Origin: Alphaproteobacteria bacterium | GTDB taxonomy: Bacteria > Pseudomonadota > Alphaproteobacteria > SMXP01 | Reading direction: 5' to 3' | DNA length: 64,000 nucleotides | Assembly: GCA_028285305.1 (NCBI GenBank) | Contig: JANQPV010000037.1 | Coordinates: 158,838-222,837 of the forward strand | In this document: one piece after another, positions 1 through 64,000 of the stretch | Position numbering within the stretch: position 1 is the first letter of the stretch | Layout of the letters: every line of letters begins with the position of its first letter | The notes under the pieces: generated by a model | The model's input: the letters and a program-made list of their open reading frames with translations, nothing else | Told to the model about the DNA's origin: nothing | The model's database searches: none | Program-made: the position numbers and the translations under genes

Positions 1-1
1 T

Positions 2-169
2 CACAGCGAACGTCATGGACGCGAACGTGCCTTTCCCCGATCATTCGTTTTCGCGCAGATGTTTAATCACGGCACCCACCACCGCAGTCAAATAACGTCA
101 GAGCTCCACAAGCTCGGCATCGATTACGGCAATACGGATATGCCGTATAATCCGTATTCGCAGTACTGA
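2..169 (+). CDS. DinB-family protein, C-terminal fragment
   Basis: The window opens inside this gene. The readable 55 residues carry FNHGTHHRSQ followed by a short tail ending in NPYSQY and a TGA stop. A conserved histidine pair (HGxHHR) near the C-terminus followed by a helix is the pattern of the DinB/YfiT four-helix-bundle metalloenzymes, where these histidines bind a divalent metal. The biological substrate of such proteins is often unknown; some are thiol-dependent transferases. The 5' part lies outside the window, so start, length and operon cannot be judged. It converges with the nitronate monooxygenase gene, leaving 16 bp between stops. Confidence 0.7.
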   Translation, partial: HSERHGRERAFPRSFVFAQMFNHGTHHRSQITSELHKLGIDYGNTDMPYNPYSQY

Positions 170-185
170 CGGCAGCAGTTTCAGT

Positions 186-1121
186 TTAGAACGATCTGGC
201 CGCACTTAGTCCGCCCATTCGACCCGCGATCTCGAAAAAGCCGTCAACGGTCTCCTTGATGATCGCCTCAACCGGTTTGACCTCATGGATCAGGCCCGCA
301 GCCTGGCCCGCCAAGCCCACGCTCGCTTCCATGTCGCCCCCAAAATAGAGTTCCTGGATTCTTGCAAATGTGTCCGGCGGCATTAGCCCATCTTCGTGAA
401 TGGCTTGAGTTCGCTCGGTCTTCAGAGCGCGAATACACGGCGTCGATTTCTTGTTGAGGACGTAGGTTCCTGTTTCCTTGGCATCCACAATCGCACCCTT
501 ATAGTTTTGATGGACGGGACTCTCTTGAGAGGAAACAAACCGGGTTCCCATTTGAATACCCTCCGCGCCGGCAGCAAAAACAGCCGCCATTCCGCGTCCG
601 TCACAAATACCCCCCGCCGCAATCATCGGCACATCCGTCTTCTCACGGATGGCTTGGAGCAGCACGAGCGTTGAAACTTCCTCGGGGTTCTTAAAGCCGC
701 CCCCTTCGGCGCCTTCGACCACCAGTCCGTCGACGCCCGCCTCCACTGCTTTCATCGCGGCACCCACTGTCGGCACCGCGTGATAGACAATGATGTCATG
801 TTTTTTAAGACGCTCAAGCAACTTGGAGGGGCTGCCCGCACTTGTCGTTACAAACTTAACACCGCTCTCGGCCACAAAGTCGATGATGCGTTCATCCCGC
901 AGGAACAGGAGTGGCAAGTTGATCCCGAACGGATTATCGGTCAGCGAGGGCATCTTTTCGATCTCAGCGATACAGGCATCCGTCTCCCCGGACGATGTCT
1001 CGATTACCCCAAGTCCGCCCGCGTTCGATACGGCCGACGCCAGTTGGGAGCGCGCAATCCAGCCCATCGGCGCTTGGATGATCGGATACTTTGCGCCTGT
1101 ATGCTGAAGAACACGGTTCAT
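186..1121 (-). CDS. Nitronate monooxygenase / NPD-like FMN enzyme
   Basis: The 311-residue protein has the TIM-barrel signature of the 2-nitropropane dioxygenase family: N-terminal PIIQAPMGWIA, a central VVEGAEGGGF segment, and the phosphate-binding stretch MIAAGGICDG followed by GAEGIQMGTRF. Members bind FMN and oxidise alkyl nitronates such as propionate-3-nitronate; related flavoproteins include enoyl reductases. The sequence alone does not separate these. Start: ATG with AGGAAA about 7 nt upstream. It is transcribed alone, with 180 bp upstream without a gene. Family assignment is firm and the substrate is inference. Confidence 0.88.
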   Translation of the reverse strand: MNRVLQHTGAKYPIIQAPMGWIARSQLASAVSNAGGLGVIETSSGETDACIAEIEKMPSLTDNPFGINLPLLFLRDERIIDFVAESGVKFVTTSAGSPSKLLERLKKHDIIVYHAVPTVGAAMKAVEAGVDGLVVEGAEGGGFKNPEEVSTLVLLQAIREKTDVPMIAAGGICDGRGMAAVFAAGAEGIQMGTRFVSSQESPVHQNYKGAIVDAKETGTYVLNKKSTPCIRALKTERTQAIHEDGLMPPDTFARIQELYFGGDMEASVGLAGQAAGLIHEVKPVEAIIKETVDGFFEIAGRMGGLSAARSF

Positions 1122-1303
1122 GTGGATTTTCCTGCTATTTGTTTCTACGTTGAAGAATGATTGCGACTTGCGCCGTGATACCGGCCTGCCGGTCGATTAT
1201 CGAGCATCCTAGTCAAGGCGTTGTCAAGGGGAGCTACTTGCTCGGCACGAGAATGAGGTCAAGATGAGCACACAGCTGAACGGGACCCACCCACTGAGAA
1301 GCA

Positions 1304-1978
1304 TCAAAGTATCCTGAGAACGGTCCACATGAAAACGGCAGGTAGGACACTGATAAATTGAGTAAACACGAGACGCGCTCTCGATTTGTTCAGCAAGTGC
1401 GCCCATGCGAGACCAGGTTGAAGCAGCACGATGTAGACCAAATGGATGATACCAAAAAGAAGGATCAACCCTATCAATGGCGAAACGACCACGTCGCGAC
1501 CCATCCCCTGGAGCATCAACAGAAAAAACAAGGTCGCCATCATGAGCGCCTGAAAAAACAACATTTCACCCAACCAATACTTCGCAAAGTCAATGAACGA
1601 CGCCCGACTCACATTGTGTTCTCGCCAAAGCGCGAGTCCCAGAACGAGGACCGCAGCGACACCTAAAAACAAAAAGAAGGCCAACCCCACAACAACGCCG
1701 GCCGCTGTGAGCAAGAGCCTGAGCAAAGGCGAATTAACCTGATCGATATCAAACACGTAACTCGTGCCGGTTGTACCAATCAAAATGAGAATCGCTACGG
1801 CTGATACAGCTAAGCCGATCAGAAAAAACGCATTGGGTTCGAGACTGCATTGATCCTGTTCCGAGCGGCGCCACTGTCTCGTGGCGAGCCCATCCAGCTC
1901 GTCACCGAGTGGCGGGCGCGCGATCAACACCAGCCAAACGGTGCGCACGGTCAGGGTGAGTGATTTGGAGCGGCCCAT
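1304..1978 (-). CDS. Polytopic membrane protein, unknown function
   Basis: About 224 residues. After a 50-residue polar N-terminus come four or five hydrophobic segments: FFLIGLAVSAVAILILIG, LLLTAAGVVVGLAFFLF with a following VLVLGLAL, MLFFQALMMATLFFLLML, and a C-terminal pair around LIGLILLFGIIHLVYIVLL. The layout resembles small YIP1-like inner-membrane proteins, but no diagnostic motif is visible, so no function is given. The chosen ATG has GGAGG only 2 nt upstream; an in-frame GTG 18 nt earlier (1996) is an alternative. It lies downstream of the DUF3617 gene on the same strand with a 70 bp gap. Confidence 0.6.
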   Translation of the reverse strand: MGRSKSLTLTVRTVWLVLIARPPLGDELDGLATRQWRRSEQDQCSLEPNAFFLIGLAVSAVAILILIGTTGTSYVFDIDQVNSPLLRLLLTAAGVVVGLAFFLFLGVAAVLVLGLALWREHNVSRASFIDFAKYWLGEMLFFQALMMATLFFLLMLQGMGRDVVVSPLIGLILLFGIIHLVYIVLLQPGLAWAHLLNKSRARLVFTQFISVLPAVFMWTVLRIL

Positions 1979-2049
1979 GGCCTCCAACACTATCACAAAA
2001 GACAGAGCTCAACGACTTTGAACGTGCAAGGCGTTGTGTGCACAAACGA

Positions 2050-2475
2050 TCAGCAGTCTCCGACTCGCTCCGCAACCCAGCTGGACTGCATCGTCATAGT
2101 CTGGCCACCGAACGACGCGGTGTAAGTAATCTCTCCATCACCGTCATTTTCATTGACCGTGTACCGCGCATTCCCGACCATAGGAGGACCATCCGCGCCT
2201 TGGCAGGTCATGGTAAAAGTCATTGTGTTACCCGAGATCGTTTGATCAGACACCGCACAGCCATCGCCTTCGTCCTGAATCTCGGCGACAGGATCAAAAG
2301 TACTTTCTTCCATGCACTGATCTTCCGTTTCGGTTTGGGGCTGTCCGGTCATCATATTGGTCGTCGTCGATGTGATGCGCCACATGCCCGGATTGATGGG
2401 AAGACCCTCGGCCAGAACAGGCGACGCACTAAGAGCCGACGCCGCGATCGCTACAATTAAGTCTTTGGTTTTCAT
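2050..2475 (-). CDS. DUF3617 domain secreted protein
   Basis: The 141-residue protein has a cleavable signal peptide (MKTKDLIVAIAAS, cleavage likely after PVLA). The mature part follows the DUF3617 plan: PGMWRITSTT near the N-terminus, a QCMEES cysteine segment, GCAVSDQTISGNTMTF in the middle, and a closing beta-rich GEITYTASF with a C-terminal cysteine. Four cysteines in the mature part suggest two disulfides in the periplasm. DUF3617 proteins are common in proteobacteria and their role is unknown. ATG preceded by GGGGAAA. It sits 76 bp after the ThuA-like gene on the same strand and may share its transcript. Confidence 0.82.
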   Translation of the reverse strand: MKTKDLIVAIAASALSASPVLAEGLPINPGMWRITSTTTNMMTGQPQTETEDQCMEESTFDPVAEIQDEGDGCAVSDQTISGNTMTFTMTCQGADGPPMVGNARYTVNENDGDGEITYTASFGGQTMTMQSSWVAERVGDC

Positions 2476-2551
2476 GGTGTTTCCCCGCTTATGACCTACT
2501 TTTTGATACTAACCTTGGTTGGTTTCAGATCAATAGAACAGATGGCTTAGT

Positions 2552-3382
2552 TTAACCTTGTTCTTTTGCCCAGTGAAGCGCATCCGCGCTCGAAACCCAG
2601 TGAACGGCATTCTTCAACAGTTTTTGGAAATTCTCGTTACCATAGGCGCGCGGGTCATCTCCGCACTGAAGGTAGACAATCGGACTGTTGTACGCCGTCT
2701 TGACCCAACCGATAAGGTTGCTGCCCTCATTGTGTTGCCATCCGTCGTTCGAGAACATCGTTCCTCGTATGGCGAGATCTGCCGAATAGAAGTTGTCCCG
2801 CGTAAACGTGTAATCACTGCGTAAGAGAGGGATGACATCCTCTTCGAAGACCTCACAGAGATAGAGCTCATCGACAATCTCGAAGCCGTCTTCAACGCCT
2901 GCACACACCGGATGAGAGGGCTCCACGACCGAGACATGATGCTTGACCTCATGACGATATCCGGAATCGGGGCAGTCCTTCCCCCTCACCGCCCCTGGCT
3001 GATAGAGAAAGCGGCCGCCGACAATTTCAGCATAGTCCGGCCATGACGGCCACGCCGCAATTGCGTGATGGAGGAACACACACCCCTTTCCCGTCTTGAG
3101 AAGCTCAACAAACTCTTCCTTAAACTGATGTTCATGATAGGTCGGGGCCGCTCCCGGATTGAACTCGATCCCGCCCATATCGTAAAAAACGATCGCATCA
3201 TAGGGTGCTGCCCGCTTGATATCCAGGAGGGCATGGGCCGCCGGCTGCTCCACGTGAGTCCATGCAACACCGTCCATAGCGTCGAAGAGCGCAAAAAACG
3301 GATCATGCTCGAACGGGTGGCCCTTCGTTACGACGAGAATCCTGAGGGGTGCGCTATAGTTCAAAACTTGTGGGCTAGCCAT
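2552..3382 (-). CDS. ThuA-like protein (glutamine amidotransferase fold)
   Basis: About 276 residues. Recognisable are RILVVTKGHPFEHD at the start, YDAIVFYDMGG, a GKGCVFLHHAIAAWPSW segment and the VGGRFLYQPG turn. This is the ThuA/trehalose-utilisation family, a class I amidotransferase-like fold in which HHA replaces the nucleophile region. ThuA in rhizobia acts in trehalose/sucrose catabolism, but many relatives have unknown sugar-related roles, so the substrate is open. The ATG at 3382 follows GGAGGAG by 6 nt and overlaps the end of the GNAT gene by 8 bp, which favours it over the ATG 21 nt upstream. Third gene of the enoyl-CoA hydratase/GNAT/ThuA unit. Confidence 0.8.
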   Translation of the reverse strand: MASPQVLNYSAPLRILVVTKGHPFEHDPFFALFDAMDGVAWTHVEQPAAHALLDIKRAAPYDAIVFYDMGGIEFNPGAAPTYHEHQFKEEFVELLKTGKGCVFLHHAIAAWPSWPDYAEIVGGRFLYQPGAVRGKDCPDSGYRHEVKHHVSVVEPSHPVCAGVEDGFEIVDELYLCEVFEEDVIPLLRSDYTFTRDNFYSADLAIRGTMFSNDGWQHNEGSNLIGWVKTAYNSPIVYLQCGDDPRAYGNENFQKLLKNAVHWVSSADALHWAKEQG

Positions 3383-4214
3383 TTTTTGTCTCCTCCAAGA
3401 CATCTTCGCGAAGCGCCCAGCACATATAATTGTACGCCAGCTTCAGTCCGAAACGCTGCATATTCATGCCGCTTTGCGAATTAAAGTCCGTCTGCGACCA
3501 AACGATCTTCGCTCCCAAATCCCTTGCCAATGCGCCTCTGGCATGCATCAGCGCAGACTGGCAACCGCGCCGGCGATAGTCCGGATGCGTACAGGCCTGC
3601 GCGAAGTAGCCAATGTCACCGTGCATGCTCAGAACCGCTTGGCCCGCGGGCTGGCCATCTACATAGGCCAGGAATATATGCCATCCGTCTACGGAGAGCC
3701 ATTTTTGGTGGCCCAGCCAATCTTCATCTTCATCGGACTCTGGATCTTCCCAGCCTGCGATGGAAACCTTCAGATGCGTGCGCAAGCCCTCAAGCGTCTC
3801 GACCCGCTGGACCTCCACATCGGGCTTGGATTTGATGTCCAGCTGATCCACTTCCGACCAATAATTGCAAGCCATCACATGGGGCAGAAAGTCCGCCGCG
3901 ACCAGCGCCTTGCCTAGTTCGGGCGTAAACGGTCCCGGCGCTGTCTCCGGCGATCCCCTGATTCCGCGTTTCACGAAGAAGTCCCGAATGGCAGGCACGT
4001 GCTCGATGTCCGCTTCCGTGAGACCGAGCACACGCTGGTAATCCGGATCATGCTTTTCTGCAACGCACGCAAAAGCGGTGGACTTACCGAACGCCTCGAC
4101 AGCGGTCCCCCATTTGTTATTTGGCTCGACCACCATGGTTTCCAGCATGATTTGTTTCATGTTGGCCGTGTCGCACTGGGTGAGAAGATCAACGAGTTCC
4201 TGGGAAACGTTCAT
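3375..4214 (-). CDS. GNAT-family N-acetyltransferase
   Basis: The 279-residue protein carries its GNAT domain in the C-terminal half: GQAVLSMHGDIGYFAQACTH (beta 4) then the acetyl-CoA loop PDYRRRGCQSALMHAR, with the R-R-x-G-C/x-x-x-A core, and a closing segment with FNSQSGMNMQRFGL. The N-terminal 130 residues are less typical. The reaction is probably acyl transfer from acetyl-CoA to an amine; the acceptor is not predictable. It starts 5 bp after the stop of the enoyl-CoA hydratase gene with no strong ribosome site of its own, suggesting translational coupling, and overlaps the ThuA-like gene downstream. Confidence 0.82.
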   Translation of the reverse strand: MNVSQELVDLLTQCDTANMKQIMLETMVVEPNNKWGTAVEAFGKSTAFACVAEKHDPDYQRVLGLTEADIEHVPAIRDFFVKRGIRGSPETAPGPFTPELGKALVAADFLPHVMACNYWSEVDQLDIKSKPDVEVQRVETLEGLRTHLKVSIAGWEDPESDEDEDWLGHQKWLSVDGWHIFLAYVDGQPAGQAVLSMHGDIGYFAQACTHPDYRRRGCQSALMHARGALARDLGAKIVWSQTDFNSQSGMNMQRFGLKLAYNYMCWALREDVLEETKNG

Positions 4215-4219
4215 AGCGG

Positions 4220-5005
4220 CTAGATTTTGAAAGTGAAATTGGGTTTGCGTTTTTCGACAAAGGCGCGGCGCCCTTCGATGAAATCTTCTCCCACAAAGCT
4301 GCCGTGTTGAATAGACTGAGACAGCTCGCCGTCATCCGTGGCTCCGTCCATGATCATTTCGATGAACGTTTTGCTGGCATAGGTCGAGTAGCGCGAATTC
4401 CGGCAAATGGATAGCGCGTATTGATCCGTCCACTCCACAATTTCATCGCTCGCCACAAGGTGGTCCACCAGCCCCCATCTATGAGCTTCCGAGGCGGGTG
4501 AGATCGACCCGGTGAACAAGATATGTTTGGCAATTGCCGGACCGACCGTATCCACCAGCCGCTTTGTATCCCAGAGAGCATAGGCAATTCCGAGACGCGC
4601 GGGTGTGATTCCAAACGAAGCGGTGGGATCGGCAATGCGAATATCGCAGCACAGGGCAATTCCGCAACCGGCACCGACACACGGGCCCTGAATACGCGCG
4701 AGCGTGGGCTTGTTCATCTTGGCTAGCGTGTACTGGGCATGACGCAATGTCTTGCGATAATCGCCGCGGCTCTCATCCGTATCGTAGATGGTCTCGAACT
4801 CGGAAATGTCGGCGCCCGCCGCAAATGCGGTATCGTCAACGCCGCGCACCACAACAACTTTGATATCGGGATTGTCGGCCACTTCCACGACGCAACGTTC
4901 CAACGCTCGCCACATTTCACGGCTAAGAGCGTTTCGCTTAGACGGCCGATTGAGCACGATATGGGCAATGGCGTCCGTTTGTTCGATAAAGACCGTTTCT
5001 TGCAT
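4220..5005 (-). CDS. Enoyl-CoA hydratase/isomerase family protein
   Basis: About 261 residues of crotonase fold. NRPSKRNALSREMW lies near residue 20. The oxyanion-hole segment AFAAGADISEF and the second loop CVGAGCGIALCCDIRIA are both present. The usual second catalytic glutamate is replaced by an FGITPARLGIAY stretch, as in several crotonase paralogues, so hydration, isomerisation or hydrolysis of an acyl-CoA are all possible. ATG at 5005 follows AGGGA; an upstream ATG at 5080 would add 25 atypical residues. First gene of a unit with the GNAT and ThuA-like genes; divergent from the gene at 5162. Confidence 0.87.
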   Translation of the reverse strand: MQETVFIEQTDAIAHIVLNRPSKRNALSREMWRALERCVVEVADNPDIKVVVVRGVDDTAFAAGADISEFETIYDTDESRGDYRKTLRHAQYTLAKMNKPTLARIQGPCVGAGCGIALCCDIRIADPTASFGITPARLGIAYALWDTKRLVDTVGPAIAKHILFTGSISPASEAHRWGLVDHLVASDEIVEWTDQYALSICRNSRYSTYASKTFIEMIMDGATDDGELSQSIQHGSFVGEDFIEGRRAFVEKRKPNFTFKI

Positions 5006-5161
5006 GAGGATCCCTAAGCCGTCTGGCAATAGATGATTGTTCGATGTGCCAGCTTGTGGTTCTATTTGGTTTAGGAACATGCCGCAATGCAGCGGCCCAA
5101 ATTGGTGGATGAAGTTTGTGCCTGAAGAGGCCAGTTTCAGAAAAAGAAAGACAAAGTGTCG

Positions 5162-5620
5162 ATGTTTCAGAGCAAAGTCGATTTAAGGAAACAGATGCCC
5201 CTCCTTGCCAAGCAAGAAGGAAAATGGATCGGCACTTATTTGCACTTTAGTGCCAGTGGAGCGAAAATCGACGAGCACAGTTCCCTTGTTGAGTGTGTTC
5301 TCTCTGGGAACGCCGCCGACGCATTCGTGCAGACCAATACCTACCAATGGGCCGATGGAAAATCAGAAACTTTGGTCATGCCCGCGCAATGGAAGAAGGG
5401 CGAGCTCGTGTGGAAAAACGAGCCCTACTCAGGCAAGATCTGGCAGGCCGACAACGCGACCCTCCTGTCGCATTGGCACCACACCGACCAACCGGGCACT
5501 TATCTCTACGAAGTTCTCCACATGACCGGCAGCAGCAAAGAGCGTTCCCGCACTTGGACATGGTTCCAGGCCGAAAAGATCTTTCGCCGCACAATCATTC
5601 AAGAAACCAGAAAAGCCTAA
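5162..5620 (+). CDS. Small soluble protein, lipocalin-like, unknown function
   Basis: About 152 residues, no signal peptide. The sequence alternates beta-like stretches with conserved-looking tryptophans (GKWIGTYLHF, NTYQWADGKS, GELVWKNEPYSGKIW, TWTWFQAEK), the texture of a small beta-barrel related to DUF3598/lipocalin-like proteins. I do not recognise a catalytic motif. The ATG at 5162 is preceded by a GTG in frame at 5156; neither has a strong Shine-Dalgarno sequence. A 26-codon open frame follows 20 bp downstream and is probably co-transcribed. Confidence 0.6.
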   Translation: MFQSKVDLRKQMPLLAKQEGKWIGTYLHFSASGAKIDEHSSLVECVLSGNAADAFVQTNTYQWADGKSETLVMPAQWKKGELVWKNEPYSGKIWQADNATLLSHWHHTDQPGTYLYEVLHMTGSSKERSRTWTWFQAEKIFRRTIIQETRKA

Positions 5621-5640
5621 AACAGATCGGAGACACGGCA

Positions 5641-5721
5641 ATGAAAGGCCTTCCACACGTTATGGGACTTGTCGCATTTCTTTATCTGGTCGCCCTGTTA
5701 GGCCCCATGCTGACGGGATAA
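5641..5721 (+). CDS. 26-residue membrane microprotein
   Basis: A short open frame starting MKGLPHVMGLV and ending LLGPMLTG. GGAGAC lies 6 nt before the ATG. The middle (VMGLVAFLYLVALLG) is hydrophobic enough to span the membrane once. It directly follows the 5162-5620 gene. It is supported only by a ribosome site, position and a plausible transmembrane helix; short frames like this arise by chance, so confidence is limited. Confidence 0.4.
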   Translation: MKGLPHVMGLVAFLYLVALLGPMLTG

Positions 5722-5929
5722 TATCCCCCGATTCCCAAGGCTTTCTGAAAGTCAAGGGACAAGCCTGTGACTTCTCAAGGTCCATTATGTAATTTGTGGC
5801 CATCGTCTGCGTCCTGAGGGCTTGTGGCCATTGTCACTTTTGCGCAGCACTGTTAGTTTGCCAAGCGCAGGACTGATCAAACCAAAGCGTTTGCCAGTCG
5901 ATGAGGAAACGCAAATCAGGAGACACACC

Positions 5930-6283
5930 ATGAAAAAAACGCTTATAGCGATTGCTGGCGTATTGGCCTTTGGAACAACCGCGGCGTGGGCCGCCGAAGC
6001 GGACATGTCGGTTGCGTATGGCAACACGATCAACGTTCAACAGGCGGACGGAACCAATATCGACATCATCTACAATGAAGACGGCACCTACGCATCGAGC
6101 GGAACTGCGGCCGATGGCTCGGCGATTGAAGCCAGCGGTGCCTGGGAAATCAAAGGCGAGCAGCTTTGCACGACACCTGCCGAGGGCGAAGAGGAGTGCG
6201 CAGATGTTGAATGGGGCCATTCCGTTGGAGATTCTTGGCAGAACGCTGATGGCGACACAATCACCATCAATGAAGGTCAATAA
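5930..6283 (+). CDS. Secreted acidic protein, unknown function
   Basis: The 117-residue protein has a clear Sec signal peptide: MKKTLIAIAGVLAFG followed by AWA-A, cleavage after about residue 20. The mature part is very acidic (NEDGTYASSG, EGEEECADVEW) with two cysteines (QLCTT and EECAD) that could form one disulfide. A G-x-W-E-I-K/W-G-H-S-V-G-D-S-W pattern suggests a small beta-structured periplasmic domain. No family is recognised. ATG follows CAGGAGACACACC. A strong hairpin terminator lies about 30 bp after the stop, so the gene is probably monocistronic. Confidence 0.72.
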   Translation: MKKTLIAIAGVLAFGTTAAWAAEADMSVAYGNTINVQQADGTNIDIIYNEDGTYASSGTAADGSAIEASGAWEIKGEQLCTTPAEGEEECADVEWGHSVGDSWQNADGDTITINEGQ

Positions 6284-6311
6284 TCCAAGACAATCTTTAG
6301 TCTGAGTAATG

Positions 6312-6339
6312 GGCGCCGGTGGAATTGCCGGCGCCTTTT
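6312..6339 (+). terminator. Rho-independent terminator after the secreted-protein gene
   Basis: An 8-bp perfect stem GGCGCCGG/CCGGCGCC (6312-6319 with 6328-6335) closes an 8-nt loop and is followed by TTTT then CT on the plus strand. It lies between convergent genes, ending at the last base before the stop codon of the acyl-CoA dehydrogenase gene on the other strand. Confidence 0.75.
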
Positions 6340-7557
6340 CTACGCCTGAAACGCTTGAATGCCCGTCTGCGCCCGGCCCAAAATAAGCGCGTGCACATCA
6401 TGGGTGCCCTCATAGGTGTTGACCGCCTCAAGGTTCATCACATGTCGGATTACGTGATACTCGTCCGAAACGCCGTTCCCGCCGTGCATATCGCGGGCAA
6501 CACGTGCGATATCGAGAGCCTTTCCACAATTGTTCCGCTTCATGATGGATATAACTTCCGGAGCGCCCGTCCCTTCGTCCAGCATTCGGCCGATCCGCAA
6601 CGAGCCTTGGAGCCCCAGCGCAATCTCCGTCTGCATATCGGCCAGCTTTTTCTGGATCAGTTGGTTTGCCGCCAATGGACGGCCGAACTGTTTCCGCTCT
6701 AGGGTGTAGGTCCGCGCAGCCTGCCAGCAAAACTCCGCCGCCCCCATGGCCCCCCAACTGATGCCATAGCGCGCCTTGTTCAGACATCCAAAAGGACCGC
6801 CGAGCCCTTCAACATTCGGCAACAAGTTTTCCTCAGGGACGAAACAATCTTGAAGGACGATCTCACCGGTCGGCGAGGCCCGCAGAGAAAATTTACCTTC
6901 AATTTTTGGTGTCGAAAATCCATCAAACTCCCGCTCGACCACAAAGCCGCGGATCTTGCCGTCAAGCTTCGCCCATACCACCGCCAGATCCGCGATCGGC
7001 GAGTTCGTGATCCACATCTTCGCACCGTTGAGTACATAGCCCCCGTCTTTGGCCACAGCCGTTGTCACCATACTGCCGGGGTCTGACCCATGGTCCGGCT
7101 CGGTAAGCCCGAAACAGCCGACCCACTCTCCGGTGGCAAGCTTGGGTAGATATTTTCTACGCTGATCTTCGGTCCCATAGGCGTAAATTGGGTGCATAAC
7201 GAGCGAGCTTTGCACGCTCATGGCCGAGCGATAGCCCGAGTCCACCGCCTCGACCTCGCGAGCAATGAGGCCATAACACACATGGTTGACGCCGGCGCAG
7301 CCATACTCTTCCGGCAGAGTGGAGCCTAAGAACCCCATTTCCCCCATCTCGTTCATGAGGGAACGGTCAAAGGTCTCATGGCGGAACCCTTCTTTGACCT
7401 GCGGAAGCAGGCGCTCCCTGGCAAATTTGCGCGCTTCTTCCGCGATGATGCGTTCTTCCTCGGTCAGTTGGTCCGCCAGAAGAAACGGATCTTCCCAGTT
7501 AAATGTCGGTTTTACCGGCTTTGCCGCGGCTGGCGGCGCGGAGTCTTGAACGGCCAT
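6340..7557 (-). CDS. gcdH: Glutaryl-CoA dehydrogenase
   Basis: About 405 residues, acyl-CoA dehydrogenase family. [18 protein letters not shown] at the N-terminus, [17 protein letters not shown] and [17 protein letters not shown] (FAD/acyl-CoA region), then [18 protein letters not shown] at the end. The YEGTHD glutamate (about residue 383) is at the place of the catalytic base in glutaryl-CoA dehydrogenase, and the whole C-terminal motif matches that subfamily. It oxidatively decarboxylates glutaryl-CoA to crotonyl-CoA in lysine/tryptophan degradation, passing electrons to ETF. ATG at 7557 follows AAGGAAAAGG; the upstream ATG at 7677 would add 40 unusual residues. Divergent from the Rieske oxygenase gene. 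Confidence 0.92.
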
Positions 7558-7704
7558 GGCCTTTTCCTTCAATCCTAATCCAGAGGCCTGCATACGATGT
7601 CCCCGGTCCCCGCACAAGGCGGCCTCTTGACCCAATCGGCCAGACTCGGTTGACTGTTTTCCAGTCAAAAAAGCCATGCTACGTTCCCGAGATGGGAGAA
7701 CGCG

Positions 7705-9027
7705 ATGAACCAGACAATCACAAACTTTTCCAAAGAACGCTATCTGTCCACAGACTATGCCGCCCGCGAATGGGACGCCATGTGGACAGAGACCTGGCTG
7801 TTTGCCGGCCTTGCCAGCGACGTCGCCAAGCCCGGCGATTATTTCCTATTCAATATCGGCGTTGAGTCTATCATTGTCACCCGCACCAAAACCGGCGACG
7901 TGGCCGCGTTCTACAATGTCTGCAAACATCGCGGCAACCGTCTGGTCCGGCCCGAGAATCATATCGGCTGCGCGGAGAAGTTCCGCTGCCCCTATCACGC
8001 CTGGACTTATGATCTAGACGGATCACTAAGAACAGTTCCGGACCGTCATCGCTTCAGCAACGGTCTGCCCGAAGACAAACTATCCCTCAGCCCCCTGTCC
8101 TTAGAAATCTGGCACGGCCTCATCTTCATCTCCATGAGCGATGCGCCGGTTCCGTTCAACGAGTTCATGGGACCGATCACGGACGAGCTTGCCCCTTACC
8201 ATCTGGACAAGCTCACCCTCGTCGCGGACCAGTCCTGCTCCCACAATTGCAATTGGAAAGCTATGCTCGACAATTTCGCCGAGCTTTATCATGTGGACTT
8301 CATCCACCCTTTGCATAAAACCTTCGTGGACTGCCCAAATGCGGAGGTCGAGTTTTATGATCACGGCCACACGCTCGTCCGCGTGCAAGGCGGGACCGTG
8401 AACCCGCGCTACCCCATACCAGATGAACCCACAGACATGATGAAGGCCCAGCTCTCTTCGCTTGGCGTCAACCCGGCAGAGTATGACGGACGGGTCCTCG
8501 ACGTGCGCGAAGCCATTCAAAAGCAAAAGCGCGACCTCGACGGAAAACACGGGTACGATTATTCGGGCTTGTCCGACGCCCAGCTCTCTGACATCTGGCA
8601 GTATAATCTGTTCCCGAACATTATATTGGCCGTCACCCCTGAGTTTACCTGGATCATGCGCGCCATGCCCCACCCCACAGATCCCCAAAAGGCCTACTTT
8701 GAAAAGTTCGACCTGGCCATGTTTGCCGATCCAGACCTCATGAATGAGTCGCCCTCCACCGCGGACGATGCCCCCGTTCATTTTGTCGCCGGCGGCGCAA
8801 AGCCGACCGATTACAAGCGGCCCGAGCGGGACTACTTCGACCATGACGAAATCATCGCGGGCAACAAAACCATGACCGTCACGATCGATGAAGACATTCA
8901 TCTGCTCGGCGAAGTGCAAGCGGGCATGCGCTCCAAAGGCTTTGAGCAGGTCTGGCTCAGCGATGACGAAATGCGCGTCCAGCACCTTCACAACCATCTC
9001 GACGCGATGATCGAGCGCGGGGTTTAG
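7705..9027 (+). CDS. Rieske non-haem iron oxygenase, alpha subunit
   Basis: The 440-residue protein has a Rieske [2Fe-2S] domain with C73-K-H75 and C95-P-Y-H98, and a catalytic SRPBCC-type domain with [19 protein letters not shown], which supplies the two iron histidines; the third carboxylate ligand lies further on and was not pinned down. Enzymes of this group hydroxylate aromatics or demethylate/oxidise small amines, using a separate reductase. No reductase or ferredoxin gene is adjacent, so the substrate cannot be inferred. It shares a 147 bp divergent promoter region with glutaryl-CoA dehydrogenase. No frame disturbance is seen. Confidence 0.88.
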
Positions 9028-9197
9028 GGCAAGACCTGGCTGAGCGCCGCGGCGATCTCATTATGCAGTGAGTGACGCTGACCTCGCAGCCGACGATGAG
9101 CGCATCCGGTCAGCATCAAAGCAACGGCGGCTCTTCGCCAGGTACGAACAATCCTCGCACTACCGTTCAAAGTCTATGTGCGACCCTTGGTTGTCAT

Positions 9198-10361
9198 TCA
9201 GGGTACCAGCTCAAAAACAAGTTTTGCCAACCGCTCCTCAATTTCCGAAACAACGGGCGTGTCGGCATCTATTATGCCGATATCCGTATTGATCTGAAAT
9301 GAGATCGCTGTGTCGTAATCGGGATAGTATTGCAAACTCGAAACATATCCGGGAATCCAGCCTCTGTGTCCCTGAGCAGGGCCGTAGTCGCCGCCCAAAT
9401 GTATGGATAATCCCAATCCGTAAAAGGAGCTGGGATCGGACCTTGATGTGGCAACACTGCTCGTTATCTCCGCCAAGCTAAATTTTCCGAGAAGATCACC
9501 AGAAATGTACTGATACCCCCAGTTGGCGAGGTCATCAGCCGTCGAATAGAAACCACCGCCCGCCCATTCTACGACTGGGTTCCAGACCATGTTGCCGGCG
9601 TCATCTGTTGTGAACTTGGGCAATCCGAATCCCGAAGCCGAAGAGACGTAGCCTCGAGCAAGACCATCAATGTCGATTCGGTTCGATGGCCCTGTGTTCT
9701 TTAGACGAGCAGGTTTAAGCAATCGCGACTGAACCAGCTCTTCGAATGAAAGATCTGTCGCTTCCTCAATGATCAGCCCAAGTATTAGGTATCCAGTGTC
9801 GCTATAAGACCAGCCTTCCCCGGCAGGAAACAGGGGGCTCTCATCCAGAACAAGGCTGATTAAACCTTCGGGGCCCAGCTCTGCGGCTTGGTCAAGGCCA
9901 ATCGCGGCAAATGCGGGCGCATGTACGTGATCCCGCAAGCCGGACGTATGCTGTAACAAATGCCGGATGGTCATCGTTTCGCCATTGGACAATCGCTCAA
10001 ACCAAACTTTGTTTCCAAGCCAGTCAGATATCGGAGCATCCAGTTTAAGTATGCCTTCGGCACTCAACTGCATCACACTGGCAGCCACATAGGTCTTGCC
10101 GATGCTCGCTGCGAGCATCGGTGTATCAGTCGTCATCAGACGGACGGCCTCCAAGTTGGCAAATCCCGCGGCGACAGACAGTGAAGTTTGACCATTTACA
10201 ACGGCTGCCGTTATCCCAGGGAAGTCGTACCCATCCAGTATCGCCGTTACTTCAGTCCGCAGTTGGGTTTCAAGTGTTGCGGTCTGTTTTGTTGGCACTG
10301 AACAGGCCGTGTTCAAACAAACGATGACCAATATGAGAGGGAGGCTCCGAGACGAATTCAT
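9198..10361 (-). CDS. Serine hydrolase, class C beta-lactamase-like
   Basis: 387 residues. The N-terminus is a hydrophobic export signal ending at a cysteine (LNTAC, Cys20) that may be lipidated, although the lipobox is not ideal. S86-I-G-K89 in MLAASIGKTYV is the nucleophile motif and YSDTGYLILG is the second (Y-x-N-like) motif; a late GHRGWIPGYVSS segment may give the KTG-equivalent. This is the penicillin-binding/esterase superfamily; peptidase, esterase or D-aminopeptidase activity are equally possible. The start codon overlaps the stop of the CPBP gene as ATGA, so the two are translationally coupled. Confidence 0.85.
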   Translation of the reverse strand: MNSSRSLPLILVIVCLNTACSVPTKQTATLETQLRTEVTAILDGYDFPGITAAVVNGQTSLSVAAGFANLEAVRLMTTDTPMLAASIGKTYVAASVMQLSAEGILKLDAPISDWLGNKVWFERLSNGETMTIRHLLQHTSGLRDHVHAPAFAAIGLDQAAELGPEGLISLVLDESPLFPAGEGWSYSDTGYLILGLIIEEATDLSFEELVQSRLLKPARLKNTGPSNRIDIDGLARGYVSSASGFGLPKFTTDDAGNMVWNPVVEWAGGGFYSTADDLANWGYQYISGDLLGKFSLAEITSSVATSRSDPSSFYGLGLSIHLGGDYGPAQGHRGWIPGYVSSLQYYPDYDTAISFQINTDIGIIDADTPVVSEIEERLAKLVFELVP

Positions 10362-11218
10362 AGAGCTGAGCGTCCTTGAGTGACTACACTTGTCGAGTGA
10401 TGGGGGATCACTCTGGTTACGGCCTTTCTTCTGGTGAACATCGTGTCACGATTCCACCAGACAACGAGTATTGTGACACCAACGAGAATCCAGGTGTCAT
10501 AGGGCTGGGCGTCGGGCCAGAAGGGATTGATGAGCTGCCAATGAAACAGCATCGGCCACAACAGACTACCACGCGAACTATTGAAAATGGGGGTCACTAA
10601 GATCGCGAGCGTTACATTGCCGACCAAAAAAGGAAAGAAGTCCCATCCGGCGAATACGGTTGTAGACAGAGAGAAGGCGGGCAGATGCCAAATGCCCCAA
10701 ACGAGCCCGATGATTGTTCCTGCCCAGATGGGAGCGACATGGCGTTGCAGAATCGGTTGCGCGAACCCTCTCCAACCAAACTCTTCAACTGGGCCGAGAA
10801 ACAACATTAGAAAGAGGACGGTTATCGGCCCGACAATCCCCTCCGGCGGAAGTGGCGCGAGCAACGGACCACTTTTGAGAAGGGAACCAATAACGAAGAC
10901 GATTGGAATCACAACAAGAATGAAGCCAACCCAACCGTGGGGACATCGCCACAAAACAAGGCGGGAAACAAACAACCCCAGTCCCGAGGGTCCTGCGAAA
11001 TAGAGCACCAATGAGATTGCCGCAATCGCGGGCGCCCAGGTTGCGAGAAAGAAGAACGGGTGTCCGCCGCTGATAGGTCCGAACTCTGCCGTCGCCCAGT
11101 CAGGAAAAATGACGTACATCCCGATAACGCTCCAGGTGATGCTGAAAGTCAGAACTCCAAAAACCAGCAGGGCGCGTGTGGGCACGCGATCGTCTCGCTT
11201 GGGGGTTTGAGTTTCCAT
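10358..11218 (-). CDS. CPBP-family intramembrane glutamic protease
   Basis: About 286 residues with seven or eight hydrophobic segments. Motif 1 is GPVEEFGWRGFAQPIL, with the Glu-Glu pair and conserved Arg, and motif 2 is GLVWGIWHLPAF, the F/W-x3-H pattern; a later WQLINPF supplies another polar site. These define the CPBP (CAAX protease / bacteriocin-processing, Abi) family of membrane metallo- or glutamic proteases. Bacterial members are often linked to bacteriocin self-immunity or peptide processing; no bacteriocin gene is visible here. ATG at 11218 follows GGAGG; ATG 36 nt upstream is less likely. Co-transcribed with the serine hydrolase and divergent from the AraC-type gene. Confidence 0.87.
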   Translation of the reverse strand: METQTPKRDDRVPTRALLVFGVLTFSITWSVIGMYVIFPDWATAEFGPISGGHPFFFLATWAPAIAAISLVLYFAGPSGLGLFVSRLVLWRCPHGWVGFILVVIPIVFVIGSLLKSGPLLAPLPPEGIVGPITVLFLMLFLGPVEEFGWRGFAQPILQRHVAPIWAGTIIGLVWGIWHLPAFSLSTTVFAGWDFFPFLVGNVTLAILVTPIFNSSRGSLLWPMLFHWQLINPFWPDAQPYDTWILVGVTILVVWWNRDTMFTRRKAVTRVIPHHSTSVVTQGRSAL

Positions 11219-11406
11219 CACTTGTTGCCTCCCTGGGTGCCGTCTGGATATCAATCCAGCAAAAAGCGCGTAAGACCGCGACCTGGCGTGAGGGCTCGTA
11301 CTTCCCGCTACGTGATTTCGCCAGGCTGTGAAATGACTTTGGAAGTGCGAACCTTCGATTTACAGATGACGCACGTCGCGCCAAACGAGAGGAGAAGAAC
11401 TCGCTA

Positions 11407-12648
11407 GTGCACCAGGTGCTTTTGACGATCGCCGTCGCGCAAACTTTCTTCGCGGCCCTGATACTTGTATTGGGAAAGAAGGAGGAACGGTCTCGATCCG
11501 CCGCATTGTTGGGCGGATTTGTTTTCGTATACGGCGTTTCGTTCTTCCAAGAGCTGGAACTGTTCTCTCGATTAAGTGCAGGGGCACCGTTTTTGGTGCC
11601 TCTCTCGTTCTTCTTCTATTTCTTGATCGGCCCCACATTCTATTTTTACATCAAAGACATCACCAAAGGCGCCGATCAACCTTTGGTGCGCAACTGGCCC
11701 CTGCATATCGCCCCGATCGTCCTTGGGGTTCTCTTTATGTCAGCGTGGGTGATGATGAGCGAAGATGCTCGTCAGTCTGCCATCAGCAATGAATTCTGGC
11801 CAATCGAAGGGCCCATAACTCCATTTGCTGTTTCAATTTTTCTGGCGCAGATGATCAGCCATATCCAGGTTTTCTCCTACCTAATGGGTAGCTTGAGGCT
11901 GCTTTATGAGCACCTTTCTCGCATTCGAGATCTGTTTTCAAATCTTGAGAACAAAACGTTGGGTTGGCTGAGGCTCGCTATACTGGCTCTCACAGCGATT
12001 TGGTTTACCGACCTGGTGACGGATATTGGCTACATATTTGGTTGGTTCGGCCGCTTGGGCGAAATCGTATTCACTTTCGGCGAGCTGATGTTGTTTTATT
12101 TCGTTACGATTTGCGGTCTTCGTCAGCCTACAATCATTGTTCAAGAGCAATCGGACGCAACTGACTTCGGCAATGCCAAAGTCGATATCGTGAGCGTTTC
12201 AAGCGAGGGCGGTCATGCTTTAACGCACGATCGGCCGATCGCGTCGGCTCCTAAGTCCGAATCCCGCACGAAGTACGCCAAGTCCGCGCTCGACGAAACG
12301 CACATGAAACGCATTGCTGAAAAACTAGAGCAGGCGATGGTGAACGATCGGCTCTTTACCGACAGCTCATTGACACTTGCAGACCTCAGCAAGAACATCC
12401 GCACACCGCAGAACTATGTTTCTCAGACGCTGAATCAACAATTGGGGCTGAAGTTCTATGATTACATTGCACGCCATCGGATCGAAGCGGCAAAAGCAAT
12501 GTTGTCGGACAACAAAAATGGGAGCACAGTCCTATCGATAGCGCTCGATGTAGGGTTCAATTCTAAGTCCACATTCAATGCGGCGTTCAAGCGCATTGTC
12601 GGCTCAACACCCTCTCAGTTCAGGCAAGAACAACACGACAAGACCTGA
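11407..12648 (+). CDS. Membrane-anchored AraC-family transcriptional regulator
   Basis: 413 residues. The first 230 contain about seven hydrophobic segments (LTIAVAQTFFAALILVLG, FLVPLSFFFYFLIGPTF, IAPIVLGVLFMSAWVMM and so on), a 7TM sensor module. The C-terminal 110 residues are an AraC DNA-binding domain: SLTLADLSKNIRTPQNYVS, then YIARHRIEAAKAML and SIALDVGFNSKSTFNAAFKR, ending in GSTPSQFR. Such proteins couple a membrane signal to transcription. Start is GTG with AGGAG about 10 nt upstream. It faces the CPBP/serine-hydrolase pair and precedes the OmpV-like gene, so both are candidate targets. Confidence 0.88.
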   Translation: MHQVLLTIAVAQTFFAALILVLGKKEERSRSAALLGGFVFVYGVSFFQELELFSRLSAGAPFLVPLSFFFYFLIGPTFYFYIKDITKGADQPLVRNWPLHIAPIVLGVLFMSAWVMMSEDARQSAISNEFWPIEGPITPFAVSIFLAQMISHIQVFSYLMGSLRLLYEHLSRIRDLFSNLENKTLGWLRLAILALTAIWFTDLVTDIGYIFGWFGRLGEIVFTFGELMLFYFVTICGLRQPTIIVQEQSDATDFGNAKVDIVSVSSEGGHALTHDRPIASAPKSESRTKYAKSALDETHMKRIAEKLEQAMVNDRLFTDSSLTLADLSKNIRTPQNYVSQTLNQQLGLKFYDYIARHRIEAAKAMLSDNKNGSTVLSIALDVGFNSKSTFNAAFKRIVGSTPSQFRQEQHDKT

Positions 12649-12674
12649 AGAGGTGTGGGTGTCCGCGCGCATAG

Positions 12675-12742
12675 GCACGGTCGCCAATCCGTGCGAATGA
12701 GTTCTTTCTCTCGTTCATTCATGAACCTGAAACGAGAAAGAA
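12675..12742 (+). promoter_or_regulatory. Two hairpins between AraC-type gene and ompV-like gene
   Basis: The first hairpin is GCACGG (12675-12680) pairing with CCGTGC (12689-12694) across an 8-nt loop. The second pairs TTCTTTCTC..GTT (12702-12714) with AACGAGAAAGAA (12731-12742), with a two-base bulge, and ends 7 nt before the ompV-like ATG. Neither has a U-tract. They may be operators, or an mRNA structure over the translation start. Confidence 0.4.
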
Positions 12743-12749
12743 GTCCAAC

Positions 12750-13508
12750 ATGACGCTCCAAAACAAGACCGCAATTGCCGCCGCCGTCATCTTAGGGTGT
12801 GCGAACAATGCTTTGGCTGAGACGGACCAGATCCAGTTTTCCGTTGGTCTCGGCGCGATGCATATCTCCGATCATTATGCCGGTGATAACGACGAGACTC
12901 TTATTGTACCTCTGGTCAGTATCACATCAAACCGCTTCGCGGTCGATGTTCTGGAGGGCGCATCTTTTTCGTTTTTTCGAAACGACACATTGGATCTCAA
13001 GCTTCTTGCCACTCCTAGGTTTACCAACCTCGATGATCCAGACGCAGATGAACTACGAGGAATCGATCGGCAAGCAACGCTCGACGTTGGGTTGGGTTTT
13101 GACTATGCAATTGGGGAAACTATTTTCTCAACGTCGTTCCTCGCCGAAGTCACAGGCGAGCATAACGGCTACGAAATTGACGCAAAAGTTGGACGCGTTG
13201 AACCTGTTGGCAAAGCTTTGGTTGCTTATGCAATTGGAGCTTCTTGGCAAAGCCAAAATCTCAGCGACTATCGCTTTGGGGTTCGTGCCTCTGAAGCGCT
13301 GATCGATAGGCCTGCTTTCACGGCAAACGCATCTATTGCACCTTATGCTGAGATTTTTACTCAGTATCTAGTTTCGAATAAGTGGGCCATTATTGGAGGC
13401 GGGCAGTTCACACTGCTGGCGGGCGACGCGAAAGACAGCCCCATTGTTAGCTCGGATATTTCTTTTGCTGTGTTTTCGGGGATCGCGAGAAAGTTTTCGT
13501 GTTGTTAG
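12750..13508 (+). CDS. MipA/OmpV-family outer-membrane protein
   Basis: 252 residues with a signal peptide (MTLQNKTAIAAAVILGC, cleavage near NALA-E). The mature protein is amphipathic beta-strand rich, with the family pattern FSVGLGAMHISDHYAGDND near the start (exposed G-x-G-x-x-x-x-D-x-Y-x-G), LLATPRF, GLGFDYAIGETIFSTSF, and a C-terminal FSGIARKFSCC. Homologues assemble as outer-membrane beta-barrels; MipA scaffolds murein synthases with MltA. The two terminal cysteines are unusual for an outer-membrane protein, which normally ends in an aromatic residue. It may be controlled by the AraC-type regulator just upstream. Confidence 0.8.
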   Translation: MTLQNKTAIAAAVILGCANNALAETDQIQFSVGLGAMHISDHYAGDNDETLIVPLVSITSNRFAVDVLEGASFSFFRNDTLDLKLLATPRFTNLDDPDADELRGIDRQATLDVGLGFDYAIGETIFSTSFLAEVTGEHNGYEIDAKVGRVEPVGKALVAYAIGASWQSQNLSDYRFGVRASEALIDRPAFTANASIAPYAEIFTQYLVSNKWAIIGGGQFTLLAGDAKDSPIVSSDISFAVFSGIARKFSCC

Positions 13509-13611
13509 CGCCCATCAAGCACTTCGCGATTACGGCGGTCTTGCTGGTCTTTTGCACCACACAAAGCAATGTCAACAATGGGCCGAGGTTTGCCAATGCG
13601 AATTAGCGGGC

Positions 13612-15177
13612 TTAGTGCCGTGCGGCGATGTTCAAGAGGGCCCTGTCGATCCGGGACAATGCGGAGGGCGAGTCCAGCGGCCGGTCGTTCACGATAATGG
13701 AAAAGACCAAAGTCTGCCCGCTTTTGGCTTGCATGTAGCCGGACAAGGCATCTGCGTGATTGAGCGACCCCGTCTTGGCAAAGATTTTTCCCTCTAACGC
13801 CGTTCCGCGGAATCGATATTTCAGTGTTCCAACCGTTGCGCCGCCGACGGGCAAGCTGGCGCGATAGGCGTCCCCCCAAGGCGCGGCGGCCGCGTAGCGC
13901 AGAAGGGCTGTAACGGCCGCAGGCGTGACGCGGTTGTAGCTGGACAGGCCCGAACCGTCGGCAATGTCATATGATGAGCGCGTTACTCCAACGTCTTCCA
14001 AGAACTCTTGGATGTGCAGCAACCCACAAAAGGAAGAGCCTCTCCCGGCCACGTGGCCCAACTGGCGCAGCAGAACCTCGGCATACAGATTCAGACTCTT
14101 TCGATTGATTTCGGTCACGACCTCGCGGAGCGGCGCAGGAGGGAGGGACGCGATGACGGTTTGGTTAGGCACTACCTGACCTCTTGGTACGCACCGCAAT
14201 GAAGCGGCCGGATCGTTCGGATTGGTTGGCTTAGGTTCGTCAGCATACTGGAGGGGCCGGCGCCGGGTTCGCAGTTCCCCCAAAACCGACACGCCATTCG
14301 CCTCCAGCGCCCTCTTGAAGTACCAAGCGGCCAGGTGCGCGGGATTGTCGACTGCCAGATCGAGTTTCACAGATTTCGATCCGACGGGCAGCTCGCCGTA
14401 GAGCCGCGCCGTTCGCTCGCCGATGCGCCGTTCCAACCGCAATGCTCTCGGCGTGTCTGCCTTGCTGGTCGTCGCCTCGTTGCGGAGACCGAAATAGCTT
14501 GGTCCGGCACCGACCCACGACGCACGCACGCTGGCTCCCGGAGCGCCCGCAGGGGAGACTCTCAAGGGAAGGATATTGTCGTTCACAGCGATCGCCGAGA
14601 TAGATGTTCCGTGGCCAAATTTAAGGTCGTCCCAGCTCCATCCCAGGGGCCTCCGCTCATCGGCGAACCAGCGATCGTCGCCGACAATATCGCCCACCTC
14701 TGCGATCCCCACCGCCGCCACGGCTTTTGCTAAGGTTTCAATACATCGCGAGCGGCAATCCGTACCGAACCCAACAGTCGGATCCCCGCGCCCCACGAGC
14801 GCAAGGGTTGGCGGCCCCGCCTCCGCCGGCTCCGATACGACCCGCAATCCAGGCTCTAGAGCCGACAACTTTGCCTCTGCCGCGAGCGCCGCCGCCGTTA
14901 CGAACAATTTGGCGTTAGAGGCCGGCACAAATCGTTCGTCCGCCCGGTGCGCCACAAGCACCTTGCCGTCTAGATCGGTCACCGAAATCCCATACCGAAG
15001 CCCGGCAAGGGGTGAGTGGGTTTCACCTCTGCTGGAGGCTTCACCATGAACCGGGATGGTCGCACTGGCCAGAATGGCGGTTCCCACGACAATGCTCCGC
15101 CAACAACGGCACACGCCGCGCCAGGCCGAAACTTTGTCTTTCGCCGCGCGTCTCATCGATAAGAAGACTTCCTCCAT
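13612..15177 (-). CDS. dacB: D-alanyl-D-alanine carboxypeptidase/endopeptidase, PBP4 type
   Basis: 521 residues. A hydrophobic segment around residues 28-42 acts as a signal sequence ending near VHGEA. All three active-site motifs of class C penicillin-binding proteins are present: PASNAK (S87-x-x-K90), DGSGLSSYN (S-x-N) and FAKTGSLNHADALSGY (KTG). The large insertion between motifs 1 and 2 is typical for PBP4. It trims or cleaves D-Ala cross-links of murein in the periplasm. ATG at 15177 follows AAAAGGGGCAGAG; an internal ATG (residue 8) is an alternative. Single gene, convergent with the OmpV-like gene. Confidence 0.9.
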   Translation of the reverse strand: MEEVFLSMRRAAKDKVSAWRGVCRCWRSIVVGTAILASATIPVHGEASSRGETHSPLAGLRYGISVTDLDGKVLVAHRADERFVPASNAKLFVTAAALAAEAKLSALEPGLRVVSEPAEAGPPTLALVGRGDPTVGFGTDCRSRCIETLAKAVAAVGIAEVGDIVGDDRWFADERRPLGWSWDDLKFGHGTSISAIAVNDNILPLRVSPAGAPGASVRASWVGAGPSYFGLRNEATTSKADTPRALRLERRIGERTARLYGELPVGSKSVKLDLAVDNPAHLAAWYFKRALEANGVSVLGELRTRRRPLQYADEPKPTNPNDPAASLRCVPRGQVVPNQTVIASLPPAPLREVVTEINRKSLNLYAEVLLRQLGHVAGRGSSFCGLLHIQEFLEDVGVTRSSYDIADGSGLSSYNRVTPAAVTALLRYAAAAPWGDAYRASLPVGGATVGTLKYRFRGTALEGKIFAKTGSLNHADALSGYMQAKSGQTLVFSIIVNDRPLDSPSALSRIDRALLNIAARH

Positions 15178-15617
15178 TCGCTCTGCCCCTTTTGGATCCT
15201 GTCGATAGGATCGCCTCTACATGATGCAAGCAGATTAGAGCAAACCAGCCTTCGGTTCCAGCACGCGAGCGCCCCTTGCTCTCACGACCCCAACAGTTCA
15301 AGCGACGTGATGAGCGCGTGGACGCTGAGCCGCGTTAATTTCCGCCTACTGTTCAAATGCCGGTGATGGCCAAAGTGATAGTGTACGGAGGGAGGCGACA
15401 CCTTGGCAACTTTGCCCCCCCCCCGAGAGAGGCCCGCGCCGCTCATGCTTCTGAAGATCTCTAGTTTCAGACGTGTGCGCTTATGCCGGCGTCAAGGGCG
15501 TCGGTATAGGCGCACGTTGCTCTAGATATCGCCTGCCAAGCCTGCTAATTTCGCCAAATCGATCGCAGCACAAAGTCGCGCAAGAGCGTCGGCTACGCAC
15601 GTAAAGAGGGGCGGAAT
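15178..15617. other. 440-bp intergenic region with a C10 tract
   Basis: Divergent spacer between dacB and the redoxin selenoprotein gene. No convincing gene is seen on either strand. It contains a run of ten C residues at 15415-15424. The last 12 bp carry GAGGGGCGGA, the ribosome site of the downstream gene. Promoters of both genes must lie here but I could not place them with confidence. Confidence 0.5.
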
Positions 15618-16760
15618 ATGGCAGAAACTATGATGGCTTATCCTGAGCTTCGACACCCGTTCGAAGCAACACCGGTACATTCCGAAGGCAGCACGACCGT
15701 CCTCTATGGCGGCAATGCGGTCACACTCACCGATACCGGCAGCGGCGATAAGCTGCTGATCGATCCAGCTGATCTCTCGCGCATCAACGGATTCGAGCTG
15801 AAACCCGAAGGGGCCTGCCGCGGGGATCTATGCATACCGCTCCCGGATGGAGCGCTGGTGGAGCAAGACGGAAAAGGCTGGTTCGACTTGACCGGGTTTG
15901 CCGAGCATGTTGGACAGCCCTACGTCGCTGATGTCGAGGCTCGCGTCTGGAGTTTCAGCGACGTGCCCGCCACACGGGACGATATGCGCGTGAACGCGAT
16001 GGCGCCCGACCTTGCGTTAACCGACCGATCAGGTGAAGTCATTCGTATCGCCGACCTGAAGGGGAAGAAAGCGCTGATCGTTACGTGGTCGTCTTGGTGA
16101 GGCTGCATGTTTGATGTGCCCGTGTGGCAACAACTGTATACAGAAATCAATGATGAGAACTTTGTCATGATCGTGGTGGCGGAAGACACCGGCGGCGAAG
16201 CGACGGCGGGTCCCATATTCGACGCGGCCAACCCGACTTACGTACAGGTCATCGACCCCGATCATTTGGTAAGCAGCGCGTTTAACTTCGTGAACGTCCC
16301 ATCGGCAGCTTGGATTGACGAAGAAGGCCGCATTGTGCGGATCGATGAAGGCACTTACTCCAAGATCCATACCTTCGGCGAGGGCGATCAAGCGTTCGAA
16401 TTTGGCAATGACGTCTACGCGCCCGCCGTGAAGGATTGGGTCGCTAAGGGCGCCGACAGCGTGCACGTGCAATCGGCAGCGCAGGTCACCGGCAACATTC
16501 GTCAGCACTCGGCCGATCAGCTCAAAGCGGATGCAGCGTTTCGCCTGGGCAACCTCTTCCGGGCGCACGGTCAAGAAGCAAAGGCGGAGCGGTACTGGGA
16601 AATGGCGCGCAGCCTCAATCCGGACAGCATCAACTTCCTTCGCCAAGATTTGACGCTGAGCGAGGAAGGGTCCGCCGGAGAAACGTTTTTTGGCGTTATG
16701 GGCAAGTACATGTCCGAAGGGAAAGACCTGTATAGGCCACTCGACATCGAGAAGAGTTAG
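15618..16760 (+). CDS. Thioredoxin-like (redoxin) selenoprotein, Sec161 at in-frame UGA
   Basis: Two open frames (15618-16097 and 16101-16760) are in the same frame, separated only by TGA at 16098-16100. Read as selenocysteine, the product is 380 residues. The UGA follows KALIVTWSSW and precedes GCMFDVPVWQQL, exactly where a redoxin has the first cysteine of its WCGxC active site. The next cysteine is at +2 (U161-G-C163), not +3. Upstream, NAMAPDLALTDRSGEV is the normal redoxin entry strand; downstream, VNVPSAAWIDEEGRIVR gives the cis-proline region. Residues about 300-345 look like a TPR unit (AAFRLGNLFRAHGQEAKAE). No signal peptide, so cytosolic. The N-terminal 110 residues contain a CRGDLC pair and are unassigned. 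ATG follows GAGGGGCGGA. Possible alternatives are a decayed gene or a separate start at 16107, but a stem-loop at 16111-16133 supports Sec insertion. Confidence 0.82.
16111..16133 (+). promoter_or_regulatory. Candidate bacterial SECIS element (redoxin selenoprotein)
   Basis: In the mRNA just after the UGA, UGCC (16117-16120) pairs with GGCA (16126-16129) around a CGUGU loop. A lower helix UUG/CAA (16111-16113 with 16131-16133) is separated by a small asymmetric internal loop. The loop G is its second base, 22 nt after the UGA. Bacterial SECIS elements need a short stem within roughly 16-37 nt of the UGA and a G in the first two loop bases. The stem is short, so this is weaker than the element at 51913. 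Confidence 0.65.
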
Positions 16761-16867
16761 CCCCCAAGGCGCCGGTCCAATTTGAGGAGCGCTGCTCCTC
16801 GAATGAGGTCGCGGCCTATCGAAAGCAGGCTAAACTGTGTGAATCTCAGGGTGCAGTCTCTGCAGAT

Positions 16868-18697
16868 CTAGCTCGCACTTGGGCGTTTCAAGACAGAGCC
16901 CCTCAAGATCAGCCACACCGCATAGAGTGCACCCACAACAATCAAAAGGATGCCGGCCGGAATAAACCACAATTGTTGCAGGATAGCTGGTAGCGCACGC
17001 GATCGGGACGTAAGTGCACGATTATACCCAGCAGGCACGGGCAAGACGCCATTTTCCTCCGCATACTTCTCATAGTCTTCAATCATTGAGGCAAGGAGTT
17101 CGGGTTGCTCGCGTGAGAGGTCATTTGTTTCTCCCGGATCAACGGAAAGGTCGAAAAGACGCCATGTGTTGTCACCAAAAGGTGGTCCGTTTCGAGTAAC
17201 CTTGTAATCGCCGCGAAAGAGAGCCGCGTTTCCCGCCAATTCCATCCCTACTGCATCTTCCGGTCCGTATACACCCTGAGCTTTGTTCCTCAAAACCTCC
17301 GCCAGCGACCGACCGCTCATGTCATCTCGCTCGTAGTCAATGCCGGCCAGGTCCAGAACAGTCGGCGCCACATCCGTTACGTAAGTGAATGCATCGGAGG
17401 ATCGCCCTTGATCGATCCCTGGCCCCGACACAATAAGGGGCACACGGATTCCCCCTTCCGACATATAACCTTTGAAGAGATCACTGGGTGAGGCACTGGC
17501 TAAAGCCCATTCTGGACCCATCGTCGAAAAGCTCCCCCGTGCGCCATATGTCTCCGGACTGACACGATATCCTTCCGAGGTGACCCACAGCCGCGCCAAT
17601 CCATTGGCTTCAATTTCGACACCATCTGGACCGTTATCAGCAAGAACGACGAATACTGTATTGTCGAACAGGTTCCGCGCCTTCAGAAAGTCAACATAGC
17701 GTCCAAGATGCTCATTTATGCTATCAAACATGCCGGCATAGACAGCCTTGCGCTTGGCATACATTGATTTTTCTGCTTCCGTTAGTTCATCCCACGCGCG
17801 GAAACCTTCGGCCATGTCGGCGAGTTCAGCCTCCTGAGGAATGAGTCCCATGTCCTTCGCCGTCTCCCAACGCTTACGTCTCAAATCGTTCCATCCGTCT
17901 CGGTACGTTTCAAGATATGGCTCGATATTGTGTGCGGGCGCTTGCAGAGGATAATGTGCAGCGACGAACGCAAGATAAGCAAAAAAGGGTTTGTCTTGCT
18001 GGGCGTCTTGTTCCGTATACTCAATGAGTTTGTCGACGATACTCTTCGTGGAATAGAAGTCAGAGGGGAGCGAAGAGATTGGTTCTCCGTCTTCAATCCA
18101 CTGTGTTTTGCTTTCGGTTGGAATATGGGCCATATCGGAATAATGGTCACCGCCCGATGAATTCAAAACAAAGGAGCGATCAAATCCGTGGGCTGATGGG
18201 CGAGAATCGATGTCTTCGCCAAGGTGCCATTTCCCGACTGTATAGGTCCGATAGCCATTGCTTCGTAGTCTAGCAGCTATCGTTGTTATTCCGGGTTCTA
18301 GGGTTCCCGCGTACCCCGGCTGTCCAATATGTTCAGACGGTATCATCGATGCAAGGTTGCCCACGCCAGCGCGATGGCTGTTCAAACCAGTTAACAGCAT
18401 CGCTCGCGATGGCGCACAAAGCGGTGATGCTCTAAAATTTGTGAAGCGAATGCCATTCGCGGCGAAGGCATCGATAACGGGCGTTTGTATCTCACCACCA
18501 TACGCACTGAAATCCATCAGTGCCGCATCATCGATTATAACGATGGCAATGTTGGGCCTCGCGCTGCTGTGCGACGTGTCAGGGGTATTTTCTGCTTGGA
18601 AGGGCTCTTCGGCAAACGTTTGAGAAAACAAAAGCAAATATGCGAGCGCAACAAATAGGGAAACTTTTTGGGCCAACAAAGTCGAAACAGCATACAT
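16868..18697 (-). CDS. Type I arylsulfatase, membrane-anchored
   Basis: About 609 residues. Signal peptide MYAVSTLLAQ..LLLFSQTFA; the ATG at 18697 is chosen because the upstream 33 residues lack such character. Motifs: IVIIDDAALMDFSAYGG (metal Asp-Asp), then C94-A-P-S-R98 in SPLCAPSRAMLLTG, the site where Cys94 is converted to formylglycine, KWHLGE, and FVVLADNGPDGVE (metal Asp-Asn). It hydrolyses sulfate esters outside the cytoplasm; the substrate could be aryl or sugar sulfate. A C-terminal transmembrane helix (FIPAGILLIVVGALYAVWLIL) with a short basic tail should anchor it with the catalytic domain in the periplasm. The formylglycine-generating enzyme is not in the window. Confidence 0.9.
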   Translation of the reverse strand: MYAVSTLLAQKVSLFVALAYLLLFSQTFAEEPFQAENTPDTSHSSARPNIAIVIIDDAALMDFSAYGGEIQTPVIDAFAANGIRFTNFRASPLCAPSRAMLLTGLNSHRAGVGNLASMIPSEHIGQPGYAGTLEPGITTIAARLRSNGYRTYTVGKWHLGEDIDSRPSAHGFDRSFVLNSSGGDHYSDMAHIPTESKTQWIEDGEPISSLPSDFYSTKSIVDKLIEYTEQDAQQDKPFFAYLAFVAAHYPLQAPAHNIEPYLETYRDGWNDLRRKRWETAKDMGLIPQEAELADMAEGFRAWDELTEAEKSMYAKRKAVYAGMFDSINEHLGRYVDFLKARNLFDNTVFVVLADNGPDGVEIEANGLARLWVTSEGYRVSPETYGARGSFSTMGPEWALASASPSDLFKGYMSEGGIRVPLIVSGPGIDQGRSSDAFTYVTDVAPTVLDLAGIDYERDDMSGRSLAEVLRNKAQGVYGPEDAVGMELAGNAALFRGDYKVTRNGPPFGDNTWRLFDLSVDPGETNDLSREQPELLASMIEDYEKYAEENGVLPVPAGYNRALTSRSRALPAILQQLWFIPAGILLIVVGALYAVWLILRGSVLKRPSAS

Positions 18698-19015
18698 AAG
18701 CGATAGTCCGTTCGTATCAATATTACGTTCGGATGAACTGCATCCGGGAGATCGAGATGTATGTGAGACCGGACATGAACGGGAACTCAGTTGCAAGTCC
18801 TTTCTGGACCGAACGAGGCCCTTCCCTCTCTCTCAAAGGTATGGCTGACTGCTGCCTTCTCGAGCGGGCAAAGCCCAAAAAAAGCAGCGTCGGTTTCTCC
18901 GGTCAGCGCACTTCCTTCAGGGGACGCAGGCATTTCCAATCGAAGAAAGCTATTGGAAAAATATCGATGAAACGATTATGTCTCTTCTCAGAGACACCAA
19001 CCGGAGACTCACACC
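18698..19015. other. 318-bp divergent spacer with a 7-bp palindrome
   Basis: Spacer between the sulfatase and the small monooxygenase gene. No credible gene. A perfect inverted repeat TGTCTCT-TCTC-AGAGACA occupies 18979-18996, followed by CCGGAGAC, the ribosome site of the gene at 19016. It could be an operator or an mRNA hairpin in the 5' leader. Confidence 0.45.
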
Positions 19016-19327
19016 ATGTTCATCGCCATGAATCGCTTTCAAATCAACAAAGGCCGGGAAGCAGACTTTGAAAAGGTCTGGCAGGACCGGGACACGCATT
19101 TGAAAGAAGTACCCGGCTTCATGAATTTCCACCTGCTGCGCGGCCCGGAAGAAGAAACTTATACTCTGTATTCATCCCATTCCGTCTGGGCGTCACGGGA
19201 CGCGTTTGAGGACTGGACGAAGTCCGAGGCCTTTAGAAAAGCCCACGCAAACGCCGGTGACACAAACGGCATTTACTTAGGTCATCCGCAATTTGAAGGC
19301 TTCGAGGTGGTTCAAACGGTCGAGTAA
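19016..19327 (+). CDS. Antibiotic-biosynthesis-monooxygenase-fold protein (IsdG/HmoA-like)
   Basis: 103 residues with the ABM dimeric alpha/beta-barrel pattern: FIAMNRFQINKGREADFEKVW, then PGFMNFHLLRG, ETYTLYSSHSVWASRDAFEDW and a closing PQFEGFEVVQ. The N-terminal NRF asparagine and the W/H of the central strand are shared with haem-degrading HmoA/IsdG-type members, which cleave haem to release iron. The Asn-Trp-His triad is only partly visible, so haem degradation is possible but unproven. ATG follows CCGGAGAC. It converges with the RidA-like gene, 7 bp apart. Confidence 0.8.
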   Translation: MFIAMNRFQINKGREADFEKVWQDRDTHLKEVPGFMNFHLLRGPEEETYTLYSSHSVWASRDAFEDWTKSEAFRKAHANAGDTNGIYLGHPQFEGFEVVQTVE

Positions 19328-19334
19328 GCGGGCT

Positions 19335-19748
19335 TTAGCCGCCCCTCAATTCCGCCACCGCCTTGATCTCTACACAGAGATGCGGATCGGGCAAGGATGC
19401 AACACCGACCGTAGTTCGTGGTGGGGCGTCATAGTCTTCAAAGGCACGATTGAAGGCGACGACAAACTCCATGTAGTCGTCCATCTGGGTCAAATAGCAG
19501 GTGAGATCGACAAGATCGTTCATCATCACGTCATGCTCCGCCAAAAGAGCTTTTAAATTCTCAAAACAGGCATTCGCCTGCACCAGAGTATCGAGCTTTG
19601 TTTCGCCGCCGCGCAGCTGGGTGACGCCTGGGATCGAATTGTCGGCCGCACGGCCGCTCAAGCCTGCCACGAAGAGGAACGGCCCGCTGCGCCGTACTTT
19701 TGCGTAGCGCCCGATTTCGTCATTATCCGTACGATGGCCTGACATCAC
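19335..19748 (-). CDS. RidA-family protein (Rid/YjgF/UK114)
   Basis: 137 residues. Features: GPFLFVAGLSGRA, ACFENLKALLAEHDVMMNDLVDLTCYLTQMDDYMEFVVAFNRAFED, and PPRTTVGVASLPDPHLCVEIKAVAEL. The PxRTTV arginine is the substrate-carboxylate ligand of RidA enzymes, and the C-terminal VEIKAVAEL is characteristic. RidA hydrolyses reactive enamine/imine intermediates from PLP enzymes; several relatives act in catabolic pathways (aminomuconate deaminase type). The sequence is longer at the N-terminus than E. coli RidA. No genetic partner is evident. Confidence 0.88.
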   Translation of the reverse strand: MMSGHRTDNDEIGRYAKVRRSGPFLFVAGLSGRAADNSIPGVTQLRGGETKLDTLVQANACFENLKALLAEHDVMMNDLVDLTCYLTQMDDYMEFVVAFNRAFEDYDAPPRTTVGVASLPDPHLCVEIKAVAELRGG

Positions 19749-19785
19749 AAACGCTCCTCACCATAAACAACAATCCAGATGCCAC

Positions 19786-20574
19786 CTACCCTTGACCTGA
19801 CCCAAAGACTTTTCTCAGCAGCTCCGTCGTGCGCTTCGCCGGGTTGCGGCGGATTTCCTTTTCCTCTTGGGCCAGATAATAAAAGATGCCGTTCAGTGCA
19901 CCACTTAACGTGTGCTCGACGAGTTGCTCTTTCGCATTGCCCGCCAGTTCCGGCGCCAATGGAATCCGGCTGTAGCCCGCCACAAAACGGTCAAAGGTCT
20001 GGATTGCGCCGGACGACTGCAAGGTCTCCGTCACAATCGGTCGAAATTCGATCATCAAATGGGGTGTCATGGCTTGTTTGAAATATTGTGTCGCCGCATC
20101 GTCGGCCCCGTTCAAAATCTCATTGGCATCGTTGAGTGTGATTGAGGCGATCGCATCTGAGAAAATGGACAGAGCTTTAGGCGCGGCCTTCTCCGCTGCC
20201 CGGTTGAGCTGAACCTCCAGATCATCAAGCATGCCCGACATCCCGACCGGACGCGCCAAATTTTGCACGTTCCTCAGGAAACTGGGCAAGGAGATGTAGA
20301 TGTTGGGATCATTTCGGTAGCCGTTGCGTTTACCCACCCTGTCAACGGTGCGCTCTGCCCCAACGCTGAGGGCTTCCCTCAGCCCCATGGCGATCAGGCT
20401 CGAATTGTAAGCGCCGTCGGAATTCTCTCCGCGTATAGTTCCGATCCCGTCGCGAATGCGGTCGAAAATGCCTGCAGAGGCCGGTTGACTGGCAAGCCCT
20501 GCAACGGCAGCACTTGCGAACAAGAGGGCGCGCCGGGAGAGGCGAGGATCGGAGTTGGATCTTATGTGCGGCAA
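19786..20574 (-). CDS. DUF4197 protein with Tat-type signal
   Basis: 262 residues. The N-terminus [19 protein letters not shown] is a twin-arginine signal, suggesting export of a folded protein. The mature part follows DUF4197: [19 protein letters not shown], a helical middle ([17 protein letters not shown]), [21 protein letters not shown], and [25 protein letters not shown]. The function is unknown; homologues are short helical periplasmic or lipid-anchored proteins. It is divergent from uvrB. Confidence 0.85.
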
Positions 20575-20718
20575 AATCGGCTACCTCCTATAAGAGAATC
20601 TGAAGCTCCAAGTATGGCACGTTGGGCGAGGAGAGACTATGGTCTAGTCTTAGTCGCCTTCCTATCCCATATTCGCTCTATGTCACCCGCTTCGAAATCA
20701 GGATTATCTGAAGGCCCT

Positions 20719-22953
20719 ATGCCGGACTTTCTTCCCGAGAGTTCGGTCACATGGGTCCCCCATCGCCCGGAACGCCCGGAAAAATCGGAAGGCGGCATCC
20801 TCTTGGATGTTGTGTCCGAGTTTGAGCCGGCGGGCGATCAACCACAAGCCATATCCGAACTGGTCAGTGGTCTGAAAGACGGAGAGTTCGATCAGGTCCT
20901 CTTGGGGGTCACCGGTTCGGGCAAGACCTTCACGATGGCCAACGTCATCAAGGATGTACAACGCCCGGCCCTCATTCTGGCCCCCAACAAAACTCTGGCC
21001 GCCCAACTCTATGCGGAAATGAAGAGCTTTTTCCCAGAGAACGCCGTCGAGTACTTCGTCTCCTATTATGATTACTATCAGCCCGAAGCGTATGTGCCGC
21101 GCTCCGACACATATATCGAAAAGGAATCCTCAATAAACGAACAAATCGACCGCATGCGCCACTCAGCGACCCGCGCACTTCTGGAACGGGACGACGTTGT
21201 GATCGTGGCGTCGGTCTCCTGCATCTACGGGATCGGCTCTGTAGAGACCTATACGGCCATGACTGTGGAACTCAAGGCGGGCGAGCGGATTGAACGGAAC
21301 GAACTCTTATCGCGCCTTGTCTCTCTACAGTACAGGCGCAACGACCAAGCTTTCCAGCGAGGGACATTTCGCGTACGCGGTGACGTTGTCGAGATCTTCC
21401 CGGCCCACTACGAGGACCGAGCTTGGCGCCTGTCTCTTTTCGGCGACGAAATCGAATCCATCACCGAATTCGACCCTTTGACCGGGCACAAAGCCGCCGA
21501 TCTCAAACAGATCAAGATCTATGCAAACAGCCATTACGTGACACCGCGCCCGACCATGCAGCAGGCGGTAAAACAAATTAAGGAGGATCTGCGCGTTCGC
21601 CTGGAAGAGCTCAACGCCGACGGCAGGTTGCTCGAGGCCCAGCGACTCGAGCAGAGAACCCTCTTTGATATCGAAATGATCGAGGCCACTGGATCCTGTG
21701 CCGGCATTGAAAACTATTCCCGCTACCTGACCGGCCGCAAGCCCGGCGAGCCCCCACCCACTTTGTTTGAGTATTTGCCCGACAACGCCCTGGTGTTTGT
21801 AGATGAAAGCCATGTGACCATCGGCCAACTTCACGCCATGTTCCGCGGCGACTATCGGCGCAAGGCGACCCTGGCGGAATACGGCTTCCGCCTGCCCTCG
21901 TGCGTCGACAACCGGCCCCTTCGATTTGAAGAGTGGGACGCCATGCGGCCGCAAACCGTCTACGTGTCGGCCACACCGGGCAGTTGGGAAATGGAGCGCA
22001 CGGGCGGCGTGTTTGTCGAACAGGTGATCCGGCCCACAGGCCTCACCGACCCCGACATTTTTGTTCGTCCCGCCAGCGAACAAGTGGATGATCTGATTGC
22101 CGAATGCAAAACGGTGGCCGGTCAAGGCTACCGCATTCTGGTCACCACACTGACGAAACGCATGGCCGAAGACCTCACCGAATACATGCACGAGCAAGGT
22201 ATCCGCGTCCGCTACATGCACTCCGATATCGATACGCTCGAACGTATTGAAATCATTAGAGATCTCAGACTTGGCGCATTCGATGTCTTGGTCGGTATCA
22301 ATTTGCTGCGCGAAGGATTGGATATTCCCGAATGCGCGCTCGTCGCAATACTGGACGCTGACAAAGAAGGCTTTCTCCGCTCAGAGACATCCCTCGTTCA
22401 AACGATCGGACGGGCGGCTCGTAATGTCGACGGACGGGTTATTCTCTACGCCGATGAGATGACGGGCTCTCTGGAACGGGCCATCGCCGAAACCGAGCGG
22501 CGCCGTGCCAAACAAGACGCATACAATGCGGAACACGGTATCACACCAGAGTCCGTAAAGAAGAACATAGCGGACGTCCTTCAGTCTGTTTACGAACAAG
22601 ATCACTACACCGTTGACTCAGGGTTTGCCGAAGACGCTGGCGCTCCGCTGATCGGCCACAATCTTAAGGCCCATCTGGAGGATCTGGAGAAGCGGATGCG
22701 CGATCACGCCTCGAATTTGGAATTCGAAGAGGCCGCGCGCTTGCGCGATGAAATCAAGCGTTTGGAGGAAACCGAGCTGACCCTTTCCGATGACCCGTTT
22801 GCACGACAATCTGAGATCGAACAGCGCGCGGGCAGCCATCAGGCTCCAAGCAAATCAAGCAAAGGAGTGCCGCGGGCAACCGGGAGGTCCACCGCAGGAA
22901 AGGCGGGAACGCGTCCTCAACGCCGAAAACGCAAGAGCCGCAAGGGCCCGTAG
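20719..22953 (+). CDS. uvrB: Excinuclease ABC subunit B
   Basis: About 744 residues. Walker A GVTGSGKT (63-70) is followed by the beta-hairpin [16 protein letters not shown] ([12 protein letters not shown]), the helicase region [16 protein letters not shown] and QTIGRAARN, and a C-terminal UVR motif ([26 protein letters not shown]) that contacts UvrC. It loads onto damaged DNA with UvrA in nucleotide-excision repair. The C-terminal extension after the UVR helix is basic ([10 protein letters not shown]). ATG 20719 has GAAGG 5 nt before; ATG 20680 would add 13 residues. A longer open frame back to 20263 overlaps the DUF4197 gene and is not used. uvrC is 5.5 kb downstream. Confidence 0.97.
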
Positions 22954-23236
22954 GGATCGCCAAACACCAACCACTTCGTACACACCTTTTTATCATCAGC
23001 ACGGTGATGGAAAGTCGAAGCTCCGATTGTTGCCAACCTTAAGCCAGACTTAATTTGAGGTTTGTGACAAAAATTGATTCTCCTTGACTTTGTTGCGCTT
23101 GCGTGCGCATACCCCTCTTGTTGGCTTTGCCGAAACGATTTTCAACTCGTGGGAGAGCCTTCCAATTGGCGGCTGAGAGTAAGGGCGCCAGAACTACCGG
23201 AACTGCGAAGTTCCGCACTTGCAAGGACTGACTACA
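22954..23236 (+). other. 283-bp leader region before the cold-shock gene
   Basis: No gene is seen in this stretch. Cold-shock genes commonly have long 5' untranslated leaders that refold with temperature, and this spacing allows one; I found no specific cold-box sequence. Part of it may instead be the uvrB 3' end. Confidence 0.35.
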
Positions 23237-23440
23237 ATGCCAACCGGAACCGTAAAGTTTTTTAATACATCTAAAGGATTTGGTTTCATCGTCCCTGACG
23301 ATGGGAGCAAAGACGTATTCGTTCACATTTCCGCCGTCGAAAAGTCCGGAATTCGGCAGTTGGACGAAGGTCAAAAAGTGAACTTCGAAATTGAACCAGA
23401 TAATCGCGGCCCTAAGGCCGTGAACTTGACTCTGGCCTGA
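23237..23440 (+). CDS. Cold-shock domain protein
   Basis: 67 residues of a single [18 protein letters not shown] carries RNP1 (KGFGFI) and DVFVHISAV carries RNP2 (VFVHI). The rest matches CspA-type proteins, which bind single-stranded nucleic acid and act as RNA chaperones. The start is the ATG at 23237, with AAGGA about 8 nt upstream; an upstream in-frame ATG is not conserved in this family. A Rho-independent terminator follows immediately, so it is monocistronic. Confidence 0.93.
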
Positions 23441-23448
23441 TTAGGTTG

Positions 23449-23475
23449 AAGCCCAACTTGGTTGGGCTTTTTCTT
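23449..23475 (+). terminator. Rho-independent terminator of the cold-shock gene
   Basis: Stem AAGCCCAAC (23449-23457) pairs with GTTGGGCTT (23461-23469) around a 3-nt TTG loop. It is followed on the plus strand by TTTCTTTT. It starts 9 bp after the stop codon. Confidence 0.9.
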
Positions 23476-23655
23476 TTCAGCCCGTTCGAAGATCTTTCCA
23501 AACACAGACAGATTTGAATTCCTCACCCGGGCGTAGAGGACTTCATTTGCGTTTGGAAAGGTCCCGAATTGCAGGCAAGTGAGCGATCTCAAACTTGATC
23601 CGCGCTGGACACTTGCTTCGGCCAGCATAGGATTGGGATGGCGCAGGCGACTTAA

Positions 23656-24528
23656 ATGGCGCAGAACAAAGCCCCCATCTGGTTGGAAGTCGCGCTCAAT
23701 GGAGGCGCGGGGCGGCACCTTCAACCCAACATCCCCATCACTCCAGACGAAATCATCGCGGACGCCATAGCCGCTGTTCAAATGGGTGCCGCAATTGTGC
23801 ATCTCCATGTCTACGAGCCATCGACAGGCAAACCCGTTGAGAATGCAGCGCTTTACGCACGTGTGATCGAGGGGATTAAGGACCAGGTCGATGCGATCGT
23901 CTATCCGACAATAGCGCTCTCCGGAACCTGCCGGGAACGATTTGCGTGTTTGGAAGATTTGGCCAAACGCGGACTGTTGGAATGGGCCGCCCTCGACCCG
24001 GGAAGCGTCAACATCCTCCATCGGCAAGCCGTCAATAAGCGGAACGCAGGTTTTGTGTATTCCACTCCCATTGACCACATAAAATACGGTCTTGATTTGT
24101 CAGCGGAGTATCAATTTCATCCGAGCTTTGCCGTTTACGAGCCGGGATTTGCCCGCCTGGGCGCCGCCCTAGCCGTGGCGCAGGAGAACTTGCCGGAACC
24201 TATATTCAGGATAATGCTGAGTGATGAGCTTCTGTTCGGGCTGCCGCCGAAGGACTATGCAATCGATACGTATCGCTTGTTGTTGTCGGAGGTGGCGCCG
24301 AGCTTTCCGTGGATGGTGTCGGGCATTGGAGGCGACGTCATGACGATCGCCGAAACGGCAATTGGGCAAGGCTTTCATCTTCGCGTCGGGCTGGAGGACG
24401 CACCGCTGCACACCGAACAGAAAAATTTGGATCTTGTGGAAGCTGCCGTCACATTAGTGGGTAAGATGGGCCGAGAGTTCGCAAGCCCAGAAACGATCAG
24501 ACAGACCTTCAAGGAACGAGCAGCATGA
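23656..24528 (+). CDS. BKACE-family beta-keto acid cleavage enzyme (DUF849)
   Basis: 290 residues, TIM barrel of the beta-keto acid cleavage (Kce-like) family. LEVALNGG at the start, then GAAIVHLHVYE, where the His-x-His pair binds Zn, and later WMVSGIGGDVMTIAETAIGQGFHLRVGLED. Family members condense a beta-keto acid with acetyl-CoA to give acetoacetate and an acyl-CoA; 3-keto-5-aminohexanoate (lysine fermentation) is the founding substrate, but dozens of others exist. ATG follows AGGCGAC. It overlaps the dienelactone hydrolase-like gene by 4 bp (ATGA), indicating a tight functional or regulatory pair. Confidence 0.88.
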   Translation: MAQNKAPIWLEVALNGGAGRHLQPNIPITPDEIIADAIAAVQMGAAIVHLHVYEPSTGKPVENAALYARVIEGIKDQVDAIVYPTIALSGTCRERFACLEDLAKRGLLEWAALDPGSVNILHRQAVNKRNAGFVYSTPIDHIKYGLDLSAEYQFHPSFAVYEPGFARLGAALAVAQENLPEPIFRIMLSDELLFGLPPKDYAIDTYRLLLSEVAPSFPWMVSGIGGDVMTIAETAIGQGFHLRVGLEDAPLHTEQKNLDLVEAAVTLVGKMGREFASPETIRQTFKERAA

Positions 24529-25283
24529 ACAAAGGTGATTTCGACCCTCCCTTTTCTTTCGAAGGACCGCTCGGGGACAGGCGGAAATGTTTTGACGTTT
24601 ACTGTAAGGGCGAAGGTCCCCCTGTGATCATTCTTCAGGAGCTGCCAGGCATCGGTCAGTCGACCCTGGAGTTGGCGGCATCACTCGCTGAACACGGCTT
24701 TCGCGCCTACATTCCCCATTTGTTTGGCCCGTTTGGACGGACGTCCTACGCTGGAAATACGGCGCGGGTTATGTGTATGTACAGAGAGTTTTCGCTGTTT
24801 TCGAGCAATCGGACCAGCCCGATTGTAGATTGGGCGAAGGCTTTGGCACAACACGCCCGGGATGAAACTGAAGCGTCCGGTGTCGGTGTGATCGGCATGT
24901 GCCTGACCGGCAACTTCGCCATATCTTTGATGATCGACGACGCAGTCTTAGCCGCAGTCGCCTCCCAGCCGTCCATGCCGATCGGAAATCACAAAGCCTT
25001 GCACATGAGCCCTGAAGACATCACGGCCATCCGCTCCAAGCTGGACTCAAACGGGCCCGTGCTTTCTTATCGCTTTGAGGAAGATTCGATCTGCAGTGCG
25101 GCCAAGTTCCACGCGATCGATGCCGCCTTCAACGAAGACGGAACAGAGCGCGTTAAGTTGACAACGCTCCCCGGACCTGGACATTCAGTCTTTACAGGTC
25201 ACTTTGTTAACGAATACGGCCACCCGACACGCCAAGCCCTCGACGACGTCATCACCTACTTCCGTCAAAAGTTGCAGCCATAG
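24525..25283 (+). CDS. Dienelactone hydrolase family protein
   Basis: 252 residues, alpha/beta-hydrolase fold. VVIILQELPGIGQSTLEL near the start (oxyanion region), VGVIGMCLTGNFAISLMID with the cysteine nucleophile typical of dienelactone hydrolases (G-x-C-x-x-G), an acid near residue 200, and GPGHSVFTGHFVNEYGHPT with the catalytic histidine. The substrate may be a lactone, ester or thioester. Starts inside the last codons of the BKACE gene. The pair may deal with a ring-cleavage or beta-keto-acid derivative, which is inference from adjacency. Confidence 0.84.
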   Translation: MNKGDFDPPFSFEGPLGDRRKCFDVYCKGEGPPVIILQELPGIGQSTLELAASLAEHGFRAYIPHLFGPFGRTSYAGNTARVMCMYREFSLFSSNRTSPIVDWAKALAQHARDETEASGVGVIGMCLTGNFAISLMIDDAVLAAVASQPSMPIGNHKALHMSPEDITAIRSKLDSNGPVLSYRFEEDSICSAAKFHAIDAAFNEDGTERVKLTTLPGPGHSVFTGHFVNEYGHPTRQALDDVITYFRQKLQP

Positions 25284-25339
25284 TCAGAGATCACGCCCTT
25301 CTTTCGATGCTCCAAAGAAATTTGTAGACTGACGGACAA

Positions 25340-26827
25340 ATGACCGACTTTGTATCCAATCTAACCATCACGATGGCGGTGGCGTTTGTTGCTCTGGTCG
25401 GTGCGCTGTTCCTATTTTTGGTCGTCGTCTACATTCGCGACCGAACGCAAAAGGAAGACGCGATCATCCGAAACTTTCCCGTTCTCGGTCATTTTCGCGA
25501 TTTCTTCACCTATCTCGGCACTTTCTTTCGCCAATATTTCTTTGCCCTCGATCGCGAGGAACAGCCGTTCAATCGCGCGCAACGCAATTGGGTCGACCGC
25601 GCGTCCGAGGGCAAGAACCTAACGGTCCCCTTTGGATCCACCCAAAATCTTCGCACGCCCGGCACGATATTCTTCGTCAACAGCGTGTTCCCCGCACCAG
25701 ACGAGCCCAACGAAGAACCCGAGCCGATAACATTCGGCGCAGATGGACCCAATCCCTTCACGACGCAGAGTTTCTTTAATGTCTCCGCTATGAGCTATGG
25801 GTCCATATCCAAGCCCGCGGTGCAGGCCCTTTCCCACGGCGCAAGGCGCGCAGGCATCTGGCTGAACACCGGCGAAGGCGGGATTTCTCCTTACCATCTC
25901 GAAGGTGGTGCGGATCTCATCTTTCAGATTGGCACCGCCAATTACGGCGTGAGACGATCGGACGGCACTCTCGACACGGAACGTCTCGCGGTGCTTTCCA
26001 AACAGCCTGAAGTCAAAATGATCGAACTCAAGCTGTCTCAAGGTGCAAAGCCTGGAAAAGGGGGAATCCTGCCCGCGGAAAAGGTCACTGAAGAAATTGC
26101 TGAGATCAGAACGATCCCGCCGCACCAGGCATCAATCAGTCCAAACGCCCATCCCGGCGTAGACTCACTTGAGACCCTGATCGACCACGTCACTCTCATT
26201 CGCCAAACGGCGCAATTGCCTATTGGCATCAAACTGGTCATGGGTGAGACCAACTGGCTCGACGCGTTCTGTAAGTTGATCCAGGAGCGAGGCCTAAGCC
26301 AAGCGCCCGATTTTATCACGCTGGACAGTGCCGATGGTGGAACGGGCGCCGCGCCCCAGAGCACGATGGACCATGTCGGGCTGCCGATATTTGAAAGTCT
26401 GCCTTTGCTGGTCGATACCCTGAACCGCCATCAATTGCGTGAACGGATCAAGGTGATCGCTTCCGGAAAACTTATGACGCCATCTGCAATCGCCTGGGCT
26501 CTTGCGATGGGAGCGGATTGCGTCAACAACGCCCGTGGATTTATGTTCGCCCTCGGGTGTATCCAATCTCTCCAATGCAATAAGAACACATGCCCGACGG
26601 GGGTGGCCACGCATGACGAAGATTTGCAGAAGGGCCTCGACCCAGCAGACAAGGCGCAACGCGTTGCTCAGTACGCAAAAAATGTCCGGAGCGAAGTCGC
26701 CATGATTGCGCGCGCGTGCGGTGTCAAAGACCCACGGCACCTTAAACGCCATCACGCCAGAATGATCATTGACGATACGCGCAGCGCGTCCTTGGCCGAC
26801 CTTTTTCCGGACGTGACAGCAGAATAA
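25340..26827 (+). CDS. FMN-binding glutamate synthase-like protein
   Basis: 495 residues. A single N-terminal membrane helix (ITMAVAFVALVGALFLFLVVVYIRD) precedes a glutamate-synthase alpha-subunit FMN domain: FFNVSAMSYGSISKPAVQAL, GEGGISPYH, AKPGKGGILPAEKVTEEIAEIR, TLDSADGGTGAAPQSTMDHVG, and a GCIQSLQCNKNTCPTGVAT cysteine cluster (C-x5-C-x4-C) for a [3Fe-4S] centre. The amidotransferase domain is missing. Archaeal and bacterial proteins of this kind (YerD-like) have unproven reactions. No small subunit is adjacent. ATG at 25340 has only a weak upstream purine stretch. Confidence 0.88.
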   Translation: MTDFVSNLTITMAVAFVALVGALFLFLVVVYIRDRTQKEDAIIRNFPVLGHFRDFFTYLGTFFRQYFFALDREEQPFNRAQRNWVDRASEGKNLTVPFGSTQNLRTPGTIFFVNSVFPAPDEPNEEPEPITFGADGPNPFTTQSFFNVSAMSYGSISKPAVQALSHGARRAGIWLNTGEGGISPYHLEGGADLIFQIGTANYGVRRSDGTLDTERLAVLSKQPEVKMIELKLSQGAKPGKGGILPAEKVTEEIAEIRTIPPHQASISPNAHPGVDSLETLIDHVTLIRQTAQLPIGIKLVMGETNWLDAFCKLIQERGLSQAPDFITLDSADGGTGAAPQSTMDHVGLPIFESLPLLVDTLNRHQLRERIKVIASGKLMTPSAIAWALAMGADCVNNARGFMFALGCIQSLQCNKNTCPTGVATHDEDLQKGLDPADKAQRVAQYAKNVRSEVAMIARACGVKDPRHLKRHHARMIIDDTRSASLADLFPDVTAE

Positions 26828-26884
26828 GGCAAGCGCAGCTTCCAGCGGCATGAACGCCGTGGCAATTAATCGAGTGGTACTAAG

Positions 26885-27079
26885 TCACTTCAGGAAAGAA
26901 TGGGGAGCAGCGAACGACGATGCCGCTTTGGGTCTGAGGTCAACGGCTGTTTGGTTCCCCTTCAGGATCTCCGAATAGTACCAAAAGATCCCATAGGTCA
27001 TGGTGAACAACACGACCAGACCCACCAGCCCTACGACGTCAATCTCGGCAATTTTTTTTAAGATCGGCTTCCGTCCCAT
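26885..27079 (-). CDS. Small single-pass membrane protein
   Basis: 64 residues: a basic N-terminus (MGRKPILKKIAEID), one transmembrane helix (VVGLVGLVVLFTMTYGIFWYY), and a polar tail. AGGGTGAGG lies just before the ATG, a good ribosome site. The gene stands alone between a convergent and a divergent neighbour. No family is recognised. Confidence 0.55.
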   Translation of the reverse strand: MGRKPILKKIAEIDVVGLVGLVVLFTMTYGIFWYYSEILKGNQTAVDLRPKAASSFAAPHSFLK

Positions 27080-27230
27080 ACCTCACCCTATCCTACACAC
27101 ATCGACCTCGCAAATCTCCCAACAGCGTTGCAGGAACGGTGCCGCCGATTGGACCAGTATGGGTCTTTGCGCATTAACTTTATCCATGTATACACGGGCA
27201 TCGCAACAAAGCTCTCCGGGGGTAACGACT

Positions 27231-27311
27231 ATGACGGCGCTCTATCTGATAATAGGATTCATCGCTCTGTTTATGCTCTTCAATGTCATTGATTTCGGCA
27301 GCGTCGACTGA
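27231..27311 (+). CDS. 26-residue membrane microprotein
   Basis: Starts MTALYLIIGFIALFML and ends VIDFGSVD. Ribosome site GGGGGT at 8 nt. The hydrophobic stretch is long enough for one transmembrane helix. Supported only by local signals; similar in size to the one at 5641, but unrelated in sequence. Divergent from the 64-residue protein. Confidence 0.4.
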   Translation: MTALYLIIGFIALFMLFNVIDFGSVD

Positions 27312-27427
27312 TCGCTGCTGACGGCCAACCTTTCCTTTTATTGGCCCCATCACCACTTATATCACCTTAATTCGTCAATCTTCCCCTCAACGCGGCTCCC
27401 TTTGCCAGTTTCTGCGTGGTTGCAATT

Positions 27428-28414
27428 ATGGAGAACTGGAATTCAATGCTCGTACCTGTCCTCTACCTGATTGGAGGACTGATCGGCTTGTTGATTGCCG
27501 CTGAGTTTCTTGTACGCGGTTCCGTCGCCGCAGCAACAAAGCTCAATGTCCCTCCCCTGTTGATTGGCCTCACGATTGTCGCGTTTGGAACGTCGGCACC
27601 GGAACTCGTGATCAGCGCTCAAGCCGCGGTCCAGGGCTTTCCAGGTGTCGCAATCGGCAATGTAGTGGGCAGCAACATTGCGAACATCTTCTTGGTTTTG
27701 GGCATTCCCGCGCTGATCTATCCCATCCAATCGGGCCAAACGATGATCCGCCGAAACGTGGTCATCATGCTGCTGGCGACGGGTTTGTTTATCTGGCTCG
27801 CCCTGGAATATGGCGAGTACATTTTTTGGCACGGAGCCCTGTTTTTCGGCTTGATCGTCTTCTTCCTCATGTATTCGGGATTTCGAGCCACCCTGGGCGG
27901 AAAGGAAGATCCAACGGTTGACGATCTCACCAATTTCGAGGAGCTTGGTACCCTTCCCAGCTCCATCATAATCATTCTCCTTTTCCTGCTCATCGGTCTG
28001 ATCGGACTCCCTGTTGCTGGTCACTTTATGGTCGAAGGCGCGGAAACGATGGCAAAAGCGCTCGGCGTTCCGGATACGGTCATCGCACTCAGCCTTATCG
28101 CCTTCGGTACATCACTGCCGGAACTGGCAACGGTCTTCGTAGCCGCCACTCATCGCCAATCCGCCGTGATCTACGGCAGTGTCATTGGCAGCAATCTCTT
28201 CAATCTATTGGCGGTTATGGGGGTCGCGGCGATGCTTGCGCCCATAGCCATACCCGATGCATTCTTAGGTTTCGATCTTTGGGTCATGTTGGGCGCGTCT
28301 CTTGCCATTGTGCCGTTTGTGTTCGCACGGCGCCCCCTTGGCAGAGTCACGGGGCTTGTTTTCCTCGTCATTTACGTCGCTTACATATTCGCAAAGTACC
28401 AAGGCTGGCCGTAA
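27428..28414 (+). CDS. Calcium/sodium antiporter, CaCA family
   Basis: About 328 residues with ten or so hydrophobic segments and the two inverted alpha repeats of CaCA exchangers: GTSAPELVISAQAAV..GNVVGSNIANIFLVLG and GTSLPELATVFVAA..GSVIGSNLFNLLAVMG, where the paired Glu/Asn residues bind Ca and Na. This fits YrbG-type inner-membrane antiporters that expel Ca using Na or H gradients. Start is uncertain: ATG 27428 or GTG 27416, or the ATG at 27446. Single gene, 66 bp before uvrC. Confidence 0.88.
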   Translation: MENWNSMLVPVLYLIGGLIGLLIAAEFLVRGSVAAATKLNVPPLLIGLTIVAFGTSAPELVISAQAAVQGFPGVAIGNVVGSNIANIFLVLGIPALIYPIQSGQTMIRRNVVIMLLATGLFIWLALEYGEYIFWHGALFFGLIVFFLMYSGFRATLGGKEDPTVDDLTNFEELGTLPSSIIIILLFLLIGLIGLPVAGHFMVEGAETMAKALGVPDTVIALSLIAFGTSLPELATVFVAATHRQSAVIYGSVIGSNLFNLLAVMGVAAMLAPIAIPDAFLGFDLWVMLGASLAIVPFVFARRPLGRVTGLVFLVIYVAYIFAKYQGWP

Positions 28415-28480
28415 GCGGCACAAACAGCTCACACACCCGCTTACCAGGACAGACAAATACGGGTTTGCTATACTTTGCAT

Positions 28481-30430
28481 ATGGGAGACCACAGGCAACC
28501 TTCAGGCACGTTTCAGACGCCCGGCGACCATTTCGACGAACAGGCGGCGGAAACCGCCATGCGTGGACCCGCCGTCATAAAGCGCTACCAAAAGACGCTG
28601 CCCAGCGCGCCGGGCGTGTACCGGATGCTCGATCAGAACAGTGACGTTCTCTACGTTGGCAAAGCCCGTAATCTGAAAAACCGAGTGACCAGTTACACCA
28701 AATTTGGTGGCCACACCCACCGCATCGCTCAAATGATCGCGGCAACCGCCGAAATGGACTTCATCACGACACAGACAGAAACCGAAGCTCTGTTGCTTGA
28801 AGCCAATCTCATCAAACGCCTAAAGCCGCGCTATAATGTGATCATGCGGGACGACAAATCGTTCCCTTACATTTTGCTGAAGGATGATCATGACTTTCCG
28901 CAGGTCCTCAAATATCGAGGAGCGCGGTCCCAGCCAGGTCGGTATTTCGGCCCCTTTGCGTCCGCGGGTGCCGTGAACAGGACATTGAACACGCTGCAGC
29001 GCGCCTTTCTATTGCGCTCGTGTTCGGACAGCGTTTTCGACGCGCGCACCCGGCCCTGCCTCCTCTACCAAATCAAGCGGTGCAGCGCGCCGTGCGTCGA
29101 CTACATTTCCAAGGAGGACTATGCAAAACTGGTCCACGAAACGAACGAGTTCTTGAGTGGCAAAAGCACACAAACTCAGTCTCAGCTGTCAAAATTGATG
29201 GAAGACGCAAGCGCGGCTCTCGACTTTGAACGTGCGGCCGGCTACCGGGACCGCATCAAAGCTCTAACCGCGATCCAAACGAGACAAGCGATAAATCCTG
29301 AAAACACGGAAGAAGCTGACGTGTTCGCTGCTTATGCAGATGGCGGACAAGTCTGCATTCAGGTCTTTTTCTTCCGAGCCCGGCAGAACTGGGGAAACCG
29401 GGCCTACTTTCCGCGCCATGACAAATCGGACACGATTGCAAGTGTCCTCGACTCCTTCCTGGCCCAGTTTTATGAAAACAAAGAACCCCCAAAACTGATT
29501 TTGATCAGTGAGCAAACTCCGGAACAATCGCTTCTATCCGAGGCTCTAAGCATCCGGTCCGATCGCAAGATCGAAATCGGCGTCCCCAAACGGGGCGAAC
29601 GCAAAGACCTAATCGAGCATTCACTTAAAAATGCGCGCGACGCCTTGGCGCGCCGATTGGCCGAATCAAAATCCCAACGACAACTCATGGAGGGAGTCGC
29701 AAAGACGTTTCGCTTGGAAGAAGCGCCCTCTCGCATCGAAGTCTATGACAACAGCCACATCCAAGGCACCAATGCCGTGGGTGGGATGATTGTCGCCGGC
29801 CCGGAAGGATTCCAGAAAAATCAGTACAGAAAGTTCAATATAAAGAGTGAGAGCTTGGCGCCTGGTGACGATTACGCCATGATGCGGGAAGTGTTGCGCC
29901 GCAGATTTTCACGCCTGAACGGTAAGCCCCAAGAAAGTGAAGAAGAACAGTCCAAAGAAGACGTTGAAAAGTTTGGCGTGAGGCCTGACCTTGTTTTGAT
30001 CGACGGAGGGCCCGGCCAACTCTCGAGCGCATCCGAAATCATGGAAGAACTCGGCCTAAGCGACATTCCGCTGGTGGGAATTGCCAAAGGCGTTGAACGA
30101 AACGCGGGCCGCGAACACTTCTATATGACGGGTCGTGCACCGTTCATGCTGGAGCCTAAGAGTCCCGTACTTTATTACTTGCAACGGTTGCGAGACGAAG
30201 CCCACCGTTTTGCCATCGGCGGTCATCGGGCACGCCGCAAAAAAAGCATTCGCACATCAACATTGGATGATGTCCCCGGCATTGGTGCCCAGAGGAAACG
30301 CTCCTTGCTCAACCACTTTGGTTCGGCTCGCGCCGTCAAATCGGCAAGTCCAAATGAGCTTGCCGGCGTGGAAGGCATCAGCAAGGCTATGGCAACCCGC
30401 ATCTACAACTATTTCCACGAAGATGCCTAA
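28481..30430 (+). CDS. uvrC: Excinuclease ABC subunit C
   Basis: About 649 residues. GIY-YIG nuclease domain: [24 protein letters not shown]-type stretch around [18 protein letters not shown], which binds UvrB, is followed by the RNase H-like EndoV domain ([32 protein letters not shown]) and C-terminal tandem helix-hairpin-helix motifs ([27 protein letters not shown]). It makes the 3' and 5' incisions in nucleotide-excision repair. ATG 28481 chosen over a TTG two codons earlier. The stop overlaps the pgsA start. Confidence 0.97.
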
Positions 30431-31013
30431 TGCACCGCGCGCAACGTTGAAGCTCATTCACCACCTCCCCAACGTATTGACCATTCTCCGCATTGCTGCC
30501 GCGTTTGGGATTGTGGGCACATTGGGCGTTGGAGACGGTCTCGCTTATGGGCTTGCACTCGGCTTGTTCTTGTTTGCCAGCGTCAGTGACTATTTGGATG
30601 GATACTTTGCCCGCCGGCTTTCAGCCCAGAGCCAAATGGGCGCGGTGCTCGATCCCCTCGCCGACAAAGCGGTCACATTCGCCAGCTTTTGTGTTTTGGT
30701 GTCTTGGAGCGTTTATGGGCAATGGCACCTCATTGCAGTCGGTGCAATCGTAATCCGTGAAATTGGCATATCGGCATTGCGATTTGGATCTCCCCACAAT
30801 GCACTCAGCGTCTCCCGACTTGCCAAAGCAAAGACAACAATCCAGTTCATCGCCATTGCCCTCGCACTTTCCTCCGCGGTGTGGCCGAATTCGGCTGCAC
30901 TTCTTGCCATCGCTTTGGGCGCTCTGTGGCTGGCAGCTGCTCTCACTGTCTTTACGGGAGCTCAGTACATCCTTAAACTGAACCGCGTGGAAACAAAGAC
31001 GAAGACCAGATGA
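30423..31013 (+). CDS. pgsA: CDP-diacylglycerol-glycerol-3-phosphate 3-phosphatidyltransferase
   Basis: 196 residues with about five transmembrane segments. The CDP-alcohol phosphotransferase motif D-G-x2-A-R-x8-G-x3-D-x3-D is present as [23 protein letters not shown]. It makes phosphatidylglycerol phosphate, precursor of phosphatidylglycerol and cardiolipin, in the inner membrane. Start ATG lies inside the uvrC stop region (8 bp overlap). Order uvrC-pgsA-moaD-moaE is a recurrent alphaproteobacterial arrangement. Confidence 0.93.
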
Positions 31014-31261
31014 AACTTGTCTACTTTGCATGGCTGAAGGAGCGACTTGGGATAGACGAAGAAGTCGTTGAATTGCCGGACAGCGTGCTGACCGTTCGCG
31101 ATCTCCTTGATTGGCTGTCTGGAAGGGGCCCCGAATTTTCGGAAGCCTTAGAAAAACGCTCCGTCATTCGTGTGGCTGTTGATCAAGAGCATCAGCCGCA
31201 CGAGGCTTCGATTCGAGGTGCCGCGGAAATTGCTATCTTTCCTCCTGTTACGGGAGGTTAG
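31010..31261 (+). CDS. moaD: Molybdopterin synthase small subunit
   Basis: 83 residues, ubiquitin-like beta-grasp. It ends in the required Gly-Gly (FPPVTGG), the site of thiocarboxylation. [14 protein letters not shown] opens the family pattern. It supplies sulfur to precursor Z in molybdenum cofactor synthesis. Starts ATGA with the pgsA stop and is followed 2 bp later by moaE. Confidence 0.95.
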   Translation: MKLVYFAWLKERLGIDEEVVELPDSVLTVRDLLDWLSGRGPEFSEALEKRSVIRVAVDQEHQPHEASIRGAAEIAIFPPVTGG

Positions 31262-31263
31262 AG

Positions 31264-31725
31264 ATGACTGTTCGCGTGCAGTCCGAAGATTTTGACGTTG
31301 GCGCAGCCTATGAAGAGGCCGTCGCGAACAGCCGTTCGGCAGGCGCAGTTGTAACCTTCGTGGGCCGCGTGAGGGACTTTCAAAGTGAAGAGGAACACAC
31401 TCGTGTCGAGAGTATTTTCCTCGAACATTATCCGTCCATGACGTTCCAGGAACTGGAAAAAATCGAAACCGAGGCGCGCACCCGTTGGCCGATCGAGGAA
31501 TGCTTAATCGTCCATCGCTATGGAGAACTCTTTCCGGGAGACCAGATCGTCCTTGTCATAACAACTTCCCCTCACCGGAAAGCGGCATTCGAATCCGCGC
31601 AGTTTTTGATGGATTGGCTGAAAACTCGGGCCCCCTTCTGGAAGAAAGAGCGCACGCCGGACGGATCCAGATGGGTTGACGCGAAAGAGTCAGACGACGA
31701 AGCAGCTGATCGCTGGTCGCGATGA
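31264..31725 (+). CDS. moaE: Molybdopterin synthase catalytic subunit
   Basis: 153 residues. AGAVVTFVGRVRDF, LEHYPSMTFQELEKI, a HRYGELFPGDQIV loop and KTRAPFWKKERTPDGSRWVDA, with the catalytic lysine pair and Arg residues of MoaE. It converts precursor Z to molybdopterin with MoaD. The short spacing to moaD shows co-translation. Converges on ilvE with 7 bp between stops. Confidence 0.96.
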   Translation: MTVRVQSEDFDVGAAYEEAVANSRSAGAVVTFVGRVRDFQSEEEHTRVESIFLEHYPSMTFQELEKIETEARTRWPIEECLIVHRYGELFPGDQIVLVITTSPHRKAAFESAQFLMDWLKTRAPFWKKERTPDGSRWVDAKESDDEAADRWSR

Positions 31726-31732
31726 GCGTCGA

Positions 31733-32617
31733 TTAAGCCCCGTTCCATTGGCGCACGAACTGATCGAAGTCATTCATCAGTGTTTTGGTAATGTCTCCCA
31801 CTTCGAAATTATAGGGGCCAATTTCGGAAACAGGGGAAACTTCGGCCGCGGTTCCGGTCAAAAAGCACTGCTCAAATCCTTCAAGTTCACTCGGTTCAAT
31901 GGCGCGTTCCGAAATCTCAAGGCCCCGTTTGGTCGCTAGATCCATTACCGTACGACGGGTAATTCCATCCAAAAAGCAGTCGGGGGTGGGTGTGTGAAGC
32001 TTGCCATCCCGAACGAAAAATACATTAGCGCCTGTGGCCTCAGCAACTTGACCACGATAGTCCAGCATCATTGCGTCCGCATAACCCTTTGCTTCTGCAG
32101 CGTGTTTTGAAAGCGTACAGATCATATATAGACCTGCAGATTTGCTATGACACGGAGCTGTATCCGGTGCAGGCCGCCGCCACTCAGCCATATCCAAACG
32201 CAGACCTTTCAACTTCTGTTCGGGATCAAAATAGGACGGCCACTCCCACACGGCAATGGCAAGATGAATGGTCGTATCTTGCGCGGACACCGCCATCATC
32301 TCACTGCCCCGCCAGGCAACTGGCCGTACATACCCGTCCACCAAGCCTTGCGCTTTGATGACTTCGTAGCACGCAGCATCTATCTCATCTGCGGTATACG
32401 GAATTTCATATCCCATAATCTTTGCTGAATTCAGCAAACGATCGGTATGTTCGCGCAGCTTAAAGACTTTTCCGCCATAAATGCGCTCTCCTTCGAAGAC
32501 CGTGCTGCCGTAGTGCAAACCGTGGCTGAGGACATGCAGATTTGCGTCACGCCATGGAACGAGCGAACCGTCATACCAAATCATGCCATCGCGATCATCG
32601 TAGGAAAGTATCGACAT
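31733..32617 (-). CDS. ilvE: Branched-chain amino acid aminotransferase
   Basis: About 294 residues, fold type IV PLP enzyme. Motifs: HGLHYGSTVFEGER, CHSKSAGLYMICTLSKHAAEAKG (the Schiff-base lysine is in SKSAGLY) and a YRGQVAEATGANVFFVRDG stretch with TPDCFLDGITRRTV. It transaminates Val, Leu and Ile with 2-oxoglutarate. Start ATG 32617 follows AGCGGG; the ATG 36 nt upstream would add a non-conserved stretch. Divergent from the MarR-type gene, 167 bp between starts. Confidence 0.93.
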   Translation of the reverse strand: MSILSYDDRDGMIWYDGSLVPWRDANLHVLSHGLHYGSTVFEGERIYGGKVFKLREHTDRLLNSAKIMGYEIPYTADEIDAACYEVIKAQGLVDGYVRPVAWRGSEMMAVSAQDTTIHLAIAVWEWPSYFDPEQKLKGLRLDMAEWRRPAPDTAPCHSKSAGLYMICTLSKHAAEAKGYADAMMLDYRGQVAEATGANVFFVRDGKLHTPTPDCFLDGITRRTVMDLATKRGLEISERAIEPSELEGFEQCFLTGTAAEVSPVSEIGPYNFEVGDITKTLMNDFDQFVRQWNGA

Positions 32618-32784
32618 AGGGACCCGCTTTCTGTGAGGCCATCGAACGGCCACCTGCGCTTTCCTTCATTTCAGCCCCTAGCCCAAGGCGCAAGCGCCGA
32701 ATAGGCGAAGGGATTGCTCATTGAAAGATGCATGTAATCATGGAACAGTAATGTTTCGTACCATAGTTACTAAAATACGTCAAC

Positions 32785-33306
32785 ATGACTGACATAAATT
32801 TTGGTGGGCCGGTCGGCGACCAACAACCTGAAGCGTTTTCCGAAAGCGAGCTGCGGGCCTGCATCGAGCTCTTGTTCTTCGCATATCGGGACTTCACGAG
32901 CGACCCCGATGTCATACTGGAGGAATATGGGTACGGAAGAGCCCATCATCGTGTCATTCACTTCGTGGGCCGCCGCCCCGGACTTTCTGTTGCAGAACTG
33001 CTGGGAATATTGAGGATCACGAAACAGAGCCTTAGCCGGGTGCTGAAGCAGTTATTAGCGGACAAGTTCGTCGTGCAGCGCATCGGCCACTCTGATCGCC
33101 GCCAGAGGCTTCTCTACTTGACGGACGAAGGCATAGAACTTGAGAGAAAACTCTCGGTGCCCCAACAGGAGCGGTTTGCAAAGGCCTTCCGTGCAGTCGG
33201 CAGCGATGCCGCGGAAGGTTACTGGAAGGTGCTAACGCACCTCATCAACGCCAAAGACCGAGCAGAAACGGTGAGTTCACTTCAACGACTGCGTGGACGC
33301 GAATAG
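32785..33306 (+). CDS. MarR-family transcriptional regulator
   Basis: 173 residues. The winged-helix core VAELLGILRITKQSLSRVLKQLLADKFVVQRIGHSDRRQRLLYLTDEG carries the R-x-D-x-R-R-x wing. A MarR gene before an OmpR-type response regulator, beside ilvE, is a recurrent alphaproteobacterial neighbourhood (petP/petR order), so this may be a PetP-like regulator. The promoter region contains a loose AGTAA..TTACT pair (32747-32751, 32767-32771) that could be its operator. Confidence 0.85.
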   Translation: MTDINFGGPVGDQQPEAFSESELRACIELLFFAYRDFTSDPDVILEEYGYGRAHHRVIHFVGRRPGLSVAELLGILRITKQSLSRVLKQLLADKFVVQRIGHSDRRQRLLYLTDEGIELERKLSVPQQERFAKAFRAVGSDAAEGYWKVLTHLINAKDRAETVSSLQRLRGRE

Positions 33307-33441
33307 CGCAACAGCACGGCTCTAGGCGGAACTCTCCGAATTGTATAGACTGCGGCGAAGCGACTCGCCCGCTTGTTGGATCGAAATCGGGTAATGGGAC
33401 TATTCTCGGATAGTGTAAGTCAGTCAGCCATGGGACAATTG

Positions 33442-34161
33442 ATGACCACACCAACCGAATCTGCGAGCAGAGCGACCGACTTTGGTCCCGACACATATCA
33501 CATCCTCGTCGTAGATGATGACACACGCATTCGCGAGCTCTTAAAGCGCTATTTGATTGAGAGCGGCTTTCGCGTGACGACAGCGAAAGACGCACTCGAT
33601 GCCCGCAGCCAACTCACGAATTTCGCGTTTGATCTTATCGTATTGGATCTCATGATGCCGGGAGAAGACGGCCTCGCACTAACAGAATCTTTGCGCCGTA
33701 GATCAGACGTGCCCATTCTCATGTTGACTGCCAGGGGGGAACCCGAAGATCGCATAAAGGGCCTCGAAGTCGGCGTCGACGACTATTTGCCGAAACCGTT
33801 CGAGCCTCGGGAGCTGCTGCTCCGGATAGAAACAATCATTCGGCGAACAAAACCTGCTCTGGAAGAGGGAACTGAGTTTTCTCTTGGAGAGTGCCGATTC
33901 GATCCTAGCCGTGGAGAACTCTGGCGCGGGGACGAAGCCATCAAGGTGACAACCGCAGAGGTGGCCATTTTGAGATTGCTCGCCAGCAATCCGGGGCGAG
34001 CATTTTCACGACTTGAGCTTAGCGAAAAGTCAGCCGCAGGGTCTGAGCGCTCGGTGGATGTCCAGATGACTCGGCTGCGCCGCAAAATTGAAAAAGATCC
34101 GCGTACACCGATCTATCTCCAGACCATCCGGGGTGTCGGCTATGCATTGGTGCCAGACTAA
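33442..34161 (+). CDS. OmpR/PhoB-type response regulator (PetR-like)
   Basis: About 239 residues. Receiver domain: ILVVDDDTRIRELL, phospho-acceptor Asp in FDLIVLDLMMPGEDG, MLTARG, and the PKPFEPREL lysine. The output is a winged helix: EVAILRLLASNPGRAFSRLEL..VDVQMTRLRRKIEKDP..RGVGYALV. Start either ATG 33442 or ATG 33430. It is 2 bp before the kinase gene, so the two form a two-component system. The role of the PetR-like branch is not settled. Confidence 0.9.
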   Translation: MTTPTESASRATDFGPDTYHILVVDDDTRIRELLKRYLIESGFRVTTAKDALDARSQLTNFAFDLIVLDLMMPGEDGLALTESLRRRSDVPILMLTARGEPEDRIKGLEVGVDDYLPKPFEPRELLLRIETIIRRTKPALEEGTEFSLGECRFDPSRGELWRGDEAIKVTTAEVAILRLLASNPGRAFSRLELSEKSAAGSERSVDVQMTRLRRKIEKDPRTPIYLQTIRGVGYALVPD

Positions 34162-34163
34162 AG

Positions 34164-35612
34164 ATGAACAAGCACCCATCAACTGGCTCGTTCCGCCTGG
34201 TTGAGGCGGAAGTGGAGACAACATCAGAAGCACGGCAAAGCAATGGGTCGGCGCGCATGTCGATCGCACGGCGCTTGGCGGACCGTTGGAGTGCTGTGAA
34301 ACACTTCGCGAAAAGATATGCACCACGACGGCTTCTGACGCGGTCCTTGCTCATCATCGTTACACCGGTCGTCCTTACCCAATTCATTGTGACCTACATC
34401 TTCTTTGAGCTCCATTGGAATACCGTAACCAGCCGGTTGTCAGAGGGCGTGGCCGGAGACATTGCCATGCTCATCGACACCTATGAGACGTTTCCGTCGA
34501 TCCAAAGCATCGACAGATTGACCGGCGTCGTTTTCCGAACAAAGGAGCTCAGCATTGCCGTCGACAAGAACGCTGTCTTGCCGCACGTAGAACGCAATTC
34601 CCTCTTTTCCGTCGTGGACAGATCACTTCGAGACGCCTTGGAGGAACGCCTGAACACCCCGTTTTGGTTCGACACCACCCGCTATGCGGACTACGTCGAC
34701 ATCCGAGTACAGATAAACAACGACGTCCTTCGCGTTTACGCCCCCCTTGATCGCGTGATTGTAACGAACGGCCACATCTTTCTGTTGTGGATGACCGTGA
34801 CTTCGTTGGTTTTGCTTACCATCGCAATCGTGTTCCTGCGCAATCAAGTCAGATCCATCCAAAGATTGGCCGCCGCTGCGGACCATTTCGGTCGCGGCCA
34901 AGATGTCGTTGATTTCAAGCCCACAGGCGCCACGGAAGTTCGGCAAGCCGCGGACGCCTTCCTGAAGATGAGGGATCGGATCCAACGTCAAATCGAACAA
35001 AGAACACTATTGTTGGCAGGAGTGAGCCATGATCTCAAAACGCCGTTGACCCGAATGCGTCTCGAGCTTGAAATGATGGGGCAACCTCAAGAGACCGAGG
35101 CGATGCGCAGCGACATTGCCGAGATGGAACATATGCTGGACGAATATTTGACGTTCAGCCGCGGCCAGGGAGCCGAGGCTCCATCCGAAATCGATCTTGG
35201 CCCACTCACGGCAGATATTGTTCAAGGGTTTGCCCGCAGCGGTCAGGAGGTGGGCGTTTCATCGGCCCATGGATTGATCGCGTCCGTACGCCGAAATGCA
35301 ATAAAGCGATGCATAACAAACCTAATCGAAAACGCGCTCCGCTATGGGGAAAAAGCAGCGGTCAGATGCGAGCGGGATGAAGAATCCATTCGCATCGTCG
35401 TGGACGACGACGGTCCAGGCATCCCCGAAACCCAGATTGAAGAGGCCTTCAAACCCTTTGCCCGCCTTGACACAGGAAGGAATTTGGACGCAGGCGGTGT
35501 TGGCTTGGGGCTCGCCATTGCCCGCGATGTGGCCCGCGGCCATGGTGGTGACATCAAACTGGGCCGCAGCCCGTGGGGAGGTCTGCGCGCTACCTTGGTT
35601 TTGCCGGTTTAG
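34164..35612 (+). CDS. Sensor histidine kinase, EnvZ-like
   Basis: 482 residues. Transmembrane helix 1 (LLIIVTPVVLTQFIVTYIFF) and helix 2 (FLLWMTVTSLVLLTIAIVFL) flank a short periplasmic domain of about 140 residues. Then HAMP (VRSIQRLAAAADHF), the H-box GVSHDLKTPLTRMR, and ATPase boxes NLIENALRYG, DDGPGIPE and GVGLGLAIARDVARGHGG. It phosphorylates the response regulator 2 bp upstream. The ligand sensed is unknown. Confidence 0.92.
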   Translation: MNKHPSTGSFRLVEAEVETTSEARQSNGSARMSIARRLADRWSAVKHFAKRYAPRRLLTRSLLIIVTPVVLTQFIVTYIFFELHWNTVTSRLSEGVAGDIAMLIDTYETFPSIQSIDRLTGVVFRTKELSIAVDKNAVLPHVERNSLFSVVDRSLRDALEERLNTPFWFDTTRYADYVDIRVQINNDVLRVYAPLDRVIVTNGHIFLLWMTVTSLVLLTIAIVFLRNQVRSIQRLAAAADHFGRGQDVVDFKPTGATEVRQAADAFLKMRDRIQRQIEQRTLLLAGVSHDLKTPLTRMRLELEMMGQPQETEAMRSDIAEMEHMLDEYLTFSRGQGAEAPSEIDLGPLTADIVQGFARSGQEVGVSSAHGLIASVRRNAIKRCITNLIENALRYGEKAAVRCERDEESIRIVVDDDGPGIPETQIEEAFKPFARLDTGRNLDAGGVGLGLAIARDVARGHGGDIKLGRSPWGGLRATLVLPV

Positions 35613-35931
35613 GCTCTCCGGGCCGAACAACGCCACCAAGCCCATTTATCCGCAAAGGGATGAAATGCGCCATCAAGATGGCCCAGTACAAAGCGCGGCC
35701 TCTAGCCGATAGCAACTGCTTAGTTCGAAGTTGTCTTGGATTAAAAAATGGCCCCGGCAGGGTGTGGGGGAAAGGGGGCGCGCCGGGGCCAATTCATACT
35801 ATCTGCGCTTGGGGGAATAAGCGCATGTCTCGGTTTAATAATCGAACCTTATCTCAGCCTTAAGTGGTTTTGATTCCTGTGAATAAATCCTTAATCGGCA
35901 GCAATCGTCACAAAAGCGTGTTTGCAGTCAT
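35613..35931. other. 319-bp convergent spacer with G-rich hairpin
   Basis: Between the kinase gene (plus) and the TetR/COQ9-like gene (minus). No protein gene. It contains the structured segment 35749-35825, listed separately. Confidence 0.4.
35749..35825 (+). ncRNA. Candidate structured RNA or double hairpin
   Basis: TGGCCCCGGC (35749-35758) pairs with GCCGGGGCCA (35782-35791), a 10-bp stem. Between the arms are runs GGG (35760), GGGGG (35766) and GGGGG (35774); with GGGG (35785) these also satisfy a G-quadruplex pattern with loops of 3, 3 and 6. A second hairpin follows: TGCGCTT (35804-35810) with AAGCGCA (35819-35825) and a GGGGGAAT loop. No clear promoter or terminator is seen. Confidence 0.35.
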
Positions 35932-36564
35932 TTAGTGGTAGGTATTTGGGCTGCTGTCGAGATCGGAGTCCGAGGGAGAGGGACCTTCAAAACGCGCGGG
36001 CTTTATTGACCGTGGGACCCGTTCTGCCCACTCGCCCACACGGCGCAATTGGCGATCCAAATGAGCCATTGTGCGAGCCAGCCCGGCATCATCATCCTCG
36101 AGCCACACGAACAAGGTTGATGTCCACACCGAACCGACAATTCGGATGCCGACGGCTCCACGCACTCCCGAAGAATCGATCCCGCAACTCTCCAAAATCA
36201 TCCGCATCGAAGACAGGAGATGTGGACGCAGTTGAAACAGAGTGAATGGGTCCCGCTTGAGGTGATTGGCGATAGCACCAATACCTCCCTTCATGTCATC
36301 CAATGCCTCCAATGTCAGCATGATGGCATCAAACAGTCGGTCCCGGATCGTACCTTCCATGCCGGTCCCTTCCAGTTCCGTGAGCGTGCGATCGCGCATC
36401 TGGTCGAGCAACGCCTCCAATATCTCTGTCTTCGAAGAGCCAACCTGAAAGACATCTTTGAGCGAAACCCCAGCCCGCTCGCATACGGCCGAAAGTGAAA
36501 CATTGCGCCAGCCGATTTCCTGCGCCATCTCCAGCGCGGCGTGAATGACCTGATCCTTGCTCAT
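35932..36564 (-). CDS. TetR-like helix-turn-helix protein with COQ9-like C-terminal domain
   Basis: 210 residues. The N-terminus is a TetR-like HTH (VIHAALEMAQEIGWRNVSLSAVCERAGVS). The C-terminal half, with W-T-S-T-L-F-V-W-L-E-D-D and TMAHLDRQLRR, resembles COQ9 (ubiquinone biosynthesis lipid-binding protein), itself of TetR fold. Either a transcription regulator or a ubiquinone accessory protein; UbiK nearby favours a quinone link, but this is inference. 56 bp after proC on the same strand. Confidence 0.7.
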   Translation of the reverse strand: MSKDQVIHAALEMAQEIGWRNVSLSAVCERAGVSLKDVFQVGSSKTEILEALLDQMRDRTLTELEGTGMEGTIRDRLFDAIMLTLEALDDMKGGIGAIANHLKRDPFTLFQLRPHLLSSMRMILESCGIDSSGVRGAVGIRIVGSVWTSTLFVWLEDDDAGLARTMAHLDRQLRRVGEWAERVPRSIKPARFEGPSPSDSDLDSSPNTYH

Positions 36565-36620
36565 CTCTATTCCGTCAGTGCAAATTCTCGTTTTTCAGAA
36601 CGGATTCTATAGCTACCGAG

Positions 36621-37463
36621 CTATCCTTGGTTTAGCTCTATTGAGCGCCGGTGCGCAGCGTCGACAGCGCTTCCCACAAGGGCCTTGAACTGGTTTTTCC
36701 CCATCAACACATCCAAAGCTGCCGCTGTGGTTCCATGAGGGCTTGTTACCTGCTCACGAAGGTCGGACGGTGACAGCTCGCTTTGCTCGGCGAGCTGAGA
36801 AGCTCCGACGAGAGTATGAATAGCAAGTTTCGTGGCAATTTCATCCGGCAAGCCAAGTGTCCGTCCGGCTTCAACCAACGCTTCGATAAACAGAAAAACA
36901 TAGGCTGGCCCACTTCCCGACAAAGCGGTCACAGCATCCATGTGCTCTTCTTTGTCCAATCGAACCGACTGACCAACAGCGTTCAACAAAGTTTCCGCAA
37001 TTCCGATATGCGCCTCGTGTACTTCGGGAGGAGAGAAGAAGGCCGTAATGCCGGATCCAATAGTTGCCGGCGTGTTAGGCATCGTTCGGATGACGGACGC
37101 TGCCGGAGCGTCCAACATGCGCCTCAGCCGCGCAACGGACAAACCTGCAGCAATTGACAAAAACAGGGCATTGCCGCGCGCCAAAACAGAAAGGTCGGCG
37201 ACAGTATCGGCCATCACTTGCGGCTTGACGGCGAGAACGACGATGTCGGGAGACGCGCTTAACAAGTCGCTCGCGTTCTCGGCCCAAGTCAGTTGTCGAT
37301 AATCGGCGATGATTTGCTTCAGTTCATCGCTTGGTGCGGGTTCAGCGATTCCCACCTGGCGATCTTGAACCACGCCCGTTCGCAACCAGCCCTTCAGAAG
37401 CGCGGCGCCCATTTTTCCCGCCCCGACAAGCAATAGCCGCGTGTCAGGGGAAAGCGACGTCAC
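36621..37463 (-). CDS. proC: Pyrroline-5-carboxylate reductase
   Basis: 280 residues. Rossmann start LLLVGAGKMGAALLKGW, VVLAVKPQVM, MPNTPATIGSGITAFF and the SGSGPAYVFLFIEALVEAG motif, ending in the QVTSPHGTTAAAL region. It catalyses the last step of proline synthesis with NAD(P)H. Start GTG overlaps the YbjN stop (GTGA), so the two are co-translated. Confidence 0.94.
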   Translation of the reverse strand: MTSLSPDTRLLLVGAGKMGAALLKGWLRTGVVQDRQVGIAEPAPSDELKQIIADYRQLTWAENASDLLSASPDIVVLAVKPQVMADTVADLSVLARGNALFLSIAAGLSVARLRRMLDAPAASVIRTMPNTPATIGSGITAFFSPPEVHEAHIGIAETLLNAVGQSVRLDKEEHMDAVTALSGSGPAYVFLFIEALVEAGRTLGLPDEIATKLAIHTLVGASQLAEQSELSPSDLREQVTSPHGTTAAALDVLMGKNQFKALVGSAVDAAHRRSIELNQG

Positions 37464-37960
37464 GCCTCGCCCATCGTTTCAAACAAAGCGGCAGCCAGCG
37501 CATCCTGAGCCGACCGTCCGGCCCAAATCAGATACTGAAATGCCGGGTAAAAGCGATCACTCGAAGCGAGCGCAAGAGACAATAACTCTTCGCATTGTTC
37601 CGGAGTCGCACGCGCGCCACCATGAAGCATAAGCCCATATCTGAATAGAATGACGCCTTCGTCCGCCCACAAATCAAAGTGGCCCAGAAAAAGCTGTTCA
37701 TTGATCAGCGTAAGGAGTTCAAATAGTGCGCCCCGCTTTGCATCAGGAATCTTAATGTCAATTTCTGCCGCGACATGCACTGCTTCCAAATCTTCGCGCC
37801 AGTTCACCGCAACCGGATATTCGGACCAAATCCCGGACAAGACGATATCGATTTCATCTTCGCCTGTACGATCGAACGCCCAGTTTTGCGCGGCGGCAAC
37901 TGTTTCAAAAATGTCGAGGGGATTAGAAGATTCGTGAGGTTCTGCGGTGATTAAGGCCAT
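37460..37960 (-). CDS. YbjN-domain protein
   Basis: About 166 residues. WAFDRTGEDEIDIVLSGIWSEYPVAVNWREDLEAVHVAAEI and LLTLINEQLFLGHFDLW, followed by VILFRYGLMLHGGARATPEQ, match the YbjN family (type III secretion chaperone-like fold). In E. coli YbjN is a stress-linked regulator; its role here is unclear. ATG 37960 has AAGGAGG 6 nt before it. Confidence 0.8.
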   Translation of the reverse strand: MALITAEPHESSNPLDIFETVAAAQNWAFDRTGEDEIDIVLSGIWSEYPVAVNWREDLEAVHVAAEIDIKIPDAKRGALFELLTLINEQLFLGHFDLWADEGVILFRYGLMLHGGARATPEQCEELLSLALASSDRFYPAFQYLIWAGRSAQDALAAALFETMGEA

Positions 37961-38313
37961 CGTCGCCTCCTTTACGGTCAAATGCAGATACGTCGCGTTG
38001 CGCGATACAACTCGATTGAATTCAGAATCGAATTCAGATGATAGTGCAAAAACAATGCGAAGCGTCGCTATCTAGTTGCACCCCATTAACTATAATTTGT
38101 GAAAATCTACCTCTTTCAGCTCCTTTCGTTCCGGACGCCTTTAGGGCGCATTGTTGCAGGTAACCAGCTAATGATGTCCTAAAATTGACTTGCGCGCGCA
38201 CAAAATCTTGATGATTAGGCCAACTCAATTTGTCGCTGACTCGTATGGCTCTTTTGTGACTTGCGTCTTGGTCGAAAAATTCAACCAAAAGTAGGTTTTG
38301 GTCAGCACTCGGT
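37961..38313. other. 353-bp intergenic region
   Basis: No gene seen. A short inverted repeat TCGATT..AATCGA (38012-38031) overlaps two direct copies of GAATTCAGA (38018-38026 and 38030-38038). These may belong to the YbjN-proC promoter. Otherwise featureless. Confidence 0.35.
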
Positions 38314-38571
38314 TTAATCCTGTTCAGGCTTCAGAGCCTCCTCAATCTCCGCGATACGCCGTGCCAGTTCTTCATTTTCCTGTCGGGCCTTTTGCGCCAT
38401 CAGGCGCACCGCTTCGAATTCCTCCCGGGGGACGAAATCGAAATCGGCCATAATCTTTTCCAGTTGGTGCCGAATCTGTGTTTCGGCTTCTTCGCGCACG
38501 CCTTGCGCTGCAGACATGGCGGAAGTGAGCAGCTGGGTCAGATCGTCCAGCAACCGATTTTGACCTTGCAT
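38314..38571 (-). CDS. ubiK: UbiK-family ubiquinone accessory factor (BMFP domain)
   Basis: 85 residues. Starts MQGQNRLLDDLTQLLTSA, followed by an amphipathic helical stretch and ADFDFVPREEFEAVRLMAQKARQENEELARRIAEIEEAL, a coiled-coil ending typical of UbiK/YqiC. It promotes aerobic ubiquinone synthesis and associates with the membrane. ATG follows AAGGGTG; the longer upstream frame is not homologous. Divergent from lgt. Confidence 0.85.
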   Translation of the reverse strand: MQGQNRLLDDLTQLLTSAMSAAQGVREEAETQIRHQLEKIMADFDFVPREEFEAVRLMAQKARQENEELARRIAEIEEALKPEQD

Positions 38572-38869
38572 GGGAACACCCTTTCTTGGCCCCACTTTAT
38601 CCCCGTCTTTGGAAATAGGCCATTCGCAGCAATGCCGCAAGCCCTCTTCACGATGCCCCCAATTGCAGCATGGATAATCGTTTGCGCCAATCCGAACCGC
38701 ACGAAGGTGCGAGGATCGACAGCATACTGTTTGGGCACGGAATTTAGTACTGCCCCGCAAGTCTAACCTTCGCCTGTGTCCTGTGCCAATCAACACTCTG
38801 TTTGAATTGCACGCCCCATTGGACTACATGGGATGGAAAACGGCATCTTGATGCTAGGGAGAAGTGTGA

Positions 38870-39787
38870 ATGTCTGCAGAACTTGCCCCCGATCTTATCC
38901 TGGCGGCCATTCCATATCCTCAGATCGGGTCAGTGGCGTTTAGCATCCCTATTCCTTTTACGGACATCAAATTTGATATCCGCTGGTATGCGTTGTCTTA
39001 CATCGCCGGACTTATTTTGGGCTGGCAGTACATCCAATGGCTGCTACGTCAAAACCGGATTTGGCCGGCCGACAACAAAGGCAGCACCATCAAACCAGCG
39101 ACCGCTGACAATATTGATGATTTCCTGATCTGGGTCACTCTCGGCGTCATTGTCGGTGGACGGCTCGGCTATGTTTTCTTCTACCAACCAAGCATACTGA
39201 TCGAGGACCCATTGGGTCTATTCAAAGTCTGGACGGGAGGCATGTCGTTCCACGGCGGTCTGATCGGTGTAACCCTTGCCGGCTATATATTCTGTCGGCG
39301 GAATAAGTTGGACTTCTTGAAAATGGGGGATCTCGCAGCAGCCGCGGTTCCCATCGGATTGTTCTTTGGGCGAATCGCAAACTTCATCAACGGTGAACTG
39401 TGGGGCAAACAATCGGACGTTCCTTGGGCCATGGTTTTTCCAGGTGCTGGCGAACTGCCCCGTCACCCAAGCCAACTTTATGAAGCCGCCTTGGAAGGCC
39501 TCGTTCTCTTTCTTGTGTTGTGGCTCGCCACTAACCGCTACGGCCTGCTGAGCCGGCCGGGCTTCGTAACGGGTCTTTTCGTTGCCGGTTACGGCGTAGC
39601 GCGCATCATTGTAGAGTTCTTCCGCGAACCCGACGCCCATATCGGCTATCTGACGGGCGGCATCATCACAATGGGGATGGTGCTCTCTTTGCCCATGGTT
39701 CTTGTCGGCGCAGCGCTGATTTGGCGCACGTTTGACAGCGCACCCAAATGGCTGAAAGAACCGTTCGGCTCGCGGGCCACAAAGTAA
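38870..39787 (+). CDS. lgt: Prolipoprotein diacylglyceryl transferase
   Basis: 305 residues, about seven transmembrane segments. GMSFHGGLIG with the catalytic histidine, GRIANFINGELWGKQSD (signature), and HPSQLYEAALEG. It transfers diacylglycerol from phosphatidylglycerol to the lipobox cysteine of lipoproteins. ATG follows TAGGGAGAAG. Divergent from ubiK; in many alphaproteobacteria midA and pgeF follow immediately, but here an alcohol dehydrogenase lies between. Confidence 0.96.
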   Translation: MSAELAPDLILAAIPYPQIGSVAFSIPIPFTDIKFDIRWYALSYIAGLILGWQYIQWLLRQNRIWPADNKGSTIKPATADNIDDFLIWVTLGVIVGGRLGYVFFYQPSILIEDPLGLFKVWTGGMSFHGGLIGVTLAGYIFCRRNKLDFLKMGDLAAAAVPIGLFFGRIANFINGELWGKQSDVPWAMVFPGAGELPRHPSQLYEAALEGLVLFLVLWLATNRYGLLSRPGFVTGLFVAGYGVARIIVEFFREPDAHIGYLTGGIITMGMVLSLPMVLVGAALIWRTFDSAPKWLKEPFGSRATK

Positions 39788-39913
39788 ATCACTCCGTTTT
39801 GCGGATAGTCTGTCGATTCTCAGCGTATGGAATTGGATCCACACCATTTATTTCAGAAAACTTTTGTGCCACGCTCGCTAAAAGAGCCAATAAAGCAATT
39901 GCACAGGGAGTAG

Positions 39914-41002
39914 ATGATGAAAGCCGCCGTTCTGAGAGAGGTCGGGCAACCGCTGACGATCGAGGAGATTTCCCATTCCAAGCCGGGACCCCGTGAAGTC
40001 CTTGTGCGAACCGCATTCGCGGGCATCTGTCATTCGGATCTGCACTTTCAAAATGGTTCTTACCCGTGTCCGTTACCAATTGTCCTCGGTCACGAATCCG
40101 CTGGCATTGTGGAAGAAGTCGGCAGCGACGTGACCTATGTGAAGCCCGGAGATCATGTGGTGACCTGCCTGTCCGCTTTTTGCGGCCACTGCGAACATTG
40201 CCTCACCGGCCATGCTTCCCTTTGTCAGAACCCGGAACTTAATCGCAAGGAAGACCAGGGCTCCAGACTCGCGAGCAAAGGTGAAGCGGTAAATCAATTT
40301 GCCCATTTGAGTTCCTACGCGGAAAAAATGCTGATTCACGAACACGCGCTGGTCAAAATCCGAGATGACATGCCACTTGATCGGGCAACGCTCGTGGGCT
40401 GCGGGGTAACCACTGGTCTGGGCGCCGTCTTTCATACAGCCAGCGTCGCACCTGGGGAAACCATGGCGGTCATCGGATGCGGAGGCATCGGCCTCTCCTG
40501 CGTCAATGGCGGCGCCATCGCGGGAGCCGGACGCATAATTGCCATCGACCGCGTACAATCTAAATTGGAACTCGCCAAAGAGTTCGGCGCTACCGACATC
40601 ATCAACGCCTCTAACCTCGATCCCGTTGGCGAAGTCATGGAATTGACAGGTGGCGGTGTTCATCACGCCTTTGAAGCGATAGGACTGAAGGTAACCGCAG
40701 AACAGGCCTTCAAGATGCTTAAGCGGGGAGGCACCGCAACGATCATCGGCATGATCCCCGTGGGTCAGAACCTCGAATTGCATGGAGCTGAGTTCTTGGC
40801 AGAAAAGAAGATCCAAGGTTCGCTGATGGGCTCAAACCGGTTCCGGGTGGATATGCCGCGATTCATCGATTTTTACATGGGCGGCAAACTTCACCTGGAC
40901 CGCATGATTGCAGACAAGCTGAAACTTGAACAAATCAATGAAGGGTTCGCCGCTTTTGAATCCGGCGAAGTCACGCGCAATCTCATTGAATTCGAACACT
41001 AA
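39914..41002 (+). CDS. Zinc-dependent alcohol dehydrogenase
   Basis: 362 residues of the medium-chain family. The catalytic zinc site begins with GICHSDLHFQNG and continues LGHESAGIVEEVG; a structural zinc is held by C-G-H-C-E-H-C-x7-C. NAD(H) binding: VIGCGGIGLSCVNGGAIAGAGRIIAID. The family resembles class III/NDMA-dependent-type enzymes, so aldehyde, alcohol or thiol adducts are possible. ATG at 39914 or 39917 with AGGGAG upstream. Its 3' end overlaps the chosen midA start by 17 bp. Confidence 0.85.
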   Translation: MMKAAVLREVGQPLTIEEISHSKPGPREVLVRTAFAGICHSDLHFQNGSYPCPLPIVLGHESAGIVEEVGSDVTYVKPGDHVVTCLSAFCGHCEHCLTGHASLCQNPELNRKEDQGSRLASKGEAVNQFAHLSSYAEKMLIHEHALVKIRDDMPLDRATLVGCGVTTGLGAVFHTASVAPGETMAVIGCGGIGLSCVNGGAIAGAGRIIAIDRVQSKLELAKEFGATDIINASNLDPVGEVMELTGGGVHHAFEAIGLKVTAEQAFKMLKRGGTATIIGMIPVGQNLELHGAEFLAEKKIQGSLMGSNRFRVDMPRFIDFYMGGKLHLDRMIADKLKLEQINEGFAAFESGEVTRNLIEFEH

Positions 41003-42119
41003 GTCCGAACAAGCCGCCGGGAGCGGAGTCTCAGGCGACTCTCCGCTGCTCGATCACATCCGCCGTCAGATCCGCGCGACCGGACCTCTGACTGTCTCTG
41101 AGTTCATGTCCTTGGCTCTCTATGATCCTCAGTTCGGATACTACCGCCGAACCAGAGCGATCGGCAAAGATGGTGATTTCGTCACTGCCCCGGAAATCTC
41201 TCAGATGTTCGGCGAGCTGATCGGCGTGTGGTGCTACCAGTGCTGGCTGCAATTGGGCAGCCCTTCCCCCTTCAATCTTATTGAACTTGGACCGGGGCGC
41301 GGGACGCTGATGGCGGATATCCTGCGAACGACACGCCGTTGGGAGGAATTTTCCGGTGCAGCCCAGATTCAGCTTGTTGAAGTCAACGCTGCTCTGAAAG
41401 ACCAGCAGGAAACTCTCTTAACCGGACATAAGATCTGTTGGTACGAAGATGTTACCATGCTCCCCGAGGGGCCTTTTGTACTGATCGCGAACGAATTTTT
41501 TGACTGCCTGCCCGTTCGCCAGTTCGTGAAGTCATTGTCTGGATGGCGGGAACGACTTGTCGGGATGGACCAAACGGACACACTCACTTTCGCTCTTTCC
41601 GAGCCCATTCCCTCCGCTCACGAATTACTGCCCGCCTCGGCCATGCATGCCGACGACGGAGCGTTTTTTGAGGTCAACCCAACAGCAACCAGCCTTTGCA
41701 CTGAGATTGCCCGCCGCGCCGGGCGCGATCAGGGTGCTGCGCTCATTATAGATTATGGGTATACGGAGAACACCGGTGGAGAAACGCTTCAAGCATTGAA
41801 AGATCACAAATATGCAGATCCCCTCACAAATCCCGGCTCTGCAGATTTAACCGCCCATGTGAACTTCGGCGCTCTTGCCCGCGCGGCCGCATTGGAGAGC
41901 ACCCAAGTCACCGGCCCTGTTGGCCAGGGACAATTCCTGGTTACGCTTGGCATCGACGCCCGGGCCGAACGATTGAGTGCCCACGCCACGCCGGAGCAAG
42001 CCGAAGCGATTCGTGCGGCGCTCCACCGCCTGACGAGCAACGAGCAGATGGGAAACCTCTTCAAAGTACTGGCCATCACCTCCAGAGATTTCGGCCCTGT
42101 GGCCGGCTTTCACTCTTGA
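40986..42119 (+). CDS. MidA/NDUFAF7-like SAM-dependent methyltransferase
   Basis: About 377 residues. LLDHIRRQIRATGPLTVSEFMSLALYDPQFGYYRR, GDFVTAPEISQMFGELIGVW, ELGPGRGTLMADIL (SAM motif I), and LIANEFFDCLPVRQF. NDUFAF7 methylates an arginine of respiratory complex I (NDUFS2). Start is unclear: TTG at 40986 is used here because ATG 40938 and TTG 40926 overlap the alcohol dehydrogenase by more than 60 bp; the conserved part starts about residue 17. Confidence 0.87.
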   Translation: MNSNTKSEQAAGSGVSGDSPLLDHIRRQIRATGPLTVSEFMSLALYDPQFGYYRRTRAIGKDGDFVTAPEISQMFGELIGVWCYQCWLQLGSPSPFNLIELGPGRGTLMADILRTTRRWEEFSGAAQIQLVEVNAALKDQQETLLTGHKICWYEDVTMLPEGPFVLIANEFFDCLPVRQFVKSLSGWRERLVGMDQTDTLTFALSEPIPSAHELLPASAMHADDGAFFEVNPTATSLCTEIARRAGRDQGAALIIDYGYTENTGGETLQALKDHKYADPLTNPGSADLTAHVNFGALARAAALESTQVTGPVGQGQFLVTLGIDARAERLSAHATPEQAEAIRAALHRLTSNEQMGNLFKVLAITSRDFGPVAGFHS

Positions 42120-42161
42120 ACAATACCGAACTGTGTCTAGATGGATCTAAGGGAGGACGAA

Positions 42162-42599
42162 ATGTTTAGACTGGCAACCCTGCCCCTCATCGCCTTTCTC
42201 ATCGGCTGCGGCGAAGCTGGTCCGCCCGAGACAAACGGCGCAGCGGAAAGGGACCTAAATGTGTCCGACTGTCCCGTCATCGAAAGCACGAATTGGAAGG
42301 CTTGGATCAACGCCATGCCCGGACCGGACGGCCCGCGCCTTCATGTGACGGGAGATGTGACACTGCCGACACCCGGTTATACAGCCGCTTGGACCCTCGG
42401 GCCCACGGACAGAGCCATGCCGCCGGGTCAAACGCTCAATTTAGCATTCGCAGCGCCCACTGATATGGTCGCGCAAGTCTTGACCACGCAAGAAATCGCC
42501 TACGAAGGCGAGGCTGTTTACTCCACTTACCGCGTTATTCGCGTGGTGTGCGGCGAGACCCTGTTGGCCGAAATCACGGACATTGAGACGGCGCAATAG
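42162..42599 (+). CDS. Lipoprotein, unknown function
   Basis: 145 residues. MFRLATLPLIAFLIGC is a lipoprotein signal with lipobox L-I-G-C. The mature domain is beta-rich, with two more cysteines (SDCPV, VVCGE). ATG follows GGAGGA. The TAG stop overlaps the GTG start of pgeF by a base, so it is in the midA-pgeF operon. No family recognised. Confidence 0.7.
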   Translation: MFRLATLPLIAFLIGCGEAGPPETNGAAERDLNVSDCPVIESTNWKAWINAMPGPDGPRLHVTGDVTLPTPGYTAAWTLGPTDRAMPPGQTLNLAFAAPTDMVAQVLTTQEIAYEGEAVYSTYRVIRVVCGETLLAEITDIETAQ

Positions 42600-43387
42600 T
42601 GTTCATGCCCGCTGCCAAAGGCTCTGAACTTTTATCTGAAATCCCCAACATCACCCACGGTTTCTTCTCGCGCTTGGGCGGTGTGTCAGAGGGGATCTAT
42701 GCCTCCCTCAATTGCGGCTTCGGTTCCGACGACAGTACGGAGCACGTGATCGAAAATCGGGCGCGGGTTGCGGCCGAGTTGGGGGTAACACCGCAATCCC
42801 TTCTGACCGTCTACCAGATCCACTCCCCCAACGTCGTGACGGTCACCTCGCCATGGAACCGCGACGACGCCCCTGAGGCCGATGCGATGGTCACGAACAC
42901 GCCCGGTATCGCGTTAGGGATATTGGCCGCGGACTGCGGACCGGTCCTGTTCGCGGATGCCGAAGCGGGCGTCATCGGCGCATCCCACGCCGGTTGGAAA
43001 GGAGCATTCGGCGGTGTCCTGGGCCATACATTGGACGAGATGGAACGCCTCGGAGCCAAGCGAAACCGGATTTCCGCGGCCATTGGCCCTTGCATTTCTC
43101 AACAGAATTACGAGGTGGGTCCTGAATTCAAAGAGCGCTTCATCGAACAAGATCCCCTCTGGCGCCGGTTTTTTGTAGAATCGCCTATGTCCGAATCATC
43201 TGATCGGAGCTATTTCGATCTGCCGGGATTTATCGCAGCCCGTCTTGCTGACTCGGGTGTGGAACAAGTGGAGCGTCTAAACGTCTGTACCTATGCAGAT
43301 GAAACCTTCTTTTCATACCGGCGAACGACCCACCGGGGTGAAGCGGATTATGGGCGCAATATTTCCGCAATCGCACTCAACGCATAG
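42599..43387 (+). CDS. pgeF: Peptidoglycan editing factor / purine nucleoside phosphorylase (PgeF/YfiH)
   Basis: 262 residues. HGFFSRLGGVSEGIYASLNCG, LLTVYQIHSPNVVTV, the metal-binding AADCGPVLFAD, SHAGWKGAFGGVLGHT, and GPCISQQNYEVG, ending in DETFFSYRR. Zinc enzymes of this family act on inosine/adenosine and edit muropeptides. Start GTG 42599 or ATG 42605. Overlaps the next lipoprotein gene. Confidence 0.9.
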   Translation: MFMPAAKGSELLSEIPNITHGFFSRLGGVSEGIYASLNCGFGSDDSTEHVIENRARVAAELGVTPQSLLTVYQIHSPNVVTVTSPWNRDDAPEADAMVTNTPGIALGILAADCGPVLFADAEAGVIGASHAGWKGAFGGVLGHTLDEMERLGAKRNRISAAIGPCISQQNYEVGPEFKERFIEQDPLWRRFFVESPMSESSDRSYFDLPGFIAARLADSGVEQVERLNVCTYADETFFSYRRTTHRGEADYGRNISAIALNA

Positions 43388-44321
43388 CTTGCTCGTTGCG
43401 GGACTTCTGAGCCTCGCCGCCTGTACCCCGGTGCCTCTCCCCTTTAAGGGCGCCGATCAAAACTGGGAGATCATAGGATCCATCACCGCGCGGGCGAATG
43501 TTGCCGTTGCACCTATCGAAGGGCTACCGGCCCCCCTCAATCAACAGATTGCCGATCGGGTCGCCGAAGCGGCACGTCAACGCGATGTCGCCGTCACCTC
43601 GATAGGGTTCAGCCAGGCTCACGGCTGGCTCCGGGGGAAGGCCGCAGCCGACCCCAATGGCAAAGAGATCGAGATAGAGTGGACCATGTCGGATGCCGAG
43701 GGCGTTCTGCTGGATCAGTTCTCTACGACCACCCCAATCTTTGCGCCCACCGCCAACGACCCCTGGCTGCGATTCGCGAACAGCGACTATGCGCCGGCGG
43801 TGGGCACGATTGCATCGCGCATGTCGGCGGTGTTTGAAACAGGCGCTTCACCGCCTCTGCCTGCCTTAACGGAGACAACCAACAACGCAGGCGCCGCATC
43901 CACAGCCGCCGACGCCTCACAACCCCCTTACCGTGTGCATATCTCAGCCATAACAGGCGCGCCGGGAGACGGATCCGTCTCTCTTAAAGAGGCCCTGGGA
44001 ACCATCTTGACCGATCCACGGCTGATCGTACCGATAACACTGGCGAACGCGCCCAGCGCATCCAGTTATTTGATTGATGCACAGATTAATCTCAGGCCCA
44101 AGACGCCGGAGACCCAGTCCATTAGACTAAACTGGCGCCTGCTCTCGCCTTCAGGCGAGGTGCTGGGCAACGTGGCTCAACAGAACGATATTCCCACAGG
44201 CAGTCTGAACGGCCCGTGGAACGAGATCGCGTTTTTCGCCGCCGAAGCAGCAGCGGAAGGACTGGTTAATCTCCTTATGCTATTGGAGCCTGTGCCAAAT
44301 TCAACACAGGCCACACCCTAG
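43350..44321 (+). CDS. Lipoprotein, unknown function
   Basis: About 323 residues. A signal LLVAGLLSLAACTP with lipobox L-A-A-C. The rest is low in motifs with an alanine/proline-rich middle (about residues 170-195). ATG at 43350 after GAAGCGG; overlaps the pgeF 3' end by 38 bp. Downstream is prs. Function unknown. Confidence 0.65.
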   Translation: MGAIFPQSHSTHSLLVAGLLSLAACTPVPLPFKGADQNWEIIGSITARANVAVAPIEGLPAPLNQQIADRVAEAARQRDVAVTSIGFSQAHGWLRGKAAADPNGKEIEIEWTMSDAEGVLLDQFSTTTPIFAPTANDPWLRFANSDYAPAVGTIASRMSAVFETGASPPLPALTETTNNAGAASTAADASQPPYRVHISAITGAPGDGSVSLKEALGTILTDPRLIVPITLANAPSASSYLIDAQINLRPKTPETQSIRLNWRLLSPSGEVLGNVAQQNDIPTGSLNGPWNEIAFFAAEAAAEGLVNLLMLLEPVPNSTQATP

Positions 44322-44512
44322 TTTGCGAACTCACAGGATCCCGCCCAGCTGGCGGACGAATGGCGAATTCCAGCGTTTACAGGTTCGCAGACTGTTGTTA
44401 GAAGGCCCCTGTCGGTTGTTCATAAAACCTTTAAACATGGTTGGAGTGTTCGAGCGGCGATAGGCGCCCTCTTCCAAACTCAGTCGTTTCAGTATGCGAG
44501 GGGATGCGGGTT

Positions 44513-45448
44513 ATGAAGCTTCTTACATGTAACGGCAACAGGCCTCTGGCCGAAGCGATCGCAAAGTATCTGCAAAAGCCGATGACGCAAGCAGATGTTC
44601 GTACGTTTGCGGACAAAGAAATCTTTGTAGAGATCGAAGAAAATGTGCGCGGCGAAGATTGCTTCGTCATTCAATCCACATCCTATCCGGTAAACGACAA
44701 TCTGATGGAGCTCCTGATTTGTATCGATGCTCTGTATCGGGCATCGGCGAAACGGATCACAGCTGTCATTCCTTATTTTGGCTATGCGCGGCAGGATCGC
44801 AAAACCGCGCCGCGGACCCCCATATCTGCAAAGCTGGTGGCCAATCTCATCACAACGGCCCGGGCCAATCGCGTTCTCACGCTGGATTTGCACGCGGGCG
44901 CGATCCAAGGCTTCTTCGACATGCCGACGGACAACCTCTACGCCACACCCGTCATGGAACGTGATATCCGCGAAAACGTCGCCGATCTGGAGAACATCAT
45001 GTTTGTATCGCCCGACGTGGGCGGCGTGGTGCGAACGCGTGCGCTGGCAAAACGTTTTGAAGCGCAGATTGCCATCGTCGATAAGCGGCGAGAACGGGCC
45101 GGCGAAAGCGAAGTCATGAACATTATCGGTGATGTGGAGGGGCGCACCTGTATCCTGTTTGACGACATTGTGGATTCCGGGGGCACCATTTGCAACGCAG
45201 CCCAGGCGCTTCTCGATAAAGGCGCGAGTGAAGTGCACGCCTATGCTACCCACGGGGTCCTGTCGGGGAATGCCATTGAGCGGATTACAAACTCTGCCCT
45301 CAAACAAATGGTCATTACGGACTCGATCCGGGCAAACGGTGCCGTCGAGAAAGCACCGAATATCCGGCAAGTGACGATCGCACCGTTGATGGGAGAAGCC
45401 ATCCGCCGAATTGGTCATTCCGAGTCCGTTTCGAGCCTGTTCAACTAG
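44513..45448 (+). CDS. prs: Ribose-phosphate pyrophosphokinase
   Basis: 311 residues. [67 protein letters not shown], and the PRPP loop [21 protein letters not shown]. It makes PRPP for nucleotide, histidine and NAD synthesis, and so supplies HisG and NadV found in this window. Start ATG 44513 over the ATG at 44504. Confidence 0.96.
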
Positions 45449-45455
45449 ACCTGCC

Positions 45456-46037
45456 GTGCGCGCGCCCCCTTCGAGAGAAGAGCTATTGAGGCTCCTTCCC
45501 AAACATCGCGGTCTAACGCCGGAAGCGCCCCCGGGCGTAGCGCCCATCGTTCCGACAGAGGGACAAGAATCCGTATGGGATTATCCCCGGCCCCCGAGAG
45601 TGGAACTCAGCAGGCGCAAGGCCGAGATCTATTTTGCGGGCACTTTGATCGCGGAAAGCACCAAGTGCTTGCGCGTGTTGGAAACGGCCGGTGCTCCTGT
45701 CTATATGTTCCCCCCGGAAGACATTGAGCCGGGTGTTCTTTCAAAGACGGACGAATGGTCCATCTGCGAATGGAAAGGCGTGGCGTTCTATTTCGACGTG
45801 AAGGTAGGTCGCAACATTGAGGAAAAGGCCGCATGGGCCTATCCCGAGCCCATTGATGATCTGGGACAAGATTATACCCGTCTCGCAAACTACGTTGCCT
45901 TCTATCCAAGCCGCATGGACAAGTGCCTCTTGGACGGCGAACGGGTCCGCCCCCAACCCGGCGGCTTTTACGGCGGGTGGGTGACGGACGACGTGGTTGG
46001 CCCGATTAAAGGGGAACCGGGGTCACAGGGGTGGTAA
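45456..46037 (+). CDS. DUF427 domain protein
   Basis: About 193 residues. RRKAEIYFAGTLIAESTKCLRVLE, PVYMFPPEDIEPGVL, and CEWKGVAFYFDVKVG..WAYPEPIDDLGQDY match DUF427. The N-terminal 60 residues are an extra, proline-rich stretch. GTG start at 45456 is chosen because it lies just after the prs stop; a TTG at 45411 is possible. Function unknown. Confidence 0.78.
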   Translation: MRAPPSREELLRLLPKHRGLTPEAPPGVAPIVPTEGQESVWDYPRPPRVELSRRKAEIYFAGTLIAESTKCLRVLETAGAPVYMFPPEDIEPGVLSKTDEWSICEWKGVAFYFDVKVGRNIEEKAAWAYPEPIDDLGQDYTRLANYVAFYPSRMDKCLLDGERVRPQPGGFYGGWVTDDVVGPIKGEPGSQGW

Positions 46038-46041
46038 ACGC

Positions 46042-47469
46042 CTAGTTCAAGCTCCGCCAATTGCCGTGAAAGCCGAATGGCACACGGGTCGGAAGCTTCA
46101 CTCGGGCGATCGGCCCCTTGGAAATATCGTTCGTATCCAGCACAACAAAGTCGGAAAGATTGTCTTCGGCATTGTAGTCAAGCGTGACGACGTACCCGTC
46201 CCCTTCTTCAGCACTTTGATTGCGCGGCACAAATACCGGCTCGATTACAGAGTGCCCCACACCGGGCTGCCATTCTTTGGTCTGACCGCTGTTCAAATCC
46301 AGATGCACGATCGTATCCGCCGAATTGCCCTTTTCTTCTTCTCGCTTGATTGTCGCATAGAAACCTTGCGTGTATTTGAGTCCGGCAAAACGCTCATCGA
46401 GACGCGGAAACTCGCCTGGCACGTCGGATAGAACCTCTTCGGTGTAGTCCGACGTGTTGCTGCTCAGATCAAACGTCCAACGCACGATCTTCGCTTGCTC
46501 AGTGCTCAAATCCGCAGGTGGACGGCTGCCATCCGCATCCGGAAAGAGAGGCACGCGAGAGTATTTGGCCAAATCGGCGATAACTTTCGTCTTGCCGTTT
46601 TCGTGGATCGTATACGCGTTCATAGGATGATAGACGTAGCACGGCTCCCCTTCGAACCATCGAATGGTTTCTGTACTGTCGTTCCGGCCCATAATTCCAA
46701 TCATTGTCGAAACCTGAGGGTCCCACGCAATGGTGGGACCGCCCTTGGTAATCCGCTCGACATCAATTGTGGCCGGAAAGATGGGGAAGATGACGTGTTC
46801 ATCGGTGGTAATAAAGTCATGGACCATACTGGCATAGGGCGCCGTGAAGACTTCGGACCGGGTTACATTGCCGTCTGCGTCAACCACCCCGTAGGAGATA
46901 TCAGGCGTACCCGGACCCGTTGCCATGTAACCAAAGAACAACATTTCGCCGGTCTGCGGATCGATCTTGGGGTGCGCAGTGAACGGATACTCATATTTGC
47001 CTTCAAAGGTGTACGAACCTTGAGTCTCAAGAGTGTCACCGTCCATCAAAACGGGTGAATTGCCCTCATCAATGGCGTAAAGCTTCCCGCCATGCCACAC
47101 AATGTTGGTGTTGGCCACGTTCCGCTTGATGTTCTCGGCCCCCGCAACACCTGGGTCCTGAAAGCCTGTTCCCACGAGACGCTGACCGGCTTCCCGCTGG
47201 GCTACATATTGGTCCGTACGCACCCAACGATTTTTGTAGCTGGCCTTACCGTCTTCAACACGAATCGCATGAACCATCCCCTCGCCAAGGAACCAGTGGT
47301 GATCGTTGCCGAGCGGCGGATACATGGGGTTGGGACCATTCCGGTAGAGAACGCCCGCCATATCATTTGGAAGCTCACCTTCGATGATGAGTTCAGGGGC
47401 ATCGCACTCCGCCATAACCGGCGCGAAGTTGCCTTGCAGGAACGAATTTTTGGGAAAAGGTTTGGACAT
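46042..47469 (-). CDS. Carotenoid oxygenase family dioxygenase
   Basis: About 475 residues, seven-bladed propeller. GVLYRNGPNPMYPPLGNDHHWFLGEGMVHAI, YPFTAHPKIDPQTGEMLFFGY, SMVHDFITTDEHVIFPIFP, and C-terminal PFGFHGNW give the Fe(II)-binding histidines. The family cleaves carotenoids, retinoids or stilbenes at double bonds. No retinal-protein gene is nearby, so the substrate is open. Signal absent, probably cytosolic. Divergent from a TetR gene. Confidence 0.9.
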   Translation of the reverse strand: MSKPFPKNSFLQGNFAPVMAECDAPELIIEGELPNDMAGVLYRNGPNPMYPPLGNDHHWFLGEGMVHAIRVEDGKASYKNRWVRTDQYVAQREAGQRLVGTGFQDPGVAGAENIKRNVANTNIVWHGGKLYAIDEGNSPVLMDGDTLETQGSYTFEGKYEYPFTAHPKIDPQTGEMLFFGYMATGPGTPDISYGVVDADGNVTRSEVFTAPYASMVHDFITTDEHVIFPIFPATIDVERITKGGPTIAWDPQVSTMIGIMGRNDSTETIRWFEGEPCYVYHPMNAYTIHENGKTKVIADLAKYSRVPLFPDADGSRPPADLSTEQAKIVRWTFDLSSNTSDYTEEVLSDVPGEFPRLDERFAGLKYTQGFYATIKREEEKGNSADTIVHLDLNSGQTKEWQPGVGHSVIEPVFVPRNQSAEEGDGYVVTLDYNAEDNLSDFVVLDTNDISKGPIARVKLPTRVPFGFHGNWRSLN

Positions 47470-47524
47470 GATCGCCACTCGCTTTGAGGTGTCGCAGTAA
47501 AAAAGAACGAAATACTGCGTTGAT

Positions 47525-47569
47525 AAGATTTCAATAACGCTGTTATGAATATGCGTCAAGAGAAATCTT
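47525..47569. promoter_or_regulatory. Inverted repeats between carotenoid oxygenase and TetR genes
   Basis: ATAAC-GCT-GTTAT (47534-47546) is a perfect 5-bp inverted repeat, extended imperfectly by TTCA on one side and GAA on the other. An outer repeat AAGATTTC (47525-47532) and GAAATCTT (47562-47569) brackets it. A palindrome in a divergent spacer is the usual operator position for TetR proteins. Confidence 0.5.
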
Positions 47570-47635
47570 TTGTTGTGCGGCGGCCATCAAAAAAGGCACA
47601 AAGCCAACGAAAACAACGAACACGATTAGAAGTTC

Positions 47636-48307
47636 ATGTCTGAAACCCTGCCCAAAAAACGCGGACGCCCTCTTCTCAATGCTGAAGACCGCCGCATCGA
47701 AATCCTCGATTGCGCGGTGGAGATGATCGCAGAGGGTGGACTGCCTGCCCTGTCCTTGCGCAAGCTTGCGTCCGCGGCCGGCACAACGACCATGTCCATT
47801 TATACCCTGTTCGGTTCAAAGGAGGGACTCGCCCATGCTCTGTATCAAGAAGGGTTCCACCGATTGGTCGACTATCAACAAAAGGCAAAAAAGGATCCCC
47901 ACCCCCTTGCCTGGGTTGGCAATCTCGGAAACGCCTACCGGCGGTTCGCTCGAGAGAACCCGGCCTATTATTCGCTGATGATCAACGCCACAATGCCGCT
48001 GCCTGAAAGCCATGATGCCGAAGTGGCTGAGCCCATCGCCCGGCGAATTTCGACTGAAGCCGCCTACCGCGAGTTAATGAGCGCCATCGATCTGTGTCAA
48101 GATGAAGGGTTTGTCAATCCCGCGTACTCATCCAAGCAGATCGCCGATGCCCTCTGGGCCATCGTACACGGACTATGCAGCCTTGAATTGGCGGGCTATT
48201 GCTCCAGCGAACAAGAAGCCGATGAACGCTTTGAGGTTGGCTCTAGCGCAGTGTTGCGTGGATTTCTGACGGAGAAAGGGAAAAACGCGGCGTTGCGAAT
48301 TTCATGA
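47636..48307 (+). CDS. TetR-family transcriptional regulator
   Basis: 223 residues. N-terminal basic KKRGRPLLNAEDRR and the HTH helix pair LRKLASAAGTTTMSIYTLFGSKEGLAHAL, followed by a TetR-type ligand domain of about 150 residues. Divergent from the carotenoid oxygenase, so probably represses it in response to a hydrophobic ligand. ATG at 47636 has only GAAG as a weak ribosome site. Confidence 0.87.
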   Translation: MSETLPKKRGRPLLNAEDRRIEILDCAVEMIAEGGLPALSLRKLASAAGTTTMSIYTLFGSKEGLAHALYQEGFHRLVDYQQKAKKDPHPLAWVGNLGNAYRRFARENPAYYSLMINATMPLPESHDAEVAEPIARRISTEAAYRELMSAIDLCQDEGFVNPAYSSKQIADALWAIVHGLCSLELAGYCSSEQEADERFEVGSSAVLRGFLTEKGKNAALRIS

Positions 48308-48568
48308 AGCCAAGAACAGGAAAAGTGCCTTCCCTTGAAAGGCACCCCGCGATTTACCTAACGTGCCCTCATTTGGTTTGGGGCTTCTTATGGGATCCTT
48401 ACTAACGAGACGACTCACCGCGCTCAAGCAAAGGTTAACAAAGAGTTAATCTCGCACCTGTACCCGGAGTGAGGCCCCAAGCCTTGAAAATCAAACGCCA
48501 AGTCCCAACTCAAGTCACAAGAGAGCGGAGCGCTCTCTCAACATAAACGTCGCGAGGGAGTCTCGGAC

Positions 48569-49639
48569 ATGACTTACGATTATCTCGCCTTTGTCGGGCG
48601 ATTTCAGCCTTTTCATCTCGGACACAAGCAAGTCGTTGATGCGGCTCTGGAAACCGCCGGCACGGTTATCTTGCTGATCGGCTCCGCCAATGTGGCCCGC
48701 TCTCAGCGCAATCCCTTCACCTATGAAGAGCGCGCGGCCATGATCAATGCGATCTACCGCCACGAAATCGCGACCAAAAAACTGGTTTTGCGGCCCATAG
48801 ATGACTTTACCTACAACGACATGGCTTGGACCTCCGCCGTTCAACGCCAGGTCACCGACGTGGTCCGTGAGCTCGAAAATCCGGGGGACGCATCTGAGGA
48901 TATCAGCCAGACCAGAATCGGCCTCACCGGCTTCGGAAAGGACGGCAGCAGCTTTTACTTAAAGATGTTTCCCGAGTGGGGAAATCTCGATGTGAAGCCG
49001 AAGTTTGGCGTTTTAAGTTCAACCGATATCCGAGAAGACTATTTCCGAGGGAACCCGTCACTGCCCCATGATGCGTGTCCGGAACCGGTGATCGAGTTTC
49101 TGCAAGGTTTCAGAGAAACCGAAGCCTTTGATCAGCTGGTCCGGGAGGCAAACTTCGTCAAAGACTACCGGGCAAAGTGGGCCGCGGCCCCCTTCCCTCC
49201 CACATTCGTCACCGTCGACGCGGTCGTGGTCCAAAGCGGCCACGTGCTCCTTGTGACGCGGGGCCAAGATCCCGGCGCCGGATTGCTGGCGCTGCCGGGT
49301 GGCTTTGTAGACGGCGATGAAAAACTACGCAACGCGGCCATCCGGGAACTGAAAGAAGAAACCCAGATCGCAGACCAAAAGGGCCCCATTCCGCCGGCCA
49401 TGCTCGGATCGTTCATTGAGGACCGGGAAACCCGAGTCTTTGACGATCCCTATCGCTCCGCCCGCGGACGCACCATCACCCATGCATTCTTGTTCCGCTT
49501 GCCGGACCGTGATGCACTTTTCAAAGTCAAGGGGAGTGATGACGCCGCCCACGCTCAATGGTACCGGCTCGGCGATCTCGATCCGCGACATTTTTTCGAC
49601 GATCACTGGTTCATCCTCCAAGAAATGACTGGAATATAA
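48569..49639 (+). CDS. Bifunctional NMN adenylyltransferase / Nudix hydrolase
   Basis: 356 residues. The N-terminal half is a nucleotidyltransferase (FVGRFQPFHLGH, HxGH site; SSTDIREDYFRG). The C-terminal half is a Nudix domain with the box GGFVDGDEKLRNAAIRELKEETQI. Fusions of this type make NAD from NMN and hydrolyse ADP-ribose. nadV lies 53 bp downstream on the same strand. ATG follows CGAGGGAGTC. Confidence 0.94.
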   Translation: MTYDYLAFVGRFQPFHLGHKQVVDAALETAGTVILLIGSANVARSQRNPFTYEERAAMINAIYRHEIATKKLVLRPIDDFTYNDMAWTSAVQRQVTDVVRELENPGDASEDISQTRIGLTGFGKDGSSFYLKMFPEWGNLDVKPKFGVLSSTDIREDYFRGNPSLPHDACPEPVIEFLQGFRETEAFDQLVREANFVKDYRAKWAAAPFPPTFVTVDAVVVQSGHVLLVTRGQDPGAGLLALPGGFVDGDEKLRNAAIRELKEETQIADQKGPIPPAMLGSFIEDRETRVFDDPYRSARGRTITHAFLFRLPDRDALFKVKGSDDAAHAQWYRLGDLDPRHFFDDHWFILQEMTGI

Positions 49640-49692
49640 GTATTGTGCGCCTAAGGAGTTTAGGCAGCGCCCATGGACAGAGGAGGTCTGTT

Positions 49693-51084
49693 ATGTCTCT
49701 TATTCTGAACACCGACAGTTACAAAACTTCTCACTATCTCCAATACCCCCCGGACACGCAGGGAATTTCCGCTTACATTGAAGCGCGGACGGGCGGAACG
49801 TATGACTCAGTCCTGTTCTTCGGCTTGCAGATGTTCTTGAAGGAGTATCTATCCAGACCCATCACAAAAGAAGATGTCGACGAGGCGCAGGAGATCATCA
49901 CGGCCCACGGAATGCCGTTCAACGAAGCGGACTGGCAACTGTTAGTCGACGAGTTGGGCGGGATTTTGCCGCTCGAGATTGAAGCCTTAGCCGAGGGAAC
50001 CATAGCGCCCGCAGGCGTTCCGCTTGTCCAAGTCCGCAACACTGATCCCCGGTTTTTCTGGCTCCCCACATATATCGAGACCGCCCTCCTGAGAGCGGTG
50101 TGGTACCCGACAACCGTCGCGACCGTGTCTTGGCATGTGAAACAGACAATCGCCGCAGCACTGGAGCGATCCTGCGACACACCCGGCGACATTCTCCCAA
50201 CGCGGCTCCAAGACTTCGGCGCCCGGGGAACCGGCGCCTTGGAACAGGCGGGAATCGGCGGGACCGCCCATCTTGTGAATTTTCAAGGCACCGATACGAT
50301 CGCGGGTCTGCTCGATGCGCGCAAGTATTACGGCGAGGCCATGGCGGGCTTTTCTATTCCGGCGGCGGAGCATTCCACCATAACTGCCTGGGGAGAAGAC
50401 CGAGAGACTGACGCCTACCGAAACATGGTCGATCAGTTCGGTGGGCCGGGTAAATTGGTGGCCGTCGTCTCCGACTCTTATGACCTTTACAACGCCGTAG
50501 ATAAGATCTGGGGGCAAACATTAAAGGAAAAAGTGCAGACGTGCGGCGGCACAGTTGTGGTGCGTCCCGACAGCGGCGATCCCACGGAGGTTCCCATCAG
50601 GACGATCGAAAAACTGGGCGATCACTTCGGCTTCGCAACAAACAAAAAGGGCTTCAAGGTGTTGGCGCCCTGCATTCGGGTCATTCAGGGTGACGGCGTC
50701 ACACCTCAAACGATCGCAGTTATTCTTGACGGGCTCCTGGACAGGGGTTGGTCAGCAGAGAACCTCGCCTTCGGCATGGGCGGCGGGCTCCTTCAAAAGG
50801 TCGACCGGGACACGCTTCGCTTTGCGATGAAGGCAAATGCCCGCTTGGACGAGGGCGGGAATTGGATCGGCGTCAATAAAGCTCCAAAGACAGATCCGGG
50901 CAAAGCATCGAAGCGGGGCCGCCAAGCCGTCATCCGAAGCGGAACGACGCTGACCGCCGCGCCAATTGAAGAGTTAGGGTCGAACGCCAACCAAATGACA
51001 CCTGTCTGGCGCGACGGAGAATTGCTCGTCGATCATTCGTTCGCGGAAATCCGTGACCGCTCCGAGGCGAAGCTGACCTGGTAG
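49693..51084 (+). CDS. nadV: Nicotinamide phosphoribosyltransferase
   Basis: About 463 residues. NTDSYKTSHYLQYPP, YIEARTGG, the PRPP/NMN core LQDFGARGTGALEQAGIGGTAHL, VVVRPDSGDPTEVPI, and AFGMGGGLLQKVDRDTLRFA are NAMPT signatures. It makes NMN from nicotinamide and PRPP; together with the NMNAT-Nudix it forms a two-step NAD salvage route. ATG 49693 after GAGGAGG. A longer frame back to 49558 overlaps the upstream gene and is rejected. Confidence 0.95.
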   Translation: MSLILNTDSYKTSHYLQYPPDTQGISAYIEARTGGTYDSVLFFGLQMFLKEYLSRPITKEDVDEAQEIITAHGMPFNEADWQLLVDELGGILPLEIEALAEGTIAPAGVPLVQVRNTDPRFFWLPTYIETALLRAVWYPTTVATVSWHVKQTIAAALERSCDTPGDILPTRLQDFGARGTGALEQAGIGGTAHLVNFQGTDTIAGLLDARKYYGEAMAGFSIPAAEHSTITAWGEDRETDAYRNMVDQFGGPGKLVAVVSDSYDLYNAVDKIWGQTLKEKVQTCGGTVVVRPDSGDPTEVPIRTIEKLGDHFGFATNKKGFKVLAPCIRVIQGDGVTPQTIAVILDGLLDRGWSAENLAFGMGGGLLQKVDRDTLRFAMKANARLDEGGNWIGVNKAPKTDPGKASKRGRQAVIRSGTTLTAAPIEELGSNANQMTPVWRDGELLVDHSFAEIRDRSEAKLTW

Positions 51085-51150
51085 CCAAAGCGGATTGCAA
51101 TCGACACAAAGTTGATGTTGACTTCGCGTATCAGATCAAGCGAGGCACCA

Positions 51151-52374
51151 ATGAACGCCTTCACGAACCTGCCAACAGAAATGCCGGTGCGCGAGAACCT
51201 CACGAGCGCTTACCGGGACCTGTGGGACTGGATTGCAGGACCGGGCAACTGGTGGACCGGTGCCGAACGGGTGGCGATCGCAGCCGAGGCACGTGGTGCC
51301 CGCGACTGCGAATTCTGCGCCGTGCGAAAAGAAGCCCTAAGCCCGTCCATGACGGAAGGCACCCACACGACCGTCCAAGACATTCTCTCCGAACATATGG
51401 TCGATGCGGTGCACCGGATCGCAACGGACGCGACCCGGATCACGCAAAGCTGGATCGAAGAGACCTTCTCGGGCGACTTGACGGACGCGCACTATGTAGA
51501 GCTTTTAGGCATCACCGTACTTGTGATTTCGGTGGACCAGTTCTACCGGGCACTGAGCATCCCACTTGAGCCCCTACCCGAGCCACGCGAAGGTGAACCG
51601 TCCCGGTACCGCCCATCAACCGCAGAATCGGGAGTGGGATACATTCCTATGATACCTGCAGATCTGCTGGTCGGCGATGAGGCCGATCTTGCGGCAGGAC
51701 CGAATACACCGAACGTCGTCCGCGCCATGAGCCTCGTCCCGGACTGTGTGCGGCAGATGCAAAACGTGTCCGCTGCGCAATACTTGCCGGTCAAACAAAT
51801 TGCAACGCTCAACATGGATGTGGGACGCGCATTGGACCGGGCACAAATTGAATTGGTCGCCGCAAGGGTCTCTTCCATCAACGAGTGCTTTTACTGAACG
51901 TCTTCTCATTCGCTGATGCTCCGTGCGAGCTCAGAAACGAATAAGCAGGACGTCGATCTCAGGGCCGTCATGGGCCAAGCCGAAGGTGACGTTGGGGTAA
52001 AAGGCGGAGCGGAATTGGCCGCGTTTGCAGAGGCCACCGTGACGGGCGGCGACAATGCAATCACCACGACGCGAGAGGGCGTTTTGCGCGTTCTGGGACC
52101 GGAAGCAACAGTTGATGCCGCCGGTGTGATCGGCAACTTTGAACGCATGGTGCGTATCGCCGACGGTTCGGGCATCCCCTTGGACAAGCCGGTTGCTTTG
52201 GTTAGCGCGGACATTCGGGAAAAAATCGGGATCGATGAATTTGCTTCGTCTCGCAATACGCCCCCTGTGAGAGGCGTCCAAAGGGTCATCGGCCGCATTA
52301 TGTCGAAGATGCTGCCACTGATGTTTAAACTCTTTGGCCCGGAGCGAGAGAAAAGAGATTCCTCCACAAACTGA
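51151..52374 (+). CDS. AhpD-like alkylhydroperoxidase-related selenoprotein, Sec249 at UGA
   Basis: Open frames 51151-51894 and 51898-52374 are in one frame, divided only by TGA at 51895-51897. Read as Sec, the product is 407 residues with C246-F-Y-U249-x3-H253. This matches the AhpD/CMD active site C-x2-C-x3-H, with SSINECFYUTSSHSLMLR aligning well to the usual N-G-C-x-Y-C-x-x-x-H. An earlier CEFC (C53-C56) in an AhpD-like N-terminal half suggests a duplicated fold. The C-terminal 150 residues after Sec continue the domain (ATVDAAGVIGNFERMVRIADGSG). ATG 51151 follows GAGG. A SECIS-like hairpin is at 51913-51934. An annotation stopping at 51897 would lose the active site. Likely a cytosolic thiol peroxidase. 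It lies 66 bp after nadV. Confidence 0.9.
51913..51934 (+). promoter_or_regulatory. Bacterial SECIS element of the AhpD-like gene
   Basis: CUGA (51913-51916) pairs with UCAG (51931-51934); U51917 is bulged; GCUC (51918-51921) pairs with GAGC (51927-51930); the loop is CGUGC. The loop G is 26 nt after the UGA. Bulged U, GU in the loop and distance agree with the E. coli fdhF-type SECIS recognised by SelB. Confidence 0.88.
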
Positions 52375-52416
52375 TCACCGGCGATCAGAGTGCGCGAACA
52401 GTACGGAGTAACATCT

Positions 52417-53316
52417 ATGCGAATGCTTCTTCGGATCGCCGTCATCCCCATCCTCCTGATCGTCGGCGTTCTGGGCCTTTTTTTACTCGAGGCCCATTGG
52501 GAAATGCGCCAAATAAAGCCTACACTGCCAACGGCAAATCAAATCGAGGCGGCCGTATCGTCAGAGGATGGCCCTGTTTCCATCCGCTACATAAACACAG
52601 CTTCCCAGGCGAGTCCTGGTCGCCACATCATTCATCCCTCCTATGCGATCGAATGGCCCGACGGCCGCATACTTTTGATCGACGCCGGGATGGATGAAAG
52701 CGGAGCGCGCACGTTCGGCGCCACCATGGAGCGGTTCCTCTCGGCAGACCCTATTGAATTTCACGGATCGGCAGCTCAGCAGTTGGGTCCAGCAAGCGCG
52801 CGCGTCGAAGGCATAGGATTTACGCATTTGCACGTTGATCACACCGGCGGCATAGGAGAATTGTGTAATGACGACGAACCCGCCATCGCCGTTTTCCAAA
52901 CTGAAGACCAGGCGGTGAGAACGAACTACACAACGACGCCCGGACAAACCCACATCCACGATGCGGACTGCACGAACGTTAGCGTGTTAAAAGACGGTCC
53001 AGTCCATCGTTTAGAGGGTTTTCCTGGGCTCATCGCGATCGCCGCCGGGGGTCATACGCCCGGCTCAACCGTCTTCGTCGCCCGCGTAAAGGAGAGTGTC
53101 TGGGTCCTGGCAGGCGACATCACACTAGCGTTGGACCACGTGCGCACAAACACCCCCAAGCCGGCTATATACAGCAGTCTTATCGTGCCCGAAGCTATGG
53201 AACGCATGGAAGAGCTGCGCCTTTGGCTTCGTGATCTAGAGAGAACGCAGAGCTATCGCATCATCATCTCGCACGACATCCAATCACTTCACGCAAGCGA
53301 GATGAAAAAGTTCTAG
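52417..53316 (+). CDS. Metallo-beta-lactamase fold hydrolase, membrane-anchored
   Basis: About 299 residues. The N-terminal helix (LLRIAVIPILLIVGVLGLFLL) is a signal anchor. MBL motifs: IEWPDGRILLIDAGMD, FTHLHVDHTGGIGE (H-x-H-x-D-H), a late AAGGHTPGSTVFVA, VLAGDITLAL, and SHDIQSLH. A binuclear zinc site in the periplasm is likely; lactonase or general hydrolase activity is possible. ATG 52417 follows GGAG. Downstream of the selenoprotein, 42 bp away. Confidence 0.84.
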   Translation: MRMLLRIAVIPILLIVGVLGLFLLEAHWEMRQIKPTLPTANQIEAAVSSEDGPVSIRYINTASQASPGRHIIHPSYAIEWPDGRILLIDAGMDESGARTFGATMERFLSADPIEFHGSAAQQLGPASARVEGIGFTHLHVDHTGGIGELCNDDEPAIAVFQTEDQAVRTNYTTTPGQTHIHDADCTNVSVLKDGPVHRLEGFPGLIAIAAGGHTPGSTVFVARVKESVWVLAGDITLALDHVRTNTPKPAIYSSLIVPEAMERMEELRLWLRDLERTQSYRIIISHDIQSLHASEMKKF

Positions 53317-53415
53317 AAGGTGGCAATCGGCCGTGAATGGACATATATGCCAAGTGTTCGCTTTACCTCTTAGAAAGCAAGGCTCCGTTGAGCCAAAAAA
53401 ATTGCTCACATTCTC

Positions 53416-53443
53416 TTGACATTAACCGCATCCCCGCCTAAAT
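53416..53443 (+). promoter_or_regulatory. groESL promoter (sigma-70/RpoH-like)
   Basis: TTGACA (53416-53421), preceded by C, and CTAAAT (53438-53443) spaced by 16 bp lie just upstream of the CIRCE. The CTTGACA -35 fits alphaproteobacterial vegetative or RpoH promoters. Confidence 0.6.
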
Positions 53444-53452
53444 CGCGCGTTA

Positions 53453-53479
53453 TTAGCACTCACAGTTGTTGAGTGCTAA
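53453..53479 (+). promoter_or_regulatory. CIRCE operator (HrcA site)
   Basis: Perfect TTAGCACTC (53453-53461), 9-nt spacer, GAGTGCTAA (53471-53479). This is the canonical CIRCE; HrcA represses the chaperonin operon here and heat lifts this. hrcA itself is not in the window. Confidence 0.97.
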
Positions 53480-53601
53480 ACCTGTGGGAACGCCCGTCGG
53501 GCGGTCTCCAAAAACGGAAGGGGTTCGGCCGGTATTGCACGCAATGAGGTCTACTCCCTCAAATCAGATTGCACATTAACGGAAATTAGGAGGAGCTCCT
53601 T

Positions 53602-53916
53602 ATGGCACTACGTCCTCTCCACGATCGTGTCCTCGTTCGTCGCATCGACGAAGACGAGAAGACCGCTGGAGGAATTATTATTCCTGACACAGCAAAAGAA
53701 AAGCCCATGGAAGGCGAAGTTATCGCCGTCGGTGAAGGCGCCAGAGACGAAGATGGCGACCGCATTCCGATGGATGTCAGCCAAGGCGACCGTATCCTGT
53801 TTGGCAAGTGGTCCGGGACCGAAGTCACCGTAGATGGCGAAGAACTCGTGATTATGAAAGAATCTGACATTCTCGGCATCATCACAGGCAAAGCAAAAGC
53901 TAAAAAGGCCGCATAA
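53602..53916 (+). CDS. groES: Co-chaperonin GroES
   Basis: 104 residues. [34 protein letters not shown], and [14 protein letters not shown] are GroES signatures. It caps the GroEL ring in protein folding. ATG follows AGGAGGAG. The last codons form part of the hairpin that separates it from groEL. Confidence 0.97.
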
Positions 53917-53940
53917 CCAAGGAGGTATGCGGCTTTTTTT
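53908..53940 (+). terminator. Terminator-like hairpin between groES and groEL
   Basis: GCCGCATA (53908-53915) pairs with TATGCGGC (53926-53933), loop ACCAAGGAGG, followed by seven T. The left arm overlaps the groES stop. It looks like an intrinsic terminator, yet groEL follows, so read-through or an RNA processing role is needed. The loop carries an AAGGAGG sequence. Confidence 0.7.
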
Positions 53941-53958
53941 ATGCCCAACAATCACTAA

Positions 53959-55635
<1,677 letters not shown>

Positions 55636-55675
55636 TCGTGCCATAATACAAAAACACCACACAATACAAAGACTT

Positions 55676-55707
55676 AAAGGGCCGTGTTAAGCGGCCCTTT
55701 TTCTTTT
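55676..55707 (+). terminator. Rho-independent terminator after groEL
   Basis: AAAGGGCCG (55676-55684) pairs with CGGCCCTTT (55692-55700) around a 7-nt loop. It is followed by a T-rich stretch (TTCTTTT). Confidence 0.9.
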
Positions 55708-55824
55708 GGCGTCCCGGTCCGGGTAGCAATTGAAACAATTCACCGGCACGCTCCGTGTTGAAATTGGCAATCACCGCGCTCAGATACTTTGGGTCGAGTG
55801 TGAGTGACGACGGAGAACTGGACC

Positions 55825-56955
55825 ATGAACGAGGCATACCTGACCGCGGCAGGATCATTTCTCCCCGGCGCCCCCGTCACAAACGAGGAAATGGGTCAAT
55901 ATATCGGCGTCATCGATGGTAAATCGGAACGCCTGGGCCGTCTCACCCTTCGCCAGAACAAGATTCGCACGCGCCACTATGCGCTCAATGCGGACGGCGT
56001 TCCCCTCTATACAAATGCTCAGTTGGCAAGCCACGCAATCAAGGATCTTGTCTCAAAGTCGGAATTGAGCCTAAGCGACATTGACTTTCTCGCCGCTTCG
56101 ACCACCCAGGGCGACTTGATCGTTCCCGGTCATGCAAGCACAGTACACGGAGAGCTTGGCGTCGGCCCGATGGAAATCGCCAGCTTTCAGAGCGTATGCG
56201 CCAGCTCAATGATGGCCGCCAAAAGCGCGGTCTTGAATGTACGTGCAGATGACAAAAGAGCAGCCGTGGCCGTCGGATCTGAGTTTGCCAGCCGCTTCTT
56301 CCGTCCGGGCTTTTACCAAGACGCCCGTGAAGCCATTGCTCGTGACGATCATCGCATGGCTGCTGAATTCCTAAGATGGACACTCTCAGACGGCGCCGGC
56401 GCCGTCATCTTCGAGCCGAGACCAAATGATCGCCGACGATCGTTTAAGGTCGAGTGGATTAAACTCGTCTCACTTGCAGCCCAATTCGACGTGTGCATGT
56501 TTGCCGGCGCATCCGCAGATACTCGAATGGAGACAGAGGGTGTATGGAGCCACTATCCCTCCCCGATCGAAGCGGCCCGCAACGGCGCGGTGATGCTTTT
56601 GCAGGATATGGTCCTCTTGAAACGGATCATCAGAGCTTGGGTCGGCGAATACCTCAAACTTGTCGACGATGAGCACATCAATCCCCAAGCCATTGATTGG
56701 CTGCTGTGCCACTACTCTGCACATTCTCTTCGAACGGAAATCATATCAATTCTCGAAGGAACGGGCGGCATGATCGACGAAGAAAAATGGTTCACCAATC
56801 TACCGGAGAAGGGCAATACCGGGTCGGCGGCCCTCTTCATTATGCTGGACGAATTCATGGAGAAGGATCTCGCCAAGCCAGGCGACCAGATTCTCTGCGT
56901 CGTTCCTGAAAGCGGTCGAGCGATTGTCTCGTTTATGCTATTGACTGCTCAGTAA
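55825..56955 (+). CDS. KASIII-like beta-ketoacyl synthase (thiolase fold)
   Basis: About 376 residues. Triad: C125 in FQSVCASSMM, H296 in LLCHYSAH, N331 in EKGNTGSAAL. Longer than FabH and with an unusual H-Y-S-A-H; the family includes FabH and OleA-like enzymes that condense acyl thioesters. ATG 55825 follows GGAG; GTG 55804 is possible. Head of a three-gene cluster with the iron oxidase-like protein (20 bp gap) and the unknown protein. Confidence 0.85.
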   Translation: MNEAYLTAAGSFLPGAPVTNEEMGQYIGVIDGKSERLGRLTLRQNKIRTRHYALNADGVPLYTNAQLASHAIKDLVSKSELSLSDIDFLAASTTQGDLIVPGHASTVHGELGVGPMEIASFQSVCASSMMAAKSAVLNVRADDKRAAVAVGSEFASRFFRPGFYQDAREAIARDDHRMAAEFLRWTLSDGAGAVIFEPRPNDRRRSFKVEWIKLVSLAAQFDVCMFAGASADTRMETEGVWSHYPSPIEAARNGAVMLLQDMVLLKRIIRAWVGEYLKLVDDEHINPQAIDWLLCHYSAHSLRTEIISILEGTGGMIDEEKWFTNLPEKGNTGSAALFIMLDEFMEKDLAKPGDQILCVVPESGRAIVSFMLLTAQ

Positions 56956-56974
56956 AAACGCCTGGAGGCGCCCC

Positions 56975-57673
56975 ATGGCCGAAATCCATTCAATAACTCC
57001 TGATACAGACCGCCAATTCGTTCAGAAAACCCTGCGCGGTCTTGCCACCGCGTGGACGGACTTTGAAGGTCAATTGGAACGCGTTCCCATCATCGAGAAA
57101 CTCAATCGCGGCAAGCTGCGGATTGAGGACTATCAGGCCCTGCTGCGAAATTTGCGGCAGCAGGTTGTCGACGGGGGGTGTTGGATTGCGCGCGCTGCCA
57201 GCAATGTTAGTGTGGACTATTTCGATCTGCGCTCGCGATTTATGCGCCATTCAGTCACGGAGCATAGGGACTTTCGGATGCTGGAAGAGAACTATGTCTC
57301 CGTTGGCGGACGTCTGGAAGATATACAGTCGGCGCCCAAGAACATCGGCTCAGAGGCCCTCTCAGCCTGGATGTTCCACCGCGCCTCCCAGCCTGATCCG
57401 TTCGATTTGCTTGGCTCCATGTTCATCATTGAGGGGTTAGGATCAAGGAAGGCAAAGGAATGGGGCAAGGCCATTCAAGACCAGCTGGATCTGACACCGG
57501 AACAAGTAAGCTTCATGCTCTACCATTCGGAAAACGACGACGATCATTTAGCAGAGTTCGAAGACTGGATCGCGCTCGTCGCCGGCGCCGACAAAGCGAA
57601 ACTCATTCCCAAAACCGCTCGGGTGACGGCCCGCCTTTATGCCCTTCAACTCGAAGAATTGGATCATGTTTGA
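56975..57673 (+). CDS. Haem-oxygenase-fold iron-containing redox enzyme
   Basis: 232 residues, all-helical. Metal ligand candidates: H92 with E96-H97 (RHSVTEHRDF), E153 (SMFIIEGLGS) and H184, E186, D190-H191 (YHSENDDDHLAEFEDW). This is the TenA/UndA/CADD-type fold (haem-oxygenase-like diiron oxidase group). UndA converts fatty acids to terminal alkenes; others modify amino acids. Overlaps the next gene by 8 bp. Substrate unknown. Confidence 0.8.
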   Translation: MAEIHSITPDTDRQFVQKTLRGLATAWTDFEGQLERVPIIEKLNRGKLRIEDYQALLRNLRQQVVDGGCWIARAASNVSVDYFDLRSRFMRHSVTEHRDFRMLEENYVSVGGRLEDIQSAPKNIGSEALSAWMFHRASQPDPFDLLGSMFIIEGLGSRKAKEWGKAIQDQLDLTPEQVSFMLYHSENDDDHLAEFEDWIALVAGADKAKLIPKTARVTARLYALQLEELDHV

Positions 57674-58631
57674 CGACAAGTTAGGGCGGGAATTCGAGTC
57701 TCTTCGTCACAACCGCAAGGACCCCGATCCTTGGCTCGCACTGTTTCTCGATAACAGTGTGCCCATCGATGTCTCGGCCAAGGCTGCTTTGCTCAGAGGG
57801 AATGATAGCTATTCCCGCCGCTTCTTTCTTCCGGCGTGCCGTCCCGTTATTTTTGTCTTTTTCATTTTTGTACAGATTTTGCGGCGGTTTTTTCAATCCT
57901 GGCCCAACTCACCGAAACTCTTGCACGATCTCATTCATTGGGGCCTTAAGACATTTGCCACCCCGGACGCAAACTATCTCATACTACGGCATTTTCAGGT
58001 CGGAACGGAAATTCTCAATTTCATCAAAGATAACGCACCCGTGGACAATGACAAGATTAACACGGTCCCGCTTCGGCCCACAACGCTTGCAGACCTAAAG
58101 GACAACGTCTTTCTGCAGCACGATCTCAACGTTTACAACTTCATCATTGATCTGAGCAATGCCCTCATGGAGCAAGACAAAGAGATTCAACCGGCAGAGA
58201 GCATAAATTTCGACTCGATTTCGAATGAGCCGTTCGAGTTTGAAGCCTTCCCCGACGGCCCCCTTAATTTTGTCGACATCCAAACCGCGATTGAGTTTTA
58301 CACACCGGTCTATGCGCTGCTGCTCTCGCGTCACGATTTTGTCAGAGCCGCCAACTCCCTCCAGCTTGATGAGACCTTCGCGGTTTATATCGCGAAGATT
58401 TTGGGCACGGATTACCATATGAGCTTTGTTCAGAACCACCATCCAATGGTCCCCCTTTCGCCCTTCCAAGCCGGCTTCCGGCTGATGATGCATGGCTATG
58501 ACGCGGAAGCTCTCCACGGCTATCTTCGCTATCTCAAAAAGGAACAAGAAAGAGACCTGTCCAAAAAGAAAACACCTCAAGATATGGCGCAAGAACAGGA
58601 AAATAAGGCTGCGGTTGTCTCTTCTGCCTAA
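57666..58631 (+). CDS. Unknown protein, membrane-associated
   Basis: 321 residues. One hydrophobic stretch (PVIFVFFIFVQILRRFF) after residue 60. The rest is soluble with DANYLILRHFQVGTEILNFI, then a long conserved-looking helical part with HNHP-like FVQNHHPMVPLSPFQAGFRLMMHGYDAEALHGYL. C-terminal charged tail (KKKTPQDMAQEQE). No family name is assigned. The overlap with the iron oxidase gene says they work together. Confidence 0.7.
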   Translation: MFDDKLGREFESLRHNRKDPDPWLALFLDNSVPIDVSAKAALLRGNDSYSRRFFLPACRPVIFVFFIFVQILRRFFQSWPNSPKLLHDLIHWGLKTFATPDANYLILRHFQVGTEILNFIKDNAPVDNDKINTVPLRPTTLADLKDNVFLQHDLNVYNFIIDLSNALMEQDKEIQPAESINFDSISNEPFEFEAFPDGPLNFVDIQTAIEFYTPVYALLLSRHDFVRAANSLQLDETFAVYIAKILGTDYHMSFVQNHHPMVPLSPFQAGFRLMMHGYDAEALHGYLRYLKKEQERDLSKKKTPQDMAQEQENKAAVVSSA

Positions 58632-58720
58632 AGACGATCATGCGTTGCGGACATCTGAGCAGATTCACTCAAAACGCGAACAATTAACCCTCTTTACCCA
58701 TTTCAATTAGGTTGAAAACA

Positions 58721-58757
58721 GAATAAAAAAGGCGGAAGCCCCCGAGCTACCGCCTTT
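58721..58757 (-). terminator. Rho-independent terminator of the his operon
   Basis: On the minus strand AAAGGCGG pairs with CCGCCTTT (58750-58757 with 58728-58735), then TTTTTTATTC. It lies 116 bp after the hisG stop. On the plus strand a T-tract is missing. Confidence 0.75.
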
Positions 58758-58873
58758 GAAGTTTGTGATCGATTTTTTTATTGTTTTTGCAATCGATTGT
58801 GCTCATCCAATTGCATCAATCGGGCCAAATTAACCGGCTCATTTAGGGGCTCATCGCCAGGGTTCACTCACCT

Positions 58874-59839
58874 TCAGGACAGTTTGCCGGCAATCGCGTC
58901 ATAGAGCGGATTGGCGGTGCCAAAGATGTAGTCGGCAGCATGCACCGTTACATTCGTGGCGCCCTCTTCACGCAGAGCACACACAAGCCCATAGAGCTGA
59001 TCGTCGCTGCAATGAGCTTCGCCGTCGGGTGCCGGCTCTTTTACCAGGTAGGCTCCAGTTCGCGCAGCCAATTCAGAGATCGAATTGCCCTTAACATCCG
59101 GCAACTGGAAACGAACAATGCGCAACTGCTCGGATCGTTCTCGTGCAGAGACCATGTCCAGGATGAGCGAGAGCGTGCTCTTTCTCGTTGGAGACCAGTC
59201 GGCAATCCGTGAAGCCGCAAGCTGCGCTTGAGATCTGAGGATCACTCCGTCTCTGAGGACTTTGAGATTGTTGGCCGCAAGCGTTGTCCCAGTGGATGTG
59301 ATGTCCACAATCGCTTCTGCCGAACCAGCCGCCGGTGCGCCCTCGGTCGCCCCTGCGCTTTCCACCAGACGGTAATCGCTGACGCCTTGCTCCAAAAAGA
59401 AACGCCGCGTCGTGGCAAGATACTTTGTCGCAATACGAATGGGCCGGTTGTGGCGATTTCGAAAGTCATGAGAGACTTCTTCCAAGTCGCGCATCGTCCA
59501 TACATCCATCCAGGATTCGGGAACCGCTACGACAACATCGGCGCCGCCAAATCCGAGCGACTTAATGAGAACAATCCGGGCTTCCAGGTCCTCACACGCC
59601 TCGCGCATCAAGTCTTCGCCGGTTACCCCCAAATGAATGCTGCCGTCAACCAAGGCGGATGCGATCTCGCCCGCCGAGAGAAAGAGGACCTCGACGCCCG
59701 ATGCACCGCGCATGCCTCCAGAATATCCGCGTTCATCACCCGTTTTTTGGATTGGCAATCCGGCGCGCGCAAAAAACTCATAGGCCCCATCCTTGATCCG
59801 GCCTTTCGACGGCAGTCCGAGAAGAAGTTTGTCCGTCAC
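58874..59839 (-). CDS. hisG: ATP phosphoribosyltransferase catalytic subunit
   Basis: 321 residues, with hisZ immediately upstream. LLGLPSKGRIKDGAYEFF, GVTGEDLM, VAVPESWMDVW, and the PRPP loop AEAIVDITSTGTTLAANNL. It joins PRPP and ATP in the first step of histidine synthesis. Starts ATGA with the hisZ stop. PRPP comes from prs in this window. Confidence 0.95.
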   Translation of the reverse strand: MTDKLLLGLPSKGRIKDGAYEFFARAGLPIQKTGDERGYSGGMRGASGVEVLFLSAGEIASALVDGSIHLGVTGEDLMREACEDLEARIVLIKSLGFGGADVVVAVPESWMDVWTMRDLEEVSHDFRNRHNRPIRIATKYLATTRRFFLEQGVSDYRLVESAGATEGAPAAGSAEAIVDITSTGTTLAANNLKVLRDGVILRSQAQLAASRIADWSPTRKSTLSLILDMVSARERSEQLRIVRFQLPDVKGNSISELAARTGAYLVKEPAPDGEAHCSDDQLYGLVCALREEGATNVTVHAADYIFGTANPLYDAIAGKLS

Positions 59840-61044
59840 TTTTGCGCCCCCTTCCCGTTTTTGAGGGCAAGTGCTTTGTGCAATCGCTCAAGCCGGATCA
59901 TGCAGCCCACTGCAGGAATGTCAGTCGTCGCCCCTAAGCTGGTAAGGAGCGAATCGTACCGTCCGCCGCCGGAGATCTGAGCATAATCGTCCAAGTAAGG
60001 GGACGTCAGCTCAAAGACAAACCCAGTGTAATACTCAAGCTTCCGGCCGAAATCCGCCTCAAACGTGAGTGTATCCAGTTCAAATCCAGCATCGGATATG
60101 TGCGCCAAACGGCGCTCGAACTCTTGCAACAAAGGCGCGGCATCCAAGTCTGCCCTCTTAAGAACGCGGCGCATCTCTGATACCGCCTTCGAGGCGGGCG
60201 TCTCGATCTGTAGGAAAGAACGGATAAAGGCCGAGGTCTTTTGATCGGGGCCTGCATCCCGGCCTTCGGCCGCTTGCGCCAACAGCCGTTCCGAAATTTC
60301 ATTGACCGTACGGGCGCCGACCGGCTGGATCCTTCCGATTCGCAAGAGGTCTTCGAGCGTTGCCCGCGCTTCTTCATCAGAAAGCTGACGAAGCGCCGCA
60401 AGAAGTCCCTGGCCGGGGCCGGATTGCCCGGACTCGACGCCCGCCGATAAAGCACCGGTCAACTGATCGAATTCGTCCGGTTGCCATATATATCTTTTGA
60501 GCCGAGCACGCCATTGTTCGGAGATATCGAGGGCATCGACGATCCGAAAGAACAAGCCAACGTCTCCAAACTTGAGATTAAAGGTTTCAAGCCCTTGCTC
60601 TTTGCACGTTCGAACTGCGAGCTCCAAAACGGCGGCATCGGCTTTGGCCCGATCATTCTCGCCGAAGCTTTCCACCCCGGCTTGCAGTATCTCATTCGGA
60701 CGATCTGTCCCCCTCTTTTGATGCCGAAACGCGCGCCCGTAGTAGGAGAGTTTGCGCGTAAGCTCAGGGGACGCTTTCGACAGGTTATCCAAATACACCC
60801 GGCACGTGGGTATGGTGATGTCGGGCCGCAAGCACATCTCTTCACCCGCCGGGTCTTCGAAGACATAGAGCCTGCGTCTGATTTCTTCCCCTAGAATATC
60901 GAGCAACACATCCGCTGGCTGCAAGACAGGAGGATCAATGCGCAAGTAGCCCGCGCGATCAAAGCTTGCCATCACGTTTTGGGCCAGCGTCTGGATGGAA
61001 ATAATATCTCCGTTTGCTGCGTATTTGGGCGTTCCGGAAGACAT
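59836..61044 (-). CDS. hisZ: ATP phosphoribosyltransferase regulatory subunit
   Basis: 402 residues, a HisRS paralogue without tRNA-charging role. PPVLQPADVLLDILGEEIRRRLYVFEDPAGEEMCLRPDITIP, and the class II ending YYTGFVFELTSPYLDDYAQISGGGRYDSLL. It activates HisG and gives histidine feedback. 6 bp after hisS. Confidence 0.92.
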   Translation of the reverse strand: MSSGTPKYAANGDIISIQTLAQNVMASFDRAGYLRIDPPVLQPADVLLDILGEEIRRRLYVFEDPAGEEMCLRPDITIPTCRVYLDNLSKASPELTRKLSYYGRAFRHQKRGTDRPNEILQAGVESFGENDRAKADAAVLELAVRTCKEQGLETFNLKFGDVGLFFRIVDALDISEQWRARLKRYIWQPDEFDQLTGALSAGVESGQSGPGQGLLAALRQLSDEEARATLEDLLRIGRIQPVGARTVNEISERLLAQAAEGRDAGPDQKTSAFIRSFLQIETPASKAVSEMRRVLKRADLDAAPLLQEFERRLAHISDAGFELDTLTFEADFGRKLEYYTGFVFELTSPYLDDYAQISGGGRYDSLLTSLGATTDIPAVGCMIRLERLHKALALKNGKGAQK

Positions 61045-61050
61045 GAGGCG

Positions 61051-62547
61051 TCAGTCGGCGTTTCTCGCGAGCAGATCTTTCACGCCCGCAACCAGATCCT
61101 CGCGTGCAATCGAGAGCTGGGCAGGTTGCGACTCGCGCCATTCCTTATTGTCTTCGATCTCAGCCGACAATTTCGCCCCCAGGACAAGATCCTTCAAGGT
61201 CACTTCGCCTTTGGCTTTTTCATCTTCGCCTTCGATGACAACAACGGGCGCATTGCGTTTGTCGGCATATTTCACCTGCGCCCGCATGCCTGAGCCGCCG
61301 AGGTACAGCTCCGCACGCACGCCCGCATTTCTCAGTTCCCCCACCATCCGCTGGTAGTCGGGGACCCGGTCCTTATCGAGAACAAGCACGATCACGGGAC
61401 CGAAACGGGGCTTTGCTTCCCTACTCCCCAGCAATTGCAGGGCAGCATAAAGGCGGCTCACACCGAAAGAACACCCTGTGGCGGGCACCTTGGTGCCCTT
61501 AAAGCGCTCGATCAGGTCATCGTAGCGGCCGCCGCTGCCGACGGAACCGAACCGAATGACCTGTCCCTTTTCGTCTTCAATCTCAGCGTTTAAGTCGACC
61601 TCGAAGACAGGCCCTGTATAGTATCCCAATCCGCGAACGATGCTGGGGTCGAACTGCACCCGGTCTTCGTCCATTGCCATCACGGTCAGAAGCTCATCAA
61701 TTTCCGCAAGTTCTGCGAGGCCCTCGGCGCCCGCTTCAGTCTGCCCAACAAGACCGGCAAGACTGTCCTGTACGGCAGCTCGAGTTGAGCTTTGTATCTG
61801 CACAAATGACATCACCAGATCGATTTGATCCGGCGCGAGCTCCGCACCGGGCGTGAAGGCACCCGAGTCATCTTTGCGCCCCGTTCCAAGGAGCAAACGA
61901 ACACCATCCGGGCCAAGCCGGTCCAATTTATCAACCGCTCTGAGAACGGTCAGTTTCTTGAGTTCATAGTCCGCACTCGTCAGATCGAGGCCGGCCCGGT
62001 CCAACAGCCCATCCAAGACCTTGCGGTTGTTCACCCGCACGGTGTAGGAGCCTCTTGGCAGACCAAGCGCCTCCATACACTCGGCCATCATAGCGATCAA
62101 TTCCGCATCAGCCGCCATCGTCGGTGTACCAACTGTATCGGCATCGATTTGGGTGAATTGTCGATAGCGTCCGGGTCCGGGCTTTTCATTGCGCCAGACG
62201 GGGCCCCACTGATAGCGGCGAAAGGGCTTGGCGAGACCGTCATAATGCTCGGCTACATACCGTGCCAGCGGCGCCGTCAAATCGTAGCGCAGCGACAGCC
62301 ACTGCTCATCATCGTCTTGAAAACTGAAGACGCCTTCGTTGGGGCGATCTTGGTCTGGCAAAAACTTGCCGAGAGCATCCGCATATTCGAGCGCGCCCGT
62401 GGACAGCGGATCAAACCCATAGCTCTCATAGACACCGCGAATGGTCTCGATCATATCCATCTGACCGATGACGGCATCTCCCGCCTCATCGAGCATGCCT
62501 TTGGGCACGCGAGGCTTGGGGCGAAATGTTTTCTGTTTTTTACTCAT
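61051..62547 (-). CDS. hisS: Histidyl-tRNA synthetase
   Basis: About 498 residues. RPKPRVPKGMLD, ALEYADALGKFLPDQDRPNEGVFSF, LRYDLTAPLARYV, the RRYQWGPVWRNEKPGPGRYRQFTQID motif 2, RGLGYYTGPVFE, FGSVGSGGRYDDL, and the anticodon domain. Charges tRNA-His. ATG 62547 after GGAAAGAAAG. Same operon as hisZ-hisG. Confidence 0.95.
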   Translation of the reverse strand: MSKKQKTFRPKPRVPKGMLDEAGDAVIGQMDMIETIRGVYESYGFDPLSTGALEYADALGKFLPDQDRPNEGVFSFQDDDEQWLSLRYDLTAPLARYVAEHYDGLAKPFRRYQWGPVWRNEKPGPGRYRQFTQIDADTVGTPTMAADAELIAMMAECMEALGLPRGSYTVRVNNRKVLDGLLDRAGLDLTSADYELKKLTVLRAVDKLDRLGPDGVRLLLGTGRKDDSGAFTPGAELAPDQIDLVMSFVQIQSSTRAAVQDSLAGLVGQTEAGAEGLAELAEIDELLTVMAMDEDRVQFDPSIVRGLGYYTGPVFEVDLNAEIEDEKGQVIRFGSVGSGGRYDDLIERFKGTKVPATGCSFGVSRLYAALQLLGSREAKPRFGPVIVLVLDKDRVPDYQRMVGELRNAGVRAELYLGGSGMRAQVKYADKRNAPVVVIEGEDEKAKGEVTLKDLVLGAKLSAEIEDNKEWRESQPAQLSIAREDLVAGVKDLLARNAD

Positions 62548-62671
62548 CTTTCTTTCCCGCGCCCGCGCGGATCTGTGAGAACGTGGCCTTATCCCATCAT
62601 CCATCCCGGGGCAAGCAGACCTACCGGCCTATGTGACTAAGATATGGTTAATTTTGTGTGGGGACCGCAAC

Positions 62672-63133
62672 TTACCAATAGTGCGCCATGATTTCCTGGG
62701 CCCAATCGGGCTCTGTCACCGGATTACGCGGCAAAAAGCCGGTCATGACAGGTTTCAGGTCTAAGACCGGCGTCCCATCGATAGCGTCCAAACCTGTGAC
62801 GTGGAGGACGAGTCCCGACACGCGTTCGACTTGGCAGATCGTCGCGCCGATCCGATTGGGCCGAGCCTTCCCGCGCTGCGCAAAAATACCGACCTTCGGC
62901 CACTCTGTTTTCCCTCTGGGACGCCGTGCATCGGTAACAATCTTACCCTCTTGAACTCGATCAAAATAGAAAAGGACTTCCACATGAGAGAAGCTGTCCA
63001 GGCCCTGGAGACTTTCCTCAGTAAACGTCCCGCTATCCAGTTCGATTGCGCTCTCCACTTGATCCCAGTGGTCATCAAGCGGTTCCGCGCGAGAGGCCCG
63101 GACAAAACCGATCGGCTTTAGCAAGATTTCCAT
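62672..63133 (-). CDS. trmO: tRNA t6A37 N6-methyltransferase TrmO (TsaA-like)
   Basis: 153 residues. IGFVRASRAEPLDDHWDQVES, SFSHVEVLFYFDRVQ, FAQRGKARPNRIGATICQVERVSG, and DLKPVMTGFLPRN. UPF0066/TsaA family; TrmO methylates t6A37 in tRNA. Some bacterial members are uncharacterised. Stands between hisS and the PhoD-like gene, 9 bp after it. Confidence 0.88.
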   Translation of the reverse strand: MEILLKPIGFVRASRAEPLDDHWDQVESAIELDSGTFTEESLQGLDSFSHVEVLFYFDRVQEGKIVTDARRPRGKTEWPKVGIFAQRGKARPNRIGATICQVERVSGLVLHVTGLDAIDGTPVLDLKPVMTGFLPRNPVTEPDWAQEIMAHYW

Positions 63134-63142
63134 GTTCCAAAC

Positions 63143-64000
63143 CTAAATGGGTTGCAGTGGCTCCATAGCCGCTATTCCCGGCGTTTGCGTCGCCTTTATG
63201 CGCATCGCCAGCGGTATTGCCTGCATATAGTCTTCGGTATCCAGAACATCAACGAAGTGGAATGCCGTAATCGCTTCCTCGGGGGTCAATGTAACGATCA
63301 AGTAGCCTCGGTCGGACACGTTGCAAAACCTTATGTGGGGGTTCTGCTCCCGAATGAGCGGTTCCAAGCGCCCCCGCTGAAGAGGGAAGAAATCCCCGAT
63401 ACCGGAAGAGGTTACGCTGGGGGTCCCATACTCCGCAGCAATGATATCCCGCCCGTTCTCAGCTCTCAGCTCATTGGCCCACGCATTGTGGGAGTCCCCG
63501 GCAAATAAGATCGGATTGCTGGCGTTGGCGGAGAGCATCTCCAAAAGACGCGTTCGCGCCGCAGGATATCCATCCCAAGCGTCCAGATTAAGAGGGAGCT
63601 GATAGGCCGAAGCCATTATGATCCGGTTACGGAACTGGTCCGGAATTCGCCCGATCTCTTCGGGTGTGAGTTTCTGGGCCAAATTCGGCGTGATGATCGG
63701 TGCCACCAAGCATTGGTTGCCGATCACTTGCCACGGGACGCCCCGTTCTTTCGAATCTCGCAGTCCGTTCGCCAACCAACTTTCTTGAGCCGGTCCCATC
63801 AACAGCCGTGACTCGTCTTTGATCATCTTTTTGAACAAGTCCGTGTCCGGCAGAAAGCTATAGCCTTGCGGCAGATTGTTGCCCCAGGCCGTAATCTTGG
63901 CATAGTCCAGCACCGGCACGGGAGCGCCTTGACGCATGTCGAACGGCAACTGGATCAGGCGCAGCTTCATGGGATCAATGGGCGCTTTCGAACTCACATC
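63143..64000 (-). CDS. PhoD-like alkaline phosphatase, C-terminal part
   Basis: The 5' end lies beyond the window. The readable 285 residues contain WLANGLRDSKERGVPWQVIGNQ, NRIIMASAYQLPLNLDAWDGYPAARTRLLEML, ILFAGDSHNAWANEL and AEYGTPSVTSSGIGDFF, the C-terminal signature of PhoD alkaline phosphatase D (metallophosphatase with the SHN histidine). It hydrolyses phosphoesters outside the cytosol, usually with a Tat signal; that part is not in the window. Confidence 0.85.
   Translation of the reverse strand, partial: DVSSKAPIDPMKLRLIQLPFDMRQGAPVPVLDYAKITAWGNNLPQGYSFLPDTDLFKKMIKDESRLLMGPAQESWLANGLRDSKERGVPWQVIGNQCLVAPIITPNLAQKLTPEEIGRIPDQFRNRIIMASAYQLPLNLDAWDGYPAARTRLLEMLSANASNPILFAGDSHNAWANELRAENGRDIIAAEYGTPSVTSSGIGDFFPLQRGRLEPLIREQNPHIRFCNVSDRGYLIVTLTPEEAITAFHFVDVLDTEDYMQAIPLAMRIKATQTPGIAAMEPLQPI

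Follow-up and report, generated by a model that had tools for sequence, protein, structure and literature searches.

The reading frame and its UGA codon

The locus at 51151-52374 (+) of the 64,000-nucleotide stretch of DNA analysed here (the window) raises the question whether a TGA within an AhpD-like reading frame ends the gene or specifies selenocysteine (Sec). Between the start codon ATG 51151, which has a GAGG-like ribosome site directly 5', and the terminal TGA at 52372-52374, the only in-frame stop is the TGA at 51895-51897 (+), in agreement with the initial annotation, which described two frames split by this codon. When the UGA is read as Sec, a protein of 407 residues results in which Sec is residue 249. 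Its active-site string C246-F-Y-U249-T-S-S-H253 matches C-x2-U-x3-H, which places the UGA at the second cysteine of the AhpD motif C-x2-C-x3-H, as had been proposed. Standard gene calling cuts this selenoprotein into two ORFs lacking the active centre: with table 11, two separate ORFs of 261 and 152 residues are obtained. The truncated product of 248 residues that was predicted for such a pipeline is correct if counted from ATG 51151, but it comprises 261 residues if counted from an upstream TTG. Judged from sequence and genome content, the gene very probably encodes a 407-residue bacterial selenoprotein with a Sestrin-like two-lobe chain, in which Sec249 would be inserted via SelB and tRNA-Sec and the C lobe would likely act in peroxide or disulfide reduction.

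The read-through protein matched the NCBIfam model NF041238, "alkylhydroperoxidase-related (seleno)protein" AhpD_rel_CFYUT, over positions 1-357 of 357 with 450.6 bits (curated cut-off 175 bits), and the CFYUT motif of this family is present at residues 246-250. The Pfam family CMD (PF02627) was recognised in the C half only, with 29.5 bits against a cut-off of 23. For the AhpD subfamily TIGR00777 the score was 17.5 bits, below the cut-off of 191.95.

Conservation of the UGA among relatives

A survey of the window's class detected the family above the cut-off in 26 of 385 genomes. These contain 47 copies, each with one TGA, which is located at the C-x2-U position in all of them. A genome collection yielded a further 82 copies, which belong to Alpha-, Beta- and Gammaproteobacteria, Myxococcota, Binatia, Verrucomicrobiota and Acidobacteriota, again all with TGA; the copies were found by querying with an alignment, whereas the window protein alone retrieved no relatives from the contigs of this collection. 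Moreover, in one gammaproteobacterial order 14 of 342 genomes carry the family; each of their 16 copies has one TGA. No family member was found on plasmids or viral contigs, and in a phylum-wide sample the family occurred in the window's own genome only. Altogether, 138 of 138 distinct full-length copies checked by motif have TGA at the Sec position and none has a Cys codon, a count that excludes one TGA-bearing copy (L172) outside the motif pattern.

Cysteine had been expected at this position in relatives, and this expectation was not confirmed by the copies found. Neither the 385 class genomes nor the 342 genomes of the gammaproteobacterial order contained a Cys form above the NF041238 cut-off, to which the search was limited, so that more distant Cys relatives below it may exist. 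Since a Cys version appears to be missing from the genomes searched, the advantage that Sec confers can be put to the test.

Conservation also extends past the TGA. In an alignment of the family (A2), T250, H253, L289, F330, R335, A337, D338 and G341 are invariant, as are E234, C246, Sec249 and H253 of the C lobe and C53, C56 and R59 of the N lobe; the N-lobe Cys columns are gapped in 6 of the 47 class copies. The check on homologues proposed in the initial annotation therefore favours Sec, since the TGA is kept in 138 copies and the sequence downstream of it is conserved. An ordinary stop, with a truncated, decayed or mis-assembled AhpD-like gene followed by relic sequence, would conform to the two ORFs called with table 11, but this conservation makes it very unlikely: the identical TGA is found in all copies across several phyla with invariant residues beyond it, the codons past the TGA are locked (see below) and the carriers possess Sec machinery.

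In a tree of 127 copies, long and short C-terminal forms are intermixed and require at least four changes. Several genomes have two to four family copies, and the window copy and its paralogue belong to separate lineages of this tree.

Selenocysteine machinery of the genome

The genome containing the window (5.4 Mb in 77 contigs, 95% complete) was searched by family for the sel genes that the initial annotation had named as a check. SelA, SelB, SelD and tRNA-Sec are all present, on contig C73 at 131-136 kb, and ARAGORN identified the tRNA as tRNA-SeC with the anticodon TCA (UCA in RNA). Adjoining this cluster at 129-130 kb is a second NF041238 copy, which is 45% identical and likewise contains one TGA. 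Further likely selenoproteins surround the cluster in C73:121000-140000 (local coordinates follow): a UGSC-family selenoprotein (NF041046; 5907-6476, -), two proteins that resemble peroxiredoxins and carry a UPYC motif (9296-10060, - and 15019-15750, -) and SelD itself, whose gene has an in-frame TGA (10390-11430, +). The gene at 6490-8076 (-), located between those for the UGSC protein and the AhpD-like paralogue, encodes a protein of 529 residues that begins like a thioredoxin. This protein has no NCBIfam match and was found beside the NF041238 family in three loci.

Within the class the family tracks selA exactly: selA is present in 26 of 26 carrier genomes compared with 55 of 385 class genomes overall (hypergeometric P 2e-25, a value that overstates independence since the genomes are related). 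Among carriers from the genome collection, 24 of 26 tested gave a selA match, one of these below the curated cut-off. In the taxonomic family to which the window belongs, the four other genomes have neither selA nor a copy of the gene above the cut-off.

These data bear on the possibility that the UGA is read as Trp or Cys, through a changed code or leaky reading, rather than as Sec. We regard this as highly improbable, because the terminal codon of the same gene is a TGA used as stop, because tRNA-Sec, selA, selB and selD are present with selA tracking the family, and because a SECIS-like hairpin follows the codon at the right distance.

The SECIS hairpin is under selection as RNA

Insertion of Sec would depend on this hairpin just past the UGA, which SelB carrying Sec-tRNA(Sec) would recognise in order to insert Sec249. 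The initial annotation had placed an fdhF-like SECIS hairpin, in which a U is bulged, 15 nt past the UGA, and we recovered such a core hairpin, CUGA[U]GCUC-CGUGC-GAGCUCAG, at 51913-51934 (+), with the bulged U, the apical loop CGUGC and a start 15 nt past the UGA. The folding energy of the core (45-51 nt) is ordinary against synonymous resamples, 31% and 13% of which reach its value. The extended hairpin around the core (51898-51953, +) is extreme: its 60-nt fold has -22.7 kcal/mol versus -10.6 +/- 3.3 kcal/mol, and 0 of 2000 synonymous resamples were as low. An Rfam scan of the region gave a chance match only.

Codon usage also revealed constraint on the RNA past the TGA, where the initial annotation had proposed a check for a SECIS element. 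Of 134 conserved columns in the 47 class copies, the three with the most pronounced codon bias relative to general usage lie at the SECIS apex and encode Leu (CTC in 46 of 46), Arg (CGT in 39 of 46) and Ser (AGC in 38 of 47). In the 80 other copies, the apex Leu is CTC in 76 of 80 and the Arg is CGT in 59 of 72 and never CGC, which is the commonest Arg codon in the family genes, threefold above CGT. Since the codons at the apex are locked, the hairpin RNA is under selection beyond the protein. In the 47 copies, the sequence varies at the stem pairs 21-37 and 22-36 (numbering starts at the T of the TGA), but most of the pairing is preserved. Stem pairs of the 80 others also vary and for the most part stay paired, though 21-37 does so in only 30 of them. 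Several apex variants, for example CTT...AAAGC and AGT for AGC, keep the stem pairing (L165, L171, L174, L177-L179 and others) and would suit a covariance model of the NF041238 SECIS.

Predicted two-lobe architecture

The initial annotation had taken an N-terminal CEFC as a hint of a duplicated AhpD fold, and both a whole-protein model and a separate model of the N half support this suggestion. The whole-protein model (pLDDT 93.6, pTM 0.92) had human Sestrin2 as its top match in structure comparison, with Z 16.7 and 3.2 A over 239 residues within model positions 1-343. AhpD-like proteins followed on residues of about 160-354 with Z of about 13 (6k40, 2oyo and 2prr 13.2-13.7, with 6k40 at 13.7). 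With Foldseek alone, the AhpD-like 6k40 ranked highest, and all matches had E values of 0.001 or above. The C-terminal lobe, 51640-52212 (+, end approximate), carries E234, C246, Sec249 and H253, and the N-terminal lobe, 51151-51639 (+), carries C53-x2-C56 and R59 with no His at +7. Folded alone, the N half reached pLDDT 90.8, and its 15 best rows in structure comparison were all AhpD/CMD proteins with Z 8.4 to 6.3, values that are middling singly but agree with each other. Because these rows agree and the whole-model matches point the same way, the chain most likely consists of two AhpD lobes. The duplication rests on structure prediction, as the profile comparison of the two halves with hhalign was by itself not significant (E 0.058). 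The likeness to Sestrins appears to be one of fold only: a profile search did not retrieve any Sestrin chain at E values up to 10, and no Sestrin family was among the Pfam matches.

Possible function and genomic context

The two AhpD-like lobes are predicted to form an intramolecular pseudo-dimer, arranged as in eukaryotic Sestrins. The C lobe, which has the full AhpD set, most likely reduces a hydroperoxide or the disulfide of a partner, a role suggested by homology to AhpD and Sestrins; by analogy with AhpD, the C246/Sec249 pair would perform this reduction by cycling through a selenenylsulfide. The N lobe keeps its Cys pair and lacks the His, and one may guess at a part in structure, electron relay or substrate binding; that its Cys pair relays electrons is likewise a guess.

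The gene context does not reveal the substrate: among 101 loci of relatives, even the most frequent neighbour family is present at no more than 11. In the window, a bifunctional NMN adenylyltransferase/Nudix fusion and a nicotinate phosphoribosyltransferase-family gene, together a NAD salvage pair, lie directly 5' of the selenoprotein gene (48569-51084, +), and a gene for a metallo-beta-lactamase-fold hydrolase lies 3' of it. In relatives the neighbourhoods vary, and some include enoyl-CoA hydratase- or acyl-CoA dehydrogenase-like genes.

This variability would also suit a true selenoprotein that serves thiol-disulfide transfer or metabolite chemistry instead of peroxide reduction. We consider such a role a serious possibility, though not the favoured one, as the AhpD fold serves several chemistries and the CMD-fold debrominase Bmp8 was among the structural matches (Z 13.0). 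Nevertheless, the full AhpD set E/C/U/H is invariant and the closest profile matches are annotated as AhpD or peroxidase-related, both of which argue for peroxide reduction. Beyond the preferred reading of a selenoprotein with a reductive C lobe, the family might be a strictly Sec-dependent bacterial counterpart of the Sestrin architecture, selenoprotein-only, with catalysis in the Sec lobe and with electrons delivered to that lobe by the Cys pair of the N lobe. We regard this combination as rather unlikely; were it true, the family would be bound to sel genes wherever it is found.

Comparison with known systems

The gene in the window is an additional member of a selenoprotein family that has been recognised since 2005, and it is no new phenomenon. 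According to a 2026 review, NF041238 corresponds to the Sargasso Sea "hypothetical protein 1" with its C-x2-U motif (PMC13188914), for which the original Sargasso Sea selenoproteome survey limited the evidence on function to a possible redox role (PMC1088965). The window copy shares with this family the full-length profile match, the C-x2-U motif and a bacterial SECIS. Nothing distinguishes it from other members, and it belongs with the copies whose C-terminal tail is about 30 residues longer. Cys homologues of "hypothetical protein 1" are listed in the survey of 2005 (PMC1088965), whereas we found none within the NF041238 cut-off. Two points may be new, namely that no Cys form turned up in the sampled genomes and that the double-lobe architecture is Sestrin-like; in our literature search, no paper linked the NF041238 selenoprotein family to a Sestrin-like tandem AhpD.

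The C lobe shares with AhpD of M. tuberculosis (1gu9) and D. radiodurans (6k40) the fold and the set of E, C, second active-site residue and H. In contrast to AhpD, the window protein has Sec in place of the second Cys and an extra AhpD-like lobe fused in front. Bacterial fused AhpD-like dimers have been proposed as analogues of Sestrins (PMC11429811), and these, like the window protein, are tandem AhpD proteins with the active site in the C lobe. However, they are Cys proteins, and the N lobe of the closest one has no cysteines, unlike that of the window protein. Similarly, Sestrins such as human SESN2 have two AhpD-like lobes per chain, in the same order over model positions 1-343. The catalytic lobe of Sestrin is the N lobe, which has Cys125 and no second Cys, and the site of its C lobe has been lost (PMC4674687), whereas the window protein has a complete C lobe that includes Sec, and an N lobe that retains C-x2-C. 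The predicted two-lobed fold would connect selenoproteins with the bacterial route by which Sestrins have been proposed to arise.
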